A stretch of 64,000 nucleotides of DNA from Actinokineospora xionganensis (lineage in GTDB: Bacteria; Actinomycetota; Actinomycetes; Mycobacteriales; Pseudonocardiaceae), in NCBI RefSeq assembly GCF_014323725.1, contig NZ_JABVED010000007.1, forward strand, positions 1-64,000. Direction: 5' to 3'. Numbering within the stretch: position 1 is the first letter of the stretch; each line of letters starts with the position of its first letter. A model generated the notes under the pieces. That model was not told the DNA's origin and did not search any database. It saw only the letters and a list, made by a program, of their open reading frames with translations. The translations under genes and the position numbers were made by a program. Below, piece after piece: positions 1 to 64,000 of the stretch.

Positions 1-222
1 GCGCCACCGTCGTGCCCGCCGGGCGTGCCTTCCGCGCCGCCGTCGCCGACGCCGTGGCTGCCACCGCCGCCGAACCCGCCGCCGCTCGCACCACCGTCCG
101 CGCCACCGTCCGCGCCACCGTCGTGCCCGCCGGGCGTGCCTTCCGCGCCGCCGTCGCCGACGCCGTGGCTGCCACCGCCGCCGAACCCGCCGCCGCTCGC
201 ACCACCGTCCGCGCCACCGTCC
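1..222. repeat. 111-bp tandem repeat inside the Gly-rich gene
   Basis: Two consecutive 111-bp units (1-111 and 112-222) are almost identical. A third, diverged unit begins at 223 and fades by about 265. The period is a multiple of three, so each unit encodes 37 residues in the minus-strand frame and copy number can change without a frameshift. The array continues to the window edge, so total copy number is unknown. Confidence 0.85.
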
Positions 223-323
223 GCGCCGCCGTCATGACCGCCGGGCGTGCCCTGCGCGCCCCCGTCCGCTGCTCCGTGGTTTCCCGCCTGTCCGCTGCGG
301 ATGTCGTCGTCGTCCAGGGACAT
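1..323 (-). CDS. Gly/Asp/His-rich repeat protein, 5' part (runs off the window)
   Basis: An open frame reads leftwards from ATG at 323 to the window edge with no stop. GGAGG lies five bases before the ATG, which supports this start. The protein opens with MSLDDDDIRSGQ and then becomes almost pure Gly, Ala, Asp, His and Ser. It carries two near-identical copies of a 37-residue unit and the beginning of a third, degenerate one nearest the N-terminus. No signal peptide or membrane segment is visible in the part present. It is divergent from the kinase gene at 493, so about 170 bp between them must hold both promoters. I do not recognise the family; acidic-start, Gly-rich proteins of this kind occur in actinomycetes without known function. 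The reading frame is convincing, the function is open. Confidence 0.6.
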   Translation of the reverse strand, partial: MSLDDDDIRSGQAGNHGAADGGAQGTPGGHDGGADGGADGGASGGGFGGGGSHGVGDGGAEGTPGGHDGGADGGADGGASGGGFGGGGSHGVGDGGAEGTPGGHDGG

Positions 324-492
324 GGTGTCCTCCGTGTCTCGGCGTTGTGCTTCTACGCCGACCTGGTACCCCCATTCGGACGTTTCCATGCCACTTTTCA
401 CCAGGACCACCCGTTACGTGACCAGCGTTTGTGCGGCACCCACGGGGGGTAGTTCTGAGTCGGCTGAGGGACGATCGAGCGGAGGGTGGGAC

Positions 493-1653
493 ATGCGACC
501 GGGCGACTTGCTCGACGGGCGCTACCGGCTCGGCAGGCTGGTCGGAACCGGCGGCATGGCCGATGTCCACGAGGCCACCGATATGCGCCTCGGCCGAGAG
601 GTCGCCGTGAAGCTGTTCCGGCGCCGCGCCGAGGGCGAAACGGCCGCACGACTGGATTCCGAGGCTCGGCTGCTCAGCGGTCTGTCGCATCCTGGTCTGC
701 TGCGAGTCTTCGACATCGCGCCCGACAACGACCGTCCGTACCTGGTCATGGAGCTGGTGCGCGGTCGCACGCTGCGGCGGGAGATCGACGACGGTCCGCT
801 AGACCCGCGGCGGACGGCCCGGCTGGGCGCACGGCTCGCCGACACGCTCGCCTACGTGCATTCCCAGGGGATCATGCACCGCGACGTGAAGCCATCCAAC
901 GTGTTGCTTTCCGAGACGGTGGGCTGCTATCTCGCGGATTTCGGCATCGCCCGCGCCGAGGGTGATGAGCGGGTCACCGGAAGCGGCCACTGTGTCGGGA
1001 CGGCCGCTTACCTTGCGCCCGAACAGGTCCAGGGTGGACCGTGCGGCCCGCCCGCGGACATCTACGCGCTCGGTCTGATGCTGATCGAGTGTCTGACCGG
1101 CAGGCCGGAGTACGACGGCACCGACGTCGAGGCGGCCGTCGCCCGGCTGCGCCGCGACCCCAGGATTCCCGACGGGCTCCCCGATCCGTGGCCGGAGACA
1201 TTGGCGGCGATGACCGCCCGTGACCCGGCGGACCGGCCGGACGCCGAGGACTGCGCCCAGCGGCTCGCCGCGGCGGCGCTGACGGGCGGGCGCCCGCTGC
1301 CCCCGGTGCGCCCGTCCACCCCGCCGGTGTCGCGTCAGGCGACGGCCGAACTCCCGCCGCTCGCCAAGCCGCGGACGCGGGTGGCGGCGGTGCGGGTGGC
1401 CGCCGCGAGCGCCGCCGTCCTGATCGGCGGGACCGCGGTGGCGATGACCTCTGCCGAACCGGGCCGAACGGCCGTCAGCCCGCCGCCCGGGTCGTCGGAG
1501 GTCATGCCCGACCCGAAGCCGGTGCCTGCGGTCGCGGTGCCACTCCCGACGACGAAGGCGACACCTGAGTCGACGAAGGCGGAACCACCTGCCGAGCCGA
1601 CGAAGTCCGGCAAGGGCAACAAGGGCAAGAAGAAGGGCAAGTCGAGCGGCTGA
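493..1653 (+). CDS. Membrane-anchored Ser/Thr protein kinase (PknA/B type)
   Basis: A 386-residue Hanks-type kinase that phosphorylates Ser/Thr on cytoplasmic proteins. Visible landmarks are the Gly-rich loop (VGTGGMADV, 18-25), the ATP-binding Lys40 in VAVK, the catalytic loop HRD with Asp131, DFG at 149-151 and APEQ near 175-178. The kinase domain fills about residues 1-265. A Pro-rich juxtamembrane stretch follows, then one membrane helix at about 300-320 and an extracytoplasmic tail rich in Pro/Thr ending in Lys/Gly (KGNKGKKKGKSSG). There is no PASTA domain, so the sensor part is only a short basic tail. The start at 493 is set by GGAGGG ten bases upstream and by the typical opening DLLDGRYRLGRLVG; longer in-frame extensions lack a ribosome site. 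It converges tail to tail with the membrane gene at 1654. Confidence 0.93.
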   Translation: MRPGDLLDGRYRLGRLVGTGGMADVHEATDMRLGREVAVKLFRRRAEGETAARLDSEARLLSGLSHPGLLRVFDIAPDNDRPYLVMELVRGRTLRREIDDGPLDPRRTARLGARLADTLAYVHSQGIMHRDVKPSNVLLSETVGCYLADFGIARAEGDERVTGSGHCVGTAAYLAPEQVQGGPCGPPADIYALGLMLIECLTGRPEYDGTDVEAAVARLRRDPRIPDGLPDPWPETLAAMTARDPADRPDAEDCAQRLAAAALTGGRPLPPVRPSTPPVSRQATAELPPLAKPRTRVAAVRVAAASAAVLIGGTAVAMTSAEPGRTAVSPPPGSSEVMPDPKPVPAVAVPLPTTKATPESTKAEPPAEPTKSGKGNKGKKKGKSSG

Positions 1654-2100
1654 TCAGTCGACCGAGCGGCGGTAGCGCACCTCTCGACGCGGCCCCGGAG
1701 TCGCCAGCCTGCGAATCAGGTAGGTGAGTCCGGCGCCGATGAGCAGCCACACGAGCGCGGCCATGCCGTAGTTCAGCACCACGGCCATCTTCTCCGAGCC
1801 CGGGCTGAACAGGCCGTCGAAGCCGAGCGACACGGCGGACGAGAAATCATTTACAAAGGACGCGAAACCGTTGGACGGGTTGGCGTTGGCCAACGTGAGG
1901 ATGATCTTCACGACCAACACCACGGCGAACAGTCCACAGAGGAATGTGATGATGCTGCAGATCACATTGATGGCGCGGTGGCGGCTCGCGTTCGTGTCCT
2001 CGACCCGCTCGTGCACTACTTCTTCCTCGCCCGGCATCCCGGGCACGACGGGCTCGCGCCGAGGGCCGGAATAGCGAGGGTCATTATCGGGATACGTCAT
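1654..2100 (-). CDS. Two-helix membrane protein, YggT-like
   Basis: A 148-residue protein with a polar N-terminus (Pro/Asp/Arg/Glu-rich, about 45 residues), then two membrane helices at about 50-78 and 108-135 and a short basic tail. The loop between the helices contains ANANPSNGFASFVNDF, which resembles the YggT signature (Asn-Pro followed by Asn-x-Phe). The start at 2100 (MTYPDND) is preferred over the longer frame because the upstream extension is Arg/Pro-rich shadow sequence overlapping the next gene. Function is not known; YggT-type proteins are small envelope proteins. It lies 41 bp after the SRPBCC gene on the same strand. Confidence 0.7.
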   Translation of the reverse strand: MTYPDNDPRYSGPRREPVVPGMPGEEEVVHERVEDTNASRHRAINVICSIITFLCGLFAVVLVVKIILTLANANPSNGFASFVNDFSSAVSLGFDGLFSPGSEKMAVVLNYGMAALVWLLIGAGLTYLIRRLATPGPRREVRYRRSVD

Positions 2101-2141
2101 AAATCCATGGTCGCACCGGCGACGACCCCCCGCTGGACGAA

Positions 2142-2579
2142 TCAGCCCGCGAAGCGCTGCTGGAGCCGGTCGAGCGTGGCGCGGATGCTCTTGAGGTTCT
2201 TGCCGGGGAATTTGACCAGTTCCAGCAGGAACCCGATGCGCGCGGTCGACCAGTCGAAGGTCTCGGTGACCTCGGTGCGGCCGTCGCCAAGGTCGCGCAG
2301 CTGCCAGCGCCACCGGTGGCCGTAGAAGTGCCGCCACGCGATCAGCCGGTTCTCCTCGAACTCGACGACCGTGTTGAGGATCTTGTACTGCCGACCCATC
2401 TTCATGTCCATGCCGAACTTGTCGCCCAGCTTGAGCCTGCGCGACCCGGTGCCGCGCGCGGACAGCACGGTGCCGGACCCGTCGATGAGCGGGTGCTTCG
2501 CGGGATCGGCCAACAGCTCGAAGATCTCGGCCGCGGGCGCGTCGATGACGCGGGTGTCGGAGACCTGACGTGGTGCCAT
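2142..2579 (-). CDS. SRPBCC (polyketide cyclase/START-like) family protein
   Basis: A 145-residue helix-grip protein. It begins VSDTRVIDAPAAEIFELLADPAKHP, the usual first strand and helix of the SRPBCC fold, in which Asp-Ala-Pro precedes the amphipathic helix that closes the ligand cavity. The pattern continues with IAWRHFYGHRWRWQL and TEVTETFDW, alternating strands typical of actinobacterial ligand-binding or polyketide cyclase-like members. It fills the usual family length. It sits 10 bp after the histidine-phosphatase gene and is probably cotranscribed with it. The ligand cannot be told from sequence. Confidence 0.85.
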   Translation of the reverse strand: MAPRQVSDTRVIDAPAAEIFELLADPAKHPLIDGSGTVLSARGTGSRRLKLGDKFGMDMKMGRQYKILNTVVEFEENRLIAWRHFYGHRWRWQLRDLGDGRTEVTETFDWSTARIGFLLELVKFPGKNLKSIRATLDRLQQRFAG

Positions 2580-2588
2580 TCCAGCACC

Positions 2589-3272
2589 CTAGGTCAGTCC
2601 GACGGTCCTTCCATGGTCCAAGTGAGCTGTGTCATTGAATCGCCTGACGTGCCACACGGGGCCGTCGACCACGATCTGGGAGATCGACCCGTTGTCCGAG
2701 CCAAGGAAGGCGAAGGGGGCGGCGCCGGTGGCCAAGGCGATCAGCTGCCCGATGACGCCGCCGTGGGTGAACACCGCGATCCGCTGGCCGGGATGGCGCG
2801 CGGCCAGCCGTTCGACCGCCCCGCGGACCCGCTTCGCGAACTCCTCGTTCGGCTCCCCGCCGGGGATGGCGTCCCACCGCTGCTCCTGCCGCATCCGCAG
2901 CGCGATCGGGTCGTTCTGGGCGACCTTCTGCCGGAACAGCCCGCCCTCCCACTCGCCGAGGAACACCTCGCGCAGGTCGGCCTCCACCTGTGGCGTGAGG
3001 TCCACCGCCCGGGCGAGCGGCGCGGCGGTCATGGCCGTGCGCTGGAGAGTGGTCACGTAGATGGCGTCGATCCCCAGGCTGGAGAGCCGGGCCGCGACCC
3101 GCTCGGCCTGATGCTCGCCCTCAGGCGCCAGCGGCGGGTCGCCCTGGCCCCCGACGAGGTCGAACCTGCGGTCGGGATCGGCGGCGGCGGATTCACCGTG
3201 CCGGATCAGGAGGAACTCGGTGGAACCGGCGGGGGCGACGAAGCGGAGCTGGCGGTACGAGGCAGTGGACAC
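2589..3272 (-). CDS. Histidine phosphatase superfamily protein (phosphoglycerate mutase-like)
   Basis: A phosphatase of about 227 residues using a phospho-histidine intermediate. The signature FLLIRHGESA appears about 20 residues from the start, and a second catalytic His lies in VFTHGGVIGQL. The substrate is not predictable. I use the GTG at 3272 because an upstream extension would run into the end of the acetyltransferase gene at 3304 and carries no conserved residues; no clear ribosome site marks this start, so it is uncertain by a few codons. It is part of a run of minus-strand genes with small gaps (SRPBCC, phosphatase, GNAT, metallo-hydrolase). Confidence 0.85.
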   Translation of the reverse strand: MSTASYRQLRFVAPAGSTEFLLIRHGESAAADPDRRFDLVGGQGDPPLAPEGEHQAERVAARLSSLGIDAIYVTTLQRTAMTAAPLARAVDLTPQVEADLREVFLGEWEGGLFRQKVAQNDPIALRMRQEQRWDAIPGGEPNEEFAKRVRGAVERLAARHPGQRIAVFTHGGVIGQLIALATGAAPFAFLGSDNGSISQIVVDGPVWHVRRFNDTAHLDHGRTVGLT

Positions 3273-3303
3273 GAGGACAGCAGACCGTGTCCTGGGGCGA
3301 CCG

Positions 3304-3825
3304 TCAACCAAGTGGCTTGACCAGCAGCTCGAAGGCGAGGTCAGCGCGCAGCGGGACACCGAAGCGTTCGTCGCCGTAGGGGAACGGGGTCAACTCGCCG
3401 GTCCGCCGGTAGCCGCGCCGGACGTACCAGGCGATCAGGTCCTCGCGGGCGTTGATGACCTTCATCCGCATCTCGCCCAGGCCCCACTCGTCCCGGGCGA
3501 AGCGCTCGGCCTCGGCCAGGGTGTCGTGGCCGATCCCGCCGCCCTGCAGGCCGGGGACCACGGCGAACATGCCGAAGTAGCCCGCGCCGTCCTCCTCGGC
3601 GACGTGGCAGCACGCCACCAGGTCGTCGTCGCGCCACGCCATGAGCACCGCGCTCTTGGGCGCGGTGATCACCTCGGCGACGCCGTCGGGGTCGGTGCGC
3701 TGGCCTTCGAGCAGGTCCGCCTCGGTCGTCCAGCCCGTGCGGCTGGAGTCGCCGCGGTAGGCGGACTCGATCAGCGGGACGAGAACGGGCACGTCAGCGA
3801 GGGTCGCCTTGCGAAAAATCAGCAC
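3304..3825 (-). CDS. GNAT family N-acetyltransferase
   Basis: A 173-residue acetyltransferase of the GNAT fold. It opens with the typical first strand and helix IFRKATLADVPVLVPLIESAYRGD. The acetyl-CoA-binding strand and loop are visible in MFAVVPGLQGGGIGHDTLAEAERFA, a variant of the Q/RxxGxG/A motif. The C-terminal LIAWYVRRGYRRTGEL is the usual arm that closes over the acceptor. Acceptor identity is not predictable. It lies 9 bp after the metallo-hydrolase gene, probably in one transcript. Confidence 0.88.
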   Translation of the reverse strand: MLIFRKATLADVPVLVPLIESAYRGDSSRTGWTTEADLLEGQRTDPDGVAEVITAPKSAVLMAWRDDDLVACCHVAEEDGAGYFGMFAVVPGLQGGGIGHDTLAEAERFARDEWGLGEMRMKVINAREDLIAWYVRRGYRRTGELTPFPYGDERFGVPLRADLAFELLVKPLG

Positions 3826-3834
3826 GTCGCGAGC

Positions 3835-4920
3835 TTATGCGAGGGTTTGCCACCAGGGGTCGACAGTCGGCGGGGCGTCGACGTCCACACGCTCGCCCGG
3901 GCGCGGGATCGCCAGCGCCACGTCGCGGGCCTTCGCCTCGGCCCACACCCGGTCCGCGGGCTCGGTCCACGCGTGCAGCGCGAGCTTGAACGTCGCCCAG
4001 TGCACCGGGACCATCAGCCCGCCCTGGAGGTCGACATGGGCGGCGACGCCGTGTTCCGGGGTCATGTGGATGTCGGGCCAGCCGTCGGCGTAGGCACCGA
4101 CCTGGATGAGCGTGGCGTCGAACGGACCATGTGCCTCGCCGATCTCGCGGTAGCCGTCGAAGTAGCCGGAATCGCCGGTGTAGAAGACTTTGCGGGTCGG
4201 TCCGGCCACGACCCAGGACGTCCACAGCGTGTCGTCGCGGGCGAACCCGCGGCCGGAGAAGTGCTGCGCGGCGGTCGCGATGAGCCGCACGCCCGCGACC
4301 TCGGCGCTCTCCTCCCAGTCGAGCTCGATGATCCGGTCGGCCGGGACCTTCCACCGCTCCAGGTGGGCGCCGACGCCCAGCGGCACCACGAACGGCGCGG
4401 TCTGGGTGCGGACCAGTTCGCGCACGGTCGGCAGGTCGAGGTGGTCGTAGTGGTCGTGCGAGATCACGATGGCGTCGACGTCGGGCACGTCGGACAGCGG
4501 CTGCGGCATCGGGTGCAGCCTGCGTGGGCCGACCAGCTGCGACGGCGAGACGCGGTCGCTCCACACCGGATCGAACAGCACGCGCGCGCCGTCGATCTCG
4601 ACGAGCGTGGTGGCGTGGCCGTACCAGGTGAGGAAGAGGCCGTCGTCGGTCGGCGGCTCGGGCGTGACCACGGGGATCTCGCCCACGGGGGTGCGCTGCT
4701 GCTTGCCGAAGAGCAGTTCGCGGACGAGTCCGCCGCCTGCTTCCTGGTCGAACTGGATCGTGCGCGCGCGGTTGTGGAAGCGGCCGTCACGGAACTGGGG
4801 CGAGCGGCTCATGCGCTCGGCGCGGTCGCCTCGGGGCTTGGCTCCCATGGCGACGGGCACGTCGCGGACCGCCCAAGCGGCGGCGGCCAACCCGCTCAGG
4901 CCGAGAAGAAGGCGTCTCAT
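3835..4920 (-). CDS. Metallo-beta-lactamase-fold hydrolase, NAPE-PLD-like
   Basis: A 361-residue zinc hydrolase. The N-terminus (RRLLLGLSGLAAAAWAV) is a hydrophobic segment that may be a signal anchor. The Zn-binding motif HDHYDHLD is at 155-162, followed by a further ligand in YTGDSGYFDG and a late His in PVHWATFKLALHAW. The order WYGHATTLVEIDG, then FDPVWSDRVSPS, is characteristic of the bacterial branch related to N-acyl-phosphatidylethanolamine phospholipase D and UlaG-like proteins. The physiological substrate is unknown. It heads the run that includes the GNAT and phosphatase genes. Confidence 0.85.
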   Translation of the reverse strand: MRRLLLGLSGLAAAAWAVRDVPVAMGAKPRGDRAERMSRSPQFRDGRFHNRARTIQFDQEAGGGLVRELLFGKQQRTPVGEIPVVTPEPPTDDGLFLTWYGHATTLVEIDGARVLFDPVWSDRVSPSQLVGPRRLHPMPQPLSDVPDVDAIVISHDHYDHLDLPTVRELVRTQTAPFVVPLGVGAHLERWKVPADRIIELDWEESAEVAGVRLIATAAQHFSGRGFARDDTLWTSWVVAGPTRKVFYTGDSGYFDGYREIGEAHGPFDATLIQVGAYADGWPDIHMTPEHGVAAHVDLQGGLMVPVHWATFKLALHAWTEPADRVWAEAKARDVALAIPRPGERVDVDAPPTVDPWWQTLA

Positions 4921-4956
4921 GCCTTCGATGGTGCCACCGCGACGCTGTGAGCGCCC

Positions 4957-5436
4957 TCAGCCGAGGCGGCAGCCGTAGGTCGCGGTGCGCAGCCGCATGG
5001 CCCGCCGGGCCACGAGACCGGGCCGCGGCGACCGGACGGACACCTTGCGCAGGTACGACTCGTCGACCTGCAGGCTGGTCGGCGCCGGGTACTCGTCGTC
5101 CGGCGCCTGCGGGTGGTCCGGCGGCAGCAGGTCGAGGATCGCGCGCAGCGCCCAGCGGGCGTGGCCGTGGTAGGACCAGACGACCGACTCGGCGGTGAAC
5201 ACGTCCCAGTCGCGGACCTGCCGGGATCTGGCGGCCGTGACGTCGTGCGCGTCCTTGATCACCACGTAGTCGACGTGGTTCTCCCAGGCGTAGGTGGCCA
5301 CGATGGCCTCCGGGCTGTCGGCGCCGCCGCAGAGGTACACGGTGAATCCATCGGCCACGACGGCGCGCAGGAGGTCATCGATCTCACCCATGTCGCCTGG
5401 CAGTAACTCTTCGCACGGCTGGCTCATCGTCATCAC
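4957..5436 (-). CDS. Hypothetical protein
   Basis: An open frame of up to 159 residues. Several starts are possible: GTG at 5436, ATG at 5433 and 5427, or ATG at about 5394 (MGEIDDLLRAVV), which has a weak AGG five bases upstream. The body reads as a folded soluble domain (VVADGFTVYLCGGADSPEAIVATYAWENHVDYVVI broken into strands and helices), with a basic C-terminal tail RPGLVARRAMRLRTATYGCRLG. I do not recognise the family. Codon bias matches its neighbours. It stands alone between the metallo-hydrolase and the Lrp-type regulator. Confidence 0.6.
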   Translation of the reverse strand: MMTMSQPCEELLPGDMGEIDDLLRAVVADGFTVYLCGGADSPEAIVATYAWENHVDYVVIKDAHDVTAARSRQVRDWDVFTAESVVWSYHGHARWALRAILDLLPPDHPQAPDDEYPAPTSLQVDESYLRKVSVRSPRPGLVARRAMRLRTATYGCRLG

Positions 5437-5598
5437 CCGACTGGCCGAGTGTCACTGCCGCTCAGAGCCGCGATCTGGTGACACGGTGTATTCGACGTGG
5501 CCTGTTTACCGCACCTGACCAGCGAATGGCTACCCAATCGCGCCATCGACACCAATGCGTCATTCACAGTTGGCATATCACCCAGGTGAGTGACAGTT

Positions 5599-6072
5599 TT
5601 ACCCGATCGGCCCTTGCACCGGTTGATCCACGGCTTCGAAGACCAACATCGTGTTCACCGAGACCACCTCGGGCCTGCTGAGCAGGCGATTGATCAGCAA
5701 CTGCTGCAGGTGGGCGGTGTCGGGCACCGCGACCTGGATCAGGTAGTCATCGGGCCCGGCGACGTGCAGCAGCGACACGGTCTCCGGCTGCTCCAGGACG
5801 AACGCCTTGAACGCGGCCACGATCTGCTGCCGGTGCGGGCGGACCCGCACCGACAGCAGCGCGCTGACCGGCCTCCCCAGCGCGGCCAGGTTCACCGTGG
5901 CGTGGAACCCGGTGAACACCCCACGTCTGCGCAGCGACCGCACCCGCTCCAGCGCGGTGGACGGGGCGACCCCGACGATGGCGGCGAGTTCCTTGTTCTG
6001 CAGCCGGGCGTCCTTCTGCAACTCGCGCAGAATCGCGACATCCACCGCGTCCAGGTCACTCGGTTGGCCCAT
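5599..6072 (-). CDS. Lrp/AsnC family transcriptional regulator
   Basis: A 157-residue feast/famine regulator. The N-terminal winged HTH begins LDAVDVAILRELQKDARLQNKELAAIVGVAPSTALERVR and is followed by a RAM-type effector domain at about 65-145 (VSALLSVRVRPH, VAGPDDYLIQVAV). Such proteins form octamers that sense amino acids. The ATG at 6072 is 20 bp after the stop of the PLP enzyme gene, so the two are likely cotranscribed. This suggests the regulator responds to a sulfur or other amino acid (inference). The longer frame running to 6672 is out of register with the protein and was discarded. Confidence 0.92.
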   Translation of the reverse strand: MGQPSDLDAVDVAILRELQKDARLQNKELAAIVGVAPSTALERVRSLRRRGVFTGFHATVNLAALGRPVSALLSVRVRPHRQQIVAAFKAFVLEQPETVSLLHVAGPDDYLIQVAVPDTAHLQQLLINRLLSRPEVVSVNTMLVFEAVDQPVQGPIG

Positions 6073-6092
6073 TGGCCGAATGTACCGGCCTG

Positions 6093-7244
6093 TCAGCGGT
6101 GGGCCTCCTTGATCGCGTACGCGAGGTCGTCGCGCAGGTCGTCGAGGTGCTCCAAGCCGACGGAGAGCCGCACCACGGCCGCGGCGGGCTTGGCGTGCGC
6201 CTCCACCGGCCGGTGGGTCAACGACGCCGGGTGCTGGATCAGTGAGTCGACGCCGCCGAGCGACACGGCGTGGGTGATCAGCCGCACCCCCTCGACCAGG
6301 CGCGCCGCGCTGTCGTAGCCGCCCGCGACGGAGAACGCGAGCATCGCGCCCGGTCCGGCCATCTGCCTGCCCACCAGCGGGCCGGACGGGAAGTACACCC
6401 GCTCGACGTGCTGCTGCCCGCCGAGCCACCCGGCCAGCTCCACGGCGGTGGCCTGCTGCGCGTTGACCCGGACCGGCAGGGTCTGCAGCCCGCGGTGCAG
6501 CAGGTACGCGGCCAGCGGGTGCATCAGGCCGCCGGTGACGGCGCGGACCCTGCGCAGCTTCTCCGCCCAGTGCGCCGACGTCGCCACGACACCGCCGATG
6601 ACGTCGCCGTGCCCGCCCAGGTACTTCGTCGCCGAGTGCAGCACGAGCGTCGCGCCGTGCTCGATCGGCCACTGCAGCACGGGCGTGGCGAAGGTGTTGT
6701 CGACGATCACCGGCACATCGCCCGCGGCGTCGCAGACCGCGGTCAGGTCGAGCAGCTCCAGCGTCGGGTTGGCCGGGGTCTCCACCAGCACCAGCCCGGT
6801 GTCGGGCCGCAGCGCGGCGGTGATCCCGGCCGGCTCGACCCAGGTGACCTCGGTGCCGAGCAGGCCGTTCGCGAGCAGGTGGTCGGACCCGCCGTAGATC
6901 GGGCGGACCGCGACGACGTGCGGCTTGCCCTCCCCGACGGACGCGATGAGACAGGCGGTCAGCGCGGCCATGCCCGACCCGAACGCCACCGCCTGCTCGG
7001 CCATCTCAAGGGAGGCGAGGGCCTCCTCGAAGCGCGCGACCGTCGGGTTCCACAGGCGCTGGTAGACCAGACCGCCCTCGGCTGGAGGAAGTCCGCCGGT
7101 GGCGAGGGCCTCGTAAGCCGCGCCACCGGACGCCACGCTGGGCACCGGGTTGGTGGTCGAAAGGTCGATGGGCGGCACATGCACACCAAGACCAGCGAGA
7201 TCCTCGCGGCCGGCGTGCACGGCGAGCGTGGCGAGACGGCTCAT
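6093..7244 (-). CDS. PLP-dependent trans-sulfuration enzyme (cystathionine/methionine gamma-lyase family)
   Basis: A 383-residue Cys/Met-metabolism PLP enzyme. The cofactor Lys207 lies in SATKYLGGHGDVIGG, Asp182 in VIVDNTFATPVLQ contacts the pyridine nitrogen, and the N-terminal YQRLWNPT and AFGSGMAALTA segments form the usual phosphate-binding and active-site parts. Members cleave or form C-S bonds (cystathionine gamma-synthase, beta/gamma-lyase, methionine gamma-lyase); sequence alone does not decide. Coupling to an Lrp-type regulator fits an amino-acid-inducible lyase. The start at 7244 has GGAG five bases upstream; the longer frame to 7283 lacks one. Confidence 0.85.
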   Translation of the reverse strand: MSRLATLAVHAGREDLAGLGVHVPPIDLSTTNPVPSVASGGAAYEALATGGLPPAEGGLVYQRLWNPTVARFEEALASLEMAEQAVAFGSGMAALTACLIASVGEGKPHVVAVRPIYGGSDHLLANGLLGTEVTWVEPAGITAALRPDTGLVLVETPANPTLELLDLTAVCDAAGDVPVIVDNTFATPVLQWPIEHGATLVLHSATKYLGGHGDVIGGVVATSAHWAEKLRRVRAVTGGLMHPLAAYLLHRGLQTLPVRVNAQQATAVELAGWLGGQQHVERVYFPSGPLVGRQMAGPGAMLAFSVAGGYDSAARLVEGVRLITHAVSLGGVDSLIQHPASLTHRPVEAHAKPAAAVVRLSVGLEHLDDLRDDLAYAIKEAHR

Positions 7245-7397
7245 CGGCACTCCAATTTTCGGGGGTGCGCACAGGATGACCATCCCGAGACGACTACCGC
7301 GGGGTCACGAAACCGGGCGGCCGTTTTGGCCTTGGCAGGCGATCGGAATTCGACGGCGCGACCTGCGCGGCGGTCGCCGCCGAACAAAATTCGACGG

Positions 7398-8015
7398 TCA
7401 GGGCGGGGCGTGGGCGCCGATGAGGTCGCAGACGATGCGGCGGCCCTGCCGCAGGGTCTCCGGGTGCCCCTCGCCGCGCAGCCGGAACGCCAGCCGGGCC
7501 ATCACCTCGCCGACCGTGACCGACTGCAGCATCGACACGCGCAGCGCGGCGGTGGAGGCGAAGCCGTAGCGGGCGACGAGGACGGCGGCCAGGGCGTCGG
7601 CCAGCGGGACGTCGAGTTCGCCGGACTCCCGCAGGTCGCCGAGTGCGAGCCCGGCTCCTCCGATCGCGCGGAAACCCTCGTCGGCACGGCACATGTCGAT
7701 GTAGATGTCGTAGGCGTGCTCGACCGCGGCGGCCCAGTGGGTGTGCCGGTCGGACTCGGCCTGCACGCGGTGCAGGTAGCGCAGGATGTTGCGTTCCACG
7801 ACGGCCTTCATGACCGCGGGCTTGTCCGGGAAGTACCGGTAGACCGAGCCGATCGACACCTTCGCCGACCGCGCGATGTCCGCCGTCGTGGCCGCGGCGT
7901 AGCCCTTGTCCAGCACCACCCGGGACGCGGCGTCGAGGATGCGCTCGATCTGGCGGCTGGCGCGGTACTGGGTCGGGGCTCGGCGGACCTGATAGGGCGT
8001 ATCGGGCGCGGTCAC
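7398..8015 (-). CDS. TetR family transcriptional regulator
   Basis: A 205-residue repressor-type regulator. The N-terminal HTH is clear (IERILDAASRVVLDKGYAAATTADIARSAKVSIGSVYRYFPDKPAVMKAV, residues about 23-72), followed by an all-helical ligand domain of ordinary length. It is divergent from the HIT-domain gene at 8059 with about 40 bp between starts, so it may control that gene and itself. The ligand is unknown. It is not KstR: the sequence around the HTH differs and it lies far from the cholesterol block. Confidence 0.9.
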   Translation of the reverse strand: MTAPDTPYQVRRAPTQYRASRQIERILDAASRVVLDKGYAAATTADIARSAKVSIGSVYRYFPDKPAVMKAVVERNILRYLHRVQAESDRHTHWAAAVEHAYDIYIDMCRADEGFRAIGGAGLALGDLRESGELDVPLADALAAVLVARYGFASTAALRVSMLQSVTVGEVMARLAFRLRGEGHPETLRQGRRIVCDLIGAHAPP

Positions 8016-8058
8016 GCGACCATTGTGCCCAGCAAACCCCCGCGAACCCGGAGGTCAG

Positions 8059-8475
8059 GTGCCCAAGCCGTGCACGTTCTGTCGAATAATCGCCGGTGAG
8101 TTGCCCGCCACGATCGTCCACGAGGACGACGACACCCTCGCGTTCCTGGACCACCGTCCACTTTTCCACGGTCATACGCTCGTGGTGCCCAAGGTCCACC
8201 AGGGGATCCTCAGCGACCTGCCCGCCGACAAGGTCCCGGCCTTCTTCACTCTCGCGCAGCGGTTGGAGCGGGCGGTGGAGGACGGGCTCGGCGTGGACGG
8301 GTCGATGATCCTGATCAACAACGTGGTCAGCCAGTCGGTGCCGCACCTGCACCTGCACGTCATCCCACGCCGGGTCAAGGACGGGCTGCGGTTCTGGCTC
8401 GGCCCCCGCCACCCGTACGACGCCGAGCACCGGGCGGAGGACTTCGCCGAGCGGATCCGTGCCGCGTTGCGGTGA
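8059..8475 (+). CDS. HIT family hydrolase
   Basis: A 138-residue histidine-triad protein, a nucleotidyl hydrolase or transferase. The triad HLHLHVIPR places the catalytic His residues at 96, 98 and 100, and an N-terminal CTFCRIIAGELPA supplies the Cys pair often seen in actinobacterial HIT proteins. The GTG at 8059 is chosen because GGAGG lies four bases upstream; a longer frame from 8023 would overlap the TetR promoter region. Downstream is a membrane protein gene on the same strand. Confidence 0.92.
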   Translation: MPKPCTFCRIIAGELPATIVHEDDDTLAFLDHRPLFHGHTLVVPKVHQGILSDLPADKVPAFFTLAQRLERAVEDGLGVDGSMILINNVVSQSVPHLHLHVIPRRVKDGLRFWLGPRHPYDAEHRAEDFAERIRAALR

Positions 8476-8578
8476 CCCCGGATCGATTCAGCCGCTTGGC
8501 CCAGGGACGTTCGTATGTTCGAGCGAATCCCCGTCGATGGGCTGTCGCCCGGCCGCCCGCACAAGGTACGTAGTCCGG

Positions 8579-9457
8579 GTGGAGATTTCCGCGCGATGGC
8601 GGGCGCCCATCCTCGTGATGGGCGCCGCCCTGCTGCTGCCGATGATGCTGACTGTCGCGTTCGACCTGCCGCGCTGGCTGATGGTGATCTTGCTGGTGCT
8701 GTCCCTCGCGGCGGGCGCCATGGGCGTGCGGCAGGTCATGTTCCACCGTGAACAGGCCGCCATCCTGGCCGACGTCGCCCGGTCGCACCCCAAGCCGGTC
8801 GTCGAGCAGGCGCCGGAGGAGCACCACGTCCCCGCCATTCCCATCGACAGCGCGGAGCCGTATTACCGCTTCGTCCTGTCCTGCAAGGTGTGCTGGACCG
8901 GTGGCGAGGACGGCGAGCACGGCAACCCGCGCGGCCTGGCGGTGCACGCGATTCTGGAGCGGGCCCGACAGATCACGGTCACCTGCTCCCCCGCCGACGC
9001 CGAGGCCGCGCTGCCCCGCCTGGCCGCGGAACTGGGCGCCAAGCTTCCCGACCGCTCCGGCCAGATCGTCGCGTGGGCCCACGAGGTGGGCCTGGCCGTC
9101 CCGGAGTCCGACGCCGCCCGGATCGCCCGGCTGGCGGAGTTGCGCAAGGAAAAGCAGGTCCTGCACCAAGAGCGGGAACTGGAGCAGAGCACCCGGGCGT
9201 ATCTGGCGGAGAACGTGTTCACCGACCCGGGCACCGCCGCGGTGTGGTGGCTGGCGCGGCACCCGGAACAGGTCCGGGAAGCCGCCGCACTGCTGCCGAC
9301 TTTCGCCGAGCTGACGACCGCCCTGCGCGCCCCGGCACCGCACTACGCCCAAGCGGAGCGGGACAACGGCGCACGCCTGACCGGCCAGGACGACGACCGC
9401 AGGCTGCTACCGCGCACCAGCGAACCCACCTCGGACGACAGGATCGACACCGCCTGA
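8579..9457 (+). CDS. Hypothetical membrane protein with a soluble C-terminal domain
   Basis: About 292 residues from the GTG at 8579 (VEISARWRAP); an ATG at 8537 is an alternative, and neither has a strong ribosome site. Two closely spaced hydrophobic segments (about 9-28 and 33-52) form a hairpin anchor. A charged soluble part of about 230 residues follows, with a helical, possibly coiled stretch ARIARLAELRKEKQVLHQERELEQ and an Asp/Arg-rich end. Residues FVLSCKVCWTGG contain a CxxC-like pair. I do not recognise the family. A strong inverted repeat right after the stop probably ends transcription. Confidence 0.65.
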   Translation: MEISARWRAPILVMGAALLLPMMLTVAFDLPRWLMVILLVLSLAAGAMGVRQVMFHREQAAILADVARSHPKPVVEQAPEEHHVPAIPIDSAEPYYRFVLSCKVCWTGGEDGEHGNPRGLAVHAILERARQITVTCSPADAEAALPRLAAELGAKLPDRSGQIVAWAHEVGLAVPESDAARIARLAELRKEKQVLHQERELEQSTRAYLAENVFTDPGTAAVWWLARHPEQVREAAALLPTFAELTTALRAPAPHYAQAERDNGARLTGQDDDRRLLPRTSEPTSDDRIDTA

Positions 9458-9470
9458 GGGTGGAGGCCAC

Positions 9471-9495
9471 GGCGCCGGCGAGGTCCGCCGGCGCC
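9471..9495 (+). terminator. GC-rich hairpin after the membrane protein gene
   Basis: A perfect 10-bp stem GGCGCCGGCG / CGCCGGCGCC with a 5-base loop lies 13 bp after the stop at 9457. No T-tract follows, which is usual for terminators in high-GC actinomycetes. Confidence 0.6.
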
Positions 9496-9700
9496 GGGCC
9501 TCCGGCCTCGCCGTGCGAGGGCGTGCCACCCGGTGTCCCGGCCGAGTGGAACGTTGGCGGCGAGGCAGGACGGCCGACCGCAGTCGACCCTGCACGACTG
9601 CGGCGCGCCATCCAGCAACATGGTGGCGGTTTCACGTCCTCAAGGCAATGGCGTGGCGGACTTTGGCCGGAGACCTGTGTTTTCCGTGAGGAAAGGCGAC

Positions 9701-10579
9701 TCAGAAAACCGACCAACCGGTCACGGTCGAAAACGCTTCGAGCGCGGCGACCCCGGCGATGGAATTGCCGCAGGCGTCGAGTCCCGGGCTCCACACGCAC
9801 ACGACACACTGGTTGGGGACCACGGCGATGATGCCGCCGCCGGACCCGCTCTTGGCCGGGAGGCCGACCCGGTAGGCGAACTCGCCCGCGCCGTCGTACA
9901 TGCCGCAGACCAGCATGATCGCGTTGAGTCGCCGGGTGGCCTCGCGGGCGAGCAGTCGGGTGCCGTCCGCGCCGACGCCGCCGCGGGCGAGGAACAGCGC
10001 GGCGGTCGCCAGGTCCGCGCACGACATGGTGATCGCGCCCTGGCGGTTGAAGTGGTCGACGACGGTCGGCACCGGGTTGTCGAGGGCTTCGGAGCCGGCG
10101 ACGATCTGCGCGAGCGCGGAGGTCTCGGTGGGCTCGGGTTCCTCGGCGAGGAAACGGTTGCCGGACTCGGCGGACAGGAAGGCGCGCAGCGCGCCCGCGG
10201 CGTCGCCGGTGCGACTCAGCAGGCGGTCGGTGGTGACCAGCGCGCCAAGCGGGTCGAACGGGTTCTGCGGGCCACCGCCGGTCCAGCTGTCGACGGCGTG
10301 GGCGAGCGCGAAACCGAAGACCTTCGCGAGGCTGCGCAGCGGGAACGGGATTTGGTAGTCGCCGACCCCACAGAGCTCACCGTCCACTGTGGCCACGGCC
10401 ATACCGAAACCAGGACGCTCCATTGTGGACTGACCGAGGCCGACGAGCGGTCGGACCTGGTCGCGCACCTCGTCGAGCGCGCTGCGCAGAAACGGTCGCG
10501 GTGCGGGTTCGAGCACCGCCGTCGCTTCGCCTCCGGGATAACCCACGACGTCAGAATGACCCACGACATCCACTCGCAC
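9701..10579 (-). CDS. Glutaminase-like protein with a shortened active-site region
   Basis: A 292-residue protein of the serine-dependent glutaminase fold (glutamine to glutamate plus ammonia). The SxxK nucleophile/base pair is present (LRSLAKVF, Ser83 and Lys86), as are SAESGNR near 136-142 and the long conserved stretch MYDGAGEFAYRVG...KSGSGGG at 227-249. Two things differ from standard family members as I know them. The segment normally reading EPSG..FNS before the NPF motif is missing, so LAHAVDSWTGGGPQNPF is very short. The usual NPFINAGA is NPFDPLGA here, so an Asn expected in substrate contact is Pro. Activity may be altered or lost. The start is a GTG at 10579; nearby GTG codons are alternatives. 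It lies 84 bp after the LysR gene on the same strand. Confidence 0.72.
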   Translation of the reverse strand: MRVDVVGHSDVVGYPGGEATAVLEPAPRPFLRSALDEVRDQVRPLVGLGQSTMERPGFGMAVATVDGELCGVGDYQIPFPLRSLAKVFGFALAHAVDSWTGGGPQNPFDPLGALVTTDRLLSRTGDAAGALRAFLSAESGNRFLAEEPEPTETSALAQIVAGSEALDNPVPTVVDHFNRQGAITMSCADLATAALFLARGGVGADGTRLLAREATRRLNAIMLVCGMYDGAGEFAYRVGLPAKSGSGGGIIAVVPNQCVVCVWSPGLDACGNSIAGVAALEAFSTVTGWSVF

Positions 10580-10662
10580 AACGCATTCGGCGACTTAACA
10601 GTTAACTCCGCTATTCGGTCGCAGATGTTGAGCGTGGGAAAACAAATATCGCGGGCCGGATA

Positions 10663-11649
10663 CTACGAAATGAGGACACCGTGCTCGGCCCACCACTTCG
10701 TGTAGCTCGGGTTGCGGTCGATCAGCCCGGCGTAGGTCGCCGCGACGGCCGTGCGCATCATCTCCGGGTCGACCGGGCACGGGTCCTTCCATGCGAGTTC
10801 GACGCGGCCGACGATGGGGTCGCCCACCAGCGGGCGGACCACCAACCCCATGCCCTCGTTCGAGGTGGGTTGGGCCAGGCTCACGCACTGGCCACTGGTG
10901 ACGAACTCGCGGGCGGACACCGCGTCGCTCGCCTCGTGGGTGATCCGCGGGTCGAACCCGGCCTTGCGGCACGCCCAGCGGAGGGCGGCGATCCCGCCAT
11001 GGTCTTCCTGCGGGTCGACGACCCAGTTCTCCTCGGCCAGCGCCGCGAGTTCGACGGTGGCCCGCGCGGCCAGCGGGTGCCACTCGGCCAGCGCGACGAA
11101 CTGCGGCTCGACCGGCACGATCACCTCCCGGCGCACACCGTCGCCGCCGCTGCCCTCGAACCCGATCCCCTCCCACAGCAGCGCCGCGTGGATCCGCCCG
11201 GCCCGCACCTTCGCGAGCAGCGCGGCCACCGACGGATCGGTGTGCACCGCCACCTTGAGCGGCGGCGCCGCGGGGGTCGCCTTGGCCTGCGACGTGACCA
11301 GCCGGGGAACCAGCAGTGCGAGGAGCGCGCCAGGGATACCGCCGATCCGCAACTCCACCTGCTGGTCCGGCGCCGCGGCCACCATGGGCGCGTCACCGCG
11401 CAGGTCGGCCATCTCATTGACGACCGACCGCGCCTTGGCCAACACGGACCGCCCGAACGACGTGGGGACGACCCCGGTCCGAACCCGCTCGAACAACGGC
11501 GCCCCCAACGCCCGCTCGATCCGCTGCAACTGCGACGTCAGCGACGGCTGGGACAACCCCAGCGCCGCGGCCGCCTTGGTGATGCTGCCTTCGTCGGCCA
11601 CCACGATCACGATTCGCAGGTGGCGGAACTCCAGTTCCATGCCAACCAT
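10663..11649 (-). CDS. LysR family transcriptional regulator
   Basis: A 328-residue LTTR (325 if the ATG at 11640 is used). The N-terminal winged HTH is textbook: FRHLRIVIVVADEGSITKAAAALGLSQPSLTSQLQRIERALGAPLFERV. The C-terminal part is a periplasmic-binding-like effector domain (about 95-300), with VPVEPQFVALAEWHPLA and TSGQCVSLAQPT as recognisable strands. LysR proteins usually control a neighbouring gene; the glutaminase-like gene directly behind it is the only same-strand candidate. Confidence 0.9.
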   Translation of the reverse strand: MVGMELEFRHLRIVIVVADEGSITKAAAALGLSQPSLTSQLQRIERALGAPLFERVRTGVVPTSFGRSVLAKARSVVNEMADLRGDAPMVAAAPDQQVELRIGGIPGALLALLVPRLVTSQAKATPAAPPLKVAVHTDPSVAALLAKVRAGRIHAALLWEGIGFEGSGGDGVRREVIVPVEPQFVALAEWHPLAARATVELAALAEENWVVDPQEDHGGIAALRWACRKAGFDPRITHEASDAVSAREFVTSGQCVSLAQPTSNEGMGLVVRPLVGDPIVGRVELAWKDPCPVDPEMMRTAVAATYAGLIDRNPSYTKWWAEHGVLIS

Positions 11650-11701
11650 GTTATGGGTAGCGATTATGGTCGAGATAGCGCATCCGAATCAGGTGCACCG
11701 C

Positions 11702-11811
11702 CTATCCACAGCTCGACCGGTTATCCACAGCGACCCCCAAGCCAAGATCATCTGTCACCCCCAGCCGATAGACTGGGCAAGGGCCGTCCCCCAGGGAAGG
11801 GCGGGGGCTGC
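11702..11811 (+). repeat. Dispersed 110-bp element, copy 1
   Basis: Order of parts: CTATCCACAG, about 10 bases, TTATCCACAG, about 35 C-rich bases, then CCGATAGACTGG and a hairpin region CCGTCCCCC...GGGCGGGGGC. The same order recurs at 53251-53360 (+) and 62814-62925 (-). TTATCCACA matches a DnaA box. TAGACT fits the actinobacterial -10 form TANNNT, and the hairpin follows where a short transcript would begin (inference). This copy lies between the LysR gene and the pentapeptide pseudogene. Confidence 0.8.
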
Positions 11812-11875
11812 TCGGGGCCGCTCTGAACGCCGATCGGGTTGGTGAAGCGGTCACCACAGCCGATAGAGTTCCGTG

Positions 11876-12535
11876 ATGCGCTTCCGTGAACTGTCGGTCG
11901 GCCGGTCGCTGCAGTGTCCGTCCATCGATCTGGATGACTTGGTCGAAGAGTCCGCGGGCCTCAAGGGCGATTTCGCTTACACCGACGTTCGGCTCGTCGG
12001 TACCGCGTCCGGAGTGGTGGGCGAGGGATCGCTGCGCCGTTGTGTCGCCGCTGGGACGGACATGTCCGGGTCGCGTCTGTCCCCAGTGGATTTTCACCGA
12101 CGTCGAGTTCACCGAGGTGGACCTTCCAACGCAACGGTTGAGGTCGGCGCGGCTCGGCGGGTCGCGTGAGAACGCTGCCGGGCGGTGGGCCTGCAATTGA
12201 CACTCGACCAGGCGGAGGAATTCTACGTCGACGACTGCCGCCTGGACTACGCGACCATCGAGGTGCGGCGTGTGAAGGGCCTGATGGTGCTGCAAGGCTG
12301 TTCGCTGCGTGAGGCGGTGATCCGCGGCGATCTGTCGAACGTGCTGCTGCTCGCCTGCGATCTCACGGGGGCGGAGTTCGCGGCGCGACGGGCTGAGGGC
12401 TGTGATCTGCCGGGTTCTGAGCTCGGCGGGGCACGGGGGTTGGTGTCGTTGCGTGGCGCGAAGATCAGTGCGGAGCAGGCCGTCTCGGTCGCCGAGGTGC
12501 TGGCGGCGGAGACGGGCCTGCTCGTCGAGCGCTGA
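11876..12535 (+). pseudogene. Pentapeptide-repeat protein, disrupted in the middle
   Basis: The first 70 residues (RFRELSVGRSLQ...DFAYTDVRLVG...LRRC) and the last 115 (AVGLQLTLDQAEEFYVDD, then DLSNVLLLACDLTGAEF, CDLPGSELGGARGLVSLRG) form one frame of a pentapeptide-repeat protein (A(D/N)LXX quadrilateral helix), which would total about 219 residues. Between about 12090 and 12170 the conserved text jumps to another frame (FTDVEFTEVDL), back, out again (RSARLG) and back. That needs about four single-base indels that cancel out, and a TGA at 12167 sits where a Cys codon would fit. Either a decayed gene or a patch of sequence error. The C-terminus meets the peptide gene at 12537 tail to tail. Confidence 0.75.
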
Positions 12536-12536
12536 C

Positions 12537-12731
12537 CTATTTCTTGCGGTTGTCCCAGTTGTCCCAGGCGGGTTGGTTGTCCCAGGGTTTGCCGCCGCCG
12601 GACTTGTTCCAGTCGTCCCAGCTGGGGCGCTTGTCCCACTTGCCTGCGTCGACGGTGGGCCGCCACTGGTCGATCAGGGGTAGCAGGCCTTCCTTGCAGC
12701 CTCGCAGGCGGTCAGCGAGGATGGTTGCGGA
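12537..12731 (-). CDS. Trp-rich peptide tail resembling a cyclophane RiPP precursor
   Basis: On the minus strand an open frame between a TAA at 12732 and a TAG at 12537 encodes about 64 residues with no ATG or GTG start in frame. It begins ATILADRLRGCKEGLLPL and ends in a striking run of Trp motifs: WDK, WDD, WNK, then WDN three times, closing with RKK. Such W-x-N/K/D triplets in a Pro/Gly/Lys-spaced tail are the substrate pattern of three-residue cyclophane (triceptide) peptides, and the radical SAM/SPASM gene lies directly upstream in the same direction, overlapping by about 18 bp. I infer a former precursor, possibly now cut off from its own start by a frameshift, or a tail once fused to the maturase. 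Confidence 0.5.
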   Translation of the reverse strand, partial: SATILADRLRGCKEGLLPLIDQWRPTVDAGKWDKRPSWDDWNKSGGGKPWDNQPAWDNWDNRKK

Positions 12732-13446
12732 TTATGTTGTGGTGGGCAACGCCGATCACTCCTTCCATGAGTGCGATCTTGCTGTTCTGGCAGTAAGCCG
12801 TTTCGGTTGTGTCGAGCCGGCCGTGCTCGAAATGGCGGTTGGAGGGGTGGCCTCCGCCGCAGAAGTCGAAGTACGGGCACAAATCACGGCAGTTGCGCAG
12901 ACCGCGGCGGTATTCCCGCACCCAGTTCGCGGCCAGGCCTCGGTCGATGAGCTGATCCAACGGTTCATCGAGGACGTTGCCGCAGGAGAACACGCCATGG
13001 CGTTCGGAGGTGAACCCGGCCAATTCCGGGGAGATCAGGGTGACCGAACCGTCGAAGGCCACGGTGGGCAGTGGTTCGATCATCGCCGGGCGGGACGGGG
13101 ACGGCTGCTCGCGCAGTGTGTGGGCGGCGAATCCGAGGGCTCGGTCGATCTCGCGGACCTGCACGCGGGGGTTCTCCTGCCAGCAGCGCAGGAGTTCGGC
13201 CCAGAATTCGGCGGTTCGGTTGAGGTCGCGGGTGGTGGGGCGTTGGGCGTTGACGCCCTCACGTTCCTCGATGTTCACCCCGAGCCAGGTGCAGCCGAGT
13301 TCGGCGGCGAACGCGTGCAGCCGACGCGCCCGCTGGGGGCTGGGGTCGCTGACCACGGCGATCACCGACACGTCGCGCCCGGCCGCGAGCAGCAGTTCGA
13401 TGCCGCGCAGGATCCTACCGAACGCCACCCGACCGGCCAGGTCGAC
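12712..13446 (-). pseudogene. Radical SAM/SPASM peptide maturase, 5' half missing
   Basis: Only the C-terminal 245 or so residues remain. Recognisable are the barrel strand RVDLAGRVAFGRILRGIELL, then SVIAVVSDPSP, and a SPASM-type end: FSCGNVLDEPLDQLID followed by CRDLCPYFDFCGGGHPSNR and YCQNSK. The Cys ligands of the auxiliary Fe-S cluster are intact, but the CxxxCxxC motif that binds the SAM-cleaving cluster should lie about 100-140 residues earlier and is absent. At about 13446 the homology stops and the antisense of another truncated gene begins. In this family the enzyme crosslinks Trp/Phe side chains of a short precursor, which fits the WDN-rich tail just downstream. As it stands it cannot be active. 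Confidence 0.72.
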
Positions 13447-14062
13447 TCGCAAAGCCCTCTCCGGGCTGGCCAATCTCGCGATGCACCAAGGGCGGCCTGA
13501 TGACGCGCTCAGCTTCGCCGAGAACGCGTTGGTCCGTGCCGACCGGCTAACACCCGTGGTCAAGGCCGTCATGCATACCCGCCACGCCCGCGCCCTCGGT
13601 CTCGCCGGGCCTCAGCGCGAAATTGACTGCCTCACCGCCACGGGCCAAGCGCAGGACGCTTTCGCCCGCGACGGCGGGGATGAACCGGACTGGATCACCT
13701 ACTACGGGCCGGCGCACCTCGAACGCGATCTCGGCCGCGCACTGCTGCACCTGGCGGTCAACGGCGGCGACCACACCGCCGCCCAAGGCCACCTCGTCGC
13801 CGCGATCGACCGCTTCCCCCAGCAGCACTCGCGCGGCAAGACCCTCGCCGTCGCCAACCTCGCTCACCTCACCATGGCCCGCGACGACCCCAACCACGCC
13901 GCCACCCTCGGCCACAGCGCCCTCGACGGCTTGGGCCCGATCCGCTCCGACCGAGTGTTCGAAGCACTGCGGCAACTGCGCGTCGCCGGTCGCCGACACC
14001 GCACGATCCCTGTGGTGCGGGAGTTGAACGCCCGCATCGACAGGGTGCTGAAGCCGGCCTGA
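13447..14062 (+). pseudogene. TPR-type transcriptional regulator, 5' half missing
   Basis: The frame from about 13447 encodes some 204 residues of helical repeats (LANLAMHQGRPDDALSFAENALV, then ARALGLAGPQREIDCL, HLERDLGRALLHLAV, LAHLTMARDDPNHAATLGHSALDGL), typical of the C-terminal half of actinobacterial XRE-TPR regulators. The N-terminal HTH is gone: upstream the frame passes into antisense of the radical SAM remnant and has no start near the join. Both remnants keep their 3' ends and lack their 5' ends. They were therefore probably divergent neighbours whose shared promoter side was deleted. An intact XRE regulator with a helical-repeat-like tail is at 46310. Confidence 0.65.
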
Positions 14063-14145
14063 CGGCCCGTTGCGCGGGCAGCGCAGCCCTGTCACGCAGA
14101 TATGTCGAAGTCCGACAGGTCAACCGACGTCGCTTCGGACCACTG

Positions 14146-15390
14146 TCAGCCAGACACAAGACCGAGCAGTGAAGCCAGGGAGGGTGGTCTGTTCGAGCCC
14201 GGCAGTCCAAGCGTGCCCGGCAGCGGCAGCGCGGGCACCGGCTGCCCGGGCGCGGCGGCGGGGGCGGCGGGGACTTCACGGGGCTTTCCGCCGTAGGGGG
14301 CGTTCTGCGATCCACGGACGCCGACCGGGCTGCCCAGCGGCTCGGCGCAGTAGGCCTGGGTGTTCGCCGGGATGTCGGTGACCTGGTTGGCGGGCCGCTG
14401 TTTCGTCGTCTCGTACCCCTTGGTGCACGACAGCGGGTCGGCGAAGGTCAGGACCAGGCCGAGATGTCCGGTGCCGTCCGGGTTGGCGCTGGGGGCGGCG
14501 GCCACCATGATCGGGTAGGCGACCAGCAGTTCCTCGATGCCGTCGACGCGGGTCGAAGTGATCTGGGACGTGGTGAGCAGGTTCGCGAGGACCACTCCCA
14601 GGCTTGGGCCGCTGTCCCGCAGCACCTCGTAGACCTGCATCGATACCGCGGGCCCGGTCTTGAGCAGCGACCGCAGGTCCGGGTCCGACGCCTTGAGTTG
14701 GGCCGCGATGGTGCGCAGGTCCGCGCTGTAGGAGCGGATCAGGTCCGACTGGGCCGCCTGAGTCTCGAGGACCACGCGCCCGTCCGCGAGCAGCGAGGCG
14801 GTCTGCGGCAGGTGCTCGGTCGCCGCCGCGGTCAGGGCGCCGGTGTCGTCGAGCAGGGTGCGCAGGGCCGGTCCGGTGTCGCGGAAAGCCTGGTCGAGTT
14901 CGTCGACGACGGTGCGCAGCGAGTCGACGGGCACGCTGCTCACCAGGCGGTCCACTGTGGACAACAGCTCGTCTGGGCCGGTCGGGATCTCGGTGCGGTC
15001 GCGGGCGATCACCGAGCCGTCGGCGAGGAAGGGCGCGCCGTCGCGGGCGGGCACCAGGTCGACGAACTGCTCGCCCACCGCCGACCGGTTGGCCACGACC
15101 GCCTGGGTGTCCGCCGGGATCGGCGGGGCGTCGTCGCTGATGGCCAGTTCGACGTCGACGCCGCCCGGGGCCTGGCGCAGCGCGCCGACCCGACCCACCG
15201 GCACCCCGCGGTACGTGACCTCGGCGTTGGTGAAGATCCCCCCGGAGTCGACGAACTGGGCCGTCACGACATAGCCCCCCAGACCGAAGAGCCGGTCCAA
15301 CCCCGCATAGGTGCCGCCGACGTAGGCGATCCCGACCACCGCGATCAGCGAGAACAAGAACAGCCGGACCTTGACCGGCAGCGCGAGCAT
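14146..15390 (-). CDS. mce4F: Mce family protein MceF, last gene of the mce4-like operon
   Basis: A 414-residue substrate-binding subunit of the Mce sterol importer. An N-terminal membrane helix (RLFLFSLIAVVGIAYVGG) anchors it. The MlaD/Mce domain follows (VTAQFVDSGGIFTNAEVTYRGVPVGRVGAL), then a helical Mce region and a C-terminal Pro/Ala-rich tail. Six such proteins are thought to form the periplasmic tunnel to the YrbE permease. The ATG overlaps the mceE stop by one base (TGATG), so translation is coupled. Unlike many mce operons, no Mce-associated (mam) genes follow; the next genes are decayed and convergent. Confidence 0.9.
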   Translation of the reverse strand: MLALPVKVRLFLFSLIAVVGIAYVGGTYAGLDRLFGLGGYVVTAQFVDSGGIFTNAEVTYRGVPVGRVGALRQAPGGVDVELAISDDAPPIPADTQAVVANRSAVGEQFVDLVPARDGAPFLADGSVIARDRTEIPTGPDELLSTVDRLVSSVPVDSLRTVVDELDQAFRDTGPALRTLLDDTGALTAAATEHLPQTASLLADGRVVLETQAAQSDLIRSYSADLRTIAAQLKASDPDLRSLLKTGPAVSMQVYEVLRDSGPSLGVVLANLLTTSQITSTRVDGIEELLVAYPIMVAAAPSANPDGTGHLGLVLTFADPLSCTKGYETTKQRPANQVTDIPANTQAYCAEPLGSPVGVRGSQNAPYGGKPREVPAAPAAAPGQPVPALPLPGTLGLPGSNRPPSLASLLGLVSG

Positions 15391-16538
15391 CAGCCACCAC
15401 CCCCGATCAGTCCGCCGAGCAGCGGCCCGAGCCCACCGGCCGAAGCAGGCGGAACCGGCAAGCTGGGCAACGCAGGCAAGCCAGGCAAGCCCGCAGGCGT
15501 CGGAGGCGGGACTCCACCCACTCCGGGAAGGGTGAGGAACGGCGAGCTGGAGCTGTTGATGTTGTCCAGCAACACACTCAGGTCGAGGTCGAACACGACG
15601 TCGACGTTGGTGAAGTCGCCCTTGATCGCGTTGACCGTGTAGTCGGTGAACGGGTACGTCAGCAGCAGCTGCAGCGCGTTGGGCAGGTTCGCCCCGGAGT
15701 CGGCGAGCTTCTGCAGGGTCGGCGCGAGCAGCCGCAGATCCTCGACGAGGTCGGCACGACCGCGATTGACCGTGTCAACAGCCGTGGTGGACAGCCGGTC
15801 GAGTGCGCCGAGCATGGTCACCAGCTGGTCGCGCTGCTCCGTCACGACCTTCAGGCCCGGCGTGAGGTGGTCCAGCGCCGTGGCGAGCTGCGAGGTCTGC
15901 GCGGACAGCGTCCCGGACAGCCGGTTGAGCGAGTCGATCGCGCGGGTGATGTCGCCCTTCTGGCCGTCCAGGTCGCGGACCACGGCGTCCACATTGGACA
16001 GGAAAGACCGGATCTCGGCCTCGTTGCCTGACATGGCCGCGTTGACTTCGCGCACGATGTTCTGCAGCTGACCGACGCCGCCGCCGTTGAGCAGCAGGGA
16101 CAGCGCGCCGAGGACCTCTTCGATCTCCGGGTTGCGGTTGGTGCGGTCGATCGGGATCACCGCGCCGTCGTCGAGTGTTCCCAGCCCGTCGGCGGGCGCC
16201 CGCAGCGAGATGTACTTCTCCCCCAGCAGACTGGACTGCCGCAGGTCGGCGGCCGCGTTGGCGGGCAGCCGGATGTCGCCGTGGACCAGAAGTTCCACGA
16301 CCGCCGTAGTGTTGTCGCCCGCCAGCGAGATGCGGTCCACCCGGCCGACGGCGACGTCGTTGACCTTCACCGAGGCCTGTGGCACCAGGTCGAGCACGTC
16401 ACCGAAGTGCGCGGTGACCCGGTAGGGCCGGTCGCCGAGGTCGGCGCCGCCGGGCAGCGGCAAGTCGTAGAGCCCGCCCGACCCGCAGCCGGACACCACG
16501 GCCACGACCGCGCCGAGAACGACGAACCGCTTGATCAC
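15390..16538 (-). CDS. mce4E: Mce family lipoprotein MceE (LprN type)
   Basis: A 382-residue Mce subunit that is a lipoprotein. The GTG start gives KRFVVLGAVVAVVSGCGSGG, with lipobox VSGC. The Mce domain follows (YRVTAHFGDVLDLVPQASVKVNDVAVGRVDRISL), then a long helical region and a Pro/Gly-rich tail (PAGLPGLPALPSLPVPPAS). In mycobacterial Mce systems the E subunit is the lipoprotein, which agrees with its place here. The start overlaps the mceD stop as GTGA (16535-16538). Confidence 0.9.
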   Translation of the reverse strand: MIKRFVVLGAVVAVVSGCGSGGLYDLPLPGGADLGDRPYRVTAHFGDVLDLVPQASVKVNDVAVGRVDRISLAGDNTTAVVELLVHGDIRLPANAAADLRQSSLLGEKYISLRAPADGLGTLDDGAVIPIDRTNRNPEIEEVLGALSLLLNGGGVGQLQNIVREVNAAMSGNEAEIRSFLSNVDAVVRDLDGQKGDITRAIDSLNRLSGTLSAQTSQLATALDHLTPGLKVVTEQRDQLVTMLGALDRLSTTAVDTVNRGRADLVEDLRLLAPTLQKLADSGANLPNALQLLLTYPFTDYTVNAIKGDFTNVDVVFDLDLSVLLDNINSSSSPFLTLPGVGGVPPPTPAGLPGLPALPSLPVPPASAGGLGPLLGGLIGGGG

Positions 16539-17734
16539 CGGCCACCTCCCGGGGCGTTCTGGCCGGGCAGGTCGAGCATCGGCAGCGCGATGGGCGGGAT
16601 CTGGCCGCTCTGCAGCGCGGCCAACGCCTCGATCGGCGACGGCAGCTTCACCACGCCGTCGAGGACCGGCGCCAGCTTCGCGCACGCGTCGCCGAGGGCG
16701 GGCGGGAGCTGGGCGGGCGTGCCCGACTGGATGGTCCGGCAGAGCAGCGCCATCGGCGGGTAGGTCAGCTCGTTGAGGTTGCCGCGGATGGAGAACGACG
16801 CCGACGCGGCGTCGTAGGTGTTGAGGAAGTTCGTCGCGCCCAGCGGACCGACGTCGAGCAGTTCGGCGAGTGCGCCCCGTTCGTCGACCAACGCCTGGGT
16901 GATGCCGACCAGTCGGTCCACATTGGACTTAAGCAGGTCCTTGTTCTCGGCGATGAACCCCTGCACCTCGCCGAGGGAGTTGGCGAGCGAGGTGAGCGCG
17001 AGGCCGAGGTCGTCGCTGTCGGCGGCCAGGTAGTCGGTCACCCCGGCGAGCTTGGTGTTGAACCCTCGGACCTGCGCGTCGCTCTCAGCCAGGGCGCGGG
17101 TGAACTTCTGCAGGTTGTCCACTGTGGAGAAGAGATCCCCACGCGACTCGCTGAGCGTGTGCGCCGCGGTGGACAGCTGCTTGATCGTGTCGTTGAGCAG
17201 TCGGCCGTTCCCGTCGAGGCCGGCGGCGGCCGAGTCGAGCACGCCGGACAGCGCGCCATCGGCGTTCGCGCCGTCCGGCCCCAGCGCGGTCGCCAGCTCA
17301 CGCACGCTCGCGGTCAGGTCGTCGATCTCGACCGGCGTCGCGGTGCGGTCCAACGGGATCAGCGCCCGGTCCGCGAGGCGCGGGCCAGTCTCGTAGGCCG
17401 GGGTGAGCTGCACGAACCGGTCGCTGACCAGGCTCGGCGCGACCGAGACCGCGGAGACCTCGGCGGGCAGGTCCACGCCTTGGTCGACGGTCATGGTGAC
17501 CTCGACCAAGTCGCCGCGCGGGACCACCGTGTCGACCTGTCCGACGGTGATGCCCAGCACCCGAACCTCGGATCCGGGGTAGATGCCGATCGATTTGGCG
17601 AAGTGCGCGGTGAGCCTGGTGCCCGCCATCGGGATCGCGATCCACCATAGTGCGGCGGTGACGATCAGGCCGAGCACCGCCAACAGCGTCACGGTGACCG
17701 TGGCATCGCGCTGGAACCGGGATCGCAGGATCAC
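16535..17734 (-). CDS. mce4D: Mce family protein MceD
   Basis: A 399-residue Mce subunit with an N-terminal membrane helix (VTLLAVLGLIVTAALWWIAIP) and the domain start LTAHFAKSIGIYPGSEVRVLGITVGQVDTVV. A long helical region and a Pro-rich end (PIALPMLDLPGQNAP) complete it. It is part of the hexameric periplasmic conduit of the importer. The start is the GTG at 17734, overlapping the mceC stop as GTGA; the much longer open frame upstream is a shadow of mceC. Confidence 0.9.
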   Translation of the reverse strand: MILRSRFQRDATVTVTLLAVLGLIVTAALWWIAIPMAGTRLTAHFAKSIGIYPGSEVRVLGITVGQVDTVVPRGDLVEVTMTVDQGVDLPAEVSAVSVAPSLVSDRFVQLTPAYETGPRLADRALIPLDRTATPVEIDDLTASVRELATALGPDGANADGALSGVLDSAAAGLDGNGRLLNDTIKQLSTAAHTLSESRGDLFSTVDNLQKFTRALAESDAQVRGFNTKLAGVTDYLAADSDDLGLALTSLANSLGEVQGFIAENKDLLKSNVDRLVGITQALVDERGALAELLDVGPLGATNFLNTYDAASASFSIRGNLNELTYPPMALLCRTIQSGTPAQLPPALGDACAKLAPVLDGVVKLPSPIEALAALQSGQIPPIALPMLDLPGQNAPGGGR

Positions 17735-18750
17735 TTGCCGCCTCCCGGGGTCAGGGGCGTGTAACAGCCCTCCGGGTTGATGTCGATCAGCGCGGTCTTC
17801 GTGGACGGCGGGAACAGGCCGCAGATGTAGCCCTCGAACCAGCGCCCGTTGCCCACGGTGTTGTTGAAGACCCGGACGAACGGCGCCAGCGCGGCCACCC
17901 CCTTGCTGAGGTTGTCCTGGTTGCGGGCCAGCACAGTGGTCACCTTGTCGAGCTGGGTGAGCATCGGCTTGAGCTGCGCGGTGTTGTCGGCCACCAGACC
18001 GTGCAGTTCGTCGGCGAGCGCCTTGGTCCCGCTGAGCAGCCTGCTGACCGCCGAGCGGCGCAGCTGGAGTTCTTCGAACAGCAGTCCCGCGTCGGCGAAC
18101 AGCTTCTGCAGCTGCTTGTCCCGGTCGGCCACGGTCTTGGTCAGCGACGAGGTGTTCGACAGCAGTCGGGCCAGCTCCTCGTCGCGGGTGGACAGTGTGG
18201 CGGAGAGGCGGGACATGCCGGTGAGCGCGTCGCGCAGGTGTGCGGGACTGCCGGACATCGCCTCGGAGACCACCCGGAAGCTCTCGGCGAGCTGGGCGGT
18301 GTCGATCTTCTGCACGGTCTTGGTGAGCTGGTCGAACACCGGGACGATGTCGAACGGGGTCAGCGTCCGCGTCTTCGGGATGACCTGGTTCGGATCCTGC
18401 AGCTCTCCGCCATCCGTGGCGATGGCGAGGAACTTGTCGCCGAGCAGCGTGCGGATCTGGATCGACAGCATGCTCCGGTCGCCGACGCGGGCATCGCGGA
18501 CCGTGAAGTCGACCCGCACCTTGTTGCCCGCCAACGCGACCGCGTCGACGGCTCCCACCTTGACCCCGGCGACGCGGACCTCGTTGCCGGGCCGCAGCCC
18601 CGCGGACTCGGTGAACTCCGCGGAGTACGTCGTGCCGCCACCGATGATCGGGAGGTCGTCGGAGAAGAACGTCGCCAGGACCACGAGCACGACGAGAACC
18701 AGGGTGACCGCGCCGACGCCTGCCTGGTCGCGTTCCCGCAGCGACTTCAT
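17731..18750 (-). CDS. mce4C: Mce family protein MceC
   Basis: A 339-residue Mce subunit: short basic N-terminus, membrane helix (VTLVLVVLVVLATFF), Mce domain (YSAEFTESAGLRPGNEVRVAGVKVGAVDAVAL), helical region and a Cys-containing end (FEGYICGLFPPST...NPEGCYTPL). It has no long Pro-rich tail, unlike D, E and F. ATG at 18750 overlaps the mceB stop as ATGA. Confidence 0.9.
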   Translation of the reverse strand: MKSLRERDQAGVGAVTLVLVVLVVLATFFSDDLPIIGGGTTYSAEFTESAGLRPGNEVRVAGVKVGAVDAVALAGNKVRVDFTVRDARVGDRSMLSIQIRTLLGDKFLAIATDGGELQDPNQVIPKTRTLTPFDIVPVFDQLTKTVQKIDTAQLAESFRVVSEAMSGSPAHLRDALTGMSRLSATLSTRDEELARLLSNTSSLTKTVADRDKQLQKLFADAGLLFEELQLRRSAVSRLLSGTKALADELHGLVADNTAQLKPMLTQLDKVTTVLARNQDNLSKGVAALAPFVRVFNNTVGNGRWFEGYICGLFPPSTKTALIDINPEGCYTPLTPGGGK

Positions 18751-19790
18751 GGCCCGCACCTCTCCGGCCGCTGCGTTCCCGGCAGCGGCAGCGCGGCAAT
18801 GTCCACGACGATGCCGAGTTCGGACACCCCGATGCGACCGGAGGCGCTGCACAGGAAGTAGTTGAACCAGCCGCCGTAGCTGGCGGAGCGGGTGATGGCG
18901 TTGACCTTGCCCGGCAGGTTCTTGAGGAAGTGGTCCACAGTGTCCTCGTGCGCGGCCAGGGTGGTGGACAGTTGCCCGAGGCCCGCGATGTCCTGCTTCA
19001 GCGATGGGCGAATGTCGCCGAGCAGCCCCGCGGTGACGGTGGTCAGGTCGCCCAGCGCGGTGATGGCGTCGCCGATCGGCTCACGCTGCTCGGCCAGTCC
19101 GGTGCTGAGCCGCTGCATTTGATCGATGAGTCCGGACACCTCCGCGCTGCGGCCGTTGACCGTGTCCAACACCGTATTGAGGTTGGCGATCACCTCGCCG
19201 ATCACCTTGTCCTTGTCGGCGATCGCGGTGGTGAGCGACGCGGTGTGGCTGAGGATGCTGTCGATCGTGCCGCCTTCGCCTTGCAGGACCTGGATGAGAT
19301 GCGCGGTGAGCTCGTTGACCTGGGCTGGGTCGAGTGCCTGGAACAGCGGGCGGAAGCCGTTGAACAGCACGGTGAGGTTCAACGCGGGTTTGGTCCGTTC
19401 GACCGGAATCGTCTGTCCGGGCTCGAAAACGGCGTTCGGGTCGCGGATCTCGCCGATGCCGAGGGAGACGTAGCGCTGGCCGATCAGGTTGCGGTACTTG
19501 ATGGTCGCGGTGATCGAGGCGGGAAGCCTGCGGGCGGACTCGACGTCGAACGCGACCTCGGCGAGCCGGTCATCCACCACCCGCACGTCGGTGACCTGGC
19601 CGATGCGCACACCGGACATGCGGACGTCGTCGCCGACGACGATGCCGGTCGCGTCGGTGAACCGGGCCGCGTAGCCCATCGTCTGCCCCAGGGACTTGTT
19701 GGCGATCGTGAGGCCCAGCATGGCGGTCAGCGTCACGGTGACCACCGCGAACACGGCGATCTTCAGCAGCGGTACGAGCACCGTCCTCAT
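18747..19790 (-). CDS. mce4B: Mce family protein MceB
   Basis: A 347-residue Mce subunit. Membrane helix at about 6-30 (LLKIAVFAVVTVTLTAML), Mce domain with ARFTDATGIVVGDDVRMSGVRIGQVTDV, helical region, and a C-terminal segment GGWFNYFLCSASGRIG conserved among B subunits. It ends in RPERCGP. The ATG at 19790 overlaps the mceA stop as ATGA, continuing the translationally coupled series. Confidence 0.9.
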   Translation of the reverse strand: MRTVLVPLLKIAVFAVVTVTLTAMLGLTIANKSLGQTMGYAARFTDATGIVVGDDVRMSGVRIGQVTDVRVVDDRLAEVAFDVESARRLPASITATIKYRNLIGQRYVSLGIGEIRDPNAVFEPGQTIPVERTKPALNLTVLFNGFRPLFQALDPAQVNELTAHLIQVLQGEGGTIDSILSHTASLTTAIADKDKVIGEVIANLNTVLDTVNGRSAEVSGLIDQMQRLSTGLAEQREPIGDAITALGDLTTVTAGLLGDIRPSLKQDIAGLGQLSTTLAAHEDTVDHFLKNLPGKVNAITRSASYGGWFNYFLCSASGRIGVSELGIVVDIAALPLPGTQRPERCGP

Positions 19791-21109
19791 CGGAGTGTCA
19801 CCTCCGTGCCGCGGAACGCCGGGCCGAGCAGCAGACCCGCCCAGCGCGGCACGTCCTCGGGCATGACCCCGAGTCCGGGCGCGAGCAGGGCGTTGACCAG
19901 ATCGCGCTCCTGCGGGCTGTTGGCCAGCGCGGGCGCGTCCGCCGCCTGCGGGACGGTGGGCCGGAACTGCTCGGGCCGGTCCGACTTCGGCGCGGGCGGC
20001 TTGGAGGTGCCGTCCTTCAGCGGCCCGTCCGTGGTGTACTGCGGGAACTTCTCGCCGGGCTGCGCCATCCGGTAGCAGCGCGGACCGCGTTTGTCGTCGT
20101 AGCGCGGGGTGTCGACGCCCGGCAGGTACTTGCCGCGGTTCGCCGCTATCTCGATGGTCACCCTGGAGACGTTCGGGTGGTCGGTTCCCTTGCCGAACGC
20201 GCGCTCCGACGCGGGGATCGCCTTGACCAGGTTCTCCAGCAGACACGGGTATTCCGGCGCGTACTTCGCCAGCACCGCCAGGGTGGACTGGGCGGTGTCG
20301 GCCAGTTCGATGAGGTTTCCCTTGTTCACCGCCAGGAACCGGTCGAGATCGACCGCCGCCGTGGTGACGGTGCTGAAGAGCAGGTCGAGGTTGGCCCGCT
20401 GCTCGGCGACCGTCCTGGTGGTCGTGGTCAGGTCGCTCATCGCCTGGAGCAGGTCCGCAGCGGCGTCGGCGTAGGTGTCGGCGACGGTGGCCAGGGCCGC
20501 CAGGTCCGCCTTGAGATCGGGCATGCTGGGCAGCAGCCGCTCCAGGTAGGCGTCGAGGTCGGCGATGGTCCGGCCGAACTGTGCGCCGCGGCCGTCCAAC
20601 GCGGTCGACATCGCGTTGAGCGTCGTCGCGAGCTTGGCGGGCTCCACGGCTTGCAGGACGGGCATCAGGTGGTCGAGGACTTTCTCCAACTCGATCGCCG
20701 ACGACGTCCGGTCCTGGGGGATCACCGAGCCGCCGCGCAACGCCCGCGGCGCGGGATCAGTCGGGATCAGCAGGGCCACATAGCGCTCACCGAACAGGGT
20801 CTTGGGCAGCAGGCGGGCGGAGACGTTGGCGGGGATGAGATCCACGGAGTCCGGGTCGAGCGCCAGGTCGAGCACCGCGCGGTCACCCGTGGGCCGGATA
20901 CCCCGCACCTCGCCGACGATCATCCCGCGCAGCTTGACGTCGGAGCCGACCCGCAGCTGGTTGCCGACCCGGTCGGTCTCCAGGCTCACCGGCACGACAG
21001 TGGTGAAGGCCTTGTTGTAGAAGCCGATCGACAGCCACACCAGGCTCGCCACGACGACCAGGAACACCAGCCCGTAGAGCTGGTGCCGGATCTTCTCGAC
21101 AGGCTTCAT
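19787..21109 (-). CDS. mce4A: Mce family protein MceA
   Basis: A 440-residue Mce subunit. The N-terminal helix LVFLVVVASLVWLSIGFYNKAF precedes a domain with LRVGSDVKLRGMIVGEVRGI. The long helical part is followed by YPCLLENLVKAIPASE and a Pro-rich C-terminus. The A subunit is thought to contact the lipid substrate at the outer end of the tunnel in mycobacterial Mce complexes (established for Mce1; inference here). ATG at 21109 overlaps the yrbE4B stop. Confidence 0.9.
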   Translation of the reverse strand: MKPVEKIRHQLYGLVFLVVVASLVWLSIGFYNKAFTTVVPVSLETDRVGNQLRVGSDVKLRGMIVGEVRGIRPTGDRAVLDLALDPDSVDLIPANVSARLLPKTLFGERYVALLIPTDPAPRALRGGSVIPQDRTSSAIELEKVLDHLMPVLQAVEPAKLATTLNAMSTALDGRGAQFGRTIADLDAYLERLLPSMPDLKADLAALATVADTYADAAADLLQAMSDLTTTTRTVAEQRANLDLLFSTVTTAAVDLDRFLAVNKGNLIELADTAQSTLAVLAKYAPEYPCLLENLVKAIPASERAFGKGTDHPNVSRVTIEIAANRGKYLPGVDTPRYDDKRGPRCYRMAQPGEKFPQYTTDGPLKDGTSKPPAPKSDRPEQFRPTVPQAADAPALANSPQERDLVNALLAPGLGVMPEDVPRWAGLLLGPAFRGTEVTLR

Positions 21110-21966
21110 CCGGCGATCCGCACTGTCGTCGTCGCGCCCCAGATGGCCAGGCTGAGAAAGAAGTCCAGCAGGGTCTGCAACACGATCGCCGTGCGCACGG
21201 CCCGGCCGACGGCGACGCCGACCCCCGCGGGCCCGCCGCTCGCGGTGTAGCCGTAGTAGCAGTGCACCAGGATCACCACGACGCTGAACACCATCACCTT
21301 GAGGAACGACCAGAGGACGTCCTCGGGCGGCAGGAACAGGTGGAAGTAGTGGTCGTAGGTGCCCGACGACTGCCCGTAGAACCACACGGTCACCTGGCGC
21401 GAAGCCAGATAGGAACAGAGCAGACCCACCACGTACAGCGGGATCACCGCCGCCACACCCGCGATGACCCGCGTGGTGACCAGGTACGGCACGCTCGGGA
21501 CGGCCATGACCTCCAGCGCGTCGATCTCCTCGGAGATCCGCATCGCGCCGAGCTGCGCGGTGAAGCCGCAGCCCACGGTCGCCGACAGCGCGAGCCCGGC
21601 GGCCAGCGGCGCGACCTCGCGGGTGTCGAAGTACGCGGCGATGAACCCGGTCAGCGCGGACGTGCCCAGCTGATTGAGCGCCGAGTAGCCCTGCAAACCC
21701 ACGATCAAACCGGTGAAGACGGTCATGCCGATCATCACGCCCAGCGTGCCGCCGATGACCGCGAGCGCCCCGCTGCCGAAGAACACTTCGGACAGCAGCC
21801 GCATGGTCTCGCGCGGGTACCGGACGATCGTGCGTGGCACGGTGCGCAGCACCATCAGGTAGAAGGCGAGCTGCTGTCCCAGGACGGCCAGGCCGTCGAA
21901 CGGCTGGTTCGCCACCGCGAGCACGCGCGTGGTGACCTGGCGGGGCGCCCTCTCCCGGATCGCCAT
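21106..21966 (-). CDS. yrbE4B: YrbE/MlaE-type permease subunit B
   Basis: A 286-residue integral membrane protein with about five helices and the MlaE-family core (FTAQLGAMRISEEIDALEVMAVPS, the coupling-helix region that meets the ATPase). With YrbE4A it forms the inner-membrane channel of the importer; the MceG ATPase is not in this window, as is usual because it is encoded elsewhere. ATG at 21966 is 2 bp after the yrbE4A stop. Confidence 0.92.
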   Translation of the reverse strand: MAIRERAPRQVTTRVLAVANQPFDGLAVLGQQLAFYLMVLRTVPRTIVRYPRETMRLLSEVFFGSGALAVIGGTLGVMIGMTVFTGLIVGLQGYSALNQLGTSALTGFIAAYFDTREVAPLAAGLALSATVGCGFTAQLGAMRISEEIDALEVMAVPSVPYLVTTRVIAGVAAVIPLYVVGLLCSYLASRQVTVWFYGQSSGTYDHYFHLFLPPEDVLWSFLKVMVFSVVVILVHCYYGYTASGGPAGVGVAVGRAVRTAIVLQTLLDFFLSLAIWGATTTVRIAG

Positions 21967-21968
21967 GG

Positions 21969-22772
21969 TCACAAACCCTTGGGTGGGACGATTTGCAGGT
22001 AGAGGCCGGTCAGCACGACGTTGATCGCGAACAGCAGCAGGAACGTGATGACGACGGTCTGGTTCACCGCGTCGCCCACGCCCTTCGGTCCACCGGACGG
22101 GTTGAGCCCGCGGTAGGCCGCGATGATGCCCGCGACGAACCCGTAGAGGACCGCCTTGATCGTGCTGATCCACAGGTCCGGCAGCTGGGCGAGAGCGTTG
22201 AAGCTGGACAGGTAGGCACCCGGCGTGCCGCCCTGCATGACCACGTTGAAGAAGTAGCCGCCCGCGACGCCCACCACGCTGACGAGTCCATTGAGTAGTG
22301 TCGCGACGACGATGCAGGCCAGCACGCGGGGCACGATGAGCCGTTGGATCGGCGAGACGCCCAGGACCTCCATCGCGTCGATCTCCTCGCGGATGGTGCG
22401 TGACCCGATGTCGGCGCACACCGCGGACCCGCCCGCGCCCGCCACGAGCAGCGCGGTGATCAGCGGGGCGGCCTGCTGCACGATGGCCAGCGCGCTCGCC
22501 GCGCCGATGAACGACTGCGCGCCGATCTGCTGGGTCAGCGAGCCGAGTTGCAGCGCGATGACCGCGCCGAACGGGATCGCCACCAGCGCCGTGGGCAGAA
22601 TCGTGACGCTGGCGAAGAACCAGCACTGCTGGATGAACTCGCGCCCCTGAAACGGTCTGCGCGGGATGAAGCGCAGCACATCCCATGCCAGTGTGGTGAC
22701 GCGGCCGACCTGGCGAAGGCCGCGCACGACCGCCGCGTCGGACTCGAGTCGCAGGCTCAACGGCTGATCCAC
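21969..22772 (-). CDS. yrbE4A: YrbE/MlaE-type permease subunit A
   Basis: A 267-residue MlaE-family permease. The hallmark GGSAVCADIGSRTIREEIDAMEVLGVSP is complete, and about five membrane helices are visible. The GTG at 22772 is the first start and has no clear ribosome site, so it may be a few codons off. The gene begins about 80 bp after the upstream SDR stop. No KstR-like palindrome lies in that gap, so the importer is probably transcribed from further upstream with fdxD and the SDR genes. Confidence 0.92.
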   Translation of the reverse strand: MDQPLSLRLESDAAVVRGLRQVGRVTTLAWDVLRFIPRRPFQGREFIQQCWFFASVTILPTALVAIPFGAVIALQLGSLTQQIGAQSFIGAASALAIVQQAAPLITALLVAGAGGSAVCADIGSRTIREEIDAMEVLGVSPIQRLIVPRVLACIVVATLLNGLVSVVGVAGGYFFNVVMQGGTPGAYLSSFNALAQLPDLWISTIKAVLYGFVAGIIAAYRGLNPSGGPKGVGDAVNQTVVITFLLLFAINVVLTGLYLQIVPPKGL

Positions 22773-22851
22773 TTCGGCGGGGACTTCAGGCGTTCGTGCT
22801 GGTCACCCAACGACGGCGCGACGGAACAGATACGCGAAAAATCCACATGTA

Positions 22852-23613
22852 CTAGAAGGACAGGGCGTGCGTAGTCGTGGCGCCACCGTCGGCGACGAAC
22901 TCGGCGCCGGTGCAGTAAGAGCTCTCGTCACTGGCCAGGAACAGCACGAGGTTCGCGATCTCCTCGGCTTGGCCGTTGCGCTGCAGGGCCACCCGCTTGC
23001 CGATCCGACTGGTGTCGACCTGGATGCCGCCGAGCGCGGTCGGCAGCATCTGCGTGTCGATCACCCCGGGGTGCACGGAGTTGACCCGGATGCCGTGCTC
23101 GCCGAGTTCCATCGCGGCGACCTTCGTCATCCCACGAACAGCGAACTTGCTTGCCGTGTAGGCGATCACCATCTTGGCCGCGGCGAGGCCCTCGATGGAC
23201 GACAGATTGACGATCGAGCCTTTCCTGGCCGCGATCATCCCCGGCGCCACCGCGCGCATCCCGAGGAAGCAGCCGAACTGGTTGACCCGGATGATCCGCT
23301 CGTAATCCGCCAGCTTGGTGTCCACCAGCGGGCTGAAGTGCAGGATGCCCGCGTTGTTGACCAGCACGGTGACCGGGCCGAACCGCTCGGTCGCGTCGGC
23401 GACCGCGTCGATCCACTCATCCTCATCGGACACATCGAGGTGGCGGAAGTACGCGTTGTCACCGAGTTCGTCTGCCAGCGTCTTGCCCTCGTCGTCAAGC
23501 ACGTCGGCAAGGACCACCTTGGCGCCCTCGGCGACGAACCGCCGCGCCGCCGCGGCACCCTGCCCTCGGGCCGCGCCGGTGATGAGCGCGACCTTGCCGT
23601 CCAACCGGCCCAT
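22852..23613 (-). CDS. SDR, hydroxysteroid dehydrogenase type
   Basis: A 253-residue classical short-chain dehydrogenase. The NAD(P) motif TGAARGQG is at 13-20, NNAG near 86, and the catalytic Ser/Tyr/Lys lie in NLSSIEGLAAAKMVIAYTASKFA. The end SSYCTGAEFVADGG is typical. It resembles mycobacterial 20-beta-hydroxysteroid dehydrogenase (FabG3/Rv2002) in wording around IEGLA and HPGVIDT (from memory). It starts 12 bp after the ALDH stop, with TAGGAG upstream, so it is part of the sterol-import operon. Confidence 0.85.
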   Translation of the reverse strand: MGRLDGKVALITGAARGQGAAAARRFVAEGAKVVLADVLDDEGKTLADELGDNAYFRHLDVSDEDEWIDAVADATERFGPVTVLVNNAGILHFSPLVDTKLADYERIIRVNQFGCFLGMRAVAPGMIAARKGSIVNLSSIEGLAAAKMVIAYTASKFAVRGMTKVAAMELGEHGIRVNSVHPGVIDTQMLPTALGGIQVDTSRIGKRVALQRNGQAEEIANLVLFLASDESSYCTGAEFVADGGATTTHALSF

Positions 23614-23624
23614 ATGGACTACTC

Positions 23625-26033
23625 CTACATAAGTTCGTCGGTCAAGGGCATTAGCACGGTCTTGAGTTCGGTGTACGCCTCGAACGCGGAGCGACCGCCC
23701 TCGCGACCAAGTCCGGACTGCTTGAAGCCGCCGAACGGCAGGTGCGGCTCGACCTGGAACCCGTTGATACCCACGGTTCCCGCCCGCAGCGCGCGGGCCA
23801 CCCGGAAGGCCCGGCGGTTGTCGGTGGTGTAGACGCCCGCGCCCAACCCGTACCGCGTGGCATTGGCCAGTCGGATCGCCTCGTCCTCGTCACCGAACGG
23901 CACGACCGCCAGGACCGGGCCGAAGATCTCCTCCTGCGCGAGTTCAGCGGTGTTGTCGACGTCGGCGAAGATCGTCGGCTGGACGAAGTTCCCGTCCGCC
24001 AGCGCGCCGTCCACCCGCGACCCCCCGGCGACGAGTCGGGCGCCGCTGTCCTTGCCGCGCTCGATGTAGCCAAGGACCCGGTCGAGTTGCTTTGCGTTGA
24101 TCAGCGGGGCGGAGAGGACAGCCGGGTCGAACGGGTCGCCGTAGGTGATCATTCCGGCGAGCAGCTGGGCGGCGTTGAGGAAGTCGTCGTAGACGTCGCG
24201 GTGCACCAGCGCGCGGGTGTGCGCGACGCAGGCCTGGCCGGACAGGCCCATCGTGACCGTGCCCATGGTGGTCATGGCGGCGAGGCCGACGTCCGGCGCG
24301 TCCGGGAACACCAGGGTCGGGCTCTTGCCGCCGAGTTCCAGCGAGACACGCTTGAGCGTTCCCGCCGAGGCCTCGATGATGTGCCTGCCGACCGCACGGC
24401 TGCCGGTGAAGCTGACCTTGTCCACCAACGGGTGCGTGACCAGGGCCTCGCCGGTCGGGTTGCCCGGTCCGGTGACGACGTTGAGCACGCCGTGCGGCAG
24501 GCCCGCTTCGACCAGCAGCTCCACCATGCGCAGCACGGTGAACGTGGCGAACTCCGACGGCTTGAGCACCACCGTGCAGCCTGCGGCGAGCGCGGGGGCG
24601 ACTTTCTGGGCGTACAGCAGGAAAGGCGCGTTCCAGGGCAGGATCGCGGCGACCACACCGATCGGTTCGCGGAAGGTCATCGCGAGGTGATCGCCACCCT
24701 GGTACGGCGGCAGGGTCTCGCCGCCCACCTTGTCGATCCACCCCGCGTGGTGCTCGAACACGTCCGCGGCGGCCTCGACGGACGTCGCGTAGATCCCGGC
24801 GAAGGACAGCGGGACACCGTTGTCGAGCGCCTGCAGCCTGCGCAGGTCGTCGGCGTTGGCGCGCAGCAAGTCAGCGTAGCGGTGCAACAGCTTAACCCGC
24901 TGACCCGCCCGCGAACGCGGCCACGGGCCGTCGTCGAAGGCCGTGCGGGCGGCGTGCACCGCCTTGTCCACATCGGACTCGGTGGCGACTGGGAAGCTGC
25001 CGATCGCCTCTCCGGTCGCCGGGTGGGTGTGGGTCCACGACGCGCCGTCGGCGGCGGGCCGCCACTGGCCGTCGATGAGGATGCCCTGGTCGGGCAGCCG
25101 TCCCACGTGGGAAAGCAAGGAGAGTGTCACCGCGCCTCCTGAACCGAGCTTGAGGATGTCGTTGGCAGCGAACGAAAGCATCGGGTCACGCTCGGCGAAG
25201 TACCCGCCCACCTGGTCGGCCAGGGTCGCGGGGGTCCAGCGGTCGGCGTCGAACCGACGCTCGACGGCGGGCGCGGCCAGCAGCGCCACCATGCCGCCGT
25301 GCACGACGAACACCTGGCCGCTGACGGTCTGGGCGGCCGGTGAGGCGAGGTAGACGACCAGCGGCGCGACCTGCTCGGGCGAGAGCGGGTCGAGTCCGTC
25401 ATCCGGCGCCTCGCCGAACACCTCGGCGGTCATCGCCGTGCGGGCACGCGGGCAGATCGCGTTGGCCCGGACGCCGTAGCGCTCCAGGCCGCGCGCGGTG
25501 GCCAGGGTGAGCGCGACGATCCCGGCCTTGGCGGCGGCGTAGTTCGCCTGGCCCGCCGACCCGACCAGGAAGGCCTCCGAGGCGGTGTTGACGACTCGCG
25601 CGTAGACGGGTCCGCCCTTGGCCTTCGACTCGGTGCGCCAGTGCGCGGAAGCGTTGCGGGAGAGCAGGAAGTGGCCGCGCAGGTGGACCTTGAGGACCAG
25701 GTCCCAGTCGTCGTCCGACATCGAGAACAGCATCTTGTCGCGCAGCAGGCCGGCGTTGTTGACCACGATGTCGAGCCCACCGCGGTCGAGTGCGGCCAGG
25801 GTCAGCGCGTCGGCGGTCGCCCGCTCGGACACGTCGCCCTCGACCAGGACCGCCTTGCCGCCCAGCGCCTCGATCTCGTCGACCACCCCGCCACCCGGTC
25901 CACCCGGGAGGTCGTTGACCACCACGTCGGCGCCCGCGGCGGCGAGGGCCAGCGCCTCCGCCCGGCCGAGTCCGGCGCCCGCGCCGGTGACCACGGCGAC
26001 CTTGCCGTCGAGGCTCACGGCGTCCACAGGCAT
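23625..26033 (-). CDS. Fused SDR (hydroxysteroid dehydrogenase type) and aldehyde dehydrogenase
   Basis: One open frame of about 802 residues holds two enzymes. Numbering below is from the longer frame at 26093; subtract 20 for this start. Residues 30-315 are an SDR of the Rv3502c/Hsd4A kind: VVTGAGAGLGRAEAL, VNNAGLLRD, active-site NTASEAF...NYAAAKAG, and the family's C-terminal extension DADRWTPATLADQVGGYFAERD. Residues 322-822 are a full aldehyde dehydrogenase: PWNAPF (Asn487), SLELGGKSP (Glu585), GQACVAHTR (Cys621). At the join AGGAGG stands five bases before an in-frame GTG (25130), exactly what a separate ALDH gene would have, and the SDR has no stop. In the next frame a TGA overlaps that GTG. 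So this is either a true fusion, a recent loss of the SDR stop by a one-base change, or one long plus one internally started product. Confidence 0.8.
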   Translation of the reverse strand: MPVDAVSLDGKVAVVTGAGAGLGRAEALALAAAGADVVVNDLPGGPGGGVVDEIEALGGKAVLVEGDVSERATADALTLAALDRGGLDIVVNNAGLLRDKMLFSMSDDDWDLVLKVHLRGHFLLSRNASAHWRTESKAKGGPVYARVVNTASEAFLVGSAGQANYAAAKAGIVALTLATARGLERYGVRANAICPRARTAMTAEVFGEAPDDGLDPLSPEQVAPLVVYLASPAAQTVSGQVFVVHGGMVALLAAPAVERRFDADRWTPATLADQVGGYFAERDPMLSFAANDILKLGSGGAVTLSLLSHVGRLPDQGILIDGQWRPAADGASWTHTHPATGEAIGSFPVATESDVDKAVHAARTAFDDGPWPRSRAGQRVKLLHRYADLLRANADDLRRLQALDNGVPLSFAGIYATSVEAAADVFEHHAGWIDKVGGETLPPYQGGDHLAMTFREPIGVVAAILPWNAPFLLYAQKVAPALAAGCTVVLKPSEFATFTVLRMVELLVEAGLPHGVLNVVTGPGNPTGEALVTHPLVDKVSFTGSRAVGRHIIEASAGTLKRVSLELGGKSPTLVFPDAPDVGLAAMTTMGTVTMGLSGQACVAHTRALVHRDVYDDFLNAAQLLAGMITYGDPFDPAVLSAPLINAKQLDRVLGYIERGKDSGARLVAGGSRVDGALADGNFVQPTIFADVDNTAELAQEEIFGPVLAVVPFGDEDEAIRLANATRYGLGAGVYTTDNRRAFRVARALRAGTVGINGFQVEPHLPFGGFKQSGLGREGGRSAFEAYTELKTVLMPLTDELM

Positions 26034-26068
26034 CTCCCTCGGCACCGGGGGTGAATGGACCGCCAGGC

Positions 26069-26082
26069 TAGAATCTGTTCTC
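26069..26082. promoter_or_regulatory. Weak KstR-like palindrome before the SDR-ALDH gene
   Basis: TAGAATCTGTTCTC lies 36 bp upstream of the SDR start. It departs from TNNAACNNGTTNNA at two fixed positions (AAT for AAC, final C). It may be a secondary or relic operator in the operon behind fdxD. Confidence 0.3.
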
Positions 26083-26099
26083 GTTTTAGGCAAGCCCCG

Positions 26100-26291
26100 T
26101 CAGTCGCGCAAGGCCAAGGCCACCTTCGGGCACGACGCCACGGCCTGAACGATCCTCGCACGGTCGGCCTCAGCGCCTTCAGGCTGCTTGACCAGCAATT
26201 CGTCGTCATCATCGAGCTCGAAGTAGTCCGGCGCGACGTTCACGCAAAGCCCATTGGCCTCACACTGGTCACGATCGACATCGATACGCAT
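26100..26291 (-). CDS. fdxD: Ferredoxin, 3Fe-4S type
   Basis: A 63-residue ferredoxin: RIDVDRDQCEANGLCVNVAP near the start and VASCPKVAL near the end. Cys10, Cys16 and Cys54 are the only cysteines, the ligand set of single 3Fe-4S ferredoxins that feed cytochromes P450. In mycobacteria the same gene (Rv3503c) stands in this position, between the mce4 genes and fadE26. It probably serves CYP125 or another steroid P450 (inference). It is the first gene of the minus-strand import operon and its promoter region holds a KstR-type palindrome. Confidence 0.9.
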   Translation of the reverse strand: MRIDVDRDQCEANGLCVNVAPDYFELDDDDELLVKQPEGAEADRARIVQAVASCPKVALALRD

Positions 26292-26311
26292 GGCAGCCTC
26301 CGCAGCGAATA

Positions 26312-26325
26312 GAGAACGTGTTCCA
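26312..26325. promoter_or_regulatory. KstR-type operator between fdxD and fadE26
   Basis: GAGAACGTGTTCCA matches TNNAACNNGTTNNA except at the first base. It lies in the 87-bp divergent gap, 20 bp before fdxD and 54 bp before fadE26, so one site can control both the import operon and the acyl-CoA dehydrogenases. Confidence 0.75.
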
Positions 26326-26378
26326 TGTTAGCTGCTATCTTCGATGGCGAACGCGTTCGGCGTCCGATGGGAGAACGC

Positions 26379-27560
26379 ATGCGGATCACCTACACCCCAG
26401 AACAAGAACAGCTGCGCGCCGAACTGCGGGCCTACTTCGCCGAGCTGATGACCCCGGAGCGGCGCGAGGCGCTGACGAACTCCGGCGGCGAGTACGGCAG
26501 CGGCGAGGTCTACAAGGAAGTCGTGCGCCAAATGGGCGCGGACGGCTGGCTCGCGCTCGGCTGGCCCAGCGAGCACGGCGGCCGCGACGGCTCGATGCTC
26601 GACCAGCTGATCTTCACCGACGAAGCCGCCATCGCGGGCGCGCCCGTGCCGTTCCTGACCATCAACACCATCGGGCCGACGATCATGAAGTACGGCACGC
26701 CCGAGCAGAAGGCGTTCTTCCTCCCCCGGATCGCGCGCGGAGAGCTGCACTTCTCGATCGGCTACTCCGAACCGGAGGCGGGCACCGACCTCGCCGCGCT
26801 GCGCACCCGCGCGGTGCGCGACGGGGACGAGTACGTCATCAACGGCCAGAAGATGTGGACCAGCCTCATCCAGTACGCCGACTACCTGTGGCTGGCCTGC
26901 CGCACGGACCCGGAAGCGGCCAAGCACAAGGGATTGTCGATCCTGATCGTCCCAGTCGACACCCCGGGTTTCTCGTGGACGCCGGTGCGCACGATGGCGG
27001 GTCCGGGCACGAGCGCGACGTACTACTCCGATGTGCGGGTGCCGGTGTCGTCGCTGGTCGGCACCGAGCACGAGGGCTGGAAGCTGATCACCAACCAGCT
27101 CAACCACGAGCGGGTCGCGCTCACCTCGGCGGCCCCGGTCCAGAACGCGCTGCGCGAGGTGCTCGAGTGGGCGCGGGAGACGAAGCTGCCGACCGGCGAC
27201 CGGGTGATCGACCAGGAGTGGGTCCGGATCCACCTCGCCCGGGTGCACGCGAAGGCGGAGTTCCTCAAGCTGGTCAACTGGAAGATCGCCTGGGGCGTGG
27301 GCAAAGCGATCAGTCCCGCGGACGCCTCGGCGACGAAGGTGTTCGGCACCGAGTTCGCCACCGAGGCCTACCGGTTGCTCATGGAGGTGCTCGGCCCCGC
27401 GGCCACGGTCCGCGCGGGCTCCCCTGGCGAGGCCCTGCGCGGGCGAATCGAGCGGATGCACCGGTCGTCGCTGATCCTGACCTTCGGCGGCGGCACCAAC
27501 GAGGTGCAGCGCGACATCGTGGCGACCGTCGGCCTGGGCCTGCCGCCCGCGCGCCGCTGA
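26379..27560 (+). CDS. fadE26: Acyl-CoA dehydrogenase FadE26 (ChsE4-like)
   Basis: A 393-residue flavoprotein that, with FadE27, introduces the first side-chain double bond in steroid-CoA thioesters (established for the mycobacterial ChsE4-ChsE5 heterotetramer). The FAD/substrate segments FSIGYSEPEAGTDLAALRT and MWTSLIQYADYLWL and the C-terminal FGGGTNEVQRDIVA are clear. The ATG at 26379 has GGGAG five bases upstream; earlier ATGs fall in the operator. It is followed 14 bp later by fadE27. Confidence 0.92.
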   Translation: MRITYTPEQEQLRAELRAYFAELMTPERREALTNSGGEYGSGEVYKEVVRQMGADGWLALGWPSEHGGRDGSMLDQLIFTDEAAIAGAPVPFLTINTIGPTIMKYGTPEQKAFFLPRIARGELHFSIGYSEPEAGTDLAALRTRAVRDGDEYVINGQKMWTSLIQYADYLWLACRTDPEAAKHKGLSILIVPVDTPGFSWTPVRTMAGPGTSATYYSDVRVPVSSLVGTEHEGWKLITNQLNHERVALTSAAPVQNALREVLEWARETKLPTGDRVIDQEWVRIHLARVHAKAEFLKLVNWKIAWGVGKAISPADASATKVFGTEFATEAYRLLMEVLGPAATVRAGSPGEALRGRIERMHRSSLILTFGGGTNEVQRDIVATVGLGLPPARR

Positions 27561-27574
27561 ACTGGAGGACTCCG

Positions 27575-28534
27575 ATGGACTTCACCTTCTCCGAGGCCCA
27601 GGACGACCTGTCCGGCCTCGTGCGCACCCTGACCGAGCACGATCGTCCACTATGGACATTGATGGACGAGGCCGGCGTGCTGATGGCCGCCTTGCCGGAA
27701 TCGGTGGGCGGCGGCGGTTTCGGCCTGCTCGAACAGTGCTCGGTCGCCGTCGAACTCGGCCGCGCGGCCGCCCAGGTCCCGTACGCGGCTTTCTCGGTGG
27801 CCGCGTCGGCGATCGCCGAGTTCGGTGACCGGCCCACGATCGACCTGGGTCTGTCGTGCGCGGTGACCGACGACCCGCTCGACCCGGTGGCCTTCTCGAA
27901 CGGGCGGCTCAACGGGACCAAGACGCTGGTGCCGACCGGCGAGGTGTTCGTGGTGACGGCGGGCGCGGACGCCTTCGTGGTCCGGGCAACGGATGCCGGG
28001 GTGCGCACAGCCGTTCAGGAACTGGTCGACGGCTCGGCGCTGGTGGTGACGCTGGCCGAGGTGACACCGGAGCAGGTGCTGCCGGGCGCCGCGACGTGGG
28101 TGACCGACCGGCTGATGGTGTTGACCTGCGCGGAAGCGGTGGGCGTGCTGGGCGAGGCGCTGCGACTCACGGCGGCGTACGCGGGTGAGCGGGTCCAGTT
28201 CGGGCGGCCCATCGCGACGTTCCAGGCGGTCACCCAGCGGTTGGCGGACGCGTATATCGACGTAGAGGCGGTGCGGCTCACCCTGTGGCAGGCGGCTTGG
28301 CGGCTGAGCGAAGGACTGGGAGCCGCCGCGGAGGTGGCTACCGCGAAGTTCTGGACGGCTGACGCCGGACATCGTGTCGCGCACACGGCGGTGCACGTCC
28401 ACGGCGGGGTGGGGATCGACATGGATCACCGGCTGCACCGGTACTTCACGGCGGCGAAGCGGTTGGAGTTCACCCTCGGCGGCGCCACCGACCACCTCCG
28501 CGGGCTGGGCGCCACCCTGACCACCACGCCTTGA
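27575..28534 (+). CDS. fadE27: Acyl-CoA dehydrogenase FadE27 (ChsE5-like)
   Basis: A 319-residue partner subunit, shorter than ordinary acyl-CoA dehydrogenases, as expected for the non-catalytic half of the alpha2beta2 steroid enzymes. Visible are FSEAQDDLSGLVRTL, the C-terminal helical part ERVQFGRPIATFQAVTQRLAD and the HVHGGVGIDMDHRLHRYF motif. TGGAGGA precedes the ATG by 6 bp. With FadE26 it completes the mce4-fadE arrangement known from mycobacteria. Confidence 0.9.
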   Translation: MDFTFSEAQDDLSGLVRTLTEHDRPLWTLMDEAGVLMAALPESVGGGGFGLLEQCSVAVELGRAAAQVPYAAFSVAASAIAEFGDRPTIDLGLSCAVTDDPLDPVAFSNGRLNGTKTLVPTGEVFVVTAGADAFVVRATDAGVRTAVQELVDGSALVVTLAEVTPEQVLPGAATWVTDRLMVLTCAEAVGVLGEALRLTAAYAGERVQFGRPIATFQAVTQRLADAYIDVEAVRLTLWQAAWRLSEGLGAAAEVATAKFWTADAGHRVAHTAVHVHGGVGIDMDHRLHRYFTAAKRLEFTLGGATDHLRGLGATLTTTP

Positions 28535-28559
28535 CCTGCCTGGCACAGCGCTGGGCGTG

Positions 28560-29570
28560 TCACGCCTCGACGTCGGCGCGGCGGTTGCCCAGGGTCCAGC
28601 CTGCCAGGATGATCGCGCCGAACGGGATTTCGACGGTGTACGTCCAGAAGCCGAAGAGCAGGGCGGCGACGGTCGCGGCGATCGGCTCGATGCCGAAGGC
28701 GGTGAGCATCAGGACGACGCCGCCCTCCATGACGCCCGCTCCGCTGGGCGTGATCAGCACGGTGGTCAGCACCCGGGAGAGCGCGAAGACGGCGATGGAC
28801 TGGGCCAAGCCCGGGTAGGCGCCTGCCGCCCAGAGGCAGCTCAACAAGACCAGCCACTGGGCGCCAAGGAAGCCGATCATGCCCGCGGACAAGCCGGGCC
28901 AACGGGTGCCGACGATGCCCGCGGTGTCGGCGCGCAGCCGGTCAAGGGCGGCGGAGGCGTGGAACCGCAGGCGGGCCAGGCGTACGACGGCGTCGAGCAC
29001 GCGGCCGAGCCGGGCCGCCGCGGCATCCCAGTAGAGCGCCGCCGCGACCACGGCGACGAGCAGCAGGATCGACACCGCACTCACCCAGCAGGCCCTGGCC
29101 ACCATGGGATCCGGGGCCTGCCCCGCCACCAGCAAGGCGATGATGCCGACGGCGGGCAGCACGAACCGGAACAGCGTGTTCCACACTCCGCTGACCAACG
29201 TCATCACCATGATCGGCCGCCCGTGGAAGCCCCAGCTCCTGGCCATCGCGAAGGTCAGCGCCACCCCGGCCGCGCCGCCGAACGGCAGGAGATTGCTGAC
29301 CGCGCTGCCAGCCGCGTTGAGCGCCAGCGCACGGCCGGTGGTCAGCCCGGGCAGCGAGTTGGTCAGCACGACGGTGTACGCCAACAGGCTGGCCAGCCAC
29401 ACCACCGCCATCAGCACGATCATGCCGGTGTCCAGCTGACCGAACCGTGCGCCGATCTCCTGCCAGGAGACGGGATTGCCGGTGAGGGCGTGGACGATCC
29501 GAGGCAGGTAGACCACCATCAGCACCGCCAGCCCCAGCGACACCGCCGACAGCGCGACCCGGCGGGTCAC
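28560..29570 (-). CDS. Lysylphosphatidylglycerol synthase-like membrane protein (UPF0104)
   Basis: A 336-residue protein with about eight hydrophobic segments. It contains NLLPFGGAAGVALTFAMARSWG and LITPSGAGVMEGGVV, the two glycine-rich signatures of the flippase-like half of LPG synthases. There is no aminoacyl-transferase domain, so it is a stand-alone flippase-type or lipid-handling protein. The GTG at 29570 overlaps the PIG-L stop as GTGA, so the two are translationally coupled; with the divergent glycosyltransferase this suggests a glycolipid function (inference). Confidence 0.8.
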   Translation of the reverse strand: MTRRVALSAVSLGLAVLMVVYLPRIVHALTGNPVSWQEIGARFGQLDTGMIVLMAVVWLASLLAYTVVLTNSLPGLTTGRALALNAAGSAVSNLLPFGGAAGVALTFAMARSWGFHGRPIMVMTLVSGVWNTLFRFVLPAVGIIALLVAGQAPDPMVARACWVSAVSILLLVAVVAAALYWDAAAARLGRVLDAVVRLARLRFHASAALDRLRADTAGIVGTRWPGLSAGMIGFLGAQWLVLLSCLWAAGAYPGLAQSIAVFALSRVLTTVLITPSGAGVMEGGVVLMLTAFGIEPIAATVAALLFGFWTYTVEIPFGAIILAGWTLGNRRADVEA

Positions 29571-30361
29571 GGCGCCTCGTCGAACGGATGGCGCAGCCGC
29601 ACCCCAGCCGGCAGATCGCGGCGCACGTACCACTCGGTGCCGAACACGAAGCGGTACAACAGAACCGGGATCCTCAGCAGCATCGCCAGGGTCCGCACGT
29701 CGGCGCCGCCGGCCTGGGAGGCGTGCGCGGACATGCTCGCCCGTTTCCGTCCGGCGAACCGGCGGACGTTCACGCGGTGGGTGATCCGGCCGCCGGGGGT
29801 GTACGCGCGCTCGAACGTCCCGATATCGAATGCGGGCGGGAAGCGGTAGAACCAGCCGATGACGCGCAGCGCCCTGACCAGGAGGTCGCGGTCCACGGTG
29901 GCTTCCAGGACGATCGGGGTGCCTGCCAGCCGGGCGGCCACCGTGCCGACCCGGTGCACCTGGACGTGATCGGGGTGGCCGTAGCCGCCCGCGGGGTCGT
30001 AGATCGTCAGCAGGTCGGCGCGCTCCTCGCGCAGCACAGCCGCGAGCGCCTCGGCCGCCTGCCCTGGGTCGGCGTCGGCGAACGCGTCGGCCGGGCGGTC
30101 CTGGCCCAGCCCGGAGTCGCCGTACCCCAGGCAGACCACGCGGGCGCAGCCGAGCACGGCCGCGGACCGGTCCAGTTCCCTCAGCCGTGTCGCGCCGAGA
30201 GCGGCGCCCCGCGGCGACTCCGCGAGGCCGCTCTCACCCGCGGTGGCCACGACCAGGACCACCCGGTGGCCCTCGGCGGCGAGGCTCGCCATCGTGCCCG
30301 CCGTGAGCAGGGCTTCGTCGTCGGGGTGGGCGTGAAAGAAGACCGCGACACGTGGGCTCAC
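29567..30361 (-). CDS. PIG-L family deacetylase
   Basis: A 264-residue Zn-dependent N-acetyl-sugar deacetylase of the MshB/PIG-L family. Zn ligands lie in AHPDDEALLTAG near the start and in GYGHPDHVQVH near residue 125. The GTG start at 30361 (VSPRVAVFFHAHPDDE) is the natural N-terminus of the fold. The substrate may be an N-acetylglucosamine conjugate made by the divergent glycosyltransferase (inference). It is too far from known MshB sequences by eye to call mycothiol synthesis. Confidence 0.85.
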   Translation of the reverse strand: MSPRVAVFFHAHPDDEALLTAGTMASLAAEGHRVVLVVATAGESGLAESPRGAALGATRLRELDRSAAVLGCARVVCLGYGDSGLGQDRPADAFADADPGQAAEALAAVLREERADLLTIYDPAGGYGHPDHVQVHRVGTVAARLAGTPIVLEATVDRDLLVRALRVIGWFYRFPPAFDIGTFERAYTPGGRITHRVNVRRFAGRKRASMSAHASQAGGADVRTLAMLLRIPVLLYRFVFGTEWYVRRDLPAGVRLRHPFDEAP

Positions 30362-30485
30362 CCGGTCAGCGTAAGGAGCGAAACCGGCCCTGTCGGGCTT
30401 CCGTCGCCGTAAGTCCACCCAGGCGGTGGGTGATTCCAGCCAGTTGGGGACGGAATCGCCGGGCAGTGAAAATTAGGCTGAATGG

Positions 30486-31622
30486 GTGAAGATCCTCCAC
30501 GTGACAGACTGCTATCTCCCGAGGCTCGGAGGCATCGAGGTCCAGGTCTCGGACCTCGTGGCGGCGCAGCGCGCGGCGGGCCACCACGTCGAGGTGGCGA
30601 CGGCCACGGCCGGTCCCGGCCTGCCGGGCGTACACCGGATCTCCGTCCCGCTGCCCTTCGACCTGCCGGTTCACCCGCTCGGGGGCGCGCGGATCACCTC
30701 ACTGCTGGCCGAGCGCGGCCCCGAGGTGGTGCACGTGCACGTCGGCGCGGTCTCCCCGTTCGGCTGGCAGGGCGTGCGGGCCGCCGCCCGGACCGGCCTG
30801 CCCACCGTCGTGACGGTGCACAGCATGTGGGACCCGATGACGCGCGGTGTCTATGCCGCGCTGCGTACCGCGTTCGACTGGCACCGGTGGGGGTTGGTGG
30901 TCACCGCGGTGAGCACGGCCGCGGCGGCCGAGGTGCGGGAGGTGGCCGGGAGGGACCTGCCGGTGCACGTGGTCGCCAACGGGCTGGACGTTCCGCGCTG
31001 GCGGCCCAGCCGCGCCGCCGGTGGCTGGGAGGGCCCGGTGCACATCGTGGCTGTCGGCAGGCTCGCCCCGCGCAAACACCCAGTCCCGCTGCTCCGGTTG
31101 CTGCGCGCCGCGCGCGACCGGGTTCCGGCCGAGGTGACGATGCGGGCGACGATCGTCGGCGACGGGCCCGCGCGGCGTTCGATGGAGCGGTTCGCCGCCA
31201 CCCATGGCCTGGCGTCCTGGGTCGCGATGCCCGGCAGGCGCTCTCGCGACCAGGTCGCGGAGGTCCTGGCGGGCGGGGACGTCTTCGTCGCACCGGCGCC
31301 CCGGGAGTCGTTCGGCATCGCCGCGCTCGAGGCGCGGGCGGCGGGGCTGCCGATCGTGGCCCGCACCGAGGGCGGTGTCGGCGACTTCGTCCGCCATGGC
31401 ACTGAGGGCTTGCTCGCAGGCACCTTCGACGAGATGGCGGATGCCCTCGCGCTGCTGTGCGCCGACCGTGACCTTCGCGAGCGCATCGCCCACCACAACC
31501 ACACGGTCCCGCCCGCCGTCGGCACCTGGCCCACGGTCCTGGCCGACACCGACCGTTGCTACGACCAGGCCCGCCAACGCCTTTCGAACACCCCCACCCC
31601 CACCAACCGCCGCGCCGGCTAA
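30486..31622 (+). CDS. Glycosyltransferase family 4
   Basis: A 378-residue GT-B glycosyltransferase starting GTG (KILHVTDCYLPRLGGIEVQV). The C-terminal nucleotide-sugar site is well kept: VAVGRLAPRKHPVPLLRLL, IVGDGPARRSME, and ESFGIAALEARAAGLPIVARTEGGVGDFV with the Glu pair of retaining GT4 enzymes. It uses a nucleotide-activated sugar on an unknown acceptor. The last 25 residues become Pro/Thr/Asn-rich and run into the C-rich region downstream, so the C-terminus may have been extended. Confidence 0.88.
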   Translation: MKILHVTDCYLPRLGGIEVQVSDLVAAQRAAGHHVEVATATAGPGLPGVHRISVPLPFDLPVHPLGGARITSLLAERGPEVVHVHVGAVSPFGWQGVRAAARTGLPTVVTVHSMWDPMTRGVYAALRTAFDWHRWGLVVTAVSTAAAAEVREVAGRDLPVHVVANGLDVPRWRPSRAAGGWEGPVHIVAVGRLAPRKHPVPLLRLLRAARDRVPAEVTMRATIVGDGPARRSMERFAATHGLASWVAMPGRRSRDQVAEVLAGGDVFVAPAPRESFGIAALEARAAGLPIVARTEGGVGDFVRHGTEGLLAGTFDEMADALALLCADRDLRERIAHHNHTVPPAVGTWPTVLADTDRCYDQARQRLSNTPTPTNRRAG

Positions 31623-31975
31623 CCCACCAACCCCAACCACCAGCGCCCCCACCCGCCTGCCCAATCCACCAATTCACCCGGCAGTCCCACCACCGGCCCA
31701 CCCACCGGACAACCCCAACCCCCAGGCCACCACCCGACAGCCCCCACCAGCCGCTCACCCGACAACCCCAACCCCCAAGCCGCCCACCGGGCAACCCCGG
31801 GCACCCAACGCGCCCACCGCACAACCCCGGGCACCCAACGCGCCCACCGGACAAACCCGTCCCCACCGAACCGTCACCTAAGGGGACCGCGACGGCACCC
31901 GACCACGGTGCCCACCCATCCGCACCATCACCCCAAGGGCGACCAACACACAAATTCCGGGGAGGCGGAACAGCC
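31623..31975. repeat. C-rich low-complexity intergenic stretch with short direct repeats
   Basis: About 350 bases in which the plus strand is nearly all C and A, with few G or T (words such as CCCACCGG, CAACCCC, CACCCGAC). A 28-base unit beginning CAACCCCGGGCACCCAACG occurs twice with a 30-bp period (31792 and 31822), and looser copies occur around it. Open frames across it exist on both strands but encode only Pro/Thr/His or Gly/Trp repeats. I see no gene here. Confidence 0.7.
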
Positions 31976-32500
31976 CTAGTGGCGGCGTAGGGGTGGGAGG
32001 GTGGCGGCGTCGCGGGGGCGGGCGGGGCGCGGGATCCGGGTCATCGCCCGTACCCGGCGGGTCCGACCGTGTTCGGCGAGCAGCATGAGCAGTTCGCCGT
32101 CGACCACCGCCGCGAGTTTGCGTTGCGCCCAGTCCGATGCCGAGAGCACGACGTCCGGGTTCACCGGCCTGCCTTCGAAGACCTCGCGGACTAATCGCCA
32201 TTCGGCGAGGCGGTCGCGGAGAAAACTGTTGTGCGCCAACGCTGGCGCGACTTTCTCGGCCCAGGCGGAGAAATCGCCCTTGGCGGTCGCCTTGGCCCCG
32301 ATGCGGACCGCGACCGCGGATACCGCCATCGCCTTGTCCGGGTCCCGAAGCACCGCTTCCAGGAATGCGCGCTCATCCCGTGGCCGGGCGTCGCGGTACC
32401 AATCGAACCGCAGGTGTTCGTCGGCGGCCAGCGCCACCGGATCATGATCAACGCAGCCGGTCAGCGCCGCTACGCATGCGATGTGGTCGACCAGTTTCAC
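31976..32500 (-). CDS. Hypothetical helical protein
   Basis: A 174-residue, probably all-helical protein: KLVDHIACVAALTGCVDHDPVALAADEHLRFDWYRD, then repeated Ala/Arg/Leu-rich amphipathic helices and a basic Pro/Arg tail (TRIPRPARPRDAATLPPLRRH). There is no signal peptide and no catalytic motif. The frame has normal codon bias and begins with an ATG at 32500. The family is not recognised. It lies between the C-rich stretch and the SRPBCC gene, divergent from the latter. Confidence 0.6.
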   Translation of the reverse strand: MKLVDHIACVAALTGCVDHDPVALAADEHLRFDWYRDARPRDERAFLEAVLRDPDKAMAVSAVAVRIGAKATAKGDFSAWAEKVAPALAHNSFLRDRLAEWRLVREVFEGRPVNPDVVLSASDWAQRKLAAVVDGELLMLLAEHGRTRRVRAMTRIPRPARPRDAATLPPLRRH

Positions 32501-32607
32501 CCGTTCCCTCCGGCGACATAGGGTAACGCTTCGTCTCCCGGAACGATCACGCAGGCCACGCCTGTGAAACGGTCCCGGACGCCGCGGGTGTGGCTACTGT
32601 CGATGCC

Positions 32608-33027
32608 ATGCTGTTCCGAACCTCGATCATCATCGACGCCGCGCCGGAGCGGGTCTGGGCGGTCTACACCGACGTCGCCCGATGGCCGGAGTGGACCGCG
32701 TCGGTCACCGCCGTCACCCTCCTCGACCCCGGCCCACCGCACCTGTCCCAGCGGGTCCGGATCAAGCAGCCGAAGCTGCCACCCGCCGTGTGGACCGTCA
32801 CCGGGATCGACGCGGGCCGTTCGTGGACGTGGACGGCGACGGCGCCATTCGTCAGGACGGTCGCCACCCACACGGTGGAGCCGCACGAGCGCGGGACACT
32901 GATGAGCGCGACCCTTGAGCAGAGCGGCCCGCTCGGCAGGCTGATCGGCAAGCTGGCCGCCGGGCTGACCGACCGCTACCTGGCGATGGAGGCCGAGGGG
33001 GTGAAGGCGGCGTCGGAAGGGCCGTGA
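32608..33027 (+). CDS. SRPBCC family protein
   Basis: A 139-residue helix-grip protein: FRTSIIIDAAPERVWAVYTDVARWPEW at the N-terminus and a C-terminal helix LGRLIGKLAAGLTDRYLAMEAEGVK that closes the cavity. The start at 32608 is preferred to the upstream GTG at 32590, because the fold begins immediately after it. It is a ligand-binding or polyketide-cyclase-like protein of unknown ligand, and only distantly similar to the other SRPBCC protein at 2142. Confidence 0.85.
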   Translation: MLFRTSIIIDAAPERVWAVYTDVARWPEWTASVTAVTLLDPGPPHLSQRVRIKQPKLPPAVWTVTGIDAGRSWTWTATAPFVRTVATHTVEPHERGTLMSATLEQSGPLGRLIGKLAAGLTDRYLAMEAEGVKAASEGP

Positions 33028-33139
33028 CCGGCCGTTAGAGTGGGGACACGGGTGTGGGGGCCCCGACCAAATCGAGTCGACCCGGCGCGGTGACCGTGCG
33101 AGGCTGACCCCACCAACACCGCGAAACGTGGAGGTCCGT

Positions 33140-33340
33140 ATGTCCGAGCAACCGGAGCAGCCTGAATCCGAGGACGGCGCGGAGCCGAAGGACCTCAAGA
33201 GCAAGTTCCGTGAGGCACTGGAGCGCAAGCAGGCCAAGTCGCAGAGCGGCGAGGGCCACGCGAACGCGGGCTCCAAGGTCGGCGACGCACACGGCAAGCA
33301 GGGCGGCAAGCGCACCTTCCGCCGCAAGAGCGGCGGCTAG
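33140..33340 (+). CDS. Small charged protein, DUF5302-like
   Basis: A 66-residue hydrophilic protein: SEQPEQPESEDGAEPKDLKSKFREALERKQ, then Gly/His/Lys-rich, ending KRTFRRKSGG. An acidic start, a central KFREALERK helix and a basic end fit a small actinobacterial family of unknown function that I recall as DUF5302. GGAGG lies 6 bases before the ATG at 33140. Probably intrinsically disordered. Confidence 0.75.
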   Translation: MSEQPEQPESEDGAEPKDLKSKFREALERKQAKSQSGEGHANAGSKVGDAHGKQGGKRTFRRKSGG

Positions 33341-33505
33341 GCCGGTCCGCCTCCCCGGAATTTTGAGATTTGGTCACCTTGCCTGGTGATGGTGCGGGCC
33401 GGGTGGGGAACCGTGGTTGGCTTTCGTCACGGTCCCCTAAGCCTGCGGTCTGACGGTGCGAGAACTGGCGCGGGTGATCGAGCGGGTTCGTGACGCGGCG
33501 TGTGG

Positions 33506-33541
33506 CCGAGGCGGGTCCGGGAAATCCCGGGCCCGCCTCGG
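33506..33541 (-). terminator. Strong hairpin ending the RHS operon
   Basis: CCGAGGCGGG and CCCGCCTCGG form the outer stem, with CCGGG/CCCGG inside and a loop of AAAT. It starts 5 bp after the stop at 33546, in the direction of the RHS-small gene operon. Confidence 0.8.
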
Positions 33542-33545
33542 TCAG

Positions 33546-33821
33546 TCAGTGGGTGGCGCGCTCCCACAGCCGCTCGAATTCCGCGGCCTCGATCTCCACC
33601 AGTTCCGGCTCCTCGGTGCGCCAGCCGTCGTCGAGGGCCAGTTCGGTGAGCGTCGGGCCGGTGTCCGGGTCCTCCTCGCCGTCGAGCGAGGTGACCAGGC
33701 GGTCGCCGACTACCGTCACCTGCCGGGTGGGCAGGCCGTCGACGAACTCGCACACCGCGTAGCCGCCGGCCGAGACCATCGGCTCGATGGCGAACCTGAC
33801 GTGCACCGTCGGCGATCCCAT
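33546..33821 (-). CDS. Small acidic protein behind the RHS gene; candidate immunity protein
   Basis: A 91-residue acidic protein: GSPTVHVRFAIEPMVSAGGYAVCEFVDGLPT, then TSLDGEEDPDTGPTLTELALDDGW and a Glu-rich end ERLWERATH. The family is not recognised. It starts 1 bp after the stop of the 33823 gene, which itself overlaps the RHS stop, so all three form one operon. Small acidic proteins directly downstream of polymorphic toxins are often immunity proteins; that role is inference from position. It may equally be unrelated cargo. Confidence 0.6.
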   Translation of the reverse strand: MGSPTVHVRFAIEPMVSAGGYAVCEFVDGLPTRQVTVVGDRLVTSLDGEEDPDTGPTLTELALDDGWRTEEPELVEIEAAEFERLWERATH

Positions 33822-33822
33822 G

Positions 33823-34155
33823 TCAGGCCAGCACCGTCCAGTCGTCCGGGCCGTACCGCACCGAGCCGTCGGCCGGGGTGACCGAGGCGATGACGTCGTC
33901 GGCGATGACGATGTCGTACCGCTCGACCGGGTCGACCGCCCCGCAGCGGACGCAGTCCTCGCCGTACCCGGCGACCCCGACCCGGGGGTGGCCGGGCTCT
34001 CCGGAGTCGTTGGCGCCCCACTTGATCCGGTCACCCACCCGGTACGCGAGCTGCCAGGTCTCCCCGAAGGTGAACTGCACGTCGCGCAGTTGCTCCAGGC
34101 CGCAGACCGGGCACACCGCGGGCCGCTCGGCCGTGACCGTGTTGTACGCGGGCAT
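33823..34155 (-). CDS. Zinc-ribbon-like small protein behind the RHS gene; second immunity candidate
   Basis: A 110-residue protein with two Cys pairs that could bind zinc: AVCPVCGLEQL (CxxC) near residue 16 and EDCVRCGAVD near 72. Between them TWQLAYRVGDRIKWGAND suggests a small beta domain. Its ATG overlaps the RHS stop by one base. No family recognised. Its tight coupling to the RHS gene makes it the first candidate for the PIN toxin's antidote, although Cys-pair proteins of this sort also appear as generic hypothetical genes. Confidence 0.6.
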   Translation of the reverse strand: MPAYNTVTAERPAVCPVCGLEQLRDVQFTFGETWQLAYRVGDRIKWGANDSGEPGHPRVGVAGYGEDCVRCGAVDPVERYDIVIADDVIASVTPADGSVRYGPDDWTVLA

Positions 34156-37100
34156 CAGAACGTCTCCACAGCGCGTCCGGTGGCGGTCAGGAACCCGATG
34201 AACCGCTTGTCCCGGGTGATCAGCGGCAGGTTCTCCATGATCGCCGACGCGGCCACCAGTGAGTCCTTCTCCCGCAGTGACCTGCCCAAGTCCGCCGCCT
34301 CCTGCCGCAGTTGCGCCGCCAGCTTCGGATCAGCCGCCGGGCCGATCCGCCCGCCCCGCGCGGCCAGGAAGTCGGCCAGCTTCTGCGGGTCACCCTTCGC
34401 AAGGTACTCGGAGCGCGCCTGCGGGGACACGACCGGAGCCCGGCCGCCCAGTGCCTTGTCCAAGGCGCCGATCTCGTCGGCGTCCAAGGCCCGGATCAGG
34501 CCGTTGGCGTCGACCGCGGCCTCGGTGGGCGCCTTCGACGGCGCCGACTTGGTGGGCGCGGGCGCCGGTTTCGGGGCGGGTTTGGGAGCCGGGGCGGGCG
34601 CGTCGGCCTTGACGGGTGCCGGTGCCGCGTCCGCGCTCTTGGCGGCGCCCGCGGCTTCGTCACTGCCCTTCACCGCCGCCGCGACCTCGTCGGAGGCCTT
34701 GACCGCGCCCGACACCGCGTCCGCGCCCTTGATCGCGAGCTTGGCGCCGGTGGCGGCGTAGCCCGCGAACGGGATGGCCGACGCGGCCGACAGCGCGGCG
34801 TTGACGTAGTCGCCCTCGGCTGCGTACCAGGCCGCGTTGGCCAGGTCCGCGGCTTCGCCGACGACCGGGATCAGGCCCACGACGTCGAGCGCGAGGTGGC
34901 CGATGTCCGACCAGCTCATACCGAACAGGTGGCCGTCGATCTCGATTCCGGAGATCGGGTTGCCGCCGCCGAAGGCGTAGCGGTTCATGGTGAACGGGTC
35001 GGTCCCCAGCGACATGTCCGACAGCGCGCCGTTGTACATGTCGCGGGTCAGGAACCGGTTGCGGTCCGGGCTGTAGTCCCGGGCACCCATGTCGTAGTCG
35101 CCGGTGGCCGAGTCGAACCGCTTCGCGTTGAACCGGTAGGTGTTGTACGGCTTCTTGTCCGGGTTGCCCGGGTCGGGCTTGTCGACACCGGTGTAGACCT
35201 GGGTGTCGTCCTTGCCGTACGCGGTGTAGCCGTAGGTGGCCCGGGTCTTGCCGTCCTCCTTGGTCAGCACCTCGACGTCGGTGTGCGCGTTGTAGCCGTA
35301 GTAGCTGTATTCCTTCGTGGCGCCGTGGCTGACCATGCCGAGCCGCTCGTTCCACGGCCCGAAGGTGTACGACTTCTTGAGCGTGCCGTCGATCTCCTCC
35401 GCGACCACCTCGCTGTCGAGGCCGAGGAAGGAGAACTCCGTGGTCTCCGCCCCGCTGCCGCCCGCCTTCTCGGTGCGGGACACCGTCCGGTCGAACGGGT
35501 CGTAGACGAACTTGGTCGTCTCGCTGCTGTGGTCCGGCTTGGTCTGCCGGTGCGACGCGACCCGGTCGAACCCGTCGTAGGTGTACTTCTCGAGGATCGT
35601 CCCCGACGCGGTCACGGTGTCCAGGCGGCCGAGGGGGTCGTAGTTGTACGTCGACGTGGACCCCTGGCTGGTGCTGCTGACCAGCCGGTTGCGGTCGTAG
35701 GCCGATGTCGTCGTCTTGCCCTCGATCGTCTCCTCGGTGACGTTGCCGTTGGCGTCGTGGACATATGTCTCGGTTTCCTGCACGCCGCCGCCCGCGGCGG
35801 ACCTGGTCAGCTTGGCGATCCGGTCCTGCGGGTCGTAGGTGAAGTCGTAGACGTGGTCGAGATAGGCGGTGTTGTCGTCGGCGTTCATCCGCTTCGCGGC
35901 GTCGCGGACGCGGTGCCCGTTGGGGCTGTACTCCAGGTGGTGCTCGGCGACGAGCGTGCCCGCCGAGGTCTTCTCCACCTGGCTGCGGACCTGGCCGTCG
36001 AGGTAGTACGTGTAGTCGACGGTGTTGCCGTTGCCGCGGGTCTGCTTGAGCACCTCCCCGCGCTTGGTGTAGCTGAACGAGGTGACCTTCGGCCCGTCGC
36101 CGGACTCGGTGTTGGTCACCTTGCTGACCAGGTCGCGGACGTCGTACTCGAAGCCCGCGGTCTGCCGGTCGTGGGTGCGGGTCAGCGGGTTGCCGTTGGC
36201 GTCGTAGGTGAACGCGGTCGTGTTCTTGACCGCGCCCGCGAGCTTCTCCTCGACCTTGCTGAGCTGGTTGAGGCCGTCGTAGGACATCGAGTAGGTGTCG
36301 ACCTTGGCGCCGGAGCCCGCGTCGGTCAGCGTGGTCAGATTGCCGTTGACGTCATAGGTGTAGGTGAAAGTCTTCTTCTCGGTGTCGACATCGCCGGAGT
36401 TGTCGCGCACAAGCTTCACCGCGTCGGCGACGACGGTCCCGTCGGCGGCGTCGGAGAGCGTCACCTTGTGCGTGTTGCCCTCGGCGAAGGCGAAACCGCC
36501 CAGGCTGACCCACTCGCCCGCCCGGGTCCGCTGGTCGACGCGCACGGTGGTGGCGCCACCGGAGTGGTGCACGGTGTAAGGCGCGTTGCTAGCCGTGCCC
36601 GCCGCGTAGCGGACGAACACCTCGTAGGTGCCCGCCGCGGGAACGACCTGCTGCCAGGTGAACACCGAGGCGCCGCTGCCCGCGACCGCCTTGCGGTAGT
36701 CGTAGCCCTGGTAGGCGACGCCGTCGCTTGACGTCGTCCACGTGCCGACCGCCTGCGTGTTGGCCGGGTCGGAGTTGTCGGTCAGGGCAACGTGCTTGCC
36801 GACGGGCACACCGTCGTCGGACTTCGTCTTGATCTTGCCGTCCGGGTGGAACGTGCTGTCGACCGTGCGGCTCAGTGAGCCGCCCGCGCTGCTGAGCGTG
36901 GACTTGGTCTGCTTGCCGACCGCGTCGTACTCGTAGCTGGAGACGATGTCCCACGGGTCCGTGCTGGTGCGCACCCAGCCGTTGTCGAAATGCGTGTACT
37001 TGGTGACGTTGCGGACCGTCTGCCCACCCGAGGGCGGCGCGCTGGTCTCGACCAGGTTGCCCACGGCGTCGTAGCTGCTCAGGATCTTGACGGGCGTGTT

Positions 37101-40100
37101 GTAGCGGGCGTCGTCTCGGTCGTAGGGGAGGATCGTCTCCTTCACCCGGTTGAGCGGGTCGTAGACGGTCTGCGCGACGAAGTCGTCGGGGTCGTCAGTC
37201 GTCTCGACGCCGCGCGGGGTGATCCGGCGGATCTGGTTGCCGACCTCGTCGTACTCGTAGCGGGTGGTGCGGGTGACGACCGTGCCGCCGTCGGACTTGT
37301 GCGGCGCGCGCACCTCGACGGGCTTGTTCCGCTCGTCGAAGACGATCTCGGTGCGGTTTCCGTCCTGGTCGATGTTGGCGATCGCGTTGCCGTCGCGGTT
37401 GTACTCGTTGCGGATGACGTGGCCTGCGGCGTCGGTCTCGGTGAGGACGCGGTTGTTGAGGTCGTAGGTGTACTTGGTGGTGAAGTCGGCGGGGTCGGCC
37501 GAGGCGTTCTTGCGGGGGTCGCGCATGGTGGTGACGCGACCGGCGTTGTCGTAGTCGTACTCGACCTTGTCGCCCGCCGCGTTCGTCAGGCGCAGCAGTT
37601 GGTACAGCTCGTCGTAGGCGTACCGGGTGACGAAGTCGTCCGGGTCGGTCGGCGTGAGGTTGCCCTGCGGCTGCGTCTCGCTGAGCAGGTTCCCGACCTT
37701 GTCGTAGCTGAAGGTGTTGCGCCGGATCGGACCGGTGGCGCTGTGCCGCGGTTCGGTGGAGGCGGTCACCTGGTCGAGGACGTCGTACTCGACGGTGACC
37801 TCGGCCCCGTTCGGCGCCACTGCCCTGGTGATGTTGTCGTTGGCGTCGTAGGTCGGCGCGGCGGTGACGATGAAGTCGCCCGCGGCGGCGTCCTTGGGCA
37901 CCCTCGACTCCAGCGGCCTGCCGAACACGTCGTAGGTGAACGTCGAGGTCTTGCCCTTGGCGTCGACGCTCGACGTGATGGAACCGCGGGCGTCGTAGTT
38001 GGTGCCGGTGATGTTGTTCAGCGCGTCCTTGGTCGTGCGCGGGTAGCCGACAGGGTCGTAGTCGGAGTACGTGGTCGGGTTCCCGTTGGCGTCGGTTGCC
38101 GTGCGCAGCAGCCCGAACTCGTCATAGGCGTATGTCGTCTCGTAGTCGCCCGCCGTCGGGGTCGCCGTGCCCTTGGGGTCGGTGACCGAGGTCAGGTTGC
38201 CCTTGGCGTCATAGCCGAAGGTCCACTTGCGACCTTCCGGGCTGGTCTTGGAAATCAGGTCCGCGGTGTAGCCGTCCTGGCCGAACTGGTAGGCCAGGGT
38301 TCCCGCGGGAGTGTTGTTCCTGTTGGCCTCGGGGTCGCGCACCGAGGTCGGCACACCGGTCTTGGCGTCATAGGTCCACGTGGTCAGCGCGCCGTTCGCC
38401 GCCTTCGAGGAGACAACCTTGTTGTCAGCGTCCCATCCCAGTTCGGTGACCTCGTTTTTGGCGTTGACCAGTTTCGTCGGCCTGCCGTAGCCATCCATCG
38501 TGTACTTCGTGGTGCCACCCTGGGCGTCCACGGCGGTCGCCTCGATCACCGAGCCCGCGGTGCCGTCTGGGTCTACATAGGACAGCTTCGACACGCCTCG
38601 GCCGCGGTCGGTGATGGTCTCCGGCTTCCACTTGTCTTTCGGGTCGACCGGGGCGGTGTAGTAGGTCAGGTCGGTGGCGTTGCCGCGCGGGTCGGTGACC
38701 TTGACCAGCTTGACGTTCTTGTTGCCCTGGGTGGCGTCGTAGGTGAAGCCGAATGTCTTCGCGACCGGGGTGCCCGCGCCGTCGACCATTCGCTCCATCA
38801 GGCCCTTGTCGCTGTAGGACAGGGTGATCGTGCGGCCGGAGATGTCCTTGATGGACTTCACCTGGTCGATGATGTGCGGGTTGTTGGTGTCGGCTTTGGT
38901 GAAGTAGTCAAGAGTCAGCGTCTGCCGACCAGCCGGGTCGGTGACGTAGGCGAGGAACTTGCGCGGCTGGTTGTTCGACTTGCGCTCGGTGTAGGTGAAG
39001 CGCAGCTCGTTGCCGTTCTTGTCGCGGGTCGCGGTGAGCCAGCCGCCCTCGTCGAACCAGAACTGGGTGCGGTCGGGCCGGGTCATCACCCAGCGGCGGG
39101 ACTGGTCGGTTCCGCCGTCGCGGCGCAGCTGCAGGTGCACGCCCGCGGGCCGGTCGTAGGTCCACCGCGCCGGGTCGGTGCTGTTGTTCTTGTTCAGCTC
39201 GAACTCGTGACCGGTGCCGTCGCCGTCGGCGAGGGTGACCCGGGTCGGGTAGTCCTGGCCGCGCGGGTGCAGGTCGAGCGGGGTGCCCAGGCGCACGATG
39301 CTGGAGACCGACAGCGACCAGCCGAAGCCCATGGAGGTCGCGGCGGTGTCGAGGCTGTTGTAGGTCATCCGGACGAACGACGCGAGGCCGCGGCCGGGCA
39401 GGCTGATCGGGTCGTAGTTCCAGACCACGTTGCCCACGTACGGGTTGACCTTGAGCCCGCTGCCGGCCCCGGTGCCGGTCGCGACGTACTGGTAGAACTT
39501 CTCCAGGCCGAGCTGGTCGGAGGTCGGGTCCTCGACGGTGACGTTCTGCGGGAGCGCGGGCAGGTTCCCGGTCTGCGAAAGCCATTGGCCGGTGGCGCGG
39601 TTCAGCAGGTCCCAGTTCAGCACGAACTGCTCGCGCTTGTTCCCCGCTCCGCTTTGGATCGGGGTCTTCACCTTGGCCTGCAAGGTGACCGTGGCGCCGG
39701 GTGCGACGTCACCGGGCAGCGTGGTCTCCAGGCGGTTGCCGCCGGTGGTGACGTCGGTGCCGTCGGGCAGCGACCAGCGGTAGGACAGCACCTGGTTCGC
39801 CGCCGACCAGGTCGTGGTCGTGGTGTTGGTCAGGGTGACCGGGAAGGTGTACTCGTCGCCGGGGATCATCCGCACCGACGGGGTGTCGGCGGCGTAGTAC
39901 GTCAGTTCCGGGGTCGGCGCGGTGTAGGTGACCACGAGCTTGGGCCGCAGCTGCGGCTCGACGGCCTCGCCCGAGTTGAAGATGGCCCGCTGGGTCGGCC
40001 CGGCGGTCGTCTCGTCGCGCAGCTTCACGATGACGCCGTTGTTGGCGGCGCGGTTGCCGATCCAGTTCTGCACCGTCGACGTGGCGTCCCAGATCCGCCA

Positions 40101-42314
40101 ACTGGGGTCGTTGGTGATGTTCGGGACGTTGTCGAACGCGGCCCCGAAGTCGCCACCCGGCGAGGTCCACGCCGCCGCGGCGGACGCGCGCTGCCAGGTG
40201 GCCTCGGTCTCGACGAACGGCTTGCTCAGCGGGTGCGCGTCGAACACCCCGCCCGAGCCGAACGTCGACGTCGCCCACAGCTGGAACTCGGCGTCGAGAA
40301 TCCTTGCCTGGTCCGGGATGTCGGGCAGGTCGCCGAAGTCCACGACGGACCGGGTGGTGCCGAAAGTGCTGCTCTGCTTGCCGACAAGCTGCCAGGACAT
40401 CCCCGTGGGGCTGTTGTGGTTCGATGTCGGCTGCGCGCTGGACAGCGTGGTGTCGGGGTGCGGTTCTCCCGCGAGGTTCTGGTAGAGCTTGACGACCCGG
40501 CCCGCCTTGGGCAGCCGGACGAGTTCGGTGGTCGACGGGATGAGCTGGCCGTCGCGCGTCTTCACGACGATCATGTAGTAGTACGCGGCGCCGAACGGCT
40601 CGGCCGAGTCCGCGGCCGTCGGCCTGGCCGTGGTGTCGACGAAACTGGTGGTGGTGGCCGAAAGCGGGCCGACGAGCGTCCACGGCGACGGCGTGAACGA
40701 CTGGAAGACCGTGCGGTGGACCTGGTACTCGACGATGTCGTCGGCCTGGTTGCCCGGATCCGGGTCGGTGTACGGGGTCCAGGACAGCTCGGCGCCGGTC
40801 GCGTGGATCGTCGTGGGGGCGTGGAGAACGGCGCTCGGCCTGCCGTAGGTGAGCACGAGCTTCGGGGTGTTCGCGGTCTCGCCGTTGTAGGCGTACTCCG
40901 CGGCCTCGTAGCGCACGCCGCCGAGTTGCGGGGCCTCGTTCTTCGCCTTGAGCATCACGCCGTGGTTGGCGGCGGTGCCGGAGACCCAGGCCTGCGCGAT
41001 GTTGCGGATGTCGAACGAGTGCCAGTTGCCGGTGACGTTCGCGGGCTTGGTCTGCGTGCCGGTTCCCGCCTCGGCGATCGCGGAGTTGATGGAGTTCCAG
41101 GTGGCCGTGGCCTCGTCCCAGGCGGAGGTCACGCGGCGGGCCTCGATCTCCACGGTCTTGCCGTAGGGCTCGAAGTCCTGGTCGTAGTAGAGGCGCAGCT
41201 GAGCGGAGCTCAGGGTGGTGCCCGACGGCACGGTGCCGAGGCCGAAGCGGACCAGGCTGCGGTACGCGGTCGTCGTGGTCGCGTTCGTGGTGCCGGTCGA
41301 GAGCCGCCAGTTGCCGTCGTAGTTCGTCGTCGGCGTGTCCTGGCCGATCATCACGTCCTGCGACTGGGTGACGGTGGGCTGGATGGTGATCGTCGGGTCG
41401 ATCACCACCGGGTACTGACGCTCAGCGGCGGTCAACCAGGCCTGGTCGGCGCGCACGGTGATGGTGATCTTGGCGCCCTGCTGCTCGACGGTCTGAGTGA
41501 CCTTGTCGCTCCATGCCTTGCCGTACACCGAGTTCCGGTCGTCGCGGCTGTCGTGCATGAACGGCTTGGGCATGGTGAACAGCGGTGTGCCCTCGGCCTC
41601 GGCGCCGGAGTGGAACCGGATCGAGCCGTCGGCCTCGGCCTTGGCGGTGACGCCGCCGAGCTGCATGGTGAACCGGTAGACCGCCTCGCGCGGGGCCTTG
41701 GCGAGGACGATCTTCTCCTTGAGCGAGTCGCCGACCTGGTAGACGAGGTCAGCTCCGTCGAAGGCGTTCGGATAGACGATCGTGTTGCGCTCGACCTTGG
41801 GCGTCAGCGTCTTCTGCGCGCTGTCGACGCCGAGCGCGACGTGCTTGCCCGCATGCTCGAAGCGCACGAGCTTGTCGGACTTGTCGCCGAAGGAGCTGCG
41901 GAAGACGTTGGTGTCGTTGCCGAAGCGGTACCCGTCACGCTCGGCCGCGCGGATCGCGGTGTCGATGGGCTGCCAGGCGCCCTTGGCGTCGCGGTAGTGC
42001 TCGGGTCTGGCCGAGACCTCCGCCTCGAACTGGCCGTCGGCGCGCTGGAAGACCTTCGAGGTCTCCGACCGCAGCTCGGCCACTTCGCGGATCCGCTCGT
42101 GCGGCTGCCGTGGCGGCGCGGGCTTGGACAGCGGCTCGGCGGCGGCGGGCGCGGGCTCGAACAGCGAGTCCAACCAGGCCAGTGCGCGGCCGACACCGGG
42201 CCAGGCGCCGGAGCTGTGCGGTTCGCCCGTGGGTATGCCGGTGAACGTGACCGCGAACAGCGCGAAGACGATGACGAGGCGTGCGGGCATGGCAGAGCGG
42301 CGCGACGTGCGCAT
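34155..42314 (-). CDS. Secreted RHS/YD-repeat polymorphic toxin with C-terminal PIN domain
   Basis: A protein of about 2719 residues. N-terminal signal sequence (ARLVIVFALFAVTFTGIP); two DNRLRE-type domains (about 320-500 and 620-830: QPTVTQSQDVMIGQDTPTTNYDG, LVRFGLGTVPSGTTLSSAQLRLYY); a long YD-repeat shell from about 1000 to 2450 with an inserted golvesin-like carbohydrate-binding domain (AAGTYEVFVRYAAGT, EWVSLGGFAF); the RHS core end YDMGARDYSPDRNRFLTRD; a pretoxin region DVVGLIPVVGEAADLANAA; a Pro/Ala linker; and in the last 119 residues a PIN nuclease with four acidic sites (VDANGLI, QARSEYL, KDSLVAAS, TRDKRF). RHS shells enclose and release such toxins; PIN domains cut RNA. The start at 42314 has GGGGGA upstream. 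Coding bias is steady across the gene. Confidence 0.88.
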   Translation of the reverse strand: MRTSRRSAMPARLVIVFALFAVTFTGIPTGEPHSSGAWPGVGRALAWLDSLFEPAPAAAEPLSKPAPPRQPHERIREVAELRSETSKVFQRADGQFEAEVSARPEHYRDAKGAWQPIDTAIRAAERDGYRFGNDTNVFRSSFGDKSDKLVRFEHAGKHVALGVDSAQKTLTPKVERNTIVYPNAFDGADLVYQVGDSLKEKIVLAKAPREAVYRFTMQLGGVTAKAEADGSIRFHSGAEAEGTPLFTMPKPFMHDSRDDRNSVYGKAWSDKVTQTVEQQGAKITITVRADQAWLTAAERQYPVVIDPTITIQPTVTQSQDVMIGQDTPTTNYDGNWRLSTGTTNATTTTAYRSLVRFGLGTVPSGTTLSSAQLRLYYDQDFEPYGKTVEIEARRVTSAWDEATATWNSINSAIAEAGTGTQTKPANVTGNWHSFDIRNIAQAWVSGTAANHGVMLKAKNEAPQLGGVRYEAAEYAYNGETANTPKLVLTYGRPSAVLHAPTTIHATGAELSWTPYTDPDPGNQADDIVEYQVHRTVFQSFTPSPWTLVGPLSATTTSFVDTTARPTAADSAEPFGAAYYYMIVVKTRDGQLIPSTTELVRLPKAGRVVKLYQNLAGEPHPDTTLSSAQPTSNHNSPTGMSWQLVGKQSSTFGTTRSVVDFGDLPDIPDQARILDAEFQLWATSTFGSGGVFDAHPLSKPFVETEATWQRASAAAAWTSPGGDFGAAFDNVPNITNDPSWRIWDATSTVQNWIGNRAANNGVIVKLRDETTAGPTQRAIFNSGEAVEPQLRPKLVVTYTAPTPELTYYAADTPSVRMIPGDEYTFPVTLTNTTTTTWSAANQVLSYRWSLPDGTDVTTGGNRLETTLPGDVAPGATVTLQAKVKTPIQSGAGNKREQFVLNWDLLNRATGQWLSQTGNLPALPQNVTVEDPTSDQLGLEKFYQYVATGTGAGSGLKVNPYVGNVVWNYDPISLPGRGLASFVRMTYNSLDTAATSMGFGWSLSVSSIVRLGTPLDLHPRGQDYPTRVTLADGDGTGHEFELNKNNSTDPARWTYDRPAGVHLQLRRDGGTDQSRRWVMTRPDRTQFWFDEGGWLTATRDKNGNELRFTYTERKSNNQPRKFLAYVTDPAGRQTLTLDYFTKADTNNPHIIDQVKSIKDISGRTITLSYSDKGLMERMVDGAGTPVAKTFGFTYDATQGNKNVKLVKVTDPRGNATDLTYYTAPVDPKDKWKPETITDRGRGVSKLSYVDPDGTAGSVIEATAVDAQGGTTKYTMDGYGRPTKLVNAKNEVTELGWDADNKVVSSKAANGALTTWTYDAKTGVPTSVRDPEANRNNTPAGTLAYQFGQDGYTADLISKTSPEGRKWTFGYDAKGNLTSVTDPKGTATPTAGDYETTYAYDEFGLLRTATDANGNPTTYSDYDPVGYPRTTKDALNNITGTNYDARGSITSSVDAKGKTSTFTYDVFGRPLESRVPKDAAAGDFIVTAAPTYDANDNITRAVAPNGAEVTVEYDVLDQVTASTEPRHSATGPIRRNTFSYDKVGNLLSETQPQGNLTPTDPDDFVTRYAYDELYQLLRLTNAAGDKVEYDYDNAGRVTTMRDPRKNASADPADFTTKYTYDLNNRVLTETDAAGHVIRNEYNRDGNAIANIDQDGNRTEIVFDERNKPVEVRAPHKSDGGTVVTRTTRYEYDEVGNQIRRITPRGVETTDDPDDFVAQTVYDPLNRVKETILPYDRDDARYNTPVKILSSYDAVGNLVETSAPPSGGQTVRNVTKYTHFDNGWVRTSTDPWDIVSSYEYDAVGKQTKSTLSSAGGSLSRTVDSTFHPDGKIKTKSDDGVPVGKHVALTDNSDPANTQAVGTWTTSSDGVAYQGYDYRKAVAGSGASVFTWQQVVPAAGTYEVFVRYAAGTASNAPYTVHHSGGATTVRVDQRTRAGEWVSLGGFAFAEGNTHKVTLSDAADGTVVADAVKLVRDNSGDVDTEKKTFTYTYDVNGNLTTLTDAGSGAKVDTYSMSYDGLNQLSKVEEKLAGAVKNTTAFTYDANGNPLTRTHDRQTAGFEYDVRDLVSKVTNTESGDGPKVTSFSYTKRGEVLKQTRGNGNTVDYTYYLDGQVRSQVEKTSAGTLVAEHHLEYSPNGHRVRDAAKRMNADDNTAYLDHVYDFTYDPQDRIAKLTRSAAGGGVQETETYVHDANGNVTEETIEGKTTTSAYDRNRLVSSTSQGSTSTYNYDPLGRLDTVTASGTILEKYTYDGFDRVASHRQTKPDHSSETTKFVYDPFDRTVSRTEKAGGSGAETTEFSFLGLDSEVVAEEIDGTLKKSYTFGPWNERLGMVSHGATKEYSYYGYNAHTDVEVLTKEDGKTRATYGYTAYGKDDTQVYTGVDKPDPGNPDKKPYNTYRFNAKRFDSATGDYDMGARDYSPDRNRFLTRDMYNGALSDMSLGTDPFTMNRYAFGGGNPISGIEIDGHLFGMSWSDIGHLALDVVGLIPVVGEAADLANAAWYAAEGDYVNAALSAASAIPFAGYAATGAKLAIKGADAVSGAVKASDEVAAAVKGSDEAAGAAKSADAAPAPVKADAPAPAPKPAPKPAPAPTKSAPSKAPTEAAVDANGLIRALDADEIGALDKALGGRAPVVSPQARSEYLAKGDPQKLADFLAARGGRIGPAADPKLAAQLRQEAADLGRSLREKDSLVAASAIMENLPLITRDKRFIGFLTATGRAVETF

Positions 42315-42454
42315 TGATCCCCCAGTAATCAACACGGCTCAGTGGTGGAGATTCACCGACTGAGTGCAGCTTCCGGTTAGAGCTAACCCGAGCCGCGTTG
42401 GGGGGCACAATCGGCCGAACGGCCGAACCGGAGGATCGTCCTGCGCCGAACGGA

Positions 42455-43564
42455 CTAGAGACCTCGCAACTCGTCGAGCCGGGTCAGTGCCGCCTCCAGA
42501 TCGTCGACCAGTTCGGTCATCACGTCCGCGACCGCGCGGATCTCGTTCATCGAGCCGACGATCTGACCGACCGGCATGGCCAGGACCGACGGGTCGCCCG
42601 CCCGCATCATCCGCTGGTGCGCCTCACTGACCAGCAGGTTCTGCAGCGGCATCGGCAGCGGCGCCGGGGCGTCGACCGCCGCCCACGCCTGGGTCCACTG
42701 ATTCTTGAGCAGCCGCGCCGGTTTGCCGGTGTAGACACGCGAGCGCACGGTGTCGCTCGACGTCGCCCGGACGAGCGCCTGCTGCAGCGTGCCCGCGGAG
42801 CTGAGTTCCTGGTACTCCTTGGTCGCCAGCCAGTACGAGCCCATCCACGCGCCCACCGCGCCGAGGGCCAAGGCCGCGGCGATCTGCCTGCCCGACCCGA
42901 TCCCGCCCGCCGCGAGCACGGGCACCCGGTCGCCGACGGCGGCGACGATCTCGGGGATCAGCACCATGGAGGCGATCTCACCGGTGTGCCCACCCGCCTC
43001 ATATCCCTGTGCCACCACGAGGTCCACGCCGTTGTCGACGTGGCGCACGGCGTGTTCGGCCTTGCCCGCGAGGGCCGCGACGGGCACGCCGCCGCGGTGC
43101 GCCTGCGCGATCACGTCGGCAGGCGGCGAGCCGAGGGCATTGGCGATGAGGGCGATCGGGTGTTTCATCGCGACGTCCACATGGGACCGTGCGACCGAGT
43201 GCAGCCAGCCGAGGACTCCCGCGCCGCTCGCCTCATCATCGGGTAGCGGCGGGACGCCCAGCTTGCGCAGGGTGTTGTCGACAAACTCGCGGTGTGCTTG
43301 CGGGATAAGGGAATCGAGATCGATCTGGGTGCCCTCGGTGGGCACCTTGGCAGGCATCACGATGTCGACGCCGTAGGGTTTGCCGTCGCAGTTGGTGTCC
43401 ATCCAGTCGAGGACGGCGTCGAGTTCCTCCGGGTCGTTGAAGCGCACGCAGCCCAGGACCCCGAGCCCGCCCGCGCGGCTGATCGCCGCGGCGACGTGTT
43501 CGGAGGGGGTGAATCCGACGATCGGGTGCTCGATGCCGAGGGTGTCGCACAGGACCGTTCGCAT
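42455..43564 (-). CDS. Nitronate monooxygenase-like flavoprotein
   Basis: A 369-residue TIM-barrel FMN protein of the 2-nitropropane dioxygenase family. Visible are the N-terminal strand CDTLGIEHPIVGFTPSEHV, DLVVAQGYEAGGHTG and VLAAGGIGSGRQIAAALALGAVGAWMGS, the FMN-phosphate site. It starts 12 bp after the fadD19 stop and is evidently in the same operon. IpdC at 62917 belongs to the same family and acts in cholesterol ring degradation, so this protein may be a second steroid-CoA flavoenzyme rather than a nitroalkane oxidase (inference). Confidence 0.85.
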   Translation of the reverse strand: MRTVLCDTLGIEHPIVGFTPSEHVAAAISRAGGLGVLGCVRFNDPEELDAVLDWMDTNCDGKPYGVDIVMPAKVPTEGTQIDLDSLIPQAHREFVDNTLRKLGVPPLPDDEASGAGVLGWLHSVARSHVDVAMKHPIALIANALGSPPADVIAQAHRGGVPVAALAGKAEHAVRHVDNGVDLVVAQGYEAGGHTGEIASMVLIPEIVAAVGDRVPVLAAGGIGSGRQIAAALALGAVGAWMGSYWLATKEYQELSSAGTLQQALVRATSSDTVRSRVYTGKPARLLKNQWTQAWAAVDAPAPLPMPLQNLLVSEAHQRMMRAGDPSVLAMPVGQIVGSMNEIRAVADVMTELVDDLEAALTRLDELRGL

Positions 43565-43576
43565 CAGGGCGTCTCC

Positions 43577-45193
43577 TCAGGTCCGGGCGGGCGCGGCGGC
43601 CCAGGTCGGCTCGTGTTCGGCGGCGTGCGCCTTGGCCCACCGGTAATCGGGCTTTCCGCTGGGCAGGCGCCCGACCTCGTCGACGACCCACAGGCTGCGC
43701 GGCGCTTTGTAGCCGGCGAGTTCGTTGTGCATGTGGGCGCTGATCGCCTCGAAGTCCGGTTCGGCCCCGGGGCGCACCTGCACGACGGCGGCGACCCGCT
43801 GGCCGAGCCGGTCGTCGGGGACACCGATGACCAGCGCGTCGAAGATGTCCGGGTACGCCTTGAGGGCACCCTCGACCTCCTCCGGGAAGACTTTCTCGCC
43901 GGCGGTGTTGACGCACATGTTGCCGCGGCCGAGCAGGGTGACCGTGTCGTCGTCCTCGAGCCGGGCGAAGTCGCCAGGCACGACGTAGCGCTTGCCGTCG
44001 ATCTCGACGAAGATCGTGGCGCTCTTCTCCGGGTCCTTGTAGTAGCCGAGCGGGACGTGCCCGCCCCGGGCGAGGCGGCCGGTCTGTCCCGGCACCACCG
44101 GCCGGTTGTGCTCGTCGATGACCAGCACGTTCGGGCCCCGGCGCACCCGCGGGCCGCCGGTGGACGGCTCGGCGCCCTTGACCACCATGCCCATGCCGTT
44201 GAACCCGGACTCCGAGGACCCGATGGCGTCGGTGATCACCACGTTGGGCAGCGCCTCGATGTACTGCTGCTTGACCGACGCGGAGAACAGGGCGGCGTGG
44301 CTGGAGATGGCGAACAGCGAGGACGCGTCGTAACCGCCCTCGTGGAAGGCCTCGATGACCGGACGGGCCATGGCGTCGCCGACGAGCGTGACGACCCGGA
44401 CCTGGTGGCGTGCGATCGCCTTCCACACCTCGTGCGCGTCGAAGGTCGGGAGCAGGACCACGGTGTCGCCCGCGAACATCGCCGCGAGCGCGGCCCACTG
44501 CGCGGCGCCGTGGATCAGGGGGGCACACGCGAGCCTGGTCAGCCCGCCGGTCACCTGGCCTTGGCGGGACTGGGCGAACTCGTCGGGCAGGGGTTCACCG
44601 GAGAGGAAGTCGATGCCGCCACCGAGGACGCGCCAGACGTCCTCCTGGCGCCACATGACGCCCTTGGGGCTGCCGGTGGTGCCGCCGGTGTAGAGGATGT
44701 ACAGGTCGTCCGGGCTGCGCTCCTCGAAGTCGCGCCCGGTCTCGCGACCGTCCATCGCGGACTCGAGGTCCACGCCCGCGAAGTCGAGGTCGGTGTCGTC
44801 GTCGATCACGACCAGCGTCTTCAACTTGGGTGCGTCGGGCAACACCGCCCCCACCCGATCGGCGTATCGGCGCTCGTGGACGAGGGCGACGAGGTCGGCG
44901 TTGTCGAACAGATATCGCAACTCGTTCTCGACGTACCGGTAGTTGACGTTCACCGGCACGGCCCGGAGTTTGCAGACCGCCACCATGGTCTCGATCGCCT
45001 CGATCGAGTTGCGCGCGTAGAGCCCGACGTGCGAGCCCTTGCCGACGCCTTGTTCGGCCAGGTAGTGGGCCAGTTGATTAGCCCGTGCGTCGAGCTCGGC
45101 GAAGGTCCTGCAGTGCCCGCCGCAGGCAACCGCGACCCGCTCCGGGAAGAGGTCCACCGCGTGCTCGAAAAGATCCGCGATTGTGAGCGCCAT
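43577..45193 (-). CDS. fadD19: Steroid acyl-CoA ligase FadD19
   Basis: A 538-residue AMP-forming CoA ligase. The nucleotide loop is YTGGTTGSPKGVMW and the adenylate site GSSESGFNGMG. The C-terminal domain hinge lies in GRGNMCVNTAGEKVFPEEVE, and the closing Lys is in LPSGKPDYRWAK. Its opening ALTIADLFEHAVDLFPERVAV and its divergent pairing with echA19 match mycobacterial FadD19 (Rv3515c/Rv3516), which activates C5 sterol side chains. A KstR palindrome lies 11 bp upstream of the start. Confidence 0.9.
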   Translation of the reverse strand: MALTIADLFEHAVDLFPERVAVACGGHCRTFAELDARANQLAHYLAEQGVGKGSHVGLYARNSIEAIETMVAVCKLRAVPVNVNYRYVENELRYLFDNADLVALVHERRYADRVGAVLPDAPKLKTLVVIDDDTDLDFAGVDLESAMDGRETGRDFEERSPDDLYILYTGGTTGSPKGVMWRQEDVWRVLGGGIDFLSGEPLPDEFAQSRQGQVTGGLTRLACAPLIHGAAQWAALAAMFAGDTVVLLPTFDAHEVWKAIARHQVRVVTLVGDAMARPVIEAFHEGGYDASSLFAISSHAALFSASVKQQYIEALPNVVITDAIGSSESGFNGMGMVVKGAEPSTGGPRVRRGPNVLVIDEHNRPVVPGQTGRLARGGHVPLGYYKDPEKSATIFVEIDGKRYVVPGDFARLEDDDTVTLLGRGNMCVNTAGEKVFPEEVEGALKAYPDIFDALVIGVPDDRLGQRVAAVVQVRPGAEPDFEAISAHMHNELAGYKAPRSLWVVDEVGRLPSGKPDYRWAKAHAAEHEPTWAAAPART

Positions 45194-45203
45194 GGGCTTA
45201 AAG

Positions 45204-45217
45204 TAGAACGTGTTATC
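45204..45217. promoter_or_regulatory. KstR-type operator between fadD19 and echA19
   Basis: TAGAACGTGTTATC fits TNNAACNNGTTNNA apart from the last base. It sits in the 59-bp divergent gap, 11 bp from fadD19 and 36 bp from echA19. Confidence 0.75.
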
Positions 45218-45252
45218 GTTCGTGACAATCCCCTGTCGCCAGGAGGTTTCGG

Positions 45253-46047
45253 ATGGACTCGGCGCAACCGCACTGTCTGGTCGAACAACGAGGCCCGGTT
45301 CTGGTGGTGACGATGAACCGCCCAGAGGCGAGAAACGCCTTGTCCGGGCCGATGATGGCGATCATGCGGGAGGCCTGGGACCAGGTCGACAAGGACGACT
45401 CCGTCCGAGCCTGCGTCCTCACCGGCGCGGGCGGCTCGTTCTGCGCGGGCGCCGACCTCAAGGCCATGACCAGCACCCACCCCGGCGACTCGTTCTCCTC
45501 GGGCGGCTGGGACCTGTCGGTCATCGAGCCCCTCCTGAAGGGCCGACGACTCACCAAACCCTTGATCGCCGCCGTCGAGGGCCCAGCCATCGCGGGCGGC
45601 ACGGAAATCCTCCAGGCCACCGACATCCGCATCGCGGGCGAAAGCGCGCGGTTCGGGGTCTCGGAGGCCCGGTGGGGCCTGTTCCCCTTGGGCGGCTCGG
45701 CAGTGCGGCTACCACGCCAAATCCCGTACACAGTGGCAGCCGACCTACTCCTTACCGGCCGACACATCACAGCGACTGAGGCGCGGGACATCGGGCTCAT
45801 CGGACACGTGGTTCCGAACGGCCAGGCGTTGGACAAGGCACTGGATATCGCGGGGCTGATCGCGGCGAATGGGCCACTGGCGGTTCAGGCGATCCTGCGG
45901 ACGATGCGCGAGACCGAGGGAATGCCGGAGAACGAGGCGTTCAAGGTGGACGCACGGTTGGGGGTGGAGGTATTCCTCAGCCAGGACGCCAAGGAAGGCC
46001 CCAAAGCTTTCGCCGAGAAACGCGCCCCCAACTTCCAGGGCCGCTGA
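45253..46047 (+). CDS. echA19: Enoyl-CoA hydratase EchA19
   Basis: A 264-residue crotonase. The oxyanion-hole strands are [13 protein letters not shown] and [11 protein letters not shown], then [24 protein letters not shown] with the catalytic region [16 protein letters not shown]. It hydrates the side-chain enoyl-CoA formed by the FadE pairs. The divergent arrangement with fadD19 is as in mycobacteria. The start is ATG at 45253 with CAGGAGG upstream. Confidence 0.92.
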
Positions 46048-46226
46048 CAGCCGAATCGCGGCTTGGGCACGGCTGGACTCAACCAGGGCGAGAACTGTCA
46101 CCCACTCAGCGCACTTCTTGCCCTGCAAAGGCCAAATCCCGTTAAGGCATAAAGGAGCATGCGCTTGGCCGACTCGGGGATGGCGTGTGCTATGGCGGTC
46201 GCCCAGCCGCCCGACGCGATACATTT

Positions 46227-46236
46227 GGGTCGTACC
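46227..46236. promoter_or_regulatory. Short palindrome upstream of the XRE regulator
   Basis: GGGTCGTACC lies 74 bp before the XRE start. Its halves GGGT/TACC resemble those of the palindromes at 47556-47582 after the same gene, suggesting a shared operator for the regulator (inference from three short sites). Confidence 0.3.
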
Positions 46237-46309
46237 TCTCGCCGAGGTCACGCCCGCGGTCGACCGACCGAGTGCTCTCGGCGACAGCACCTCGGCGAAA
46301 GGCGTCGCC

Positions 46310-47542
46310 ATGGACGAACATCCGCAATCTGGCCTACCTGTGGGACAGCGGATAAAGCGCGCGCGCGAGCGTGCGGGGCTGACGCGCACGGTTCTTGGTG
46401 ACCTCATCGGCAAGTCAGGCGAGTGGGTCAAGGCCGTGGAGAACGGCCGCCTCCAGATGCCGAAGCTGCCGATCTTGCTGCGGCTCGCTCAGGTGCTTGG
46501 CATCAAGGACCTCGCAACACTTACTGGAAACGGCGTGGCTGTGCCCGTGGAAGTGTTCGCCGGCGAGCAACATCAAGCGCTGGCTGAGGTTCGTGCCGCG
46601 CTCACCGAATACCGAATCACACCGAACGCATCCGCACCCAACGTCGACCATCTCGCCGCTCGGCTGTCCACGGCTTGGACCGTTCGCCATTCGTCGCCCG
46701 ATCATCGAAGCCAGTTGGGCAGCTTGCTGCCCAGCCTTGTCCGCGATGCGCAGCGGGGCGTCCGCACCACGCGCGGCGACGTGCGGCGGGAGGCACGTCG
46801 CGTGCTCGCGGGGGTCTATCAGCTCACCGACTTCTATGTCGCGTACCAACCGGCAGCCGAATTGGTATGGATGGTCGCGGACCGCGCGCTCACAGAGGGC
46901 CAAGAGGCCGACGATCCCTATGTCGCCGCGGGCGGCGCATGGGCGATGGTGCAGGCCCTCCGCGACGCAGGTCGCTGGGAGGAGTCCATCGATCTGGCAG
47001 CAGACTCCATCGCTCAACTCCGGCCCCATCTCGACGGTGCGCCGGTCGACTGGTTGGGGATGTGCGGAGCGCTCGAAGCCGAGATCGCCTACGTGCACGC
47101 CCGACGCGGTCGAGCCGGCGAGGCCTGGGATCACTTGGAGCGCGCCGACGCCGTCGCGCGTCAACTCGGCAAGGGCTATCGACACATCCAGAGTTCGTTC
47201 TCCGAGGCGGTGATGGCCGCCCACGCCACGACCGTCGCCGTCGAGCTTCGGCGCCCTGGTGATGCGCTGCAGGCCGCGGATCGTGTCGACACCGATCAGA
47301 TCGCGAGCGTTCCGCGCCGGGCCAGGCACCTCATCGAGATCGCCCGCGCGCACCATCAGCGCGGCGAACGCCCGGCAGTCTGGGCCCTGTTGAATGCCTC
47401 GAACCGCACGGCACCCGAAACGATCCGCTACAACGGTTGGGCCCGGGAAATGATGCTGGATCTGGTGGAACGTCCCCCGTCTGGCATGCGGTCCGATGTG
47501 CGCGCGCTGGCCCAGTCCATCGGCATCAAGATCGCGGCGTAG
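46310..47542 (+). CDS. XRE-family regulator with TPR-like C-terminal domain
   Basis: A 410-residue regulator. The N-terminal HTH is GQRIKRARERAGLTRTVLGDLIGKSGEWVKAVENGRLQMP. The rest is helical repeats (LAGVYQLTDFYVAYQPAAELVWMVADRAL, AMVQALRDAGRWEESIDLAADSI, HARRGRAGEAWDHLERADAVARQLG) as in SCO4441-like regulators of actinomycetes. These often sit beside small peptides or a methyltransferase gene. Here the next genes are two tiny membrane peptides and a methyltransferase remnant, which fits. The start at 46310 is chosen by the HTH; the longer frame is antisense and echA19 read-through. Confidence 0.88.
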   Translation: MDEHPQSGLPVGQRIKRARERAGLTRTVLGDLIGKSGEWVKAVENGRLQMPKLPILLRLAQVLGIKDLATLTGNGVAVPVEVFAGEQHQALAEVRAALTEYRITPNASAPNVDHLAARLSTAWTVRHSSPDHRSQLGSLLPSLVRDAQRGVRTTRGDVRREARRVLAGVYQLTDFYVAYQPAAELVWMVADRALTEGQEADDPYVAAGGAWAMVQALRDAGRWEESIDLAADSIAQLRPHLDGAPVDWLGMCGALEAEIAYVHARRGRAGEAWDHLERADAVARQLGKGYRHIQSSFSEAVMAAHATTVAVELRRPGDALQAADRVDTDQIASVPRRARHLIEIARAHHQRGERPAVWALLNASNRTAPETIRYNGWAREMMLDLVERPPSGMRSDVRALAQSIGIKIAA

Positions 47543-47555
47543 CCCGATCGTGTAG

Positions 47556-47582
47556 GGGTACAAACCGTACCCTTCAAGGGTA
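47556..47582. promoter_or_regulatory. Overlapping palindromes before the micro-peptide genes
   Basis: GGGTAC-AAACC-GTACCC (47556-47572) shares its right arm with TACCC-TTCAA-GGGTA (47568-47582). Three related half sites spaced 11 bp apart, about one helical turn, look like cooperative operator sites, perhaps for the XRE protein encoded just upstream. Confidence 0.5.
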
Positions 47583-47597
47583 TTCGTCTCTCTTAAC

Positions 47598-47623
47598 GTC
47601 ACCTCCATGCCACTGGAGGTGAC
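47598..47623 (+). promoter_or_regulatory. Hairpin hiding the ribosome-binding site of the micro-peptide
   Basis: GTCACCTCCA, a 6-base loop TGCCAC, then TGGAGGTGAC: a perfect 10-bp stem ending one base before the ATG at 47625. The strong GGAGG (47615-47619) lies wholly in the 3' arm, so in the folded mRNA it would be unavailable. Confidence 0.65.
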
Positions 47624-47624
47624 C

Positions 47625-47723
47625 ATGCAGCTGTTCTGGATCATTGTCGCGATCGTCGTGATCGCGATTGCGTGGGTCGTAGCGGGCCTGACCCTGGGCC
47701 GGTGTGAGGACGATGACGAGTGA
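47625..47723 (+). CDS. 32-residue single-helix membrane peptide
   Basis: ATG at 47625 after GGAGG (5-base spacing) encodes a peptide that starts MQLFWIIVAIVVIAIAWVV, a complete membrane helix, and ends GRCEDDDE, a short acidic tail with one Cys. An alternative in-frame ATG at 47607 lies in the hairpin loop. Strong ribosome site, clean helix/tail design and the regulatory hairpin in front argue that it is real. The family is not recognised; it could be a small signalling or stress peptide, or the hydrophobic part of a toxin-like system. Confidence 0.55.
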   Translation: MQLFWIIVAIVVIAIAWVVAGLTLGRCEDDDE

Positions 47724-48384
47724 ACGCCGTCGTCGTCATGCTCGGCCTCGTCGGGCCGCTCGCGATCATCGGCGCATAGCCACCTGTTCCGTGCCGGAAA
47801 TCCCCTCGGCGTGGGTCGAACAGATGGCTCCGGGCGGGCGGGTCCAGGCAGATCTGAAGATCACCGGGGGCGCGGGCAACCTCGTGGACCTCCGGGCCAC
47901 ACCCGATGGTGTTCTGCAAGGCCGTTTCCGCGCCCGCTGGGCCGGATTCATGCCGATGCGTGGCGACCGAGCCGACATCAGGTCCGCTGAGTCCCCCGAG
48001 TCGGTAGGCCGCACCACCCGGACGGCGTCGGCTACGCCGTGGTGGGAGCACCAAGTGGTGTGGTTCTTGGCCGCCCTGAACCTGCCGCCTGGAGTGCGGA
48101 CCGGCATGGTGTTCGACCCTGCGACGGGAAGCCCCTCGGCGTCGCTGATGAGCACCGCTGCGGGTTCATGGGTCAAGGTCTCGCTGTCAGAGGTCGCCGG
48201 TAGCCGCGAGGTGTCAGGTTCGTGTGATGACCTGTGGCGGATCGTGGAAGACGCCTACGAGCTGTGGCACACGCTCGGCGAGCCTGGCTGGGACCGTTTC
48301 GGCCTGACGGTCCGCGGCGGCCACCACCACACGGTCTGGCTCGATGAGCCGGACGGTTCTCGACAGTGGACGTGGTTGGCTTGA
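47704..48384 (+). pseudogene. Protein-isoaspartate-type methyltransferase, N-terminal half missing
   Basis: From about 47776 the frame matches the C-terminal half of an actinobacterial PCMT-like methyltransferase: RIATCSVPEIPSAWVEQMAPGGRVQADLKITGGAGNLV, then GRFRARWAGFMPMRG, and an end part with HTLGEPGWDRFGLTVRGG and DGSRQWTWLA. The SAM-binding half (with the GxGxG strand) is absent; upstream there is only an Arg-rich stretch MTSERRRRHARPRRAARDHRR, with no homology. Such enzymes accompany some actinobacterial RiPP (FxLD-type) loci, so this may be a RiPP remnant. It probably cannot bind SAM. Confidence 0.6.
47720..47779 (+). CDS. 19-residue hydrophobic peptide, coupled to the previous one
   Basis: GTG at 47720 overlaps the stop of the 32-residue peptide as GTGA and reads VNAVVVMLGLVGPLAIIGA before TAG at 47779. 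It would insert as a short membrane segment. The overlap is the usual sign of coupled translation. It is very short, so it may be chance; it also ends just where the recognisable methyltransferase remnant begins. Confidence 0.35.
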   Translation: MNAVVVMLGLVGPLAIIGA

Positions 48385-48393
48385 CCGACCGCG

Positions 48394-48432
48394 CCTCAGT
48401 TCCCCACCCGCGTCTCGGGTGGGGAACTGAGG
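48394..48432. terminator. Bidirectional terminator hairpin
   Basis: CCTCAGTTCCCCACCCG, a 5-base loop, and its exact complement: a perfect 17-bp stem placed between the convergent methyltransferase remnant (stop 48384) and protease gene (stop 48451). Confidence 0.85.
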
Positions 48433-48450
48433 TCAGTCAACGGCTTCGAA

Positions 48451-50040
48451 CTAGAACTGGACGCTCCAAGCGTCGATGTAACCGGTGTCGTAGCGGGCTA
48501 CGTCCTGGACCTTGAGTTTCCAGGTTCCGTTAGCGACCTCCGACGAAGCGTTCACCGTGTAAGTGGTGATCACGTTGTCGGCCGAGTCGTTGCTGGAGGC
48601 GTTCTTCAAGCGGTACAGCGAACCGTCCGGGGCCACCAGGTCGATGACCAGGTCACCGCGCCAGGTGTGTTTGATGTCGACGTTCACCTTCAGCGTCGAC
48701 GGGGCGTTGCCTGCCTGGCCGGTGACGGTCACCGAGCTCGTGACGGCGGCGCCGTTGTCGGGAATGTTGACGTTGTTGGTGTTCTCGAACTTCGCGCCCG
48801 TGGGCGGGGGTTCGGTGCCGCCGCCGTTGTCGATGAGGTCCTTGACCTCCGGGTAGATCAGTTCGATCCGGGTGCCCTCGTTGAGGCAGCCGCCAAGGTG
48901 GTGCAGGGCGATCACCTTGTGCGAGGACGCCGCGAGCACCGGCGAACCTGACGATCCTCCGGTGGTGTCGCAGTAGTAACCCATGTTGATCGAGTCGCTA
49001 CGCGGGTTGTCGACGTCGCAGGTGGCGCCGCCCTGGGTGTCCTCGTAGAGGGACAGCTCGTTCGGGTCGCCGCTGCCGTGGCCGCTGATGTAGATGCGCT
49101 CGTTCTGCACGGGCGCGCGGACGTCGAGCAGCAGGTAACCGAAGGACTCGATGCTGGCGAAGTTGTTCACCGAGAACAGGGTGTAGTCCAGGCTGGAACT
49201 GGTCTTGAGGAACTGCGCTCCCGTCACCTTCACCGCGGGCTTCGGGTTGTTCCCACCGCAAGTCGCGCAGGCGTAGTCGAACCAGATCTCCATGGACGCC
49301 ATTTCGGTGGCGCTGGCGATGCAGTGGTTGTTGGTGAACAACCGGTTGGTCGCGCCGACGCGCCACGCGGTGCAGTGGGAAGCGCCGTTTTTCAAGATCT
49401 TCGCGACCGAGCGGGTCCTCGCGTACTCGGTGGGGTGGCTCTGCTGGTAGCAGACGGCGTCGCGGCGGGCGTCCGTGCCGCACACCGACAGGATGCCGGA
49501 GTCGCGCCGCAGCTGCTCGTCATCGGTGAAGCCGCGGGTGTACTTGTCCACGACCACGCCGGTGTCCGAACGGGACGGTTTGCCGCCCGCCCGGTGCAGC
49601 GTCACCACGGCGGTGTCGCCGGTGATCGACAGTGCCCAGAATCCGTCGCCCTGCTTGGTGTAGAGCGAGTCGGAGGCGGCGGACTCGGCCCTCGTCGGGT
49701 CGCCGCTGTAGGTGTGGACCTCGGTGCCCGCCGGGTTGGCCACGGTCACCCGGTCGCCTTCGGCCAACGCGAGTGACGCGAAGTGCACCTTGATATAGGC
49801 CGAACCCGGCCGGTTGATCACCTGCCGCGCGGAGCGCGCGGCGTAGCCGATGCGGATGTCGGCCGCGTGTTCCTCGCCGACCTGCTGAACCTGCTGGACG
49901 CCCTCGGTCACAGCGGGTCGCACGTCGTCCGGCGCGGCCACGGCCGAACCGCTGGTTCCCAGGACGGAACCGGCGGCCAGCGCGAGGGCCAAGGTCAGGA
50001 ACAAGCGCTTGCGCCTGTCGGATTTTGGTTGGAGTGTCAT
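48451..50040 (-). CDS. Secreted trypsin-like serine protease with P domain
   Basis: A 529-residue exported protease. The signal peptide (RKRLFLTLALALAAGSVLGTSGSAVAA) is cut near residue 36. A pro-region to about 200 is followed by the S1-fold catalytic domain with His239 (LFTNNHCIA), Asp285 (SSLDYTLFS) and Ser364 (GGSSGSP). Two or three disulfide pairs are likely (CATCGG, SVCGTD, GYYCDT). A linker TEPPPTG leads to a C-terminal P/Homo B domain at about 415-529 (VNVDIKHTWRGDLVIDLVAPDG, YDTGYIDAWSVQF). It is a stand-alone gene between two terminators. It is a degradative or processing enzyme outside the cell; the target is unknown. Confidence 0.9.
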   Translation of the reverse strand: MTLQPKSDRRKRLFLTLALALAAGSVLGTSGSAVAAPDDVRPAVTEGVQQVQQVGEEHAADIRIGYAARSARQVINRPGSAYIKVHFASLALAEGDRVTVANPAGTEVHTYSGDPTRAESAASDSLYTKQGDGFWALSITGDTAVVTLHRAGGKPSRSDTGVVVDKYTRGFTDDEQLRRDSGILSVCGTDARRDAVCYQQSHPTEYARTRSVAKILKNGASHCTAWRVGATNRLFTNNHCIASATEMASMEIWFDYACATCGGNNPKPAVKVTGAQFLKTSSSLDYTLFSVNNFASIESFGYLLLDVRAPVQNERIYISGHGSGDPNELSLYEDTQGGATCDVDNPRSDSINMGYYCDTTGGSSGSPVLAASSHKVIALHHLGGCLNEGTRIELIYPEVKDLIDNGGGTEPPPTGAKFENTNNVNIPDNGAAVTSSVTVTGQAGNAPSTLKVNVDIKHTWRGDLVIDLVAPDGSLYRLKNASSNDSADNVITTYTVNASSEVANGTWKLKVQDVARYDTGYIDAWSVQF

Positions 50041-50142
50041 CGCAGGGGAAACTCCTCTCGTGTCGCGATCGCGACACGAAAAGGATTACCGCGACAGAAC
50101 CGGGACGAATACCCCCATTCCGCTGTTGCCATTCCCAGTTGC

Positions 50143-51693
50143 TCAGATCAACGACTCATTACCGGTCCAGTAGGGGTCGCGAAGTCGCCGCTTGTAGAGC
50201 TTTCCGTTGGGATCGCGGGGAAGTTCGGCGAGATAGTCGATGGTGCGCGGCAATTTGAACTTCGCAAGTCGACCCGCGACGAAGGCGAGGATGTCCGCGG
50301 TGAGCTCATCGGACCCGGTCACACCGTCGACCGGCTGAACCACCGCCTTGATCTCCTCGCCCCAGTCCGGGTGCGGGATGCCGAAGACCGCGACGTCGGC
50401 GACCTTGGGGTGACACGAGACCTCGCCCTCGATCTCGGCGGGATACACGTTGACGCCGCCGGTGATGATCAAATCGCTCTTGCGGTCGCACAGGAACAGA
50501 TAGCCGTCCTCATCGAGATAACCGATGTCACCCAAGGTGAACATCTCGCCGATCCGCGCCGCCCGGGTTTTCGCCGCGTCGCCGTGGTACTCGAACGTCG
50601 AGGTGCCCATCCGCATATAGACCAGCCCAGGCGTGCCGGTCGGCGCTTCGACGCCGTCGTCATCGAAGATCTTCACCGTCGAGCCCGGCCAGGGCAGGCC
50701 GACGGATCCGGGCTTGCGCAGCCATTCCTCAGCCGTGATGGTCGTGCCGCCGCCCTCGGTCGCGGCGTAGTACTCGACCACGACCGGACCCCACCAGTCG
50801 AGCATCCGCCGTTTGACCTCCATCGGACAGGGCGCGGCGCCGTGGATCATCACGCGCAGCGAGGACAGGTCGTACTTTGAGCGGACGTCGTTCGGCAGCG
50901 CGAGCAGCCGGTGGAACTGGGTGGGAACCATGTGGCTGTGGGTCACCCGGTACCGCTCGATCAGCCGCAGCATCTCCTCGGGCTCCCAGCGGTCCATCAG
51001 CACCACCGAGTGTCCCAACTGGAGTGACGTGACCACGAAGTTGATGACCGCCGTGTGATACAGCGGCGACCCGCACAGGTGCACATGGTGGTGGAACGGT
51101 TTGAGCCCGAAGATGCCGAAGAACCACGACGCCGCGGGCGGCACGTCATCCGGGTCGGTCCCGGAGAGCGGGCGGCGAACACCCTTCGGCCTGCCGGTCG
51201 TGCCCGAGGTGTACAGCATGGGCGAGCCCTGGGTGCGGACGTCCGGGCGGCCCGCGGGTTCGTCGGCGCCGAGTTGGTCCAGCGGCCGGAATCCGGCGAC
51301 CTCCCCCACCGCGAAGCTCGCCCGCGCGGGAAGTCCGCTACGAGCGGCGGCATCGGCGGCGGTCGGGCCGAACCGCGCGTCGGCGATGAACGCCTTCGCC
51401 CCGCTGTCCTCGATGAGGTACGCCACCTCGGCGCCCACCAGGTGCCAGTTCGCCATGACGACGTACAGCCCGGTCTGCATGGCGGCGAAGTACACCGCGA
51501 GCAGGTCGGCGCCGTTGGGCAGCATCAGGACCACGCTGTCGCCCGGGCGCAGACCCATCGACTGCAGGCCTCTGCCGTAACGGTCGGCCGCGGCGGTCAG
51601 CTCGCCGTAGGTGACCTCGCGGCCATCCGGGCAGACGACCGCGAGACCGTCGGGGGTGTCACCGGCGATATTCCACAGACCGATCGAGCGCAT
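50143..51693 (-). CDS. Acyl-CoA synthetase of the sterol regulon
   Basis: A 516-residue AMP-forming ligase. AMP-binding loop YTSGTTGRPKGVRR, adenylate site YAATEGGGTT, hinge region CDRKSDLIITGGVNVYPAEIE and a late catalytic Lys in PNGKLYKRRLRDP. It differs clearly from FadD19, so it probably activates another intermediate, perhaps a partly shortened side chain or a propionate-bearing ring product. A perfect KstR palindrome lies 11 bp before the start, which ties it to cholesterol use. Confidence 0.85.
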   Translation of the reverse strand: MRSIGLWNIAGDTPDGLAVVCPDGREVTYGELTAAADRYGRGLQSMGLRPGDSVVLMLPNGADLLAVYFAAMQTGLYVVMANWHLVGAEVAYLIEDSGAKAFIADARFGPTAADAAARSGLPARASFAVGEVAGFRPLDQLGADEPAGRPDVRTQGSPMLYTSGTTGRPKGVRRPLSGTDPDDVPPAASWFFGIFGLKPFHHHVHLCGSPLYHTAVINFVVTSLQLGHSVVLMDRWEPEEMLRLIERYRVTHSHMVPTQFHRLLALPNDVRSKYDLSSLRVMIHGAAPCPMEVKRRMLDWWGPVVVEYYAATEGGGTTITAEEWLRKPGSVGLPWPGSTVKIFDDDGVEAPTGTPGLVYMRMGTSTFEYHGDAAKTRAARIGEMFTLGDIGYLDEDGYLFLCDRKSDLIITGGVNVYPAEIEGEVSCHPKVADVAVFGIPHPDWGEEIKAVVQPVDGVTGSDELTADILAFVAGRLAKFKLPRTIDYLAELPRDPNGKLYKRRLRDPYWTGNESLI

Positions 51694-51703
51694 CCACCCA
51701 ATC

Positions 51704-51717
51704 TAGAACGTGTTTCA
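51704..51717. promoter_or_regulatory. KstR-type operator before the acyl-CoA synthetase
   Basis: TAGAACGTGTTTCA is a full match to TNNAACNNGTTNNA. Its last three bases are also the stop codon of the LLM gene, so the operator is squeezed into the 21-bp space between two same-strand genes. Confidence 0.8.
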
Positions 51718-52752
51718 CCCGCCGACAAGGCCGGCGAGAGTCTCGATCTCGGCTGTCGACCCGCAGCCGACGACGAGCATCGTCACACCGGCCTTCTCCC
51801 ACTGCCCGATCCGCGCGCGCACCCGCTTCGCGGTCCCGATGATCGCGATGTCGTCGACCAGTTCGTCCGGGATGACGGCGGCGGCCTCGTCGCGACGGCC
51901 GGCGCGGAACCGCTCGCCGACCTCGTCGACCACGGCCGCGTAGCCCATCCGCCGGAACAGCGTGGCGTGGAAGTTGAGCTCCGGCGCGCCCATGCCGCCG
52001 AGGTAGAGCGCGAGGACCGGCTTGATCCCCGCGTAGGCCGCGGCCGGGTCGTCGGTGACGATCACCTGCGCGCCCGCCGCCACCTCGAAGTCGGCCCTGG
52101 AGCGCCGCGCGCCGGGCGTCGCGAATCCCTCGTCGAGCCAGGCGTTGTACTGGTCGGCCATGCGCAGCGAGAAGTACACCGCGAGCCAGCCGTCAGCGAT
52201 CTCCGCGGCGAGCGCGACATTCTTCGGGCCTTCGGCACCGAGCCAGATGGGCAGGTCGGTTCGTAGTGGATGAGTGATCGGCCGCAGGGGTTTGCCGAGG
52301 CCCGTGGCACCCGCGCCGGTGTAGGGCAACGGGTAGTTCGGGCCGTCGGCGACCACCGGGGCCTCGCGGGCGAGGACTTGGCGGATGATGTCGACGTACT
52401 CGCGGGTGCGGGCCAGCGGGCGGGCGAACGGCTGCCCGTACCAGCCCTCCACCACCTGCGGCCCGGAGACGCCCAGCCCGAGAATGGCGCGGCCCCCGCT
52501 GAGGTGGTCCAGGGTCAGCGCGTGCATGGCGCACGACGTGGGCGTGCGCGCCGAGAGCTGGGCCACCGACGTGCCCAGCCGCACCCGGCTGGTCGACGAG
52601 CCCCACCACGCCAACGGGGTGAACGCGTCCGAGCCCCACGATTCCGCCGCGAACACCGCGTCGAACCCGTGCCGGTCCGCGGCGCGCACAAGCTCCCCCG
52701 CATTGCCGGGCGGCCGCGCGCCCCAGTAGCCGAGCTGAAGTCCGAGCTTCAT
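51715..52752 (-). CDS. LLM-class F420-dependent oxidoreductase
   Basis: A 345-residue luciferase-like TIM barrel: LGLQLGYWGARPPGNAGELVRAADRHGFDAVFAAESWGSD at the N-terminus, RVRLGTSVAQLSARTPTSCAMHALTLDHLSGGRAILGLGVSGPQVVEGW in the middle, and PIWLGAEGPKNVALAAEIADGWL. These match F420-binding members. It stands where Rv3520c stands in mycobacteria, divergent from the DUF35-ltp genes, and shares their KstR palindrome. The substrate is not known. Confidence 0.9.
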   Translation of the reverse strand: MKLGLQLGYWGARPPGNAGELVRAADRHGFDAVFAAESWGSDAFTPLAWWGSSTSRVRLGTSVAQLSARTPTSCAMHALTLDHLSGGRAILGLGVSGPQVVEGWYGQPFARPLARTREYVDIIRQVLAREAPVVADGPNYPLPYTGAGATGLGKPLRPITHPLRTDLPIWLGAEGPKNVALAAEIADGWLAVYFSLRMADQYNAWLDEGFATPGARRSRADFEVAAGAQVIVTDDPAAAYAGIKPVLALYLGGMGAPELNFHATLFRRMGYAAVVDEVGERFRAGRRDEAAAVIPDELVDDIAIIGTAKRVRARIGQWEKAGVTMLVVGCGSTAEIETLAGLVGG

Positions 52753-52777
52753 CCTGACACCTCCTTGCGCCCAATCT

Positions 52778-52791
52778 TAGAACGTGTTCCA
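52778..52791. promoter_or_regulatory. KstR-type operator between the LLM and DUF35 genes
   Basis: TAGAACGTGTTCCA is a full match to TNNAACNNGTTNNA, 26 bp before the LLM start and 15 bp before the DUF35 start. Confidence 0.85.
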
Positions 52792-52805
52792 CTCGGAGGG
52801 TGACG

Positions 52806-53846
52806 GTGCCACTGAGCGCCCCGCTGCGTGTGGGGTTCGACTACACCCGGTCTCTCGGGCCGGTGCTGGGCCACTTCATGACCGAACTGCGTGCCCGGCG
52901 GGTCGTCGGCGTGCGCGGTTCGGATGGCCGGGTGCACGTCCCCCCGGTCGAGTACGACCCGGTCACGGCCGCGCCACTGAGCGAGTTCGTCGAGGTCGCG
53001 GCCGAGGGAACGGTCGTGACTTGGTCCTGGATGCCGAAACCGCTTGCGGGACAACCCTTCGACCGACCGTTCGCCTGGGCCATGGTCCGCTTGGACGGCG
53101 CGGACACCCCGCTGCTGCACGCCGTCGACGTGGCCGACCCGTCCGCGATGTCGATCGGCATGCGCGTCCGCATCCGCTGGGCGGCGGACCCGATCGGCGG
53201 AATCACGGATATAGCATGCTTCGAGCCGGCCACCAACCCGCTCCCCACGACTTATCCACAATTCGCCGAACCATCCACAACTCCAACGCGCCCCTCCCCC
53301 CAACCCGCCGGCGCCGATAGACTGGCCAGGGGCCGTCCCCCCGGTGAGGGCGGGGGCCGCGCGGGCGACGTGACGATGGTGACCACGCCCATTCACCTCG
53401 ACGTCGTGCACTCCGTCTCCCCCGAGGAAAGCAAGTACCTGCGCGCACTCGCCCACGGGAAGCTGCTGGGCCAGCGGTGTCCCAAGTGCCACAAGGTCTA
53501 CATCCCCCCACGCGGCGCCTGCCCGGTGGACGGCGTGCCGACCACCGACGAGGTCGAACTGCCCGATGTCGGCACTGTGACCACGTTCTGCGTGGTCAAC
53601 GTGCCGTTCCTGGGCCAGCGGATCAAACCGCCCTACGTCGCCGCGTATGTGCTGCTCGACGGCGCCGACATCGCGTTCCTGCACCTTGTCCTCGGCTGCG
53701 CGGCCGACGAGGTGCGGATGGGCATGCGGGTGCGTGCGGTGTGGAAACCGGCTGAGGACTGGGGAACGACATTGGAGAACATCGACCACTTCGCGCCGAC
53801 CGGGGAGCCGGACGCGCCGTACGAGACCTATGAGGGGCACCTTTGA
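52806..53846 (+). CDS. Double OB-fold (DUF35) protein, Rv3521-like, with an inserted repeat
   Basis: A 346-residue protein of two DUF35 units. The first (about 1-145: VRGSDGRVHVPPVEYDPVTAAP, DTPLLHAVDVADPSAMSIGMRVRIRW) lacks the zinc ribbon. The second (about 195-346) has it: GQRCPKCHKVYIPPRGACPVDG, with three Cys, then TVTTFCVVNVPF and HLVLGCAADEVRMGMRVRAVW. Between them residues 149-185 are encoded by the 110-bp dispersed element at 53251, read in frame as a Pro/Ser/Arg/Gly linker. The mycobacterial homologue, as I recall, is about 40 residues shorter. DUF35 proteins partner SCP2-type thiolases (here ltp4 and ltp3) in cleaving or transferring side-chain intermediates. GGAGGG five bases before the GTG at 52806 sets the start. 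Confidence 0.85.
   Translation: MPLSAPLRVGFDYTRSLGPVLGHFMTELRARRVVGVRGSDGRVHVPPVEYDPVTAAPLSEFVEVAAEGTVVTWSWMPKPLAGQPFDRPFAWAMVRLDGADTPLLHAVDVADPSAMSIGMRVRIRWAADPIGGITDIACFEPATNPLPTTYPQFAEPSTTPTRPSPQPAGADRLARGRPPGEGGGRAGDVTMVTTPIHLDVVHSVSPEESKYLRALAHGKLLGQRCPKCHKVYIPPRGACPVDGVPTTDEVELPDVGTVTTFCVVNVPFLGQRIKPPYVAAYVLLDGADIAFLHLVLGCAADEVRMGMRVRAVWKPAEDWGTTLENIDHFAPTGEPDAPYETYEGHL
53251..53360 (+). repeat. Dispersed 110-bp element, copy 2 (inside the DUF35 gene)
   Basis: Parts in order: CTTATCCACA, ATCCACA 22 bp later, a C-rich stretch with CCCCTCCCCCC, CCGATAGACTGG, and the hairpin region GCCGTCCCCCC...GGGCGGGGGC. Matches copy 1 nearly base for base in the last 40 positions. It has no stop codon in the gene's frame. 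Confidence 0.85.
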
Positions 53847-54859
53847 GCACCGAGGTGGCGGTCGTCGGCTTCGCCCAGGCCCCCCATGTCCGGGCCACCG
53901 AGGGCACGACCAACGGCGTCGAGATGCTGGTGCCGGTGTTCGCCGAACTGTTCGCCGAGACCGGACTGACGAAGGAGGACATCGGCTTCTGGTGTTCCGG
54001 CTCGTCGGATTACCTTGCCGCGCGGGCGTTCTCGTTCATCGCCGCGGTCGACGCGATCGGGGCGTACCCGCCGATCAACGAGTCACACGTGGAGATGGAC
54101 GGCGCCTGGGCGCTGTATGAGGCCTGGCTGAAGATCCGGACCGGCGAGGTGGACACGGCCCTCGTTTACGGCTTCGGCAAGTCGTCGGCGGGAGACCTCC
54201 GCCGCACCTTGGCCTTGCAGCTCGACCCGTACACGGTCGCTCCACTGTGGCCGGACTCGGTCAGCATCGCGGCCATGCAGGCCAGACTGGGTATCGACGC
54301 CGGGCTGTGGTCCGAGCGGGCGATGGCCGAGGTCGCCGCGCGAGCCCACGGCGGCGACGCGGTCGATCTGCTGGGTGAGCCGTATATCGCCGACCCGTTG
54401 CGCCGCCACGACTGCGCGCCGATCACCGACGGCGCGTCCGCGGTGATCCTCGCATCCGGTGAGCGCGCCCGAGAGTTGCGGGAACGGCCGGCCTGGATCA
54501 CCGGCATCGAGCACCGGATCGACTCCGGCAGCCTCGGCGCGCGCGACCTCACCACTTCACCGTCCACCGCGGCCTCGGCGCGAGCCGCGGACGTCGACGG
54601 CGTCGAGGCAGCGGAGCTGCACGCGCCGTTCACCCATCAGGAGATCCTGCTGCGCCAAGCCATCGGGCTCGGCGACGACGTGTCGGTCAACCCGTCCGGC
54701 GGCCCGCTGACCGGAAACCCCATGTTCGCCGCGGGCCTGTCCCGGATCGGCGAGGCGGCCCGGCTGCTGTTCGACGGACTGCACGGACGGGTCCTCGCCC
54801 ACGCGACCAGCGGCCCCGCACTGCAACAGAACCTTGTCTGCGTCATGGAGGCCCGATGA
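53843..54859 (+). CDS. ltp4: Thiolase-fold lipid-transfer protein Ltp4
   Basis: A 338-residue SCP2-type thiolase homologue starting TTG (overlapping the DUF35 stop as TTGA): VAVVGFAQAPHVRATEGTTNGVEMLVPVF, then TDGASAVILASGERA and NPSGGPLTGNPMFAAGLSRIGEAARLL. The classical first catalytic Cys region is replaced (YPPINESHVEMDGAWALYEAW), as in non-condensing members. With Ltp3 and the DUF35 protein it likely forms a steroid-CoA aldolase/thiolase complex (by analogy to Ltp2-ChsH2). It is the counterpart of Rv3522. Confidence 0.88.
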   Translation: MSTEVAVVGFAQAPHVRATEGTTNGVEMLVPVFAELFAETGLTKEDIGFWCSGSSDYLAARAFSFIAAVDAIGAYPPINESHVEMDGAWALYEAWLKIRTGEVDTALVYGFGKSSAGDLRRTLALQLDPYTVAPLWPDSVSIAAMQARLGIDAGLWSERAMAEVAARAHGGDAVDLLGEPYIADPLRRHDCAPITDGASAVILASGERARELRERPAWITGIEHRIDSGSLGARDLTTSPSTAASARAADVDGVEAAELHAPFTHQEILLRQAIGLGDDVSVNPSGGPLTGNPMFAAGLSRIGEAARLLFDGLHGRVLAHATSGPALQQNLVCVMEAR

Positions 54860-56004
54860 AGCAGCCCGCGGCCGTGCTCGGTGTCGGTCAGACACACCAC
54901 CGGGCCAAGCGGCTCGACGTGTCCATGGCCGGGCTGTGCCGGGAGGCGATCGACCGCGCGATGGCCGACGCGAACGTCGACTGGGACGGCATCGACGCCG
55001 TGGTCGTGGGCAAGGCGCCCGACCTGTTCGAGGGCGTGATGATGCCCGAACTGTTCCTCGCCGACGCTCTCGGCGCCGTGGGAAAGCCGTTGCTGCGCGT
55101 GCACACCGCGGGCTCGGTCGGCGGCTCGACCGCGAACGTCGCCGTGAGCCTGATCCACTCCGGCGTGCACCGCCGGGTGCTGGCCGTCGCGTTCGAGAAG
55201 CAGTCGGAGTCCAACGCCATGTGGGCGCTGTCGATCGCGCCGCCGTTCTCGATGCCGGTGGGCGCGGGGGCGGGCGGCTACTTCGCCCCGCACGTCCGCT
55301 CCTACATTCGCCGATCCGGCGCGCCTGAGCACATCGGCTCGCTGGTCGCGGTGAAAGACCGGCACAACGGCGCCCGCAACCCCTACGCGCACCTGCGTCA
55401 GCCCGACATCACCCTGGAGTCGGTGCGGGCGTCGACGATGCTGTGGGACCCGATCCGCTACGACGAGACGTGCCCGTCGTCGGACGGCGCCTGCGCCATC
55501 GTGCTCGGCGACAGTTCCGCCGCACACAGGGACTCCGCGTGGATCCAGGCGACCGCCATGCGCACCGAGCCGACGACCTTCGCGGGCCGCGACCAGGTCA
55601 ACCCGCGGGCGGGCCGCGAAGCCGCGCACGCGCTGTGGCGCGAGGCCGGGATCACCGACCCGCTCCAGGAGATCGACGCCGCCGAGATCTACGTGCCGTT
55701 CTCCTGGTTCGAGCCGATGTGGCTGGAGAACCTCGGTTTCGCAGCCGTTGGCCAGGGGTGGAAGCTCACCGAGTCGGGCGCGACCGCGATGGACGGGCAG
55801 CTCCCGGTGAACGCCTCGGGTGGCGTCCTGTCGTCCAACCCGATCGGTGCCTCCGGCATGCTGCGCTTCGCCGAGGCGGCGCTGCAGGTGATGGGCCGCG
55901 CGGGCGACCACCAGGTCGACGGCGTCCGCCGCGCCCTGGGCCACGCCTACGGCGGCGGGTCGCAGTACTTCTCGATGTGGGTGGTGGGCAGCGAAAAGCC
56001 GTGA
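54856..56004 (+). CDS. ltp3: Thiolase-fold lipid-transfer protein Ltp3
   Basis: A 382-residue SCP2-type thiolase homologue: AVLGVGQTHHRAKRLDVSMAGLCREAID, HTAGSVGGSTANVAVSLIHSGVHRRVLAVAFEKQ at the place of the nucleophile strand (Ser/Gly in place of Cys), CPSSDGACAIVLGD, and VNASGGVLSSNPIGASGMLRFAEAAL. It overlaps ltp4 as ATGA and is the counterpart of Rv3523. A terminator hairpin overlaps its stop. Confidence 0.88.
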   Translation: MKQPAAVLGVGQTHHRAKRLDVSMAGLCREAIDRAMADANVDWDGIDAVVVGKAPDLFEGVMMPELFLADALGAVGKPLLRVHTAGSVGGSTANVAVSLIHSGVHRRVLAVAFEKQSESNAMWALSIAPPFSMPVGAGAGGYFAPHVRSYIRRSGAPEHIGSLVAVKDRHNGARNPYAHLRQPDITLESVRASTMLWDPIRYDETCPSSDGACAIVLGDSSAAHRDSAWIQATAMRTEPTTFAGRDQVNPRAGREAAHALWREAGITDPLQEIDAAEIYVPFSWFEPMWLENLGFAAVGQGWKLTESGATAMDGQLPVNASGGVLSSNPIGASGMLRFAEAALQVMGRAGDHQVDGVRRALGHAYGGGSQYFSMWVVGSEKP

Positions 56005-56026
56005 CCGCGTTGCGCGGTCACGGCTT
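55996..56026. terminator. Hairpin between ltp3 and cyp125
   Basis: AAGCCGTGACCGCG, loop TTG, CGCGGTCACGGCTT: a perfect 14-bp stem that includes the ltp3 stop and ends 9 bp before the cyp125 stop. It serves both convergent genes. Confidence 0.85.
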
Positions 56027-56034
56027 CGCGGGGA

Positions 56035-57255
56035 TCACTTGTACGCGACCTGGAACTCCTTGATGCCGTTGAGCCAGCCCGACCGCAGCCTGCGTGGCTC
56101 CCCGACCTTTCGGATGTCGGGCATGTGGTCGGCGATCGCGTTGAACATCAGATCGATCTCCATGCGCGCGAGGTTCGCGCCGACGCAGAAGTGCGCGCCC
56201 GTGCCGCCGAAACCGAGGTGCGGGTTGGGATCGCGGGTGATGTCGAACTTCTCCGGCTGGTCGAAGACCTCGGAGTCGTAGTTGGCCGAGCTGTAGAACA
56301 GGCCGACCCGCTGCCCCTTCTTGATCTCCACACCGCCCAGCTCGGTGTCCTGCTTGGCGGTGCGCTGGAAGGACACCACCGGGGTGGACCACCGGACGAT
56401 CTCGTCGGCGGTCGTCGACGGGCGCTCGGCTTTGTAGAGCTCCCACTGCTCCGGGTTCTCCAGGAAGGCGTGCATCCCGTGGGTGATCGCGTTGCGGGTG
56501 GTCTCGTTGCCCGCCACCGCAAGGAGAAGCACGAAGAAGCCGAACTCGTCGGACCCCAGGTTGCCGCCGTCGACGTTGGCGTTGACCAGTTTCGTGACGA
56601 TGTCGTCGGCCGGGCAGCGCTTGCGCTCCTCGGCGAGGTTCCAGGAGTAGCCAAGCAGCTCCATCGACGCGGCCTCCGGCTCGACGGAGTACTCGGGGTC
56701 GTCGTAGGCGATCATCTGGTTGGACCAGTCGAACACCTTGTGCCGGTCGTCCTGCGGGATGCCCAGCAGCTCCGCGATCGCCTGCAGCGGCAGCTCACAC
56801 GCGACGTCGGTGACGAAGTCGCCCGTGCCGGTCTCCTTGGCGGCGTGCACGATCCGCGCGGCGCGGCAGGCGAGGGCGTCCTTCAGGCTGTTGACCGCCT
56901 TGGGCGTGAACCCGCGGGAGACGATGCCGCGCAGCTTGGTGTGGTGCGGCGGGTCGATGTTGATCAGGATGTTGCGCTGCAGGTCGATCTTCTCGCGCTC
57001 CATGTCCGGCCCGAACCGGATGATCGCGGTGTTCTCCCACGTCGAGTAGAGCTCGCTGTTGCGCGAGACCTCCTTGACGTCGGCGTGCCTGCTGACCACC
57101 CAGTAGCCGTCATCGCCGAACCCCGCGGCGTTGTGCGGCTGGGCGTTCCACCACACCCCCGAAGTGCGCCTCAGCTCTGCGAACTCCTCGACCGGCACGC
57201 GCTGGGCGTACAGGTCCGGGTCGGTGAAGTCGAAGCCCTCGGGGATCTCAGCCAC
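56035..57255 (-). CDS. cyp125: Cytochrome P450 CYP125 (cholesterol 26/27-hydroxylase)
   Basis: A 406-residue P450. I-helix oxygen motif AGNETTRN (248-255), ExxR as EIVR (285-288), heme loop FGGTGAHFCVGANLAR with Cys357. The opening FDFTDPDLYAQRVPVEEFAELRRTSGVWWNAQ and the heme loop are close to mycobacterial CYP125A1, which oxidises the sterol side-chain terminus to the acid. The GTG at 57255 is chosen because GGAGG lies five bases before it; an ATG four codons earlier has none. KstR sites lie upstream, and divergent fadA5 follows as in Mycobacterium (Rv3545c/Rv3546). The redox partner may be FdxD at 26100. Confidence 0.93.
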   Translation of the reverse strand: MAEIPEGFDFTDPDLYAQRVPVEEFAELRRTSGVWWNAQPHNAAGFGDDGYWVVSRHADVKEVSRNSELYSTWENTAIIRFGPDMEREKIDLQRNILINIDPPHHTKLRGIVSRGFTPKAVNSLKDALACRAARIVHAAKETGTGDFVTDVACELPLQAIAELLGIPQDDRHKVFDWSNQMIAYDDPEYSVEPEAASMELLGYSWNLAEERKRCPADDIVTKLVNANVDGGNLGSDEFGFFVLLLAVAGNETTRNAITHGMHAFLENPEQWELYKAERPSTTADEIVRWSTPVVSFQRTAKQDTELGGVEIKKGQRVGLFYSSANYDSEVFDQPEKFDITRDPNPHLGFGGTGAHFCVGANLARMEIDLMFNAIADHMPDIRKVGEPRRLRSGWLNGIKEFQVAYK

Positions 57256-57269
57256 GGCTACCTCCATGC

Positions 57270-57283
57270 TGGAACAGGTTCTA
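57270..57283. promoter_or_regulatory. KstR-type operator, cyp125 side
   Basis: TGGAACAGGTTCTA is a full match to TNNAACNNGTTNNA, 14 bp upstream of the cyp125 start. Confidence 0.85.
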
Positions 57284-57360
57284 TATTCGATTTGAGCATA
57301 CGGTGTTAACTTTTGGAACCCCGGCAGCAAGATCGATCTCCGGTCAATCTTGCACCGTTC

Positions 57361-57374
57361 GAGAACCTGTTCTA
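57361..57374. promoter_or_regulatory. KstR-type operator, fadA5 side
   Basis: GAGAACCTGTTCTA matches TNNAACNNGTTNNA except the first base, 37 bp upstream of fadA5. With the site at 57270 the divergent gap holds one operator for each gene. Confidence 0.8.
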
Positions 57375-57375
57375 G

Positions 57376-58524
<1,149 letters not shown>

Positions 58525-58651
58525 CGCTGACACCCAGGCACAGAAACCGGGCACAGCAACCATCACCCACCGGCCACGGACCGAGCCCGACGGCCCGTTC
58601 AGAGTGCTTCGCCACCACCTCCGGCCCAGGCCAGGCAGGCAGGCAGGCAAC

Positions 58652-59554
58652 CTAGGCCCCATAAACAGGAGCAGCAGGCACAGCCTTGTCAAGCAGGTCC
58701 GCAACCACCGGCCCTAGTTCGGCCGGAGCCCAGCGAGCCCCTTTGTCCACCGAAGGCCCATGCCGCCACCCATCGGCGACAGAGACCTTGCCCCCCTCAA
58801 CCTCAAACACCCGCCCGGTCACCCCAGTGGATTCCACACTCCCCAACCACACCACCAACGGCGAGACGTTCTCCGGCGCCATGGCGTCAAACCCGGCGGA
58901 AGGCGCGGCCATGGCGTCAGCGAAGGCGGTCTCGGTCATCCGAGTGCGAGCAGCAGGAGCGATCGCGTTCACCGTCACCCCGTAGCGGCCGAACTCCGCC
59001 GCCGCCACCAAAGTCAACCCGGCGATCCCAGCCTTGGCCGCCGAGTAGTTCCCCTGCCCGACACTGCCCGACAAACCGGCGCCAGAGCTCGTGTTGATGA
59101 TCCGCGCGTCCACCGCCACACCGGCTTTGCTCTGCCCACGCCAGTGCTCAGCCGCGTGCCGCATCGGAGCGAAGTGCCCCTTGAGGTGCACCCGAATCAC
59201 CGCGTCCCATTCGGCTTCGCTCAGGTTCACCAGCATGCGGTCCCGCAGGAACCCGGCGTTGTTCACCAACACGTCCAGCCTGCCGAAAGCGTTCACCGCA
59301 GTGTTGATCAACGCACCAGCACCTGCCCAATCGGCAACATCGGACGTGTCGGCAACCGCCTCCCCACCCAGCGCCTCGATCTCGGCGACCACCTCAGCCG
59401 CCGGACCCGCCGAAGCGGATGAGCCGTCAAGCGCCGCCCCGAGGTCGTTGACGACCACCTTCGCACCCTCGGCGGCGAAGGCCAGGGCGTGGGCACGGCC
59501 GATGCCCCGCCCGGCGCCGGTGACGACGACGACCCGGTCTTGGCACAGCCCCAT
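58652..59554 (-). CDS. SDR oxidoreductase, Rv3548c-like
   Basis: A 300-residue SDR of the longer bacterial MFE2-like type: VVVVTGAGRGIGRAHALAF, VNNAGFLRDRML, and active-site NTSSGAGLSGSVGQGNYSAAKAG. A C-terminal extension GWRHGPSVDKGARWAPAELGPVVADLL is present, as in the SDR half of the fusion at 25.1-26.0 kb. It overlaps the upstream SDR stop by one base. Position next to fadA5 and echA20 matches Rv3548c; the substrate is probably a hydroxy-steroid or ring-cleavage CoA ester (inference). Confidence 0.87.
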   Translation of the reverse strand: MGLCQDRVVVVTGAGRGIGRAHALAFAAEGAKVVVNDLGAALDGSSASAGPAAEVVAEIEALGGEAVADTSDVADWAGAGALINTAVNAFGRLDVLVNNAGFLRDRMLVNLSEAEWDAVIRVHLKGHFAPMRHAAEHWRGQSKAGVAVDARIINTSSGAGLSGSVGQGNYSAAKAGIAGLTLVAAAEFGRYGVTVNAIAPAARTRMTETAFADAMAAPSAGFDAMAPENVSPLVVWLGSVESTGVTGRVFEVEGGKVSVADGWRHGPSVDKGARWAPAELGPVVADLLDKAVPAAPVYGA

Positions 59555-60303
59555 CAGTTCTCCCTGATATCGCTCGCGGACAGGAACGCGGGGACCTCGC
59601 CCCCGCCGTGCACCAGCAGCGTCGCCCCGGTGACGTAGGACGCCATCGGCGAGGCCAGGAACACCGCGCACGCGCCGATCTCGTCCGGCTCGGCGAGCCG
59701 TCCTATCGGGACGGTCGCCGCGACCGCGGCGACCCCTGCGTCGTCGCCGTAGTGCAGTTCGGCCAGCTCGGTGCGGACCATGCCGACCGCCAGCGCGTTG
59801 ACCCGCACGTCCGGCGCCCACTCGATCGCCAGGCTCGCGGTGAGGTTGTTCAGACCCGCCTTGGCCGCGCCGTAGGCGGCGGTGCCGGGCGAGGGGCGGG
59901 TGCCGCTGACGCTGCTCACCATGACGACCGACCCCGACCGCTCGGCCAGCAGCGGATACGCGCGCTGGGCGACGATCAGCGGGGCCAGCAGGTTCAGCTC
60001 GACGACTTTCGAATGGAACCGCGGGGACGCCTCGGCGGCTTTGGCGAACGGCGCGCCGCCCGCGTTGTTGACCACCGTGTCGAGCCTGCCGTAGCGCGCG
60101 CGGACGGTCTCGATCAGGGCGTCGACCTGTTCGGCGTCGCGCACATCGCACTGGACGAACTCGCCGAGCGGGACGTCCGGGCGGTTCCTTCCGCAGGTCA
60201 CGACGGTCGCGCCGGCTTTGCGGAACGACCGGGTGATACCCGCGCCGACCCCCCGCTCGCCCCCGGTCACCAGTGCCACCGAGTCCGGCAGGGACAAGCT
60301 CAC
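59554..60303 (-). CDS. SDR oxidoreductase, Rv3549c-like
   Basis: A 249-residue classical SDR: ALVTGGERGVGAGITRSF, VNNAGGAPFAKAAE, SSVSGTRPSPGTAAYGAAKAG, and ending GATLLVHGGGEVP. It is first of a two-gene minus-strand unit and divergent from echA20, with a KstR2-like palindrome between. The same arrangement (Rv3549c | Rv3550) exists in mycobacteria, where this block acts on rings C and D. Confidence 0.88.
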   Translation of the reverse strand: MSLSLPDSVALVTGGERGVGAGITRSFRKAGATVVTCGRNRPDVPLGEFVQCDVRDAEQVDALIETVRARYGRLDTVVNNAGGAPFAKAAEASPRFHSKVVELNLLAPLIVAQRAYPLLAERSGSVVMVSSVSGTRPSPGTAAYGAAKAGLNNLTASLAIEWAPDVRVNALAVGMVRTELAELHYGDDAGVAAVAATVPIGRLAEPDEIGACAVFLASPMASYVTGATLLVHGGGEVPAFLSASDIREN

Positions 60304-60342
60304 GGTCGCCTCCTAGCCGTGGTCGGGATCCACTGCTAACGT

Positions 60343-60360
60343 ACCAAGCAATCGCTAGGT
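60343..60360. promoter_or_regulatory. KstR2-like operator between the SDR pair and echA20
   Basis: ACCAAGC-AATC-GCTAGGT is an inverted repeat with one mismatch (18 bp). Its first 14 bases agree with the KstR2 consensus AnCAAGnnCTTGnT at 8 of 10 fixed positions. It lies 40 bp before the SDR and 22 bp before echA20. The genes on both sides are those controlled by KstR2 in mycobacteria. Confidence 0.6.
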
Positions 60361-60381
60361 TTGGAAGGAGGCGGGGCCACC

Positions 60382-61137
60382 ATGGGCATCACGACCAGCC
60401 GCGGCGAAACAGGTGTCACAGGCATCACAGTCGTCACCGTCGACTTCCCGCCGGTCAACGCGATCCCCGTGCGGGGGTGGTTCGACCTGGCCGACGCGGT
60501 GACCGACGCGGGCCGGGACGAGTCGACGCACGTCGTGGTGCTGCGGGCAGAGGGGCGCGGGTTCAACGCGGGCGTGGACATCAAGGAGATCCAGCGCTCC
60601 GACGGACACGACGCTCTTGTCGGCGCGAATCGGGGCTGTTATGCCGCGTTCGCCGCGGTGTACGACTGCGCGGTGCCGGTGATCGCCGCGGTGCAGGGGT
60701 TCTGCCTCGGGGGCGGAATCGGTCTCGTCGGCAACGCCGATGTCGTCATCGCCAGCGCGGACGCGACCTTCGGGCTGCCCGAAGTGGACCGCGGGGCGTT
60801 GGGTGCGGCCACCCACCTGGCGCGGCTCGTCCCACAGCACTTGATGCGCACGCTGTACTTCACCGGCCGATCGGTCGACGCGGCGACGCTGCTCCACTAT
60901 GGATCGGTGTACGAGGTGGTTCCGCGCGCGTCGCTGGATTCCGCCGCTTTGGCTCTGGCAAAGGAGATCGCGGCCAAGGACACCCGGGTCATCCGGCGGG
61001 CCAAGGAAGCGATCAACGGCATCGACCCGCAGCCGGTGCACCGCAGCTACCGCTTCGAGCAGGGCTTCACCTATGAGCTCAACCTGATCGGCGCGTCCGA
61101 CCACGCCCGCCAGTCCTTTCTGGACGGCACGAGCTAG
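60382..61137 (+). CDS. echA20: EchA20, C/D-ring CoA hydrolase of the crotonase family
   Basis: A 251-residue crotonase: DFPPVNAIPVRGWFDLADAV, LRAEGRGFNAGVDIKEIQ, VQGFCLGGGIGLVGNADVVIA and TFGLPEVDRGALGAATHLARLVPQHLM, with high similarity by eye to mycobacterial EchA20, which opens ring D of HIEC-CoA. AGGAGG is 11 bases before the ATG at 60382; a TTG at 60361 is an alternative. It begins a four-gene run echA20-ipdA-ipdB-ipdC. Confidence 0.92.
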   Translation: MGITTSRGETGVTGITVVTVDFPPVNAIPVRGWFDLADAVTDAGRDESTHVVVLRAEGRGFNAGVDIKEIQRSDGHDALVGANRGCYAAFAAVYDCAVPVIAAVQGFCLGGGIGLVGNADVVIASADATFGLPEVDRGALGAATHLARLVPQHLMRTLYFTGRSVDAATLLHYGSVYEVVPRASLDSAALALAKEIAAKDTRVIRRAKEAINGIDPQPVHRSYRFEQGFTYELNLIGASDHARQSFLDGTS

Positions 61138-61145
61138 AGGGGAAC

Positions 61146-62000
61146 ATGGTGCGCGACAAGCGGATGACGGCCGACGAGGTGGTGGCCTGCCTGTCCGACG
61201 GGATGACGGTCGGAATCGGCGGCTGGGGCTCGCGGCGCAAGCCGATGGCGCTGGTGCGGGCCATCCTGCGGTCGAAGTTGAAGGACCTGACGGTCGTGTC
61301 CTACGGCGGGCCCGATGTCGGCCTGCTCTGCGCTTCCGGGCAGGTGCGCAAGGTCGTGTTCGGGTTCGTCTCGCTCGACACGATCGCCTACGACCCGTGG
61401 TTCAGGCACGCCAGGGAGAACGCGCGGGTCGAGGTGCGCGAACTGGACGAGGGGATGCTCCAGTGTGGACTTCGGGCCGCCGCGCACCGGTTGCCGTTTC
61501 TGCCGATCCGCGCGGGCCTCGGCTCGGACGTCCTGCGGCTCGATCCGACGCTGCGCACGGTCCGGTCGCCCTATGACGATGGCGAGGAACTGGTCGCGAT
61601 GCCCGCGCTGCGGCTCGACGCGGCACTGGTGCACCTCAACCGCGCCGATCGCCACGGGAATGCGCAGTACCTCGGCCCCGACCCGTATTTCGACGATCTG
61701 TTCTGCCTGGCCGCGGAACGCCGCTACGTCTCGTGCGAGCAGATCGTGGAGACCGCGGAACTGTCGGCCACGGCCCCAGTGCAGACGTTGCTGCTGAACC
61801 GAATGATGGTCGACGGCGTCGTGGAAACCCCACGCGGCGCGCATTTCACCAGCTGCGCGCCCGACTACGGCCGGGACGAGGCCTTCCAGCGCACGTACGC
61901 CCGAGCGGCGGCCGATCCGGCGCTGTGGGCCGAGTTCACCGACCGCTACCTGTCCGGCGATGAGGCCACCTACCAGGCCGAGGTTGGGGTGCCCGCATGA
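61146..62000 (+). CDS. ipdA: COCHEA-CoA hydrolase subunit alpha, IpdA
   Basis: A 284-residue CoA-transferase-fold subunit: RMTADEVVACLSDGMTVGIGGWGSRRKPMALVRAI, VVSYGGPDVGLLCASGQVRKVVFGFVSLD and LNRADRHGNAQYLGPDPYFDDLF. IpdAB opens the last steroid ring by hydrolysis rather than CoA transfer. It starts 8 bp after echA20 with GAGGGGA upstream. Confidence 0.93.
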   Translation: MVRDKRMTADEVVACLSDGMTVGIGGWGSRRKPMALVRAILRSKLKDLTVVSYGGPDVGLLCASGQVRKVVFGFVSLDTIAYDPWFRHARENARVEVRELDEGMLQCGLRAAAHRLPFLPIRAGLGSDVLRLDPTLRTVRSPYDDGEELVAMPALRLDAALVHLNRADRHGNAQYLGPDPYFDDLFCLAAERRYVSCEQIVETAELSATAPVQTLLLNRMMVDGVVETPRGAHFTSCAPDYGRDEAFQRTYARAAADPALWAEFTDRYLSGDEATYQAEVGVPA

Positions 62001-62746
62001 GAGCCGACAGCTGCGCCGTCGCCTGCGCCGACCTGTTCCGCGGGGACGGCGAGATCCTGGCCAGCCCCATGGGCACCATGCCCACCCTGGGCGCTCGCCT
62101 TGCCCGGTTGACCTTCGCCCCCGACCTGCTCATCTCCGACGGTGAGGCGATGCTGTTCGCCGACACACCGGCGCTGGGCACGGCAGGCCAGGTCGAGGGC
62201 TGGCTGCCGTACCGGGCGGTGTTCGACGTGCTGGCCTGGGGCCGCAGACACGTCGTCATGGGCGCCAACCAGCTCGACCGGTTCGGCAACCAGAACATCT
62301 CCTGCGTCGGCGACCACGCCCAACCCCAGCGCCAACTACTCGGAGTCCGCGGCGCTCCCGGCAACACGGTCAACCACCGAACGAGCTACTGGGTACCGAA
62401 ACACAGCCCCCGCGTGTTCGTCGACCACGTCGACATGGTCTCCGGAGTCGGATACGACAAGGCAACCGGACCTTTCCACGACATCCACCGGGTCGTGACC
62501 GACCTGGCCGTCCTCGACTTCAACACCCCAACTCACACCATGCGACTCGTGTCGGTGCATCCGGGCGTGACGGTCGCCGAGGTGCAAGCGGCGACGGGGT
62601 TCGCTTTGTCCATTGAGGACGTGGTGGAAACCCGGCGGCCGACACCCGAGGAACTGACCCTGCTGCGCACCCTGGACCCCGACAACTTGCGCGAACGCGA
62701 AGCCCCCACTCGCGAGCCCGCGGTTCAGCAGGCGACACTGCGATGA
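61997..62746 (+). CDS. ipdB: COCHEA-CoA hydrolase subunit beta, IpdB
   Basis: A 249-residue partner of IpdA. The catalytic-type Glu lies in LLISDGEAMLF; NQLDRFGNQNISCVGDHAQPQRQLLGVRG and TSYWVPKHSPRVFVDHVDMVSGVG are conserved IpdB text. The ATG overlaps the ipdA stop as ATGA, so the two chains are made together. After its stop about 170 bp, including the third copy of the dispersed element, separate it from ipdC. Confidence 0.93.
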   Translation: MRADSCAVACADLFRGDGEILASPMGTMPTLGARLARLTFAPDLLISDGEAMLFADTPALGTAGQVEGWLPYRAVFDVLAWGRRHVVMGANQLDRFGNQNISCVGDHAQPQRQLLGVRGAPGNTVNHRTSYWVPKHSPRVFVDHVDMVSGVGYDKATGPFHDIHRVVTDLAVLDFNTPTHTMRLVSVHPGVTVAEVQAATGFALSIEDVVETRRPTPEELTLLRTLDPDNLREREAPTREPAVQQATLR

Positions 62747-62813
62747 ACTCGACGGCGCCGAGGCCAACCCAACAACCGAAGAGTTCTTGTTTTGCGACCG
62801 AAACCCGAAAATC

Positions 62814-62925
62814 GCAGCCCCCACCCGTCCCGGGGGGGACGTCCCTTGTCCAGCGCATCGGGGGTAGGGGTGCGGTGGGGGGTTGTGGATCTTCCTGTGG
62901 ATAGCCGGAGGTAGGTGTGGATAAG
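62814..62925 (-). repeat. Dispersed 110-bp element, copy 3 (between ipdB and ipdC)
   Basis: Reverse orientation: CTTATCCACA, CTATCCACAG, GATCCACAAC, a C-rich stretch, CCCGATGCGCTGGACAAGG and the hairpin region GACGTCCCCCCC...GGGTGGGGGC. TAGACT is lost (ATGCGCT), so this copy is the most diverged. Its box end overlaps the GTG start of ipdC. Confidence 0.8.
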
Positions 62926-63981
62926 TCGATGGAGACGGCGTTCACGCGGTTGGTTGGGGTTCGGTATCCGGTGGTGCAGACCGGGATGGGGTGGGTGGCC
63001 GGGCCTCGGCTGGTCGGTGCGGTGGCGCGGGCAGGCGGCTTGGGGATTCTCGCGTCGGCGACGATGACGTTCGACGAGCTGGCCAAGGCGATCGCGGAAA
63101 CCAAAGCGCGCACGGACGAGCCGTTCGGGGTCAATCTGCGGGCCGACGCGGTGGACGCCCCAGCGCGGGTGGAGCTGTTGATCCGTGAACGGGTCAAGGT
63201 CGCGTCGTTCGCGTTGGCGCCCACGAGAGAGCTCATCGCGAAGCTCAAGGACCACGAGGTCGTCGTCATCCCCTCCGTCGGGGCCGCACGGCACGCTGAG
63301 AAGGTGGCGGCCTGGGGCGCGGACGCGGTCATCGTGCAGGGCGGCGAAGGTGGCGGGCACACCGGGTCGGTGGCCACCACCCTGCTACTTCCGTCCGTTG
63401 TGGACAGTGTGGACATTCCGGTGGTCGCCGCCGGTGGGTTCTTCGACGGCCGTGGACTCGTGGCCGCCCTGTCCTACGGCGCGGCCGGGATCGCCATGGG
63501 GACGAGGTTTCTCCTCACCCAGGAGAGCACCGTGCCCGACGAGGTGAAGCGCGCCTATCTCGAGCGGGGGCTCGACGGCACGGTCGTCAGCACCCGCGTC
63601 GACGGCATGCCTCATCGGGTGCTGCGCACCGAACTGGTGGACAGGCTTGAGAAGTCCGGCCGAATCCGGGGCCTGGCCGCCGCCGCCCGCAACGCCATCC
63701 GGTTCCGCGCGCTGACGAAGCTGAGCTGGTCGGCGATGGCCCGCGAAGGCCTGGCCATGCGCCACGGCAGGGAACTGAGCTGGTCGCAGGTGATCATGGC
63801 CGCGAACACGCCGATGCTGCTCCGCGCGGGTCTGGTCGAGGGCAACACCGACGCGGGGGTGCTGGCGGGCGGGCAGGTCGTCGGCCTGCTCGACGATCTC
63901 CCGACCTGCGCGGACCTGATCGACACGATCATGACCCGGGCCCACGAGACCCTCGAGCGGCTGGCGAAACTCAACGCCTAG
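62917..63981 (+). CDS. ipdC: IpdC, flavin-dependent steroid-CoA reductase
   Basis: A 354-residue nitronate monooxygenase-fold FMN protein: FTRLVGVRYPVVQTGMGWVAGPRLVGAVARAGGLG, then VIVQGGEGGGHTGSVATTLLLPSVVDSVDIPVVAAGGFFDGRGLVAALSYGAAGIAMGTRF. IpdC reduces a C/D-ring CoA intermediate before IpdAB (and EchA20) act. The GTG at 62917 has GGAGG five bases before it, all within the repeat element; an ATG at 62929 would be a start without a good ribosome site. It lies downstream of ipdB on the same strand. Confidence 0.9.
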   Translation: MDKSMETAFTRLVGVRYPVVQTGMGWVAGPRLVGAVARAGGLGILASATMTFDELAKAIAETKARTDEPFGVNLRADAVDAPARVELLIRERVKVASFALAPTRELIAKLKDHEVVVIPSVGAARHAEKVAAWGADAVIVQGGEGGGHTGSVATTLLLPSVVDSVDIPVVAAGGFFDGRGLVAALSYGAAGIAMGTRFLLTQESTVPDEVKRAYLERGLDGTVVSTRVDGMPHRVLRTELVDRLEKSGRIRGLAAAARNAIRFRALTKLSWSAMAREGLAMRHGRELSWSQVIMAANTPMLLRAGLVEGNTDAGVLAGGQVVGLLDDLPTCADLIDTIMTRAHETLERLAKLNA

Positions 63982-64000
63982 GCAGCCCGTCAGACGAGTT

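Follow-up and report, generated by a model that had tools for sequence, protein, structure and literature searches.

The closest described counterpart of the locus analysed here is the AMC group of NCBIfam, in which the maturase AmcB (NF041718, "cyclophane-forming radical SAM peptide maturase") and the precursor AmcA_1 (NF041721, "multiple cyclophane-containing RiPP AmcA") have been modelled; since NCBIfam models exist for AmcA types 1, 3a, 3b, and 4, the class is already known. The second-best family, GrrM/OscB (TIGR04261) of the triceptides, is separate from AmcB, and rings on AmcA_1 are presumed by analogy. OscB and XncB are reported to close rings of three residues between a Trp or Phe and an Asn or Asp (PMC11002830). 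A pentapeptide partner, the subject of much of what follows, is absent from the names of the AmcB and AmcA_1 families. A product encoded beside a pentapeptide gene is likewise seen for speirobactin, the cystobactamids, and microcin B17, although these are NRPS products or azoles, whereas the AMC products would be cyclophanes. Microcin B17 is a gyrase inhibitor accompanied by the pentapeptide self-resistance gene McbG. Two reports place a pentapeptide self-resistance gene beside the clusters for the gyrase inhibitors speirobactin and the cystobactamids (PMC12406682, PMC9231227), and mining by pentapeptide genes has already yielded topoisomerase inhibitors (PMC9231227).

In the current study, a window of 64,000 nucleotides from Actinokineospora xionganensis (contig NZ_JABVED010000007.1, positions 1 to 64,000) was analysed. 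It contains the degenerate remains of a RiPP unit of three genes, which belongs to the AMC group of NCBIfam and has an AmcA of type 1; its features are as follows.

11689–14143, no strand: extra block in comparison with G201 (the nearest relative), flanked by a LysR gene and an mce gene
11876–12535, plus strand: pentapeptide-repeat protein pseudogene, tail to tail with amcA, with a TGA at 12167–12169 and a stretch in another frame
12537–12749, minus strand: amcA pseudogene, with TTG at 12747–12749, TAA at 12732–12734, the core within 12540–12731, and the stop codon TAG at 12537–12539
12712–13446, minus strand: amcB pseudogene, the C-terminal part of a SPASM-type cyclophane maturase, with the N-terminal radical SAM third gone
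12759–12765, minus strand (read from 12765 down to 12759): Shine-Dalgarno-like GAAGGAG inside amcB, where relatives have the amcA ribosome site
13449–14062, plus strand: C-terminal fragment of a TPR regulator of the NsdA family, abutting the broken amcB and by origin outside the AMC locus

The locus type shares enzyme family, precursor type, and gene order with the AmcB and AmcA_1 models, and its relatives exceed the cut-offs of both, whereas the copies in the window are fragments that score below both cut-offs and cannot work. The amcB remnant is an open frame of 245 residues (12715–13449, minus strand, stop codon TGA at 12712–12714) that matches NF041718 at an E-value of 1.9e-78 over model positions 128–358 of 362, its 264 bits lying below the curated cut-off of 425 bits; the next-best family is TIGR04261 (E 3.6e-35). 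It is 52–61% identical to the AmcB proteins of type-1 Pseudonocardiaceae loci. When it is aligned with its intact relatives, the first residue of the fragment falls at about column 122 of 393, far past the conserved CNLDCxYC, which bears out the statement of the first-pass annotation that the enzyme lacks its CxxxCxxC part. The SPASM region is kept, with cysteines C304, C308, C314, and C337 and an FCGG motif that are invariant in a 15-row alignment. The AmcB of the window is thus a family relic, a non-working member.

The peptide frame (12540–12731, minus strand) encodes 64 residues and matches NF041721 at an E-value of 3.9e-7 over model positions 10–53 of 54, with 30.4 bits against a cut-off of 40 bits; that both matches fall below their cut-offs is expected of broken copies. 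Its core holds exactly six motifs (WDK, WDD, WNK, WDN, WDN, WDN), and in 5000 dinucleotide shuffles of this stretch the best of the six frames contained three or fewer W[DN]x motifs each time; the six motifs are not due to chance. The frame has the same position and relative frame after amcB as in the relatives, and its triplets lie near the C-terminus. Calculations of pN/pS on AmcA cores involved one pair that was nearly identical and another that was out of register. The first-pass annotation had described a SPASM maturase half followed on the minus strand by a six-motif peptide in another frame, and these coordinates and features were confirmed; its assignment of the remnant to a cyclophane-type RiPP system agrees with the two NCBIfam matches. 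The overlap that it noted between the two frames exists as well, although its figure of 18 bp should be replaced by 17 coding bases plus the stop codon.

In the relatives, the amcA start sits within the end of amcB. The Shine-Dalgarno-like site there consists of the codons of a conserved Glu-Gly pair, written as GAAGGA or GAAGGG in 18 of 20 loci, compared with 6 of the 32 Glu-Gly pairs found elsewhere in these genes, and it is followed by ATG, GTG, or TTG in 19 of the 20 loci (ATC in L099). This conservation supports translation of AmcA from a ribosome site within the amcB end as the most likely arrangement. A frameshift joining AmcB to AmcA was considered because the frame relation is nearly constant, and it was rejected, since the conserved ribosome site and start codon explain the arrangement better. 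In the window, the TAA at 12732–12734 follows after five codons from the TTG, leaving amcA without a complete reading frame. The start codon that the first-pass annotation found missing is accounted for by a lesion, a premature TAA behind a kept Shine-Dalgarno-like site and TTG.

The pentapeptide gene of the window is also broken. Its homology shifts to another frame near 12.09–12.13 kb, and a profile of its relatives, which includes the window piece P0002, matches 11876–12529 at an E-value of 1.0e-79 with one internal TGA. The pieces P0002 and P0003 match relatives separately, and P0002 is 62% identical to the homologue of locus L120.

Concerning the surroundings of the unit, the AmcB homology ends at about 13446. 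The DNA that begins at 13449 shares 88% identity with an NsdA-family gene located at 2.1 Mb in genome G190. The fragment matches NF053720 (E 1.6e-40, positions 243–432 of 432) and is 94% identical to the G190 orthologue at the protein level. As no amcB or pentapeptide match was found within the 12 kb surrounding the G190 gene, the join between amcB and the NsdA fragment looks like a rearrangement. The NsdA-type fragment (about 13445–14059, plus strand) was also considered as the AMC cluster's own regulator, since TPR-type regulators matching it sit upstream of amcB in several relatives; this reading of its origin was rejected because the G190 orthologue has no AMC gene in the 12 kb read around it. 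Nucleotide alignment with G201 by blastn stops at 11688 and resumes at 14144, and both flanking proteins are 96% identical. The LysR–mce spacing is 1018 bases in G201 and 774 in G190, with other content between the two genes. The gap is filled differently in the window and in each of these two genomes, so foreign blocks may be inserted at this site.

With all three genes broken and no second AmcB found in the same genome at E-values up to 0.001, where the sole match was the fragment, nothing is made by this unit in the window genome, in agreement with the first-pass view that the system is dead here. It is very improbable that the lesions are sequencing or assembly errors in a locus that is intact in the organism. 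The genome is a draft of 70 contigs, which speaks for such errors, but several kinds of damage occur at once, completeness is 99.8%, and the NsdA junction lies inside a 338 kb contig with homology to the NsdA gene from 13449 onwards. We give still less credence to the idea that the WDN-rich frame is an active small peptide that uses a rare start codon after the TAA and is matured by another enzyme: its 64 codons are open and the core is well preserved, but no ATG, GTG, or TTG occurs between the TAA at 12732–12734 and the core, and a search of the same genome covering the AmcB family returned the fragment as its one match.

The intact relatives called for by the first-pass annotation were found, with a complete AmcB and a layout as in the window; the new product that it thought possible for them belongs to a class that NCBI curators have already modelled. 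AmcB was detected at E-values up to 1e-60 in 32 of 297 genomes of the family, including that of the window, and exceeded the cut-off in 24 of the 297, while a further scan yielded 568 or more relatives, the best 80 of which were retained. The precursors that follow AmcB are of several kinds. Those of type 1 are rich in F/W-D-N and were found in Pseudonocardiaceae, in Streptomyces, and in one further family; Saccharothrix deserti (L034) and Streptomyces coffeae (L097) are examples with an intact AmcA_1/AmcB pair. Another kind matches AmcA_4 (NF041724). The Micromonosporaceae kind is AmcA_3a by NF041722, and 62 of its 72 loci (L036–L112 minus L051 and L096–L099) have the same core, AVCAWNHFENIPTFYNWNNRP, which has one change in 4 more and was not found in 6; this constancy suggests a physiological role for that peptide. 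The single Micromonosporaceae-type locus that was read, L039, has two frames upstream, which we take to be purF-like and purM-like, and a short frame downstream, presumably MerR/BldC-like.

Beside the type-1 loci, no common exporter or protease family was found. Outside the genes of the unit and antisense or overlapping frames, no neighbour family occurred in more than 4 of 25 type-1 loci by blastp clustering, although TPR-type regulators recur. In one locus (L158:361–1671, genome G503), an intact-looking AmcB continues in frame into a type-1 core with FDN/WDN motifs, and a pentapeptide gene lies convergent behind this fusion. A possible second enzyme–substrate fusion, with a type-3-like tail, was seen in a metagenome-assembled genome (L110); the apparent fusions in L160, L175, and L183 were not counted, as AmcB in these loci is broken or matched in part.

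The pentapeptide gene is linked to AmcA_1. It was present beside AmcA in all 32 fetched AmcA_1 loci (the window excluded), within about 1.5 kb on each side, so that the first-pass suggestion that the adjacent pentapeptide gene may belong to the same locus is upheld for the locus type. These loci came from searches with the AmcA_1 model of 394 genomes from the class, 341 from family f19, and 35 from the order to which G503 belongs, which are overlapping sets in which each locus was counted once, and the set leaves out weak AmcA matches in G909 and G922. AmcB was unmatched in two of the 32 (L185 and L189) and partial in seven, which may mean that decay has set in for some of these units as well; in L179, one frame is matched by both profiles. 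Among the loci from the AmcB search that have a readable type-1 core, 16 of 16 carry the pentapeptide gene tail to tail with amcA. The gene lies on the amcA strand in family f19 and is convergent in family f20, and in a tree the f19 genes group in part with named Streptomyces ones. The same profiles found no pentapeptide gene in the 72 Micromonosporaceae-type loci or in 11 other AmcB loci, the latter read with flanks of about 1.5 kb or less; the control profile represents the AMC-type pentapeptide and would miss unrelated pentapeptide proteins, and the distant AmcB relative L031 belongs to neither of the two control sets. Among the matches listed by our full-text literature searches, there was no mention of a link between AmcA_1 and a pentapeptide gene, and we do not claim that it is unreported.

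Distances between AmcB proteins and between pentapeptide proteins were correlated at r 0.84 over 16 Pseudonocardiaceae loci, with none of 2000 permutations reaching this value; over 25 loci the correlation was 0.54. These 25 are loci already known to contain the pentapeptide gene, and the correlation would follow from any joint inheritance. Two type-1-like AmcB loci have neither AmcA nor the pentapeptide gene: in one (L027/L033) the amcB end is lost, and the other (L016/L035/L116) stands at a contig end, its missing part being found at the end of another contig. In L128, L129, L152, L154, and L160, AmcB is split or partial while the pentapeptide frame is still open; either the enzyme and peptide die first, or some of the splits are sequence errors.

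A close pentapeptide match (over 200 bits) was found in 44 of 297 Pseudonocardiaceae genomes, half of which (22 of 44) have AMC parts beside it and half (22 of 44) do not; weaker matches in 30 more genomes stand outside this count. Of the 22 lone matches, 17 were read at the locus (L135–L150 and L153), where neither an AmcB match nor an AmcA-like core was seen nearby, and five were judged by a missing AmcB match. In a tree of 31 linked and 17 lone pentapeptide genes there are 8 label changes, at least 4 of them forced by supported branches; with the lone genes scattered in this way among linked ones, the pentapeptide gene appears to outlive its partners. Clustering of the neighbours of the lone genes gave no family in more than 4 of 17 loci except the gene itself and antisense frames. 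In four g16 genomes, the pentapeptide genes form a supported clade without AMC, and the protein could have a role of its own there.

Concerning the nature of the pentapeptide protein, a 15-row profile searched against solved structures gave 2w7z (EfsQnr, 4e-17) as the best match, followed by two MfpA sequences, with 3du1 (HetL) far lower at 1e-4. The Saccharopolyspora rosea homologue is predicted to form a beta-helix followed by a C-terminal helix (mean pLDDT of the model 79, poor up to about residue 45), the arrangement shared by MfpA, Qnr, and AlbG. The 31 fold matches of this model at E-values up to 0.001 include MfpA, a clostridial relative, EfsQnr, QnrB1, AlbG, HetL, and designed solenoids. 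Their TM-scores normalized to the query range from 0.19 to 0.58, which is moderate and calls for caution, and matches to gyrase-related proteins are expected, since a large share of solved pentapeptide structures are of this kind. Among the NCBIfam models, Alr5209 and HetL (E about 1e-11) score better than MfpA (1e-7) for the Streptomyces homologue, and no model scores better than 0.001 for the Saccharothrix homologue. The AMC pentapeptide protein is a family distinct from MfpA, Qnr, and AlbG; the window piece and two relatives fall far short of the MfpA and Qnr cut-offs in NCBIfam, and binding to gyrase is putative. The assignment to the predicted fold class is well supported, and on the basis of the profile and model matches a link to gyrase is plausible.

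The position of related copies beside a gene resembling a gyrase shield suggests a gyrase-directed peptide with self-protection. In the mechanism that we propose, AmcA would be made from the ribosome site within the amcB end and serve as the substrate of AmcB. This radical SAM/SPASM enzyme would form a bond between the aromatic ring of a W or F (residue i) and the beta-carbon of residue i+2. By analogy with the triceptide class, each W/F-D/N-x triplet would be stapled in this way, giving several small rings per peptide. The matured peptide would be antibacterial, with gyrase, topoisomerase IV, or their kin as its probable target, and the pentapeptide protein would act as producer immunity. We lean towards this reading, in which the window holds a dead AMC unit, intact AmcB staples AmcA, and the pentapeptide protein protects the producer's gyrase or topoisomerase IV from the matured peptide. 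An immunity gene would be expected to show the observed pattern, as the pentapeptide gene occurs alone in half of the close matches, yet none of the 32 AmcA_1 loci is without it.

The main alternative accepts the same dead AMC unit and takes the pentapeptide protein to be a scaffold, a carrier, or a regulator and the peptide to be a signal or a structural product. It is consistent with the lack of a common exporter or protease family beside the type-1 loci and with the nearness of the Streptomyces pentapeptide protein to Alr5209 and HetL rather than MfpA in NCBIfam; the nearly invariant core of the related AmcA_3 peptide likewise favours a physiological role over an arms race. A pathway scaffold, however, is unlikely to stand without its pathway, as the pentapeptide gene does in 22 of 44 close matches, and by profile the best solved relatives of the protein are EfsQnr and MfpA. 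We consider this alternative possible, though less likely than the reading with producer immunity.

Returning to the reading with producer immunity, its extension to the whole AmcA_1 group is put forward tentatively, as a proposal that may well fail in part: the AmcA_1 peptides of at least three actinobacterial families would be gyrase- or topoisomerase-directed multi-cyclophane RiPPs, each paired with its own dedicated immunity protein of the pentapeptide kind; the immunity gene would often persist in cells from which the peptide has been lost; and the fusion in L158 would be a self-modifying one. In the literature searched, no known target of the AmcA_1 peptide family was found. The remnant in the window is itself a dead member of a named family, whose peptide class NCBI has already modelled; the linkage of AmcA_1 to the pentapeptide gene provides a concrete, testable proposal for the target and the self-resistance of this peptide family.
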